A DNA stretch of 27,076 nucleotides from a virus: positions 1-27,076 of IMG/VR virus record IMGVR_UViG_3300033149_005665, one strand, 5' to 3'. Made by a program: the position numbers and the translations under genes. Positions 1 through 27,076 of the stretch are shown in pieces. A model generated the notes under the pieces. That model was not told the DNA's origin. It did not search any database and saw nothing but the letters and a program-made list of their open reading frames with translations. The stretch's first letter is position 1, and the number at the start of each line of letters is the position of its first letter.

Positions 1-252
1 CTCAGTTCTAGATTTCTCCAACTCGAATAATTTCTCCCTTAAAAATGAACGTTCCTCTTCATACTTCTTTGACAACTCTAAAACAACTTGCGCCTCCCTC
101 TGATACAAAGCCTCTGATTCCATGGCTGCTCGCTCTGCTTCCACGACAGCTTGCTCTAGCTCTGCCACCCGAGAACGATATCCGCAGGATCTTACGAACA
201 AAAAGATAAGCGCTCCCAACAGAACGACAATAACAATATCACTTTTTCGCAC
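1..252 (-). CDS. Partial gene: membrane-anchored coiled-coil protein, possibly spanin-like
   Basis: The frame opens at a GTG (250-252) and stays open for 84 codons to the window edge, so the 3' end is missing. A strong GGAGAGGAGAAG ribosome site lies just upstream. The first 8 or so residues are polar, then comes one hydrophobic segment (IVIVVLLGALIFLFV), then a Glu/Arg/Ala-rich stretch that should form a coiled coil (VAELEQAVVEAERAA). One N-terminal membrane helix followed by a periplasmic coiled coil is the layout of an Rz-type inner-membrane spanin, but also of many small phage membrane proteins. It overlaps the preceding gene by 14 bases and follows the head genes. No lysis partner is visible in the window, so the spanin idea is an inference only. 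Confidence 0.6.
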   Translation of the reverse strand, partial: MRKSDIVIVVLLGALIFLFVRSCGYRSRVAELEQAVVEAERAAMESEALYQREAQVVLELSKKYEEERSFLREKLFELEKSRTE

Positions 253-478
253 GACTTCTCCTCTCCCTTACCTTACTTACAAAATACCTCGCCTTTCTAT
301 CAAAAGCCTCCTCGGACAATTGCTCAAATACCCACTGACCTTCCTGACCATGCACAGGATTCAAATGAGGCACCTCACCTGCCAGAATCTCTATCGGAAT
401 CCCCTTTGGAAAAGCTGGACAAGTCGAGTTGGAAAGATTAAAATGCCGACAAAACAAACATTGTATTCTCTGCATCAT
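239..478 (-). CDS. Small Cys-rich phage protein (CxxCxxF family)
   Basis: This 79-residue protein starts with CLFCRHF, followed by CPAFPKGIP, EILAGEVPHLNP and a Gly-rich turn. The order CxxC-x-H, C-x-AFP-x-GIP, I-x-x-G, H recalls a short metal-binding module found in many bacterial and phage genomes, with no known function to my knowledge. The two CxxC cysteines, the third Cys and a His could hold one zinc ion. The C-terminus is basic (KVRERRSRAKK). The start overlaps the MuF stop as ATGA and has an AGGAG site, so the two are translationally coupled. Being in the head operon, it may be a small virion or assembly factor. Confidence 0.7.
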   Translation of the reverse strand: MMQRIQCLFCRHFNLSNSTCPAFPKGIPIEILAGEVPHLNPVHGQEGQWVFEQLSEEAFDRKARYFVSKVRERRSRAKK

Positions 479-2448
479 CTTGCTCCTAGCATAAACTCAT
501 GCATCCTTTTTAAAATTACAACTAAATTCTTAGGAATTGGCAACCCAAGTCGCCAAGCTGAATAAGCCTCGGCGATGAATTCGCCATAGTCGAGTGACGC
601 ATACTCACTTATCATCCTCGCAATCTCTTCCTTACTCAACGCCTCATAATATCTCTTGAGAGCTTGTGAAATATCTTTTGCCTCATCAATATTGACCCCC
701 GGAAGGGGAGGATTCACAATTGTTTTTTCTAATGCAGCGGAAAGAAAATGACCCATCTCATGCTCAACAGTCCCCTTGATGAATATTTGAACATCATCAG
801 CTTTCCGCATGGCTTTAGCGGCGATTAAAAACTTTCTCAATCCGTGAGAATAATACATCGTCTCTGCTATTCTCTGAAAACCTTTCGGCGTTAGAGTATA
901 ATAACTAAAGAAAAGCTGGGGTGGTCTGAAAAAAGGTTGAGAGGCCATAATGTATGTTGCCTTCTCTGATGCTACTTCTTCAAATACCAAGCCAATCGTT
1001 GTCTCATACCACTTCCCGACCCACTCATCCAAACTTGCAACAAGCGCCTCTCTGCTCACGGGATCCATCTTCTCTATGGCACTGAAAACCTTGGATGATA
1101 TGCCGACCGACTCGCTCCACTTTTTTACTACTGACATAACATCCACGCTCGCGAGATCGCTTATCTTCTTTCCATCAGGACGGGCGGCAAGAAAAAACCG
1201 ACTTCTCTCGTGTACCAACAATTCACCATACTCGCCAAGATCCAAAACAAAAGAACCGTCTGGATTAACGGACGTGACCCTCCCAACTGCCATCTTTCCA
1301 AATCGGATCGTATAAATGTAATCGCCTTCGCTAACAACTGCGGCATCGTCTATCAGTCGCATCCCCCTAGCCATCAAAGACCTAGCTCTGACAACCAACT
1401 CCTTCGTTGAAAAAGCTGGTGTCGCTCGAAGATTATACGTCCGCAACTTCTGAATAATAAGTTCGTTAATATCTCTTCTGGCTGCGACCCATAACTTTCT
1501 AGCCTTACCCTCGGTAACGGCCATCTTCATCCGAAAAACATTCATCAACTCGAACAATTCATTTATTTCCCGTTCGACCGCTTCTGGTATACCGCTCCCC
1601 GCCGCCGATTTAAGATGAACCGACTGACCAAAAGGAATCCTTGGTGCTTTGGGTGTTACGGCTGCCCAATATGGTTCATACCTTGCTCCACCCGGAGTGG
1701 CTCGCGTCGCTTCCTTAACCAACTGCAACGTGCAATGACAATTAAACAAACACCTGGTATCTCCCGCTCTCGGAGTCGTGGGTAAATCTCTTTTTCTGAA
1801 AGGCGATAAAGCGTTCAACTCTACACAATCAGGACAATTATCTCCTTTACTCGGAATTCCTAAGCTCCAAAAAAACAACGCGTCGTCGGGAGAACCCACT
1901 ACGAACCCATTCCAGAACTGCGTCTCCACAGATTTCCCATAAGCCTTCATTCTGTGTTCCAATGTGAGCAGACCCTGACGTTTCGCTTTCAAATCATCTA
2001 TCAACCGATCCAGAAACCTAGCCTCCGTCCTCATTGCACGTTTCAAAACCGACTTCTCTATATTCGTAAGCGCCTTATCTTTGAAAAAAGGATTGCCTGC
2101 CGCCTGCCCACCCAAAAGAAAAGCATCTTTGTAAGCTGTCCTCAACAGCTTCCGAGCTTCAGTACGAAAAGTATCAATCGGAAGCCAACCTTTATATGTG
2201 GAAGACATTAAAGTGGTCAGGTTTCTAGATACTGACTTAATTAAAGACTCCCGCGCCTCCCACGCTTTCGTTGCCAACGCAATATCGAAACCGCCGACTG
2301 CAAAGAAACTCTGGGCCGCTATATCCGCTGGAGTACTAGAAAATGGGGCGGTGGTCAACTGTGCAATATCATAAGTGATGGACTTGACAGACTCTTGATA
2401 CCAGTATTCGTCTATCGCGTCCCAATCCTCATTAAGTCGCCCAATCAT
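475..2448 (-). CDS. MuF-like minor head protein fused to a zinc metallopeptidase-like domain
   Basis: This is a 657-residue head protein. Residues about 90-245 look like the SPP1 gp7/Mu gpF minor capsid fold: a helical region, then GDNCPDC (C205, C208), AGDTRC (C233) and C237-H-C239, the Cys pattern seen in many MuF domains. The middle (about 368-425) reads as a small beta-rich domain. The C-terminal part carries VEHEMGH (H563, E564, H567), a HExxH zinc-protease motif, and further on YGEFIAEAYS, where E627 is a plausible third ligand, as in gluzincin-type and toxin-linked zincins. MuF domains are known carriers of C-terminal effector domains delivered with the DNA. I infer that the peptidase is packaged and acts in the cell or on head proteins. 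It starts with an ATGA overlap and lies two genes after the portal-proximal genes. Confidence 0.8.
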   Translation of the reverse strand: MIGRLNEDWDAIDEYWYQESVKSITYDIAQLTTAPFSSTPADIAAQSFFAVGGFDIALATKAWEARESLIKSVSRNLTTLMSSTYKGWLPIDTFRTEARKLLRTAYKDAFLLGGQAAGNPFFKDKALTNIEKSVLKRAMRTEARFLDRLIDDLKAKRQGLLTLEHRMKAYGKSVETQFWNGFVVGSPDDALFFWSLGIPSKGDNCPDCVELNALSPFRKRDLPTTPRAGDTRCLFNCHCTLQLVKEATRATPGGARYEPYWAAVTPKAPRIPFGQSVHLKSAAGSGIPEAVEREINELFELMNVFRMKMAVTEGKARKLWVAARRDINELIIQKLRTYNLRATPAFSTKELVVRARSLMARGMRLIDDAAVVSEGDYIYTIRFGKMAVGRVTSVNPDGSFVLDLGEYGELLVHERSRFFLAARPDGKKISDLASVDVMSVVKKWSESVGISSKVFSAIEKMDPVSREALVASLDEWVGKWYETTIGLVFEEVASEKATYIMASQPFFRPPQLFFSYYTLTPKGFQRIAETMYYSHGLRKFLIAAKAMRKADDVQIFIKGTVEHEMGHFLSAALEKTIVNPPLPGVNIDEAKDISQALKRYYEALSKEEIARMISEYASLDYGEFIAEAYSAWRLGLPIPKNLVVILKRMHEFMLGAR

Positions 2449-2882
2449 TTCTTAGATTTCCATCTCCCGTTAACTCTTCTATACTTCTCGAACACTGCTG
2501 ACCAAGCCTCTGCTACGGGATCAACTGCGTCTGCATCTAACGCTTTCAAATATTCATCACGCCATAACTGAGCCACATGCAAATCATAAAGAAACTTCCG
2601 ACGCCTAAACCTTCCCAACGCGAACAGCGTCTCGAAATTTTCTGGAAGAATAACATAACCGTGGTCCTTGATCCACTTTCTAACTGACGACTTATCCCAC
2701 TTATCCTTCGCGAATAAAATAGTCTGCGTTGCCCACTTTCCGGTGGATTTTAGAATGCACCTAACAAGACTAATACCCTTGCTCTTAGAGATCACAAGAG
2801 TACGATACGAACCCTGGCGGCATTTCTTTGGGTCGAACTGTCTAACCCTAATAGAGTTCCCGGTTACATCTATTCCTGGCAT
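2445..2882 (-). CDS. Phage head-region protein with the module usually found before prohead proteases
   Basis: Residues 9-75 (IRVRQFDPKKC, SYRTLVISKSKGISLV, ILFAKDKWDKSSVRKW, KDHGY) match a pattern I associate with the N-terminal part of phage XkdF/prohead-protease polypeptides: 'IRVR-dP-F, sfRtI-iS-kGI, FdKdkWt-eeA-kWvkeHg'. The remaining 70 residues are helical, with no visible Ser/His protease motif. It may therefore be a free-standing scaffold or protease-accessory module. It overlaps the next upstream gene by 13 bases, and its ribosome site is weak (GAGATAAAG), suggesting translational coupling. The family recognition is by eye and moderate; the role is inferred from position between portal and MuF genes. 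Confidence 0.6.
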   Translation of the reverse strand: MPGIDVTGNSIRVRQFDPKKCRQGSYRTLVISKSKGISLVRCILKSTGKWATQTILFAKDKWDKSSVRKWIKDHGYVILPENFETLFALGRFRRRKFLYDLHVAQLWRDEYLKALDADAVDPVAEAWSAVFEKYRRVNGRWKSKK

Positions 2883-3283
2883 TTCTGATACTTTATCTCG
2901 ACAAGAATTGCTTTATAAATATCTACTATCTCTTCTTTGCTATAAGGTCCCATCTTCAACCCTTTCGCCAAGTCATCCAACTTCTTCCGCAACCACGCCG
3001 GAGCCTTGACTCCGGACCTTGCTCCCGCTGCCATCTGTCTTGCTGCCACAACTCCATAATAGCTTATCGGCCCCGCCTTTCTGAACAACCCGGTCTTTGG
3101 ATTGACTCCGCCGGCTCCAAACCTATACGGATACTTCCACGTTGATTTTTTCTTAGGATCTTCCACCCAAAGAAAACAATCGGGTGGAAGATTCTTACGA
3201 TACTTATCGATATAGGGACCCCATGGTTTATAAGAAACGGGAATCCCCCGATATGAAGTAACTCTATTTTTCTTGTCCGCCAT
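2870..3283 (-). CDS. Phage head-region protein, second prohead-protease-associated module
   Basis: This is a 137-residue basic protein. The stretch CFLWVEDPKKKSTWKYPYRF, followed by GGVNPKTG, AARQMAAGARSGVKAP and a helical tail, recalls a module in phage polyproteins where a 'yKlPY-d-G' strand-turn precedes 'aA-x-x-x-GaR-g'. That module often sits next to prohead protease domains. No catalytic residues are evident. The ATG has a GGAAAG site and overlaps the preceding gene by 20 bases. Together with the following gene it suggests that a polyprotein of other phages is encoded here as separate proteins. Weak family match; role inferred. Confidence 0.55.
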   Translation of the reverse strand: MADKKNRVTSYRGIPVSYKPWGPYIDKYRKNLPPDCFLWVEDPKKKSTWKYPYRFGAGGVNPKTGLFRKAGPISYYGVVAARQMAAGARSGVKAPAWLRKKLDDLAKGLKMGPYSKEEIVDIYKAILVEIKYQKCQE

Positions 3284-3695
3284 CTTTCCTTCTCCTTGAA
3301 GAGTTAGTCATCACCTCCAACCTTGCAAACCGTGAGACGCAATCTCTTCGTGTCGCCTCAAAGTCGCGACTTAAATTAGCCAACCCTCGGCTTACGCTAC
3401 ATACCTTTTTTTCGATACCCTCATAGAGTGGAACAAAATGAGAAAACGCCTTCGACAAATCGTCAACTGTATTCTCCACTTTTGAAAGGCGTGGCACTAT
3501 CACGTCATCGATGCTCAGCTTTAGAGAAGTAAGTATCTGGCCGTTGGTCTCCGCTCGGACTTCATGTTTGCTCGCCTTCCCGTTCCCGTTAATCTTCCCG
3601 ATAATTACCTTAACGAAAGAAAATACATCTTTGAGAATAAGATAGGCCACTCCGCCTGCCATAAAATAATACGCCTCGACGGGTAAATTGCTCAC
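3264..3695 (-). CDS. Unknown membrane-anchored coiled-coil protein
   Basis: The start is a GTG at 3693-3695 with a perfect AGGAGG eight bases upstream. Of 143 residues, positions about 8-33 are hydrophobic (YYFMAGGVAYLILKDVF, FVKVIIG) and probably one membrane segment. Residues 50-125 have heptad-like spacing (LSIDDVIVPRLSKVENTVDDL) and should be a coiled coil. The end is strongly basic (SSRRRKDGG). It lies directly after the portal and overlaps the next gene by 20 bases. A membrane anchor plus coiled coil in a head operon could be a holin partner, a scaffold or an injection protein; I do not recognise a family. Confidence 0.6.
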   Translation of the reverse strand: MSNLPVEAYYFMAGGVAYLILKDVFSFVKVIIGKINGNGKASKHEVRAETNGQILTSLKLSIDDVIVPRLSKVENTVDDLSKAFSHFVPLYEGIEKKVCSVSRGLANLSRDFEATRRDCVSRFARLEVMTNSSRRRKDGGQEK

Positions 3696-3705
3696 TGACT
3701 ACCTC

Positions 3706-5202
3706 CTACTCATTCACTATGTAATAATCGTAACCATCATTAGACAAAGCCTCTTTTATTGCCTTCTCTACCTTCTCCACCTGAGATCTCGTTTCAGGAT
3801 CCGAAAGCACTAGCTTCTTTAGATTATCCAACTTAATTTTATCAATCTTCTTCTCCTCCTCTTCCGAGGACGCCCCCATCATATCCAAAAGTGAATCTGC
3901 TTCCTCGGCTGAAAGATTGAGAAAAAGATTTCGAATAATCCACTCGGTCGGAATGGAGACACCCATATCTGAATACAATTTTAAAGTAGAAGCCTTTAAC
4001 TCTTCTATTTCCCATCTAACTTTCTCGTCTGGATCACCAAGAGGAGGAAACTTAAACCGCCACGCAAAACTAAAAGGATCAACTCCGGCTAACAAAAACT
4101 CAAGCATATAGATTTTCTTTAACCCCTCAATCAACGACAAACGATGACGGCGAACCTCTCGTGCAAACGCTATGTTTTGCTGCACTAACGTAGCTTTCGC
4201 ATTAACGTCTCTTTCAAAACCAAGAAATGCCTTAGGAACCTTTGTCCCCGCAAACAACTTATTGTGGAAATGCTCAACGTCAGTTATTTCGCCAAGATTC
4301 TGATCGCCCTCTATGACTCTGAAGCTAGATACCCCACCCTTCCTAACAGGCACATAAATATCCTCTTGTGGTTTCAACGGATCGTCTCCATATCTCAACT
4401 TCCCGTCAGAATCAAAATATGGCATCCGTCTATTTATGAGCTGAATCTTTCTAATATACCTGGTGGCTTCTCTCTCACTCATTCCTGTAACATCGATTTC
4501 ATAGACGCCGCGCTGATTTGCTCTAACGACACGAGTCACGACCAACGTATCCTCCAACATACGTAAAACCCGATACGTCCTCCGCAATCTCTTTAACATC
4601 GAATGCTTGTAGCCGTATAACTCATCTCCGATCTTAAAATGGACTATTTCCCATGGAGCAAACTCCACTTCCGGTTTACCGAACTCATTGACCTGATAAA
4701 AAGGTTTTTCTTTATTGACTATGCCATCTTCGGTATTAATATACATCGTCTCCGCGGGTAACGGCTTCAACTTAACGATCGACTGAGGAGAACAGACAAT
4801 TTCATAAAAACAATCACCGTACTTGACGATCTTCCTAACAATAAACCAAACTTTATCCTTCAACCCAGTACGCTTCTCCAAACCCGCTATTGCATCATTT
4901 ATAGCATTAAGCTTTGTCCCTGCACTCTTCTCATCCACCACGCAAGAATACAACTCGCTCTCGGTCGTTCCGCTAACTGCGAAATCGGCGTGCACATCCA
5001 GCGATGAAGAGAGCTCCACAATATCATCATCCATATCCGAATAATCCTTATAGTGCGACAGCCGATCTTCGTCCAATTTAAAAAGACGAACATCGCTCCA
5101 ACTAGTCTGACGGCGCTCAGACGTTACGGGTATTGATTCCGGTTCCGCCCTCTTAAAAAGAGAAGTAATCCTATCTATAAGACGCTTTTGCAATTCTGCC
5201 AT
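3706..5202 (-). CDS. Portal protein (T4 gp20-like)
   Basis: This 498-residue protein would form the dodecameric DNA entry channel of the head and nucleate capsid assembly. Diagnostic for the T4 gp20 type are the conserved blocks DIYVPVRKGG (281-290), EGDQNLGEITDVEHFHNKL (298-316), KVPKAFLGF (321-329) and NAKATLVQQNIAFAREVRR (334-352). A helical stem follows, then PPLGDPDE and a C-terminal acidic region. Length is close to gp20 (about 520 residues). The start is ATG with AGAGGTAGG upstream. A good sigma70-type promoter sits directly ahead. It follows the large terminase by six small genes and opens the head-protein run, the usual order in tailed viruses. Confidence 0.92.
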   Translation of the reverse strand: MAELQKRLIDRITSLFKRAEPESIPVTSERRQTSWSDVRLFKLDEDRLSHYKDYSDMDDDIVELSSSLDVHADFAVSGTTESELYSCVVDEKSAGTKLNAINDAIAGLEKRTGLKDKVWFIVRKIVKYGDCFYEIVCSPQSIVKLKPLPAETMYINTEDGIVNKEKPFYQVNEFGKPEVEFAPWEIVHFKIGDELYGYKHSMLKRLRRTYRVLRMLEDTLVVTRVVRANQRGVYEIDVTGMSEREATRYIRKIQLINRRMPYFDSDGKLRYGDDPLKPQEDIYVPVRKGGVSSFRVIEGDQNLGEITDVEHFHNKLFAGTKVPKAFLGFERDVNAKATLVQQNIAFAREVRRHRLSLIEGLKKIYMLEFLLAGVDPFSFAWRFKFPPLGDPDEKVRWEIEELKASTLKLYSDMGVSIPTEWIIRNLFLNLSAEEADSLLDMMGASSEEEEKKIDKIKLDNLKKLVLSDPETRSQVEKVEKAIKEALSNDGYDYYIVNE

Positions 5203-5220
5203 ATTCCTACCTCTAACTAA

Positions 5221-5249
5221 AGAATAAGTCGCTCAGTGACCAATGTCAA
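5221..5249 (-). promoter_or_regulatory. Predicted sigma70-type promoter before the portal gene
   Basis: Reading the minus strand, TTGACA (5244-5249, perfect -35) is followed by exactly 17 bases and TATTCT (5221-5226, four of six matches to TATAAT). Transcription would start near 5214, giving a leader of about a dozen bases with the AGAGGTAGG ribosome site of the portal gene. It lies in one of the few true gaps of this strand. Confidence 0.6.
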
Positions 5250-5599
5250 ATGTTTTCGACCTGCCACGTGAAACTACCCTCACGCACAGAAACGCTCGTC
5301 AATCTAGCGAATTCTGGATCGCATTGAGCTTTTACTTTCTCCGAAAGAACCAAAATAAAATTAAGCGGAGTTGGATCAACGTGCTCAAACTCATCCAGGT
5401 GATTTAAAACTCTGTGCTTAAAATCGGACAGAACTCGGTTGGTCAACCTTTCAATATCTCTCGAATGCACAGAACGTTCTAACTCAAACTCAAACTTCAA
5501 CTCCCACGTATGCCCATGAAGTGAACTCTCCGATCCGACATACTCTGTTGAAAAGTGAGCTATATCTACACTAGTCGTCTTGACGACTTTTGCTCTCAT
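5246..5599 (-). CDS. Divergent QueD/6-pyruvoyl-tetrahydropterin synthase-fold protein
   Basis: Length (117 residues) and layout fit the T-fold QueD/PTPS family. The three zinc histidines are present: H15 in IAHF and H28/H30 in LHGHTWEL. H62 in the helix (KHRVLN) and E107 in SVREGSF also line up with conserved family positions. However, the catalytic Cys that lies four residues before the first HGH histidine is Glu24 here, and the Glu of the usual 'PTaEn' motif is Leu (PTPLN). Normal QueD makes 6-carboxy-tetrahydropterin for 7-deazaguanine synthesis. This copy probably binds zinc but catalyses something else, or nothing. No folE, queC, queE or dpdA is seen in the window. The start overlaps a small HTH gene by 29 bases. 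Confidence 0.75.
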   Translation of the reverse strand: MRAKVVKTTSVDIAHFSTEYVGSESSLHGHTWELKFEFELERSVHSRDIERLTNRVLSDFKHRVLNHLDEFEHVDPTPLNFILVLSEKVKAQCDPEFARLTSVSVREGSFTWQVENI

Positions 5600-5750
5600 A
5601 CATTTCCGCCTTTCTCATCCATCTTTTGACCGTCGATCGAGCTACTCCGAACCGCCTAGACAAGTGAGTGATTGGAATATTTCGATTACGATAAAGCTCT
5701 AAACATTTACGCCCGACCTCGAGTTGAATGTCGCTTGCATGATGCCTCAT
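5571..5750 (-). CDS. Small helix-turn-helix protein
   Basis: This 59-residue reading frame starts with ATG at 5750, overlapping the stop of the preceding membrane-protein gene as ATGA. It contains a clear HTH of the Hin/transposase type: IPITHLSRRFGVARSTVKRW, with the turn at FGV and a basic recognition helix. The N-terminal helix (QLEVGRKCLELYR) is typical of these domains. It runs 29 bases into the QueD-like gene, ending with a TAG at 5571. Probably a DNA-binding regulator or a packaging helper. No catalytic resolvase or integrase domain is attached. Confidence 0.7.
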   Translation of the reverse strand: MRHHASDIQLEVGRKCLELYRNRNIPITHLSRRFGVARSTVKRWMRKAEMYESKSRQDD

Positions 5751-5971
5751 TCCATTAAATCCTTTTCAGTCTTCGCTTCGCTGTTTTTCTCATAAAACAA
5801 TCCCAAGATACCTGCCAATACCACGAAAGCAACAACTATCACCCAAAAAGGTAATGTCTTGGCTACAACCCACAAACGACGGATCATTTCCAGACCGACG
5901 ACCAAAGAAAGACCGACAATAGCCATTGCAATTACCCCGGCCAAAAACGCCACAGTCTTAGACGATTGCAT
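5747..5971 (-). CDS. Small protein with two membrane segments, holin-like
   Basis: The 74 residues contain two hydrophobic stretches, TVAFLAGVIAMAIVGLSLVV (about 6-25) and PFWVIVVAFVVLAGILGLFY (about 41-60), separated by a short basic loop (RRLWVVAK), and a charged Glu/Lys tail. Size and topology fit class II holins, but also many small phage membrane proteins, and no endolysin is next to it. It lies one base after the preceding gene (stop and start almost touching) and ends in an ATGA overlap with the HTH gene, so it is part of the packaging transcript. Function unknown. Confidence 0.65.
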   Translation of the reverse strand: MQSSKTVAFLAGVIAMAIVGLSLVVGLEMIRRLWVVAKTLPFWVIVVAFVVLAGILGLFYEKNSEAKTEKDLME

Positions 5972-6196
5972 TTAAACCTCCCGCTCATTAAACAACTTAC
6001 CCTCTGACCTCCAAACCCTTCTAACAGGAAAAGTACCTCTACTAGTGGCGGAAGTCAAATATCCTAACCGTTCCAGACGACGCAAATCACGACGTGACAA
6101 TCCGGTCTCGGATGTCCAAAGCGCTACGCCTGGAAATACAAAACGCTTTCGGGCCTCTTCGATCAACGCATTCAAATCTGAAGTGTGTTTAGTCAT
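5972..6196 (-). CDS. Small winged-helix-like protein
   Basis: This 74-residue protein has the look of a compact helix-turn-helix: ALWTSETGLSRRDLRRLERL, then GYLTSATSRGTFPVRRVW, which reads like a recognition helix followed by a beta wing. The rest is helical and charged. It starts at the terminase stop in a TAATG overlap, so it is co-translated with the large terminase. Small DNA-binding proteins directly after terL are common in phages and may help packaging or regulate the late operon; the assignment to a winged helix is by eye only. Confidence 0.6.
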   Translation of the reverse strand: MTKHTSDLNALIEEARKRFVFPGVALWTSETGLSRRDLRRLERLGYLTSATSRGTFPVRRVWRSEGKLFNEREV

Positions 6197-8208
6197 TATT
6201 CCTCCTCCAAACCTTCTTCCAGCTCTTTTAAAAGAGTTTCCTCATCCAGCTCGTCCGTTTTGGGTTGAGGTTGTCGACCTCTCAACCTGTCAACGAACTC
6301 AGCCTTAATTCTTTCGTCTTCTGAAACTCTGGGTTCCTCCCTCCTAACTGAAAAATCTGAAGACGTCTGCCAAACTTCATACGTAGTAGCGTTCCAAACC
6401 ATCCCCGCCACTCCGTCCGCCACATCCTTTGAGCCGTTCGGTGGATGATCCACCTTCCCGGACTTCGGATCCCGAACGAGCTGTTGTAACTCTCTGAAAA
6501 GAGGATCATAATGATAACACTTAAACCTGCCCTCATAAATTGCTTCTTTGAGAACATTGTACTGATCGTCTGTCCTATCAACCGAAAGATAACCCACTAT
6601 CTCATCGCCGAATCGTCTCTTCAATATCTGCATAGAATCCTTAGACTGATACTGATCGTACGTTATCCTAGCAAACGTAAATCCACAAAGCCTTCTAAGA
6701 TCGTACAACAGTTGACGAACATCTTCTATCTGAATCTCTCCCTCAAGAGGAGGCAAGATTCTAAGAATTAAATCTGCCACAATAACAGGAGCCACCTCAT
6801 CTATTTCCTCCACCTTCTCATCAGTCTCGCGTCGACGTTTTACTTCTTTCAACTCCGCTATATGACCCACACAGATTCCGCAAGCGTCCTCTGAAAGCCC
6901 AAGATCTATATGACAAAACCTTCTAGCTTCTGGATTTAAAGCGGGTCGAGGTGGCTTATCCTGCGGTATCCTTGGATCTACCAAATCTCGAAACCGAAGT
7001 GCCAGATTCAACTCGGTCGAAACTATCCCTCCAGAATACATCGTTGAAAACGGAACCGGAATTCTTGAATCCACGCAAGCCTTAATGGCATCATCGTTGG
7101 TGAAAAACCTGTGAAGCGAGCGGACATTTAAACCGACCACATCTCGAATAGCACCTTCCAAATCTCTATCGAAATCCGACTTATACTCTATTGGAACTGC
7201 TACCACCTTACCCTTCTTCTTGTACACCTCCAACTCCTTATCATCCCTTATTTGATGCGGTTTTGACCAGGCGTCACCAACAAAAACATAGAACGTCTTA
7301 CCCGAAAACCTAGAAGCTGGCTTAGTTTCCCACGTAGAGTGAGAAATGACCATCGTATAAGGATCATTCTCAGCTATTATCTTATCCAAAAAATCATCTG
7401 GATATTTAGCTGACGAATTTAAAATTAACATCCCCGGAATTCTGCCTTTCTTCTGGAACCGAGACTTCATTCGCCGCCAAACAGCATCGTGAAGTTTCTT
7501 AGCTTGATCCCACTCCCTCTCCGCTGGATTTCGAATCTTCTTGCTACCAACCACAACCGGGAAGAAATTAGCTTCCTCAATAACACCGCCGAAAAGATTT
7601 TCTCCCAACGGAGCCAGCTCAGACGACGAACCCGGCACAAAAGAAATGAACCGCTGCGGCCAATACAACGCCAGCTTCAAATCCTGAGAACGAGGAAAAT
7701 ACTTCCGAAACCATGGTGACCCGTCCATCATATCTCTTAATGTTGCAAAAAACACACGACGAGCATGCGTGGCAGATACGGACAAATTCATGAATGAAAT
7801 ATGAGACGCTGGAGACAAACCATAATACCCCTGAGGATCTCTCAAACAACCAAGCTCATAAAGAATCCGATTCATACACAACGCGGAAAGAAACGTCTTG
7901 CCCCACCCTATTGATCCAGACAACACCACCCGAAGCGGTCTGGGATTGGCCTCCATTATCCGTAAAAAATCGCTTCTTACCATTGGCCAAACATTATTAC
8001 CAACATGCCCAAAATACTCTGGATCTCTCAGCCATCTCGTACAACTCACGGGTTCATGAATGTACTTCTCCTTAAGATACATGGAAGGTACGATGAACTT
8101 TTTTTCGCCTGTCTTTGCGGCTAAAGATACAAGAAACCTATGTATTTCGAGCGGAGAAATTCCTAGCTCCCTCTCTGCCTCTTGAAACAAAGAGGTATCC
8201 AACTGCAT
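6196..8208 (-). CDS. terL: Terminase large subunit (ATPase plus nuclease)
   Basis: This 670-residue protein is the DNA packaging motor. The ATPase has Walker A SGSIGWGKTF (97-106), Walker B GGVIEEANFF (207-216, acidic pair E211/E212) and a coupling motif LILNSSAKYPDDF (261-273). The C-terminal RNase H-like nuclease shows HIDLG (D435), TYDQY (D518) and SKDVADG (D595, D598), the usual acidic triad. The C-terminus is very acidic. Length fits the larger, T4 gp17-like terminases. It starts with a strong AAGGAG site in a TAATG overlap with the radical SAM gene. Packaging therefore appears transcriptionally linked to ParB/radical SAM proteins. Confidence 0.95.
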   Translation of the reverse strand: MQLDTSLFQEAERELGISPLEIHRFLVSLAAKTGEKKFIVPSMYLKEKYIHEPVSCTRWLRDPEYFGHVGNNVWPMVRSDFLRIMEANPRPLRVVLSGSIGWGKTFLSALCMNRILYELGCLRDPQGYYGLSPASHISFMNLSVSATHARRVFFATLRDMMDGSPWFRKYFPRSQDLKLALYWPQRFISFVPGSSSELAPLGENLFGGVIEEANFFPVVVGSKKIRNPAEREWDQAKKLHDAVWRRMKSRFQKKGRIPGMLILNSSAKYPDDFLDKIIAENDPYTMVISHSTWETKPASRFSGKTFYVFVGDAWSKPHQIRDDKELEVYKKKGKVVAVPIEYKSDFDRDLEGAIRDVVGLNVRSLHRFFTNDDAIKACVDSRIPVPFSTMYSGGIVSTELNLALRFRDLVDPRIPQDKPPRPALNPEARRFCHIDLGLSEDACGICVGHIAELKEVKRRRETDEKVEEIDEVAPVIVADLILRILPPLEGEIQIEDVRQLLYDLRRLCGFTFARITYDQYQSKDSMQILKRRFGDEIVGYLSVDRTDDQYNVLKEAIYEGRFKCYHYDPLFRELQQLVRDPKSGKVDHPPNGSKDVADGVAGMVWNATTYEVWQTSSDFSVRREEPRVSEDERIKAEFVDRLRGRQPQPKTDELDEETLLKELEEGLEEE

Positions 8209-9605
8209 TATTTCTCCTTTATCATCTTGGCTTTGATTCTACGATAAAACTCCAACTCCGCCTGTGGATTACCGTCGTTCGGTAAAACGAACTTCTTCTT
8301 CACCGTTTCGCACGCTTTCGCATAAGGCATGACCATTGGAAAATCCTTTTCGAAGTTGCCCCTATAAACATCCTCCAAACCATGCTTAAAAATAAACTCT
8401 CTCCACTCATCCAAACTCTTTCTCCAGAACTTCCTGGACTCCATGACTATCCTTGCTTGCTCCAACGTAGATCTGCGCAACATACAGAACGTATGTTCCT
8501 GCGCCGCTCGCATAACAGGAAACGAACGAAATCTTCTATTCTTTCCGGCCACCTTGCAAAAAATCTCATCGCGGTTAATATCACACTCATTCATCAAATC
8601 GTGATTTTCCATCGGGGTGTAAGGTGTTGGATCTAAATGCGTAAACTTCATAACTACCCGAGGATAACGGTCAATGTCTGCTGGAAGCTCTTCGACAAAC
8701 GCATCCACGTCGAACGGCTGATGCACTATCAGAAACAATTCCCAATCTATCTTCAACCGTTTGGTTATTGCCAAAACTGACCTAATCTCTTCCGGTTCGA
8801 TTGGCTTGCGATACCAAAGCCTACGCTGCGGGGTCAACCCCTCAATTCCTATATGAAGAAACTTTGACTTAGCATACTTATGCGGAGCCTGAAGAAAGCG
8901 TTTCACCGACACCGACTGAGCCGCTGAACAATCGAGAGTCGCAAACTCTCCCGTGTCATTCCCGACGAAATAAATACTCCGACCTCGATCTGCCAACGCT
9001 CGAAGAGGTGCCAACCTTTTTGGAGGAACCGTCTGATACTTATTCGCCCACGAAGTAAAACAGAACGAACACTTATTACGACACCCGCGACCCACCAAAA
9101 AATAATACATCTTCTTTGAAACCTGCACCGCTGGGATTTCATGCCATGGAATCTCGTAGCTTGGATAAGTTGGTTTGCCCAACTTTCCGCGATAAGTTAA
9201 ATAGGATTGCTCCTTACACCACTCGATCAGTCCTTCCACTCCCTTATCTGTCGGAAAATTCTTCATGAAATGATACCCTTCGCCTGCGCAAACAAAATCC
9301 GCAAAATTCAAAATGTATGCCGGTGTGAATCCTTCTATTCCGCCCGCTATAATCAGCGTCTTCGGAAACTGTTCTCTTAACTTTGCCAACTTATAAACAT
9401 CACCCGGAGAGTACAACGTGTAAAAAATGACGTTAAAATCCTTGGAATGGTCGGTTCTAAGACCCTTCTTGGCTAAATAATAACGGAACAGTCCCACCAC
9501 ATAGCCAGACAGCATATTCCTCTGCGAAGACGTATGCCAGATCCTTAACGGTTCTGGCGTCTTCTTTACTGCTGGCGCTTCTTTGACAATACCTTCTTTC
9601 GCCAT
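8208..9605 (-). CDS. Radical SAM protein with a B12-binding-like N-terminal domain
   Basis: The 465 residues begin with a Rossmann-like domain of the B12-binding type (about 55-115: VIFYTLYSPGD, IIAGGIEGF, ADFVCAGEGYHF), followed by the radical SAM core with GCRNKCSFCF (C175, C179, C182: CX3CX2C for the 4Fe-4S cluster). Further blocks HIGIEGLTPQ (251-260) and LIVHQPFD fit the later beta strands of the TIM barrel. The cobalamin-binding DxHxxG is not obvious, so the N-terminal domain may not bind B12. It is not QueE, whose Cys spacing and length differ. The substrate is unknown. It overlaps the ParB-like gene by 40 bases and terL by one, which suggests a role around DNA packaging, perhaps base modification (inference). 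Confidence 0.85.
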   Translation of the reverse strand: MAKEGIVKEAPAVKKTPEPLRIWHTSSQRNMLSGYVVGLFRYYLAKKGLRTDHSKDFNVIFYTLYSPGDVYKLAKLREQFPKTLIIAGGIEGFTPAYILNFADFVCAGEGYHFMKNFPTDKGVEGLIEWCKEQSYLTYRGKLGKPTYPSYEIPWHEIPAVQVSKKMYYFLVGRGCRNKCSFCFTSWANKYQTVPPKRLAPLRALADRGRSIYFVGNDTGEFATLDCSAAQSVSVKRFLQAPHKYAKSKFLHIGIEGLTPQRRLWYRKPIEPEEIRSVLAITKRLKIDWELFLIVHQPFDVDAFVEELPADIDRYPRVVMKFTHLDPTPYTPMENHDLMNECDINRDEIFCKVAGKNRRFRSFPVMRAAQEHTFCMLRRSTLEQARIVMESRKFWRKSLDEWREFIFKHGLEDVYRGNFEKDFPMVMPYAKACETVKKKFVLPNDGNPQAELEFYRRIKAKMIKEK

Positions 9606-10504
9606 TCCTCATACTCCTTCTGTTTTGCGACCCGCTGAGATTCTTTCAGTTCCTGCCAATAAGCCATAAACTCTTCTGACCCGGGTAGCTTTAAGTTGGT
9701 GGGTGGTCCGACCTCCTCCGTCAGAACCTCTATCAGATACTTGGCTATCCACTCACCCGCCAACTCCCGTTCCGAACGATTCGATCCGAACCGTTTAGAA
9801 AGCAGTGACACTATCTTATCTATAACTTCCCTCTGAACAACGCCTCCAAAACTTCCAAACGATATCACTATCAGATCCGCACCGATGGGAACATATGTCT
9901 TGCCATCGGATTCTCGATACTCTGCCTCTGGTGAAAGAGGTGCGGAATCTTCTGCCTCATCCACATCTTCCACCACCTGCTCCAACGATATCGGACTCTC
10001 AATATCCACCGCTAGCATACCCATATCAAGCTCGTTAACGTGTGGCTTTATAAGCTTGGCTACCTCAAGAGTGTCGTAGAATCCGAACGACTGATTATCT
10101 AACAGCGAAATCTCTATCTTCTCCGCATACGATCTAGGTGTCACAACACAGACTTCCACCATCTCATCATCGGAATAACCCAAAATCTCTTTCATCGCGC
10201 GATACCGCATATTCCCACCGCCTACAACATACTTACCTTTCTCTCTTTCCTTAGGCCATACCGTCAACGTCTTAAATAGCCCATACTTCTCTATACTTCT
10301 TGCTAACGCTTGCAATTTCTCCGGTGTGATAATTCTTGGATTCACATCCCACATCTCGATATCACCAAATCTAACAGTCTTAAACTCCGGTGGATGCTTT
10401 GTCGCTGCAAGTCTTTGAGTGTGATCCATAGACTCTATAACCACCTCACCAACCTGCATCTTGCCCTTCTTCTTCGGCTTAACCTTTTTAACTCTTCGTG
10501 GCAT
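9566..10504 (-). CDS. ParB/Srx-fold protein, paralogue 1
   Basis: This is a 312-residue protein with a basic N-terminal tail (RRVKKVKPKKKGK), then a ParB/sulfiredoxin-type domain: VRFGDIEMWDVNPR (44-57), LARSIEKYGLF (67-77) and the nucleotide-binding box GGGNMRYR (95-102). ParB proper uses this fold for CTP; other members are nucleases or unknown. There is no HTH centromere-binding domain and no ParA in the window, so partitioning is unlikely. The block EKIEISLLDNQSFGFYDTLE and the C-terminal half align with the neighbouring 240-residue protein, so the two arose by tandem duplication. Overlaps: 17 bases with its paralogue and 40 with the radical SAM gene. Confidence 0.85.
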   Translation of the reverse strand: MPRRVKKVKPKKKGKMQVGEVVIESMDHTQRLAATKHPPEFKTVRFGDIEMWDVNPRIITPEKLQALARSIEKYGLFKTLTVWPKEREKGKYVVGGGNMRYRAMKEILGYSDDEMVEVCVVTPRSYAEKIEISLLDNQSFGFYDTLEVAKLIKPHVNELDMGMLAVDIESPISLEQVVEDVDEAEDSAPLSPEAEYRESDGKTYVPIGADLIVISFGSFGGVVQREVIDKIVSLLSKRFGSNRSERELAGEWIAKYLIEVLTEEVGPPTNLKLPGSEEFMAYWQELKESQRVAKQKEYEEWRKKVLSKKRQQ

Positions 10505-11210
10505 TTTCTTCCTCGCTTTCTAACTTTTCAAGAATCCTCTGCGACGCCCAAAGAACTCCTTCACGCATTGCCTGCCTGGTATTTCCATACTTTCGATGAA
10601 GAAGCTCTGCGACCGCATCAGTATACACCGCTGAAATGGTACAAATGTAATGACCCAAGCCTATCACTCCTAAATAACCCGTAACGGGATAACGGCAATG
10701 GGGGCCCTCGTTCTCGGATGCGTGAGGTACGATTGGCAGCTCTTCCATCTCCTCTATCGCGCCATAATCAAAAGCTATGGTTTCCAGCAACATCGGAGGT
10801 GAAACGGAAAAAGAAATCATATCCATGTCAATCTGATCCGCATACGGTCGAACAAGATTGGCAACCTCAAGCTCATTATACAGCCCGAAAGCCTGATTGT
10901 CTAAAATAGAAAGCTCTATCTTTTCCGCTTCCGTCTCTGGAAAATTTAAAGAAATGTAGATAGGTTTACCCCTCGGCCACTTCAGAACATCCTTCAATAC
11001 CCTATACCTCATATTCCCGCCACCCGTTACAATCTTATCACCTTCTTTCCAACACGTAAGATTCTGAAACATCCCATACTTAGCTACACTATTTGCCAGC
11101 TGCCGCAGTTTGGTTGGATCAATCTTTCTAGGATTCTTCTCCCACTCATGAATCTCTCCGAACGGAACCGCCTTAAATTGAGGTGGCTTCCGCTTCTTTT
11201 TCTGTGCCAT
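10488..11210 (-). CDS. ParB/Srx-fold protein, paralogue 2
   Basis: The 240 residues show PFGEIHEWEKNPRKIDP (16-32), LANSVAKYGMF and the same box GGGNMRYR (63-70) as the following gene, then EKIELSILDNQAFGLYNELE, again shared. The C-terminal domain (LGVIGLGHYICT and helices) also corresponds to that of paralogue 1. This is the first gene of the ParB-ParB-radical SAM-terL transcript: ATG with AAGGAGG seven bases upstream and a predicted promoter just ahead. A role in DNA processing or modification before packaging is an inference from context; partition is unlikely without a ParA or parS. Confidence 0.85.
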   Translation of the reverse strand: MAQKKKRKPPQFKAVPFGEIHEWEKNPRKIDPTKLRQLANSVAKYGMFQNLTCWKEGDKIVTGGGNMRYRVLKDVLKWPRGKPIYISLNFPETEAEKIELSILDNQAFGLYNELEVANLVRPYADQIDMDMISFSVSPPMLLETIAFDYGAIEEMEELPIVPHASENEGPHCRYPVTGYLGVIGLGHYICTISAVYTDAVAELLHRKYGNTRQAMREGVLWASQRILEKLESEEENATKS

Positions 11211-11225
11211 ACAATCCTCCTTACA

Positions 11226-11254
11226 ATTGTATTTCTAGGAGAATAAATCTCCAA
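11226..11254 (-). promoter_or_regulatory. Predicted promoter before the ParB-radical SAM-terminase transcript
   Basis: On the minus strand TTGGAG (11249-11254) is followed by 17 bases and TACAAT (11226-11231, five of six matches to TATAAT). The predicted start lies near 11219, giving a short leader with AAGGAGG. A second TTGGAG lies 18 bases further upstream, and a small dyad, GGAGA/TCTCC, fills the spacer and could be an operator. The whole gap between genes, 11211-11340, holds no reading frame. Confidence 0.55.
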
Positions 11255-11340
11255 TTTTATTGTTTTCTCCAACAGCTAAAGTGGAAATACCGCAAATAAC
11301 TTTATTTTAAAAATCCTCTGACCGGTTCATTTGCTATTTT

Positions 11341-11538
11341 TCAATCCTCCTCCTGACAGTTGGGACACAACCACTTTCCTTCAATGTTTTTCCATCTATA
11401 ATGTTTTTCGGCTATCTTAATTATGATTTTTTTATCTTCATCTGCCATGGATGATAATGATAGGTTTTCGTTTTCCCCCAGCATACATAAACATTTATCG
11501 CAACTCATCACATAAAATAGTCTTTTTTGAATTCCCAT
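11341..11538 (-). CDS. Zinc-ribbon microprotein (65 residues)
   Basis: Two CxxC pairs are visible, CDKC (13-16) and CPNC (58-61), separated by about 40 residues that contain a charged helix (DEDKKIIIKIAEKHYRWK). This is the spacing of a small zinc ribbon. ATG with an AAGGA site; it begins one base after the previous stop. It is the last gene before a 130-base gap, so it ends the terminase-small transcript. No function can be named; it could bind nucleic acid or a protein partner. Confidence 0.65.
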   Translation of the reverse strand: MGIQKRLFYVMSCDKCLCMLGENENLSLSSMADEDKKIIIKIAEKHYRWKNIEGKWLCPNCQEED

Positions 11539-11539
11539 C

Positions 11540-11881
11540 TCAATCCTTCTTCGATTCTACCTCAAAAGAACAACTATCGTCTGGTGCAGTCTTTTCTGAA
11601 TCATCATGCCGGAAATAAGAACCACCTCCGAAAACCTTCCTCAACTGCCAAACCACAAACGACAACGCAACACGAAAAACACAACTCCAATTTATACGGT
11701 TCATCGTCTCCACACTCTCCGGATCGTACAGCTTTGCCAAACCATACATCATCCTAATTAACGGAATTCGCATATACCACCTATAATATTCAAGCGGATG
11801 ATAACCCAACCCGTAAAGCTGATGCGCCACCTTGGAACAATCTAGATCTCGACCGTTAGGATTTGACAAGAAAAATCTCAT
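11540..11881 (-). CDS. Unknown protein, 113 residues
   Basis: I do not recognise a family. The N-terminal half is aromatic-rich (YGLGYHPLEYYRWYMRIPLI), with a short amphipathic or hydrophobic stretch around WSCVFRVALSFVVWQL (65-80). The C-terminus is charged and acidic (EVESKKD). It begins in an ATGA overlap with the zinc-ribbon gene before it, which supports expression. A peripheral membrane protein is possible but not shown. Confidence 0.55.
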   Translation of the reverse strand: MRFFLSNPNGRDLDCSKVAHQLYGLGYHPLEYYRWYMRIPLIRMMYGLAKLYDPESVETMNRINWSCVFRVALSFVVWQLRKVFGGGSYFRHDDSEKTAPDDSCSFEVESKKD

Positions 11882-12054
11882 TCCTTATTGTCCTTCTTCC
11901 CATTTTTAATCTTTTTAACATAAGAGAAAACCTCCAACCCACATTCTCCACACAATTCCAACGATATTCTTCCTGAACCAGGTATTTCAGAAACGAAGAG
12001 ATAAGTTGGAGATTTAATCCTTTTTTGGCAGAGATCACATAACGTTATTTTCAT
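11878..12054 (-). CDS. Zinc-ribbon microprotein (58 residues)
   Basis: Starting at ATG 12054, which overlaps the small-terminase stop as ATGA, the frame encodes 58 residues with CDLC (6-9) and CGEC (35-38) on either side of a short beta-rich segment, ending in a Lys-rich tail (KKIKNGKKDNKE). It closes with TGA in another ATGA overlap with the next gene, so both junctions are coupled. An alternative frame at 11856-12038 is longer by one residue but lacks these junctions. Likely a small zinc-binding protein of unknown role. Confidence 0.75.
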   Translation of the reverse strand: MKITLCDLCQKRIKSPTYLFVSEIPGSGRISLELCGECGLEVFSYVKKIKNGKKDNKE

Positions 12055-12767
12055 TTTTCATCTCCATTACCGCTATCGGCTAACGCTTCGGAGGCGTGTT
12101 TGCGCAACCACTCCATTATCCTATCAACTTTTTCGACTTCATCCTCCGTGAGCTTAGTGTCCAACGGTCTAGTCTCGGGTAACTGCTCCAGAACCCGAGC
12201 CAAATAAAGGTCTAACTCTATACACTCTTTTGCCTCTTTGAAATTTCTTATCTCAACTCCCGTCTCCATCAGCTCTGCTCTTAGCCTTCTTATCTCTGCA
12301 TTCATCTCCGCTATCCTTGCTGGATCTGGTTCCCGAGAAGCTGCCTCTTCAAGCCTGCTAATCTGAGTCAACAACCTAACCGTCTTCTGCACTCGACGTG
12401 AAAAAGCGACCAACCCCTGCTGCAACATTCCACGATAACCTACTACGTTCCTGGTGGACTGAATTATCTTCTCTCTCATCTGCTCTTCGCGCTTCTGTCT
12501 TTCCTCCATCTCTTTGCGTTTAACCCAATCCTTCCAATTCTCCTTCTTCGCCCACCTTTTTATCTTGGTATAGAACGACTCGAACTTCGGATCATCTTCA
12601 GAACGATTAGGATACAGCTGAGAGAACCTTATTGCTGCGGTTTCACGAAGAGTTCTACTTTCACCTAAATAGTAATATATTTCAAAACTCTCGGAATGGT
12701 TAGGATATTCGGAATCCAAAACGTCCGTATCGTCCGCTTTCTTATTAATTTGAGTTTCTTTTGCCAT
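12051..12767 (-). CDS. terS: Terminase small subunit (probable)
   Basis: The N-terminal part reads like the helix-turn-helix of phage small terminases: EIYYYLGESRTLRETA, then KIKRWAKKENWKDWVKRKE (repeat of 'W' and basic residues). A long helical region follows (LLTQISRLEEAAS, EIRRLRAELMETG) that could oligomerise. Small terminases recognise the packaging site and regulate the large subunit, whose gene lies about 3.8 kb downstream. I place the start at ATG 12767; two TTG codons directly upstream are alternatives. No Shine-Dalgarno is visible, and the predicted promoter would start the mRNA within a few bases of the ATG, so the message may be leaderless. Confidence 0.75.
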   Translation of the reverse strand: MAKETQINKKADDTDVLDSEYPNHSESFEIYYYLGESRTLRETAAIRFSQLYPNRSEDDPKFESFYTKIKRWAKKENWKDWVKRKEMEERQKREEQMREKIIQSTRNVVGYRGMLQQGLVAFSRRVQKTVRLLTQISRLEEAASREPDPARIAEMNAEIRRLRAELMETGVEIRNFKEAKECIELDLYLARVLEQLPETRPLDTKLTEDEVEKVDRIMEWLRKHASEALADSGNGDEK

Positions 12768-12775
12768 CAACAAAA

Positions 12776-12804
12776 AAGATACTCATTTATAGCTTAAAAG
12801 TCAA
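12776..12804 (-). promoter_or_regulatory. Predicted promoter giving a near-leaderless small-terminase mRNA
   Basis: Minus strand: TTGACT (12799-12804, five of six) is followed by 17 bases and TATCTT (12776-12781, four of six). A start about seven bases further would fall at 12768-12770, next to the ATG at 12767. There is no purine-rich ribosome site in this interval. An overlapping TATAAA could be an alternative -10 but lacks a good -35. Confidence 0.55.
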
Positions 12805-12867
12805 GTGAAAAATGAAAAAAAGAACAAAAGGCGACAATTTTAAGGAAGAAAAAGTAATACTCGACTA

Positions 12868-12888
12868 CCGATCAACGAAACTGATCGG
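12868..12888 (-). terminator. Hairpin after the JAB gene, possible terminator or regulatory stem
   Basis: CCGATCA (12868-12874) and TGATCGG (12882-12888) form a perfect 7-bp stem around a 7-base loop. It lies about 27 bases beyond the JAB stop codon, in the 12774-12914 gap. On the minus strand the following bases include a run of T (ACTTTTTCTTCC) but only some 13 bases after the stem, so an intrinsic terminator is uncertain. Confidence 0.4.
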
Positions 12889-12914
12889 AACGGAAAGACG
12901 AACAAAAGTAACAA

Positions 12915-14282
12915 TTAGTCATTGGGAACGAAAAGAGGGCAAACGCCTTTGGGTTTCCGAACTCCTTTTAAACACTGCGACGATTCCCCCAAATAAAATC
13001 GGCAATTTGCACATATGTCTTCGTCTGCTGGGACGAAATCGGGGCAAGCTTCTGGACCCGCTAGAATCTCCTCGTTACAGTACGAGCAAAAAGCCTTCTC
13101 GGCTCCACTTTCCATCGTCACTACTTTAAAATACTGACAATCTGGACAGCGAGAAGACTCAGTAGTCGGAACAAAAAGCTTACAACTCCTCCGAAGAAGC
13201 GATAGATTACGCGCTGGAAACGACTCGGAACAAGCGAACTCGCCGTCGTCTATCACCAAATGTTTACAACGCAAACAGACACACGTCTCAGAATCCTCCA
13301 ACTCTTCAACGTCATTTTCCTCATCCTGCCGCTTAAACTCCGAACACGGACAAGAAGCTTCTATAACACCCCCCTGAAGTGAACATCGCGCGATCTCATT
13401 ACCATTTAAATCCTCTGCCACGCTAAAATAAACACAATCAGCAGGACGCTTCGCCGTTTTGGCTGGAATAAACCGGCCGCACTTAGTCCAAAGGCGAGAA
13501 AGAGTACGACCGGGAAAGGACTCGCCGCAAAAAAATTTGCCTTTATCAATCAGCAAATGACCGCACTCCAAACAACCACCCAATCTAGAGGGAGAGTCGT
13601 TCGGAACGGAAATAGTATGAATGGTCGTACCTGGAAGAAACGACTGACGACCGTAATAAGGACGCGTGACTTCCTCCTTAACTTTCTCTGAAATCTCTTT
13701 ACGATACCGTTCCTTCTCCTTCGCCGTTAATGAATCCGCTACCACCACATTAAAAGGATCAAAAGTCACCCTAGCTGGAAAAAAGATAGATGGAAGGCCG
13801 CATGACTTCTGTAGATCGGATCCTAAAGATGACAAATAACTCAAATCGACATCCATTCTCGCTTTCATCGAACCATCCACGCACATAACCACACTAACCA
13901 ACCACCCGGTAGAGCGGGCTAACTTTGCTATCGTGTCAGTGTCAATGGAGGACCAAAAGGTTCCCATCGAAACATGAGAATGTATCCAACATTTTAAAGC
14001 CTCTGGATTCTTATGAGAACTCAAAAAAGCGGCCACGGACGCCATATCGAATGACGCTGAACCGAATGACACCTTCTGATCCAACAGATGAACCTGCTTA
14101 ATAACGAACCGAGAAGCCTCTGCGTCTAGCTTGACCTCTCCCAAAAACTGAACCTCGTTTGGGTCGCACTCACGAGCGATGAACAGCAACTTATCATAAA
14201 CCTTTCTTGGAAAAAAGACTGACCAATCTGCTAATTCATCCCCAAACATGACATTATTGCTAACCTTTTTTACACCCTTCAT
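12915..14282 (-). CDS. JAB/JAMM isopeptidase with a duplicated Cys-rich C-terminal region
   Basis: The 455 residues begin with a JAB (MPN+) metalloprotease domain. E43, then HSH (H101, H103), seven residues, S111 and D114 give a complete HxH-x7-SxxD signature. Such enzymes cleave ubiquitin-like proteins from targets or trim Ubl precursors. From about 235 on there are some 25 cysteines in small zinc-finger-like clusters. One unit is duplicated: CLECGHLLID, FCGESFPGRTLS (237-262) and CLRCKHLVID, ACSESFPARNLS (336-361), each followed by a second CxxC-type cluster; a last cluster ends the protein. These may recognise substrates. It starts three bases after the E1 stop with a GAGGTG site, and is the last gene of the Ubl cassette. 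Confidence 0.9.
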   Translation of the reverse strand: MKGVKKVSNNVMFGDELADWSVFFPRKVYDKLLFIARECDPNEVQFLGEVKLDAEASRFVIKQVHLLDQKVSFGSASFDMASVAAFLSSHKNPEALKCWIHSHVSMGTFWSSIDTDTIAKLARSTGWLVSVVMCVDGSMKARMDVDLSYLSSLGSDLQKSCGLPSIFFPARVTFDPFNVVVADSLTAKEKERYRKEISEKVKEEVTRPYYGRQSFLPGTTIHTISVPNDSPSRLGGCLECGHLLIDKGKFFCGESFPGRTLSRLWTKCGRFIPAKTAKRPADCVYFSVAEDLNGNEIARCSLQGGVIEASCPCSEFKRQDEENDVEELEDSETCVCLRCKHLVIDDGEFACSESFPARNLSLLRRSCKLFVPTTESSRCPDCQYFKVVTMESGAEKAFCSYCNEEILAGPEACPDFVPADEDICANCRFYLGESSQCLKGVRKPKGVCPLFVPND

Positions 14283-14284
14283 TT

Positions 14285-14968
14285 TTACACCTCAAACTTA
14301 ACGATAGTCAGATCCGCCATACTAATGGCGGTGTCCCGAACGACCTCGTCGTTCTTCAAATAGCGACGGACTATATTCGTCACGACGGACGCGACCATAA
14401 AGCCGACATCGATTATGGATCTGGCTGTACAAGACTGCTCCGACCCTTCTGCGTTAGAGAAAAGATTCTTTTCATACCACTTATGGTGCATCGCATCGTT
14501 GATAGGTCGAATAGCTAAAATCCGAATGGTCTCTCCGCCGATCCTACCATCAATATAAAGCGGAACGAAAATGTTCTTCTTAACATGTTCCCAGATTTCC
14601 TTGCGGCCGGCGTGTTCATGTTCTTCATCTTTTCCCATGCTGTCAACTGCCGCTATCACAATACCGTTCAAAACATCATCGGTTGACCAAAACCGATTCA
14701 TGGCCTCCACTTTAGTACCTGTCAACTCCTCAATTATGTCCGCGAGCGCCTCAACCTTTGGCCTTCCTACGTCAGACAACTTGAAAAACTGATTGGGAAC
14801 GTTGTGCTCTTCAACTACATCGCCATCCCAAACGGTTATCCTCGCCATCCCCAACTTTGCCAACGCAATTGCAGTAAAAGAACCAATGCCACCCGCTCCT
14901 ATAACATGAACGTTAACATCTTCATAATCTAAAGGATTGAAAATATCAACCTGTCTGCGAAACTCCAT
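14285..14968 (-). CDS. E1/ThiF-like ubiquitin-activating enzyme
   Basis: This 227-residue protein has the adenylating Rossmann fold of the ThiF/MoeB/E1 family: VIGAGGIGSFTA (nucleotide loop, about 22-33), DGDVVEEHNVPNQFF (acidic and Asn residues for Mg-ATP, 48-62), DVGRPKVEAL (Arg/Lys, 66-75) and AAVDS (107-111). C180 in EQSCTARS lies where bacterial E1s carry the catalytic Cys that forms a thioester with the Ubl. No extra domains; length is typical for stand-alone ThiF. I chose ATG 14968 because AGGAGG lies six bases upstream; a GTG three bases earlier is possible. It overlaps the E2-like gene by 23 bases. Confidence 0.9.
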   Translation of the reverse strand: MEFRRQVDIFNPLDYEDVNVHVIGAGGIGSFTAIALAKLGMARITVWDGDVVEEHNVPNQFFKLSDVGRPKVEALADIIEELTGTKVEAMNRFWSTDDVLNGIVIAAVDSMGKDEEHEHAGRKEIWEHVKKNIFVPLYIDGRIGGETIRILAIRPINDAMHHKWYEKNLFSNAEGSEQSCTARSIIDVGFMVASVVTNIVRRYLKNDEVVRDTAISMADLTIVKFEV

Positions 14969-16370
14969 CACTTTCCTCCTTTATAGGTTTAACGCCCCAT
15001 CGCTCCGCCAGGCTCTCGACTGACGTGAAGCGATCATCATCGTTATAAGAATTCAAGAAATTCCAAATGACCTGAATTAACACCGTCCAATTCCAATCCG
15101 CCCACAACTTATACACCCCTTCCTTAATATCGCCCCAACAAACACTTTCGCCACTATCTGTCACATGAGGATGCGTATAACTTGTATTCTGATGGTCTAA
15201 ATTAACAAGATGAATATCTGCGGTTGAGGAAGATGAAAGAGAAATGCAGATCCGAAACCGACCGAGAGGATAAATCATCCCATTGTATCGAATCCTAGCC
15301 TCTGTTGTATCAAATTCCAACCAAGAATTGCAAAACCCAATTCGTTCGATAAACGGAAAAGACGCTATTTCCTGTAACTGAGCCTCGACATCCTTACGAA
15401 TGACCGCTCTGCGATCCGCAGTTGCCTTAGCCAACGCTTCCTTCTCCTTAGATATTGCTGCTGAAATAGAAATCATCGAATGTATCGTCTTGTCTACCTC
15501 CCTTTTTATTCCATTTAAGGGTGGAATCTGTGCAATGAAACTGTCGACTCCGGCTTGAAAAGCTTGCTCATACGAATCTGGAGAGCCTGCGAAAAGCTCC
15601 GCTATTCTTCGAAACTGTCTGGCGCGTTGTCGTTTTTCCTGCGGATCATCGACCTTCTCTGATTTTAGCTTATTCAGCTCATCCAACACAAACTTAGCGG
15701 AAAAATAGGCGGACACTGCCATTTTGAACTCTTTCTGTTTCTCATCAAAAGCGGCTGCCAAAACCGAAATCTTATCCCTCAACCCCCGCTCTATTCGACC
15801 GGACTGTGAAATCAACCTATCCGTAACTGCGTCGACCACCCTTGGTTCCACACTTGTGATCAAAATGCGCTGACGAGCCTGCTCCTCCGCCTTTCTCAAT
15901 TTTTCCATCCTATTTGATTGAGCTGCGGAACGAACGTTGGGAACCGAAACTGACCGCAACCTACCATGCTCATCCACTCGCAGCTCTGTCTGAACTTCTT
16001 CTGGTTCGAGTATCGGGTACCTGCGAAAAGCTGCCTGAATCCGTCGTTGAACTTCACTAACCTCAATCCGCATCTCATCCAATACTGCCTGAACCCTATT
16101 TAAAGTCTCGGATGACAATCGAGGCTCTGAACCGGTATCTTCCGTAACTGATTGACCTTGAATCTGATGCCACTGCCAACCTTTCTCCTGACAAATATCT
16201 CTTATAATATTAAAAGACTCAGGATGAACACAAATATTGCCATCCTGATCCACGAATCCCAAAAAAGAACGATTACGAACTGATGCTAAGACGGTGGAGG
16301 CGGGAACAACTTCGCCACCCGCTGTCTTAACGACCCCCACCGCCCAAGAAGCATCAAGAAGGAACCGCAT
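14946..16370 (-). CDS. E2-like ubiquitin-conjugating protein with a long helical N-terminal region
   Basis: The last ~130 residues of 474 fit a prokaryotic E2 (UBC-like) domain: YPLGRFRICISL (368-378, central strands), then THPHVTDSGESVCWGD (399-414), in which HPH and C411 correspond to the HPN and active-site Cys of E2 enzymes, followed by helices (VLIQVIWNFLNSYNDDDRF). The N-terminal part starts with a small domain (about 1-75) and continues as long charged helices (150-335), possibly a coiled coil. That region has no recognised family and may hold the target or the E1. It should accept the Ubl from the E1 encoded next (23-base overlap) and pass it on to a protein. It starts three bases after the Ubl stop. 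Confidence 0.85.
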   Translation of the reverse strand: MRFLLDASWAVGVVKTAGGEVVPASTVLASVRNRSFLGFVDQDGNICVHPESFNIIRDICQEKGWQWHQIQGQSVTEDTGSEPRLSSETLNRVQAVLDEMRIEVSEVQRRIQAAFRRYPILEPEEVQTELRVDEHGRLRSVSVPNVRSAAQSNRMEKLRKAEEQARQRILITSVEPRVVDAVTDRLISQSGRIERGLRDKISVLAAAFDEKQKEFKMAVSAYFSAKFVLDELNKLKSEKVDDPQEKRQRARQFRRIAELFAGSPDSYEQAFQAGVDSFIAQIPPLNGIKREVDKTIHSMISISAAISKEKEALAKATADRRAVIRKDVEAQLQEIASFPFIERIGFCNSWLEFDTTEARIRYNGMIYPLGRFRICISLSSSSTADIHLVNLDHQNTSYTHPHVTDSGESVCWGDIKEGVYKLWADWNWTVLIQVIWNFLNSYNDDDRFTSVESLAERWGVKPIKEESDGVSQTG

Positions 16371-16373
16371 CCT

Positions 16374-16607
16374 TCACCCCGCTACAATAGAATCGACTAA
16401 AACCAAACCGTCTCCGGGTTTAACTATCGCTGCTTCATCGACCTGCTGACCGTTAAGGAAATACTGCTCTGCTCCACCCTCCAAAATGCCGCGCTCGATT
16501 AAAGTCTGAATAGACACTCCTTCCGGTTCCTCAATCACGACGGTTTTAGGTGGACGGCCTAAATGTAGAACCCTTATGCCTTCATTCGCTATCGCATTTT
16601 CTGACAT
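16374..16607 (-). CDS. Ubiquitin-like/ThiS-like beta-grasp modifier
   Basis: The 77 residues follow the beta-grasp pattern: strands IRVLHLG and KTVVIEEPEG, helix SIQTLIERGI, then YFLNGQQVDEAAIVKPGDGL and a final strand LVLVDSIVAG. The 'NG-x-x-V-d, i-x-x-GD-x-l' signature is that of ThiS/MoaD and bacterial Ubls. The C-terminus is Ala-Gly, not Gly-Gly, with nothing after it, so no processing is needed. With E1, E2 and JAB genes directly following, it is most probably a conjugated modifier rather than a sulfur carrier. AAGGAGG six bases before the ATG predicts strong translation, and a copy of the three-fold motif lies 30 bases upstream. Confidence 0.85.
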   Translation of the reverse strand: MSENAIANEGIRVLHLGRPPKTVVIEEPEGVSIQTLIERGILEGGAEQYFLNGQQVDEAAIVKPGDGLVLVDSIVAG

Positions 16608-16636
16608 TTAAAACCTCCTTATTAAAATCTCACTAT

Positions 16637-16927
16637 CTATATTGTCACATTCTCTAAATTTTCACAGCTCTTAATAGACTCATAAAGTTTCTGTGCGTCG
16701 TCCTCCAACATCTGTTTACCATATCTAAGAATCAACTCCTTCTGCGTCTCCGCAAAAGACGAACCCTTCTCGGCGTCCCAGTACTCTAAAACTCGCTCCA
16801 TACCTATCGTCATGGCTACCACTAAAGGCTCGAGATCGGCTTCAAACTTCGAATCTGCCACCCTAAGCTGTTGAGTTAGCTGGTAAAGAAGCATTCGAAA
16901 GTAAACCGCTTTTTCGTAAAAATTCAT
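16637..16927 (-). CDS. Unknown helical protein before the Ubl gene
   Basis: From ATG 16927 this protein has 96 residues and is almost entirely helical (YEKAVYFRMLLYQLTQQLRV, EPLVVAMTIGMERVLEYW). It has no recognised family. The ATG has GAGGAG ten bases upstream; a TTG six codons earlier and an ATG at 16894 are alternatives. It overlaps the preceding gene by 65 bases, unusually long here, so the later start may be the true one. Its last codons carry motif copy 3. By position it could be an adaptor or a target of the Ubl system; this is only guilt by association. Confidence 0.6.
   Translation of the reverse strand: MNFYEKAVYFRMLLYQLTQQLRVADSKFEADLEPLVVAMTIGMERVLEYWDAEKGSSFAETQKELILRYGKQMLEDDAQKLYESIKSCENLENVTI
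16638..16665 (-). promoter_or_regulatory. Conserved 28-bp motif, copy 3 (before the Ubl gene)
   Basis: On the minus strand GTGAAAATTT, eight bases, then TGACAATATA, 30 bases before the Ubl ATG. The same two blocks with the same 8-base gap occur at 17489-17516 and 24688-24715. With the preceding G, each copy is a direct repeat of roughly GTGAMAATTW with a 17-base period. Confidence 0.6.
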
Positions 16928-17471
16928 CGACTTTACTCTCCTCAAACATTAAAGTTGGTGGAGTCTTATGTATGACACGCCGAAGATACGATTTAAACTC
17001 TAAAAAATCTGAGTCGGTTCTAACTTCGAAAAGTTTTCTGCCGACCACCCTCGAAACCGCTCCGAACATTGAACAGTAAAGATAGCTGTCTGCGCCTACC
17101 AACGCATTTGAAGACGGTCTTACCATTCTGAAATACAACATAGGACAGCTTTTGCAGTCCAACCCATGACTCATACAAAACCCACACCACGGATCTGATG
17201 ATGGAAAAAAGAAAAGACTGAAAAAGGAATGAACAAACCGGCGACCGTTGACTGTCTTGATTCTGCACGCTCTATTTAGAACTAACCAGCGAATAGAATC
17301 CAGCCACAACGCTGCATCATACGCACGACGTGGATCTCCGGGATACAGCACTAGCGCATCTACTGCTGCACCATACGCTTTCAGAAAAACATCAAAACAA
17401 ACATCATTAAGATGAACCGAAAAAACTTCCGCCGCAGCCGCAACATTTACCAACGACTCATCCAATACCAT
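16863..17471 (-). CDS. Unknown protein with a CxxC-CxxC cluster
   Basis: This is a 202-residue protein with no recognised family. The centre has WCGFCMSHGLDCKSCPMLYF (about 95-114), a compact four-cysteine, probably zinc-binding cluster; a similar CxxC-x-CxxCP arrangement appears in the protein at 26300-26932. Around it are helices rich in Ala, Leu and Arg (DAALWLDSIRWLVLNRACRI) and an unusual Phe/Ser run (FFSLFFFPSSDPW). ATG with GGTGGAGG nine bases upstream. It is the first gene after the recombination block and lies 17 bases behind motif copy 2, so it may head the transcript that includes the Ubl cassette. Confidence 0.65.
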   Translation of the reverse strand: MVLDESLVNVAAAAEVFSVHLNDVCFDVFLKAYGAAVDALVLYPGDPRRAYDAALWLDSIRWLVLNRACRIKTVNGRRFVHSFFSLFFFPSSDPWCGFCMSHGLDCKSCPMLYFRMVRPSSNALVGADSYLYCSMFGAVSRVVGRKLFEVRTDSDFLEFKSYLRRVIHKTPPTLMFEESKVDEFLRKSGLLSNASLPANSTA

Positions 17472-17488
17472 TTCTTACCTCCACCTTC

Positions 17489-17516
17489 TTAATTGTCACG
17501 GAGCTAAAATCTTCAC
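17489..17516 (-). promoter_or_regulatory. Conserved 28-bp motif, copy 2
   Basis: Minus strand: GTGAAGATTT, eight bases, TGACAATTAA, ending 17 bases before the ATG of the 202-residue gene and immediately before its GGTGGAGG ribosome site. It overlaps the last codons of the ParB-like gene. Spacing is identical to the other two copies; the eight middle bases are unrelated, which points to a two-part binding site rather than a recent duplication. Confidence 0.6.
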
Positions 17517-18154
17517 TTCTTCGTTTTTATTTCGAAATTGGATCCCTCATACTTCATACAAAGACTCAAAAAATCTGCCTCCAAAGATTGGCGTTGTGTT
17601 TCCAGAACCGACATAGGACACGTGAAGACCACCTCACAGCGGCGGTGGTCGTCGTTCGATGTGGATGCAGGCTGCGGCACATGCGGCGCCTCGAAAACGT
17701 CGCTATCCGCCTCTCTCCACCTTAAAAGATCTTCCAAATATGCTGGATCCCAACCGACCAAATACTCCTTCTGTTGTGATGTGGCTTCCAAGTACCAATT
17801 AATCAACTCATCATAATCCCAAGAGGCTTCCTCGGCTATCCTGCCTTCCGAAAGAATATAAGTCATGTACTCTTCCGCGCTAAGATTAACTCGAACGCAT
17901 TTAATCTTATCAAGATTTAAAACTTTCGCCGCTTCCAACCGACAATATCCGCCCAAAAGAGTATTATCTGCTGAAACTATACACGGATCCACGAACCCAT
18001 AACGACGAATCGACTCGACCATATGATCAACCTGGTCTTTGGGATGAATTTTTGGATTTCTCAGCAATTTAAGATCCTTTATAGAAATCCATTCTATTTC
18101 ATTAAAATGTTCACGCAACTGCTCCTCCAATCTGTTTGATAGTTGAAACTCCAT
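17513..18154 (-). CDS. ParB/Srx-fold protein, third and divergent copy
   Basis: The first 120 of 213 residues form a ParB N-terminal-like domain: EWISIKDLKLLRNPKIHPKD (21-40), MVESIRRYGFVDPCIV (45-60) and LLGGYCRLEAAKVLNL (66-81), matching the 'GexRleAak' box of ParB. The rest (EASWDYDELINWYL, GWDPAYLEDLL) resembles regions found in ParB-like proteins next to or fused with phage DNA methylases ('nWdeel-eel' pattern). No methylase is attached here. It overlaps the Rad50-like gene by 44 bases, so it is read with the recombination genes. It is clearly different from the paired ParB-like proteins in the packaging region. Confidence 0.8.
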   Translation of the reverse strand: MEFQLSNRLEEQLREHFNEIEWISIKDLKLLRNPKIHPKDQVDHMVESIRRYGFVDPCIVSADNTLLGGYCRLEAAKVLNLDKIKCVRVNLSAEEYMTYILSEGRIAEEASWDYDELINWYLEATSQQKEYLVGWDPAYLEDLLRWREADSDVFEAPHVPQPASTSNDDHRRCEVVFTCPMSVLETQRQSLEADFLSLCMKYEGSNFEIKTKK

Positions 18155-19937
18155 CCTTGCTCTTAAACACCCTTATCTCACCGTCGAAATCACCGATTAG
18201 AAAATTATGCGAAATAACATACACACCCCGCTCCTCTGCCCTGCTCTTTAACAAACTCAAAAGCCGCTCTGAACCAGAATCATCTAAATTCTCAAACACC
18301 TCGTCGAAAATTTGAATGTTCGTATCCACTCCAGTCTGATACGAAATTAAATCATGAAGAGCGAGAAGAACGATAACATCTATCTTGCGTTTCTCGCCGC
18401 CTGAGCTTTGTGAATACTCCACGCCGGACAAAGAAGACGTTTCGACCACAAACCGTTCTCTTGTCTCTCCCGATGAGACGGTCGTATAATTCTTAAACTC
18501 AATCCGAACCTCGCCATCTACGAGAAACTGCGAGTAATTCTCGGATGCCTGATTAAGAAACGGCAACACATTCTCCAAAACCAGCGTCCTGATTCCACGA
18601 TTTGAAAACCCCACCAGCCAAAAATCTAATCCTTCGATTACTGAATCTATAACCGAAAGGCGATGGTTAATCTTCGCTTCTTTCGCTTCCAAATCATCTA
18701 TCAACCTATCAATCTCCGCCTGCTCCTTCTTCTTTTCTTCCACCCTTCTTTTCTCTGCCTTCATATCTGTTAGAAGCTGCGCTTCCTCGACTTCAAGACT
18801 TCGAACCTTCTTATCTAACTTCCTCTTAATTTCTCTAAAGGCACGCAACTTTTCCTCGACCCTTCCAAACGATGCCTGAGACTCCACCAACTTGTTCTCT
18901 TTAATTCGTAGCTCCTCCTCCAACGCTCCTTGACCGGCTAGCAAAGATTCCAGCCGAGACTCTGACGTTTTTCTTACTTCAACTGCCGTCTCGGAATCTA
19001 TAACACGCTTACAGACCGCACAAGGCTTACCTACTACCTTTTTCCATTGCGCCAACTCTTCACGAAGATTATTTATCTCTTTTTGATTAGCCCTTAACTT
19101 AGCCGCTATCGAAGAACACTCCGCCTTTAACGCCGCTACGAATCCGGATCTTTCAAAAACCTCCGCCTCAATCTTCTCCATGGCATCTTCGACTTCCTCA
19201 ACCTTTTTCTTCAAATTGGACAACTCCTTTCGAACTCTCTCTAACTCCTTCTTATGATTAGAATGCGACGGTGACTTGTTAAAAAGATTTTTTCGTCGAG
19301 CCTCCAACGCTTCAATATCACTCCTTAAATGATAAAGTTCCAACTCCAACGATGACTTTTCCGTTAAATACTCCTTCTTAGTCTCGAATGCCCTCTGCCT
19401 GCAATCAGCCACCCATCCGAGTGCCAAAATTTCATCGAACACCTTCTTTTTCTCCGCATCGGTTGCCTGAACAAATCTTGACGGCAACCCCTGACCGTAA
19501 CAAACGGCATTCTTAAAAATATCGAATGAAAACCCCAACTCGCTCACTATTCTAGCGTTTGTTTCTACCTGTTTTGAACCGGTGAGATCCACGTCTCTGG
19601 TTATATTACGAAACTCCACCGAATTTTCGCGGACAGGATGATTTCTAGTTCGATAAACCTGAAACTCTTCCTCGCCTTTCTGAAAAATAACCGATACCTC
19701 ACAATAATCCGCTCTTCTGCGAATCACCGAATCCGGCGACACTCCTCTAAGAGTCTTACCGAACAGCGCGAAGACCAGACACTCCGCTATCGAAGACTTT
19801 CCCGCTCCATTAGAAGACGCTATCGCACTCTCCACTTCGCCCAAAATCAAATACAACCCTTTATCGTTAAACTTAAAATCGAGCCGCTCGAACGACATAA
19901 AATTCTTCGCTTCGACCTTCAAAAACCTAACTTTCAT
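18111..19937 (-). CDS. sbcC: SbcC/Rad50-like ATPase subunit (T4 gp46-like)
   Basis: This 608-residue SMC-like ATPase partners the Mre11-like nuclease in resecting DNA ends for recombination. Walker A is SSNGAGKSS (41-49); long coiled coils run from about 180 to 430, with a zinc hook CAVC (C306, C309) in the middle; the signature SSGGEKR is at 511-517, Walker B QIFDE at 542-546, and a His switch-like VISHNF follows at 574-579. The size is that of gp46 (560 residues) rather than cellular SbcC (over 1000). It overlaps the nuclease gene by 11 bases, the usual sbcD-sbcC order. Confidence 0.93.
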   Translation of the reverse strand: MKVRFLKVEAKNFMSFERLDFKFNDKGLYLILGEVESAIASSNGAGKSSIAECLVFALFGKTLRGVSPDSVIRRRADYCEVSVIFQKGEEEFQVYRTRNHPVRENSVEFRNITRDVDLTGSKQVETNARIVSELGFSFDIFKNAVCYGQGLPSRFVQATDAEKKKVFDEILALGWVADCRQRAFETKKEYLTEKSSLELELYHLRSDIEALEARRKNLFNKSPSHSNHKKELERVRKELSNLKKKVEEVEDAMEKIEAEVFERSGFVAALKAECSSIAAKLRANQKEINNLREELAQWKKVVGKPCAVCKRVIDSETAVEVRKTSESRLESLLAGQGALEEELRIKENKLVESQASFGRVEEKLRAFREIKRKLDKKVRSLEVEEAQLLTDMKAEKRRVEEKKKEQAEIDRLIDDLEAKEAKINHRLSVIDSVIEGLDFWLVGFSNRGIRTLVLENVLPFLNQASENYSQFLVDGEVRIEFKNYTTVSSGETRERFVVETSSLSGVEYSQSSGGEKRKIDVIVLLALHDLISYQTGVDTNIQIFDEVFENLDDSGSERLLSLLKSRAEERGVYVISHNFLIGDFDGEIRVFKSKDGVSTIKQIGGAVA

Positions 19938-21039
19938 CCCAGATCTCCTCCAACGCCTTCCTCTCGATCTCCGTTAACGCCAACCTAGATGTGGACTCGA
20001 ACAACACCTGGCCCGTCCTGGAAAACTTAACCCGATCCTCCTCGTGATCCACCGTCCGCTTAACGTACTTATCAATCAGCTCTTTTGGACTATCGAGTAA
20101 AAACAAAGAAGACGGATCAACATTCACTTCCTTTGCCGATTTAGCCACTACGAACCGCACATTCTCCGGCATTTCTGCTGGAAGCGCATCTGGAAAAATG
20201 CGATAATAATCTTTATCATTAAACTCTACCTCATCTGCCCGATCCCTAACAGTGATGAAAGCTGGATGTTTAAAATAAACTCTGGAAACCTTATGAGCCA
20301 CACTTCTAACTCCTTCCACCTCCACAACACGAAGATCCACCCTCCACGCACTACCACCACCGCATTCATCTCCAAAATTATGAGGAATTGCCGCTCCAGG
20401 GATAAGAACGTTGTTCATCAAAAAAGGCATATGGTAATGCCCGACCACCGAAAACGCGAAATTTGCCATCAGAAAATGCGGATCGAACCCATTCTTAATC
20501 CAGAACGGCAATCCAAATTCCTCGCCTTTAACATTGCCATGTGCAACCAGAACGAACGGAGCGTCGAACTCGACATTTTTCATGCTTTCCTCCAACCACT
20601 CCTGCACCAAAGCGTCCTCTCTATACGGAAGACAGAAAAACCCCCACGTCTCACCCTGTGAATCTTTCAACTTTACAACTTCATCCAAAAAGAAGCGTCT
20701 ATTCTCCGTTTTGAAATCGCCAACAAGCTCCCTAAAAGCTGAAAGAGCCGAATAACCAGACCTGGTTAAATCATGATTGCCCGAACAAGCTATGAACGGC
20801 TTCTTCAACTTCGCCAATATCTCCTTCGCTCTAGCCAACGAAACAACGTCGACTTTCCCTCTCTCTTCAAAAAAATCTCCTGAAAAAACTAAACAGTCAA
20901 CTGAAGGATGATTTGCTAACTCGACGATCCTTTCCAACCGGCGCAATATCTCCAACCGTCTAGAATTATCTCCCTCTTTAAACGTGGCGAACATCCTAAA
21001 AGGATGAACGTGTAAATCAGAAAAAACAACGATCCTCAT
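19927..21039 (-). CDS. sbcD: SbcD/Mre11-like nuclease (T4 gp47-like)
   Basis: All calcineurin-type phosphoesterase motifs are visible in the 370 residues: FSDLHVH (D8, H10), FSGDFFEE (D55), CSGNHD (N88, H89), VAHGNVKG (H167) and VGHYHMPF (H201, H203), which would bind two Mn ions. The C-terminal part lacks motifs and should bind the ATPase subunit. Starts in an ATGA overlap with the RuvC-like gene and runs 11 bases into the Rad50-like gene. The complex would process double-strand ends for replication by recombination. Confidence 0.93.
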   Translation of the reverse strand: MRIVVFSDLHVHPFRMFATFKEGDNSRRLEILRRLERIVELANHPSVDCLVFSGDFFEERGKVDVVSLARAKEILAKLKKPFIACSGNHDLTRSGYSALSAFRELVGDFKTENRRFFLDEVVKLKDSQGETWGFFCLPYREDALVQEWLEESMKNVEFDAPFVLVAHGNVKGEEFGLPFWIKNGFDPHFLMANFAFSVVGHYHMPFLMNNVLIPGAAIPHNFGDECGGGSAWRVDLRVVEVEGVRSVAHKVSRVYFKHPAFITVRDRADEVEFNDKDYYRIFPDALPAEMPENVRFVVAKSAKEVNVDPSSLFLLDSPKELIDKYVKRTVDHEEDRVKFSRTGQVLFESTSRLALTEIERKALEEIWDES

Positions 21040-21521
21040 CCGTACCTCTCCTCTGCCATCTTCAAAAGAAAAAGAGCATCCGCCTCGTTGTGATTTTCTA
21101 TTTTTCGGCGGAACTCTTTTTTTGCTGCTTGAAGAATCTCGACCTTAGACACATTTCCCTTTCCGACAACAAACTTTTTCAACTCCGACGGAGTGACTGC
21201 AAAATAATTCACACCCATCCGGTCGCATTCTTCCAAGACTCGTGTCGACATACCGTACAACACCTCATAGGCTGGCCCACTTTTTAGCTCATAAGGCTTC
21301 TCATAGACAACGAGTGAAACCTTTTTCTTTTTCAAAAAATCCAAAAACCAAACGCGAAAATTAAGAAAAATCATCCCTCTAGAGTCGCCTCGCCGCAGCG
21401 AAAAATCCTCAACTCCGCTTTCTCTGGTCTTGCCGTCTGAAAAAGCCCAACCTGTTTGCAGACCCAGATCAAGAGCGAAAATTCTAGTCCGACTCCTTCT
21501 CTTCTTCCGTTGCGGAACCAT
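21036..21521 (-). CDS. ruvC: RuvC-like Holliday junction resolvase
   Basis: RNase H-fold endonuclease of 161 residues. Acidic residues are at the expected sites: FALDLGLQTGWA (D18), VVYEKPYE (E74) and HNEADAL (E146, D148); the block KGNVSKVEIL (121-130) is also typical of phage RuvC proteins. Members cut four-way junctions, clearing branches before packaging. ATG with GGAGGATCGG upstream; overlaps recA by 38 bases and sbcD as ATGA. The N-terminus is strongly basic (QRKKRRSRTR). Confidence 0.88.
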   Translation of the reverse strand: MVPQRKKRRSRTRIFALDLGLQTGWAFSDGKTRESGVEDFSLRRGDSRGMIFLNFRVWFLDFLKKKKVSLVVYEKPYELKSGPAYEVLYGMSTRVLEECDRMGVNYFAVTPSELKKFVVGKGNVSKVEILQAAKKEFRRKIENHNEADALFLLKMAEERYG

Positions 21522-22509
21522 ATTCCGATCCTCCTTCCGCTGTTAGATAAAACGACTTCTTATACGCCTCCATCATGGCATCGCCACATTCTTCCCAAAC
21601 CTTTAAAAACTCCCTAGAAGTAAACCGTCTATCGCCGAACTGATAACTCCGAGAAGTTGGCCGTGTTATTATCTCCTCGTCGACCAAAAAATTCAGCAAT
21701 CCGCTATGACGAGGAATGCCTCTATTGAAAAATATCTCGAACGCGGCCTTCCGGTAAGGAATCCCTATCTTGCTCTTAGTTACCTCAAGTTCTCCTTTCA
21801 CCCCAACCACACGATTACCGCTTTTCAATCTTCCCTTCTTCCGCAACACGACACGAAGCCCCGCATAATACTTAGGAGCCTTGCCGCCCGCTGTGTGTGT
21901 CTTTTCTCCAAACATTACGCCTATCTTATCCCGCAGTTGATTTACGAACACCACTGCGACCCTTGTGTCGGCTATCAAATTTGTGAGGCGACGAAGACAT
22001 TTCGAGATAGCTCGTGCACGAAGAGCGACCGCGGGACGAATCAGGTCCATTGACTTCTCCTCGTACGCTATGCTGGCCTCCAACGAATCCTTAACATAAA
22101 GAATGGGAACGTCACGAAAAGAATCCGACTCCCTCGCCTTGCGGCAAAACTTCTCCATATGGCTAAAGCCTTCTTCGAGAGAATCTGCTACGAAATAAAT
22201 CAGTTTATTCAAATCTATCCCCAACACTTTGGCCCACCTAACGTCGAACGCTCGCTCCGAATCGTCCAACACCGCTATTCCACCCTGCAGCTGACACTCC
22301 TTGATAGACTGATACATAACAAGGCTCTTGCCGCTCTGCCACTCCCCTGAAATTTCTGAAATTCTAGACTCCGGCCACCCGCCGCCCATTGCCAAATCAA
22401 AGGCGACGACTCCCGTCGAAATACAGCGGATCTCCTCCTCTGCCCCTGAAAGATCAATTACGGAGAATTCACTGCGAAGACGTTCCAAATCATCTTCAAA
22501 ACTAGCCAT
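21484..22509 (-). CDS. recA: RecA-family recombinase
   Basis: A 341-residue strand-exchange ATPase. Walker A is GEWQSGKS (55-62, against GPESSGKT in E. coli RecA), Walker B is PILYVKDS (135-142, D141), and the DNA-binding L2 region NQLRDKIGVMFGEKTHTAGG (190-209) plus YYAGLRV is nearly RecA-like rather than RadA-like. Its length matches RecA; the C-terminus is acidic. The start overlaps the SSB stop (TAATG). It would coat ssDNA produced by the SbcCD complex and drive recombination with the gp32-like protein. Confidence 0.93.
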   Translation of the reverse strand: MASFEDDLERLRSEFSVIDLSGAEEEIRCISTGVVAFDLAMGGGWPESRISEISGEWQSGKSLVMYQSIKECQLQGGIAVLDDSERAFDVRWAKVLGIDLNKLIYFVADSLEEGFSHMEKFCRKARESDSFRDVPILYVKDSLEASIAYEEKSMDLIRPAVALRARAISKCLRRLTNLIADTRVAVVFVNQLRDKIGVMFGEKTHTAGGKAPKYYAGLRVVLRKKGRLKSGNRVVGVKGELEVTKSKIGIPYRKAAFEIFFNRGIPRHSGLLNFLVDEEIITRPTSRSYQFGDRRFTSREFLKVWEECGDAMMEAYKKSFYLTAEGGSEYGSATEEEKESD

Positions 22510-23300
22510 TAGCGTTCCGCCTCTCTCTTCAACTGCTCGATTCTAGACTTGCGAGACACCGACGGTATCGTAATAACGCCTGTTTCTTCTACGGTCTCCG
22601 CATTCCACTCCGAATCGTCTCCGATCTCATCCTCCGGTTCTTCCTCTTCTTCAACAAAATCTTCGCCTTCCAACATAGCTTTCATTTCTCCTTCGGACGG
22701 AACTTGATAAGGCTCGAACTCGTCGAGATTAATCGCTTGATTCATCACCGCAGGATCTACTGCTGAAGGATGCGCCGCAGGACGAATGGAATATCGCGTG
22801 TCAAACCTGCCTTCCCCTGTACGATTAACCTTAATATGACGACCGGTTTTAAGATCGTCAATTTCGCCATACTCCTCGTCGAGAAAAAGAACCAGCAGCG
22901 TATTGAACATCGTAATTCCGACATCCCATACCTGGACGCCCTTATCCAGCTCATTAATATCTAGAATGTTCATCGCGAACCGCTCTTTCGCTGAAAGATC
23001 CCTTGCCAGCTCCTTATCTTCCTTTCGACCGGAGCGTCTCAACTGCTCTACAAAATTACAGATGGGACAATTGGCATCCGCTCCCAACATTTTCCGACAA
23101 ACCACGTGGTTGCGATCTTCGCCCACTCCAAAATGTTTCAGCACCTTCTTGAAAAACACCCTGTTTGGATCTCCTGACCAATGCGGAAGAATACGAATGA
23201 CATTCTCTCCGACCTTCGGTCGCCAAAAAGACGTAGATTGACGACTCGTAAGATCTGTCAGTCTTTTGTGTTCTTCCTCCAAAAGTTCTCTTTTACTCAT
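22509..23300 (-). CDS. gp32-like single-stranded DNA-binding protein
   Basis: This 263-residue protein resembles T4 gp32. An N-terminal helical part with basic residues is followed by SFWRPKVGENVIRILP (24-39), a hallmark opening of the OB fold, and by C68, C78 and C81 (CRKMLGADANCPIC), whose spacing equals that of the Cys ligands of gp32; H56 is a likely fourth ligand. The C-terminal tail is very acidic (EEEEEPEDEIGDDSE), as in proteins that contact replication partners, but it ends with a basic segment. Strong AGGAGG site. First gene of the recA-ruvC-sbcD-sbcC run. Confidence 0.87.
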   Translation of the reverse strand: MSKRELLEEEHKRLTDLTSRQSTSFWRPKVGENVIRILPHWSGDPNRVFFKKVLKHFGVGEDRNHVVCRKMLGADANCPICNFVEQLRRSGRKEDKELARDLSAKERFAMNILDINELDKGVQVWDVGITMFNTLLVLFLDEEYGEIDDLKTGRHIKVNRTGEGRFDTRYSIRPAAHPSAVDPAVMNQAINLDEFEPYQVPSEGEMKAMLEGEDFVEEEEEPEDEIGDDSEWNAETVEETGVITIPSVSRKSRIEQLKREAER

Positions 23301-23307
23301 AATACCT

Positions 23308-23337
23308 CCTAAAACCTAAAATTTTAAACCTCTAAAA
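23308..23337 (-). promoter_or_regulatory. AU-rich repeated leader before the SSB gene, possible translational operator
   Basis: The leader directly before the SSB ribosome site contains, on the minus strand, TTTTAGA (23331-23337), then TTTAAAA, then two exact tandem TTTTAGG units (23315-23321, 23308-23314), the last running into AGGAGG. T4 gp32 is known to bind an unstructured, UUAAA-rich leader of its own mRNA; this leader could work the same way. Confidence 0.4.
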
Positions 23338-23350
23338 GGATTTACATTCA

Positions 23351-23536
23351 TCAATTTGACGTCCACACTTCCTCTGGATCTAATTTTTTTGACGCGACCA
23401 AATAAGCATCTATGCTTGAAAGTAATGCGGCGGATGCTCCCGATTTTTTCAATCGCTCTCTAATCTTCACCGCTTCTTCCTTAGACACATCCCTAAAAAG
23501 AATATCGATTAACGCAAACTCTAAAAAATCATTCAT
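23351..23536 (-). CDS. Unknown small helical protein (61 residues)
   Basis: I place the start at ATG 23536, eight bases behind GGAGG; the frame could open five codons earlier. The sequence (FLEFALIDILF, SKEEAVKIRERLKKSGA, AALLSSIDAYLVASKKLD) predicts three short helices and no cysteines. It overlaps the preceding Cys-rich gene by 8 bases. No family recognised. A 50-base gap with the SSB leader follows. Confidence 0.6.
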   Translation of the reverse strand: MNDFLEFALIDILFRDVSKEEAVKIRERLKKSGASAALLSSIDAYLVASKKLDPEEVWTSN

Positions 23537-23702
23537 CTTCCACCTCCACAACCCGCATTAATTCTCTAAAATTCTCATCCATCATTGGACAGTTTTCGTC
23601 AAACTCTTCGAGTTTTACAACCCTAGTCAAATGAAAAAACTCGCAAATACCTTCCTCATCATCCAAAGGCTGACAATGTTCGCAATCCCTGCACTTCTTC
23701 AT
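23529..23702 (-). CDS. Cys-rich microprotein (57 residues)
   Basis: The ATG at 23702 shares a base with the stop of the endonuclease gene (TAATG), and the frame ends in TGA at 23529. The N-terminus has CRDCEHC (4-10), followed by C20 and C38, an arrangement for one zinc ion: CxxCxxC, GICEFF, NCPMM. This pattern recalls small bacterial 'CxxC-H-C...C-CP' proteins. Strongly acidic overall. Its coupled position suggests it is expressed with the repair genes, but no function can be named. Confidence 0.7.
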   Translation of the reverse strand: MKKCRDCEHCQPLDDEEGICEFFHLTRVVKLEEFDENCPMMDENFRELMRVVEVEDE

Positions 23703-24514
23703 TACTCCTCCTTTAAAATCCCAATCATTCTAATCGCATCGAAAAAAGGATGAGGCGTTTCGCAAATAAGCGTCACGTCCAGATCTCTTCTTTTCAACTC
23801 CTTAGCTAACGGCTCGAAAAACGAATCCTCGAACGCAACGTGCCGCCTTTCGCCCGCCTTAGTAAACTCGATGCCTGAAAAATGACAATGCAACTTACCA
23901 CCTGACACCCCCTCAACCTTATCCAGAACCTCTGAAAAATCTATCTTGCCCAAATTCCTCGCATATATATGAGCGAAATCGACACAAAACCCAATACCCA
24001 GATCCTCCGCTAGCCGAACCAAACTTTCCACACTACCCCACTGCGCCAGTCTGCCAGCCGTTTCTGGTGCAAGTTTTATCCCATTCCACCCTTTACCGTT
24101 TATCTCTTCCAAAACTCGCAACAGCGATGCTCTCACGACCTCATAGACAACATTTTCATCTCTGCCATGATTGAAAGCTGGATGGAAAACGACATATTCC
24201 GCTCCTAACCTATGCGCCATTGCGCACGATTGAACCAATCGCCGAATGGATGCTTCGATTTTACTTTCTGTTAAAGACGCGAAATTTATCCAAAAAGGAG
24301 CATGAACACTAACCTTAATCCCCATATCTTCTGCCGCTTCGCCAATTATTTCCGCTTTCTGCTCGGACATTTTTATGCCATACACAAACTCAATCTCCAC
24401 CGCTTCGATTCCTACATCTGCCAACACCCCAAGAGCGACCGTATCAGGAAGCGACGCGCCTGCCTGTGTCTTAACGGCGGGAAGTCCGGCTACGCCCACT
24501 CTAATTTTTCCCAT
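23702..24514 (-). CDS. Endonuclease IV-like AP endonuclease (xylose-isomerase TIM barrel), archaeal-type
   Basis: 270 residues of the AP endonuclease 2/Nfo superfamily, which cuts at abasic sites in base excision repair. Metal ligands line up with Nfo: H71 (SVHAPFWINFAS), H111 (VVFHPAF), E151 (LAPETAGR), D179 and H182 (VDFAHIYAR), H209/H211 (LHCHFSGIE), H225 (ERRHV) and E252 (CETPHP). The Asp of Nfo's 'DRH' is not conserved (ERRH). The wording VEIEFVYGIKMS, HAPFWINFAS and GERRH is closest to what I know from archaeal and thermophile relatives. Overlaps the preceding gene by 14 bases; ATG with GGAGG upstream. Confidence 0.85.
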   Translation of the reverse strand: MGKIRVGVAGLPAVKTQAGASLPDTVALGVLADVGIEAVEIEFVYGIKMSEQKAEIIGEAAEDMGIKVSVHAPFWINFASLTESKIEASIRRLVQSCAMAHRLGAEYVVFHPAFNHGRDENVVYEVVRASLLRVLEEINGKGWNGIKLAPETAGRLAQWGSVESLVRLAEDLGIGFCVDFAHIYARNLGKIDFSEVLDKVEGVSGGKLHCHFSGIEFTKAGERRHVAFEDSFFEPLAKELKRRDLDVTLICETPHPFFDAIRMIGILKEE

Positions 24515-24914
24515 CTTCCTCCATCCTCTGCTGCAACTCCTGCTGTTTCGCCCCGATTAAAATTTGAAGCTGATTAATTTTCTGTTTAACTTCGGATAAC
24601 CGAGCGGCGGCCAACTCCTGATCCACAAACTGCGCCAACGTATTTAGAAACCCAAAAAACTCTCTCATTTTTTCACCTCGACATCTTTTAATTGTCATTC
24701 CTTCGAAATTTTCACGACGAACTGCAGACCCTAAACGCCGAGAAGAGCTGCCTGAATCCCCAAAGAGAAATTTTGAGCTGGCCAACCTCTTGTCCAGCGT
24801 CTCATACTTTGATTGAAGATTTCGAACATCCTGATTAATTCGTCCTACTATTATTCCCAGAACAAGAAACAACACGAACGTAATAAACCAGCTAACGGAC
24901 AACGCTTCATTCAT
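24501..24914 (-). CDS. Small membrane/coiled-coil protein with a possible internal start
   Basis: From ATG 24914 there are 137 residues: one membrane segment (WFITFVLFLVLGIIVGRI, 9-26), a short coiled coil, a low-complexity basic stretch (SGSSSRRLGSAVRR), then a helical second half (LNTLAQFVDQELAAARL) ending in Gln-rich coiled coil. A Met codon at 24668, with AGGTG upstream and a copy of the 28-bp motif 18 bases before it, could start a shorter 55-residue cytosolic product. The ATG at 24914 overlaps the previous stop by 8 bases with an AAGGA site. No family recognised. Confidence 0.6.
   Translation of the reverse strand: MNEALSVSWFITFVLFLVLGIIVGRINQDVRNLQSKYETLDKRLASSKFLFGDSGSSSRRLGSAVRRENFEGMTIKRCRGEKMREFFGFLNTLAQFVDQELAAARLSEVKQKINQLQILIGAKQQELQQRMEEDGKN
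24688..24715 (-). promoter_or_regulatory. Conserved 28-bp motif, copy 1 (inside a gene)
   Basis: Minus strand: GTGAAAATTT, eight bases, TGACAATTAA. It lies within the frame of the 137-residue protein, but 18 bases ahead of an in-frame ATG with its own AGGTG site, the same geometry as copy 2 relative to its gene. This suggests that it marks a real start of transcription or translation. Confidence 0.55.
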
Positions 24915-25059
24915 CTGACTTTTCCTTTTGAAGAAGTCGAATGGCCTCGTGTAACTCTTTCGTGATCTCATTAAAACCTGGCTCATGACCAGAAACGGCG
25001 GACAATAACTCAAGTTCAATTATCTTTGCTCTTAAAATTTCTATTGCTCGCTCGAACAT
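24907..25059 (-). CDS. Small helical protein (50 residues)
   Basis: ATG 25059 has AAGGAATAAG upstream and overlaps the preceding HTH gene by 19 bases; the frame ends in TGA at 24907, 8 bases into the next gene. The protein (ERAIEILRAKIIELELLS, ITKELHEAIRLLQKEK) should be two helices, perhaps dimeric. No family recognised. Support comes from start site and junctions rather than similarity. Confidence 0.6.
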   Translation of the reverse strand: MFERAIEILRAKIIELELLSAVSGHEPGFNEITKELHEAIRLLQKEKSDE

Positions 25060-25226
25060 TTCTTATTCCTTCCCCGCAAACCCTTCTCTCTCATATACAC
25101 CTTCCACACCCCATTAGTTGACATTCTAAACCTTCGAGCTATATCAGAAAACGTCAACCCATATTCATCACGCAACTCAACTATCTTCTTATTTCTATAC
25201 CGAGTAAAACCCTTATTGGCCTTCAT
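25041..25226 (-). CDS. Small helix-turn-helix protein (61 residues)
   Basis: The ATG at 25226, six bases behind GGAGG, gives 61 residues; the frame could open 11 codons earlier. The core LTFSDIARRFRMSTNGVWKV is a clear HTH (turn at FRM), preceded by a basic helix (YRNKKIVELRDEYG) and followed by a Lys/Arg tail. It resembles the homeodomain-like HTH of resolvases or MarR-like microproteins and, in layout, the 59-residue HTH protein at 5571-5750. Overlaps the preceding gene by 14 bases. Probably a regulator of the early region; target unknown. Confidence 0.7.
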   Translation of the reverse strand: MKANKGFTRYRNKKIVELRDEYGLTFSDIARRFRMSTNGVWKVYMREKGLRGRNKKCSSEQ

Positions 25227-25416
25227 CTTCTTCCTCCGAATACCAGCTGTCCACAACACTAACCAAAAAGCCTTTCAAATCTTCGATGTTCGAACACAGC
25301 CGACCCTGAGGTGGTGAGGGAGGAGAAAAAGCCTCGACTCTAACGAAAAGCCCATTATCGGCCAATTGAATTTGAACTCCCAAATCAAGTGGACCATAAA
25401 ACTTTTTAGTCTCCAT
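25213..25416 (-). CDS. Unknown small protein (67 residues)
   Basis: The sequence starts YGPLDLGVQIQLADNGLFV, which looks like two beta strands, then a Pro-rich loop (FSPPSPPQG) and an acidic end (YSEEEDEGQ). No cysteine cluster or known motif. ATG with AGAGGG about eight bases upstream, 11 bases inside the preceding gene, and a 14-base overlap with the HTH gene. These junctions, not similarity, support it. Confidence 0.55.
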   Translation of the reverse strand: METKKFYGPLDLGVQIQLADNGLFVRVEAFSPPSPPQGRLCSNIEDLKGFLVSVVDSWYSEEEDEGQ

Positions 25417-25558
25417 CGCTGACCCTCTCTATCATTATACATTGCGTTTTCTTATAATGTGGCTCGAACTTCCGATGAAGCCGCCTGATCTCGATGAAAA
25501 AAAAGGTCAAAAGAAGCCCCACCAAAACCCAAAAACATAACCAAGACCGATTTCTCAT
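25406..25558 (-). CDS. Single-pass small membrane protein (50 residues)
   Basis: ATG 25558 is preceded by AAGGAG with seven-base spacing, one of the best sites of the window. Residues 5-22 (SWLCFWVLVGLLLTFFF) are one membrane segment, followed by a basic, probably cytosolic stretch (EIRRLHRKFEPHYKK). The 3' end contains a CATTATA/TATAATG inverted repeat, likely chance. Small early membrane proteins of phages often interfere with host functions or block superinfection; nothing specific can be said here. Confidence 0.65.
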   Translation of the reverse strand: MRNRSWLCFWVLVGLLLTFFFIEIRRLHRKFEPHYKKTQCIMIERVSDGD

Positions 25559-25585
25559 TTTTTCTCTCCTTTTTATTTTCTTGCA

Positions 25586-26272
25586 TTATAAATCGTTCCT
25601 CTCTATAGATATCCCTAAGTGATTATCTGAACTGCAATTATTTTTACTATGTTCTTCAGCCACCTTCCCTTTGCTGTCGTAATAACCGATACATATCGTG
25701 TCATGTATAAAAGGCCACGACGGAAAAGGAATATGAAGAGTATTCGCATCTTCCTCTATACGAAAATTATCAAAAAATTCATGCGGAGCGCAACATCCAT
25801 CCTCTAATTCGCCAATATAAATTATGGTCTTTGTCCACCTCTCGCAAATTTCACAAATTTCCTGGTCATTATAGGGTGGCCAGGAAATGAGTAAAATATC
25901 TCTATCATGATATTTCTCAACGGCCTGAATACCCCCTAATTTTTCTATTGGAAAAACGAGTTTCGCCTCTTTATGCTGAGCCGCCTCCCACGCTCCACTA
26001 TCTGTAGCGACTATGTCACAACCATGAATAGTTAACGCCTTTGCCAACCATCCTGCCCCAGCCATAACCTCAAGAACTCTTCTACTGCCTATCCAATCTA
26101 CAAGAAACTTCGTCCAGTGCAAATCTACAATCGCCCACATGCCTTTTGTTATACATTCACGGCGAGCTTCGAAAATCTCGGTATCATAATAACGTGATGG
26201 AGGAATACATAGAGGAAAAGAAGGAACTTCTCCTCGATCAACAAACTTTAAAAATTCTTTAATAATAATCAT
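25586..26272 (-). CDS. Rossmann-fold protein resembling SAM-dependent methyltransferases
   Basis: The 228 residues show a methyltransferase-like start: RRVLEVMAGAGWLAKAL (64-80, motif I with E/G-A-G), CDIVATDS (84-91, motif II acidic end), then DILLISWPPYN (124-134) in the motif IV position and TIIYIGELEDGCCAPHEFF. The 'SWPPY...yiGE...C' pattern recalls a family of orphan methyltransferase-like proteins in phages and fungi. The motif IV is not NPPY or DPPY, so a base methylase is doubtful. ATG with GGAGTGGAGAAG upstream; 27-base gap to the preceding gene. Function unknown. Confidence 0.65.
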   Translation of the reverse strand: MIIIKEFLKFVDRGEVPSFPLCIPPSRYYDTEIFEARRECITKGMWAIVDLHWTKFLVDWIGSRRVLEVMAGAGWLAKALTIHGCDIVATDSGAWEAAQHKEAKLVFPIEKLGGIQAVEKYHDRDILLISWPPYNDQEICEICERWTKTIIYIGELEDGCCAPHEFFDNFRIEEDANTLHIPFPSWPFIHDTICIGYYDSKGKVAEEHSKNNCSSDNHLGISIERNDL

Positions 26273-26299
26273 TCTTCTCCACTCCTAATTGACTCTTTT

Positions 26300-26932
26300 C
26301 TAGTTGCCACTCCTTATGAAGTCCTTGTATTCTTCGTCCATATAGGAGACGACCGCTTCCACCTCACGCCCAAGAGTGACCGCTCTAATAGTGGTAAGTA
26401 GGCTATGGAAAACTGTCTCTCGAACGTCATTCTTAAGTATAAACTTATACTCCTTGGTGGCTTCCTGAAAAATATAGCCGACACCAAGCTCATCTAAGGA
26501 TTGTTGAATTTTCTCTTTTACTTCGAATACTTCGGACCTGGAAACATCGTCACTATGAGGAATAAGAGAGATTGAAATATCTTTTCTTACTTTTTCTTTT
26601 TTCCGTTTCTGGTGCTTCTCTGGTAAAAGACTCTTCAAAAACTCCAGCTCCCTTTGAGCAAGCTCTTTACATTTGGAACACCTAACCACAAATCCTTCTT
26701 CTTCTGTTGTATAAAGATGATAGCTTTGATGATTTCGCCATTCAATATATGGAGTCCCTCCACAACCATGCTCTCCGGTCTTGATATAAACAGGACAATC
26801 AACGCATTCATCTTCCGCAAACATTTCACATAATGCACAGTTCTCGCCTCCTCTATCCTCTCCTTCTCCACTAACTACCTTTTCCCATTTTTTAATTGAT
26901 TCCTTTAAAGCCTTTAATGTTTTTTTATTCAT
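26300..26932 (-). CDS. Phage protein with an N-terminal four-Cys module
   Basis: I set the start at ATG 26932 (AAGAGGACG upstream); an ATGA overlap six codons earlier is the alternative. The first 110 residues follow a pattern I have seen in many phage genomes: LKESIKKWEKVVSGE, then NCALCEMF, CVDCPVYI, GCGGTPYIEW and, later, ELEFLKSLLPEK. The cysteines should bind zinc. The second half (SISLIPHSDDVSR, LDELGVGYIFQEATKEYKFI) is unrelated to that module and unknown. This may be a fusion. No function is known to me. Confidence 0.7.
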   Translation of the reverse strand: MNKKTLKALKESIKKWEKVVSGEGEDRGGENCALCEMFAEDECVDCPVYIKTGEHGCGGTPYIEWRNHQSYHLYTTEEEGFVVRCSKCKELAQRELEFLKSLLPEKHQKRKKEKVRKDISISLIPHSDDVSRSEVFEVKEKIQQSLDELGVGYIFQEATKEYKFILKNDVRETVFHSLLTTIRAVTLGREVEAVVSYMDEEYKDFIRSGN

Positions 26933-26946
26933 TTTTCGTCCTCTTA

Positions 26947-27076
26947 TCATGAATTAGAAGAGCCATCAGGATTTAAAGCACCAATGGCCTGAGAAGTGAT
27001 AACGAAAGCCTCGCCTCGTCGCACCTTCTTTCTCGCTTCCTCAAGCGATAAGAGACCCATCATCACTCCGCTGTAC
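26947..27076 (-). CDS. 3' end of a gene cut by the window edge, or a 38-residue protein
   Basis: A frame open from the edge ends with TGA at 26947. It contains LLSLEEARKKVRRGEAFVIT and ends in SSNS. ATG codons at 27061-27063 and 27058-27060 lie close behind GGAG, so a small stand-alone gene is possible. Nothing recognised. Confidence 0.4.
   Translation of the reverse strand, partial: YSGVMMGLLSLEEARKKVRRGEAFVITSQAIGALNPDGSSNS

Follow-up and report, generated by a model that had tools for sequence, protein, structure and literature searches.

In QueD (PTPS-I) an Asp-His dyad has a catalytic role and a Glu anchors the pterin. Around the zinc site PMC5041015 gives the motif CxxxHGH for QueD, ExxHGH for PTPS-III and CxxxxxHGH for PTPS-II, the biopterin branch. 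In phages QueD is part of dG+/dPreQ0 cassettes, for which Hutinet et al. 2019 (PMC6884629) describe a FolE-QueD-QueE-QueC-DpdA-like set, the set with Gat-QueC predicting 7-deazaguanine (dG+) DNA modification. Here we describe a QueD-derived gene found without the rest of this set in a viral DNA of 27,076 bases (the window, a linear IMG/VR record and a fragment), located between the terminase and portal genes. The protein and its motif positions are given below, with G001-G013 denoting the viral records with which the window was compared.

5246..5599, minus strand: PTPS/QueD-fold protein of 117 aa with a non-canonical active site (open reading frame, Pfam match, alignment and predicted model)
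5555..5557, minus strand: His15, a zinc-ligand position, invariant in 9/9 distinct family proteins (alignment)
5510..5518, minus strand: His28-Gly-His30, zinc-ligand positions, both His present in 9/9 (HAH in G003)
5528..5530, minus strand: Glu24, codon GAG, in place of the catalytic Cys of QueD (alignments and codon listing)
5414..5419, minus strand: Lys61-His62, where QueD has the Asp-His dyad (alignments)
5363..5365, minus strand: Leu79, in place of the Glu of the QueD PTxE motif (alignment)
5279..5281, minus strand: Glu107, the pterin-anchor Glu position, present in the window protein and lost in G002, G003, G005 and G013 (alignment)

The window protein scores above the curated cut-off of the Pfam PTPS model (PF01242, 47.2 bits against 22.4) and has the features of the PTPS superfamily (PF01242 / COG0720), namely the T-fold in its predicted model together with His15, His28 and His30. 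The AlphaFold2 model, made from a 9-sequence alignment, has a mean pLDDT of 93.1 and a pTM of 0.85, and its best solved matches in Foldseek were PH0634 (E 6e-9), P. aeruginosa PTPS (1e-7) and E. coli QueD (1e-7); Z against the PTPS, PH0634 and QueD chains was about 15 to 16. The most eroded relative, G003, which carries HAH and is without the Asp-His dyad, gave a model with a pLDDT of 94.9 whose top matches were E. coli QueD chains, these two being the proteins modelled out of nine distinct family members. On these models the window protein is predicted to fold as a PTPS T-fold with the zinc His retained.

Like viral and cellular QueD the window protein has the fold, the zinc His triad, the anchor Glu and the genome position at which G010 and G012 carry a canonical QueD, but it departs from QueD at the dyad Asp (Lys61), at the catalytic Cys and at PTxE. 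An earlier note made from the sequence alone had described H15, H28 and H30 as intact, the Cys as replaced by a Glu and the Glu of PTxE as Leu, and the alignment agrees at each position: the three His are present, Glu24 lies four residues before the first His of HGH so that the motif reads ESSLHGH instead of CxxxHGH, and P76-T77-P78-L79 stands where PTxE would be. Beyond that note, the dyad Asp is replaced with its His (His62) kept and the pterin-anchor Glu107 is kept, the equivalence of the dyad and anchor columns being taken from the family alignment and an alignment with solved chains. The QueD equivalog model NCBIfam TIGR03367 gives 30.6 bits against a cut-off of 89.25. Motif, dyad and NCBIfam cut-off lead us to reject a canonical QueD. 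PTPS-II is likewise rejected on its motif, Gly22 standing where that class has its Cys, six residues ahead of HGH.

Other described relatives resemble the window protein in part. PTPS-III (the archaeal/Plasmodium folate or methanopterin branch, here P. vivax PTPS and, by its motif, PH0634) shares a Glu near HGH, and PH0634 is both the closest solved chain by sequence and the best Foldseek match; in PTPS-III however the Glu is at -3 relative to HGH, whereas in the window protein it is at -4 and Ser is at -3, and we therefore do not place the protein in PTPS-III on its motif, retaining that class as a functional rival only. SCO6650 of Streptomyces coelicolor (PDB 3d7j) also combines a PTPS fold with a non-Cys residue at the Cys column (Ala in the alignment), but has Ala at the third His position (HGA) and is a cellular protein. 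The best NCBIfam model for the window protein, TIGR03112 (6-pyruvoyl tetrahydropterin synthase-related domain), remains far under its cut-off at 36.1 bits against 69.35.

Related records (G001-G013) were gathered using portal and terminase queries and a terminase alignment, the last of which also yielded 34 more distant records. In total, 12 of the 14 records (window and G001-G013) carry the PTPS gene; it lies between terminase and portal in all of them except the short contig G012, where it directly follows the terminase. The two without it are G009, which is near-identical to the window but ends inside the terminase, and G008, a distant portal match only (25%). Among the 34 more distant records, with terminases of 26-38% identity, no PTPS was found. 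As G003/G004 and G005/G006 are identical across 3.3 kb around the gene and G010/G011 differ there at 11 positions, the 12 records represent nine distinct proteins. The nearest relative carrying the gene is G001, with a PTPS 78% identical to that of the window, and outside G001 the identity to the window falls to 22-35%. In nine records with a complete interval (window, G001-G007 and G013) terminase and portal are 1.0-1.8 kb apart and PTPS is the sole cassette-type gene seen between them, as in G002 where it occupies 53451-53840 of a 1.6 kb interval. The surroundings of the gene in the window are as follows.

3706..5202, minus strand: T4-type portal protein, beginning 43 nt after the PTPS gene (Pfam search)
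5571..5750, minus strand: ORF of 59 aa that overlaps the PTPS start and probably encodes a helix-turn-helix protein (by eye)
5747..5971, minus strand: 74-aa hydrophobic protein, a probable two-helix membrane protein (by eye)
6196..8208, minus strand: terminase large subunit, at the other end of the terminase-portal interval (searches among relatives)
8208..9605, minus strand: radical SAM protein with CxxxCxxC (Radical_SAM 22.5 bits, below cut-off), an inconsistent neighbour of PTPS

Small proteins resembling the 74-aa hydrophobic one by eye lie upstream of PTPS in G001, G002, G010/G011 and G012. Searches starting from the PTPS itself reached few sequences: the window protein as a single-protein query gave no match in viral contigs, and tblastn against annotated phages gave three weak matches with a best E of 0.5. 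The G007 and G002 proteins as queries matched, besides themselves, L157-L161 (L159-L161 being the same gene), all with Cys at -4, and these two scans gave no further acidic family members. Beyond the gathered records the portal scan returned matches of 26-30% identity among the best 80 of 124, and the terminase alignment run against genome contigs gave two distant matches (35% identity), in a Desulfurobacterium MAG and a Thermovibrio MAG. Each of these MAGs has a single PTPS match (L143 and L144) with the CxxxxxHGH spacing of PTPS-II, unlike QueD, and both were left out of the PTPS tree described below.

Further features of the window lie outside this interval. An E1-E2-JAB-Ubl cassette is found at 12915-16607 (minus strand), comprising a JAB-like protein (Prok-JAB 16.6 bits, below cut-off), a ThiF/E1 protein (65 bits) and, by eye, a 474-aa protein whose C-terminal motif resembles E2 and a ubiquitin-like protein of 77 aa that ends in Gly; bacterial operons of this type are described in PMC1779556. 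The four parts all have matches in G005/G006, G007, G010 and the near-identical G009; G002 matches three of them, the Ubl excepted. Two ParB_N-like proteins, both below cut-off, are encoded at 9566-10504 and 17513-18154 (minus strand), the gene at 10488-11210 (minus strand) matches the same G002 gene as that at 9566-10504, and ParB-like genes also occur near the que cassettes of G010 and G012. An AP_endonuc_2 / xylose-isomerase-like TIM barrel (23702-24514, minus strand, 97.9 bits) has its sole match among the records compared in the near-identical G009. Across 475-24514 Shine-Dalgarno-like motifs precede 22 of the 26 listed genes where the background is 23%, which suggests that the host uses SD-led translation; no such motif was matched ahead of the PTPS gene.

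At the same genome position G010/G011 have a far longer terminase-portal interval of 11.8 kb, containing QueD, QueE, FolE, an amidotransferase-QueC fusion, a second QueC and a DpdA-like protein that matches phrog_887 ('queuine tRNA-ribosyltransferase'). By comparison with Hutinet et al. 2019 (PMC6884629) this content, which matches the described set where in the window only the QueD-derived gene was found, predicts a 7-deazaguanine (dG+) DNA modification. The FolE of G010/G011 bears an N-terminal phosphoribosyltransferase-like part (below cut-off). The que cassette of G010 (L056 8283-11391) additionally encodes a methyltransferase, a radical SAM protein and an AdoMet decarboxylase-like protein, which may tailor the modified base further. 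In the 4.8-kb record G012 the order is terminase, ParB-like, small membrane protein, QueD, QueE and FolE, and the record ends before any portal. The QueDs of G010 (101.8 bits) and G012 (94.2 bits) pass the TIGR03367 cut-off; of the other relatives, all but G013 were scored and were below it (G007 75, G002 55, G005 47, G003 36 and G001 34 bits).

The earlier note had seen no other 7-deazaguanine gene in the window, and this stood up to profile searches for FolE (PF01227), QueC (PF06508) and TGT (PF01702) and to a G010 QueE query, all without a match in the 27-kb linear record; the TGT model did not detect the DpdA-like protein of G010 either and so carries little weight for the absence of DpdA. 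By blastp the latter protein had no match outside G010/G011 among the records compared. Profile searches found no FolE or QueC in the whole records of G001-G007 and G013, and for QueE the query returned, outside the cassette, nothing stronger than larger radical SAM proteins of G004, G006 and G007, matched weakly at 26-31% identity (E 8e-6 to 1e-4). The family records are all classed as linear and are often fragments, as is the window, and que genes may sit elsewhere in these genomes.

Across the nine distinct proteins, all of which have an open frame and the zinc His triad, the residue at the Cys position is Cys in G010, G012 and G007, Glu in the window, G001, G002, G003 and G005 and Asp in G013. 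The conservation of E24 among homologues, which the earlier note had marked for checking, thus extends to five of nine proteins with Asp in a sixth. By contrast the Cys, the Asp-His dyad, the PTxE Glu and the anchor Glu are kept in 10/10 comparator QueDs of other phages, hand-chosen from 65 phage records with a match, and we therefore take the acidic pattern at the Cys position to be more than chance. The Glu codons are all GAG, the Asp codon is GAT and the Cys codons are TGT, so that TGT to GAG takes three base changes and TGT to GAT two. The remaining site is less constant: the anchor Glu is kept in the window, G001, G007, G010 and G012, and the dyad His in these five and G002. Among the six acidic proteins the anchor Glu is lost in four and the dyad His in three (G003, G005 and G013).

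The PTPS gene is under purifying selection. Between window and G001 it has a dN/dS of 0.074 and a pN/pS of 0.17, the latter being the safer figure as dS (1.70) is near saturation, and for the same pair pN/pS is a similar 0.13 for the portal and 0.31 for the terminase. A dN/dS of about 0.07 indicates that the gene is no pseudogene. A remnant decaying without function, suggested by the lost catalytic residues and the high divergence outside G001, is accordingly barely credible against this constraint, the open frames and zinc His throughout the family and the confident predicted folds of the two modelled proteins.

The history of the locus was followed in trees of the terminase, the portal and the PTPS. 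In the terminase tree G010, G012 and G013 group at 100/100, and in the unrooted portal and joined terminase+portal trees G010 and G013 are split from the other six at 100/100. Rooted on two outgroups with long branches, the terminase tree places G010, G012 and G013 inside the other six (83/98), without rejecting a single clade of those six (p-AU 0.26). As this rooted tree gives no clean separation of records with and without the cassette, cassette loss and cassette gain are both compatible with it: it is possible that the window lineage lost a cassette, or that the G010/G012 lineage acquired one or built it up around QueD, with or without replacement of the QueD itself. The PTPS tree, which comprises family proteins and phage QueDs and no cellular QueD, puts the nine family proteins on one side and the ten other phage QueDs on the other at 82/85, which is not strong, and within the family the seven PTPSs without a cassette group at 95/92. 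G013 is placed differently here than in the terminase and portal trees, and its grouping with G010/G012 on PTPS is not rejected (p-AU 0.089). The presence of the canonical residues in all ten comparators suggests that they are ancestral. The proteins with Glu are weakly united in the PTPS tree (65/72), whereas the joined terminase+portal tree has the Cys-bearing G007 beside window and G001 (84/94), with a p-AU of 0.055 for a forced Glu clade. The Cys may have been lost once or several times, the trees differing on the number.

The reading that we favour, which we would put a little short of an even chance, is that a former QueD was retained in a different role near the head and packaging genes, a zinc-stabilised and probably non-catalytic one. 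The ancestor of the gene would be a viral QueD in which Cys, Asp-His and Glu were all in place, as they still are in G010/G011 and G012 at the same genome position, and in the window lineage the gene would stand there alone with its catalytic Cys and dyad Asp gone. Glu24 (Asp in one relative) would lie at the zinc and close or re-tune the site, so that the metal may stabilise an oligomeric T-fold scaffold in place of driving the synthase reaction, and the protein, probably no longer making 6-carboxytetrahydropterin, may serve the surrounding head and packaging functions as a scaffold or binding protein. The shift away from QueD activity proposed by the earlier note draws support from the loss of Cys and dyad Asp, from the lack of a detected partner gene in the record, from conservation and from purifying selection. 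A structural role, also raised there, is possible and would fit gene position and co-conservation in the terminase-portal block, although position alone does not establish it. Against the favoured reading, the window and G001 proteins retain His62 and Glu107, so that a pterin site may survive in them, and G007 keeps its Cys with no cassette detected.

Those same kept residues, with the zinc His, bear on the main enzymatic rival, catalysis of the PTPS-III kind, in which Glu24 would act as the base in place of Cys and turn dihydroneopterin (tri)phosphate into 6-hydroxymethyl-dihydropterin, feeding folate for DNA synthesis. Glu is the residue in the PTPS-III motif according to PMC5041015, structure entries of P. 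vivax PTPS E37A/E37C are titled 'catalytic residue mutant', and PH0634 carries ExxHGH; but the position is offset by one, with Ser or Ala at -3 in all nine family proteins, and the frequent loss of anchor Glu and dyad His among the acidic proteins also counts against it; we judge such chemistry unlikely. An inactive QueD could instead interfere with the host, sequestering intermediates or mixing with host QueD so as to lower 6-carboxytetrahydropterin, CDG and preQ0 and blunt defences that use deazaguanine. The QatC and Cap9 defences are proposed, in PMC13329287, to attach deazaguanine to partner proteins, and the window protein retains the zinc His, His62 and Glu107 for such a role. This we judge distinctly improbable, as the anchor Glu is missing from four of the six acidic proteins, the gene sits in the terminase-portal block and an identity of about 18% to E. 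coli QueD makes mixed oligomers doubtful.

The earlier note had also suggested that the protein might work alongside the nearby radical SAM enzyme in a new reaction, and this fared poorly. The radical SAM gene directly precedes the terminase and is about 2.6 kb away from PTPS, relatives of 46-52% identity hold that place in G002 and G003/G004, and in G013, which ends 0.4 kb above the terminase, a 60-aa piece resembles a radical-SAM (SPASM) tail by eye. The protein at that place is however only 27% identical in G001, where PTPS is 78% identical, and 23% in G007, and G005/G006 have no radical SAM ORF beside the terminase and yet keep PTPS. Since PTPS is constant while the radical SAM neighbour varies, a dedicated partnership appears unlikely from gene order and identity, and a joint new reaction very improbable.

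Taken more broadly, we regard as plausible, with the balance still somewhat against it, that a QueD became a core protein of this phage family, keeping its zinc T-fold in the absence of the other 7-deazaguanine genes, gained an acidic residue at the Cys position (perhaps more than once) and now either helps to assemble the head and portal or inhibits defences that depend on deazaguanine. In the open-licence literature searched we recognised no report in which a phage QueD lacks the Cys or a virion protein has the QueD fold.

At one place in the genome this virus family shows three states: the complete anti-restriction cassette of G010/G011, the lone, Cys-bearing QueD of G007, and lone Cys-less QueDs that keep the zinc His (the window and others). 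Together these states, to which no order is assigned, make a change from enzyme to another function testable. They also advise caution in annotating such Cys-less genes as QueD. QueD is an enzyme that helps some phages to disguise their DNA, and its relative in the window, kept beside the packaging genes with the rest of the pathway not found, suggests another job; if the retained protein is structural or anti-defensive, it would be a clear example of a metabolic enzyme turned into a core protein of a virus.
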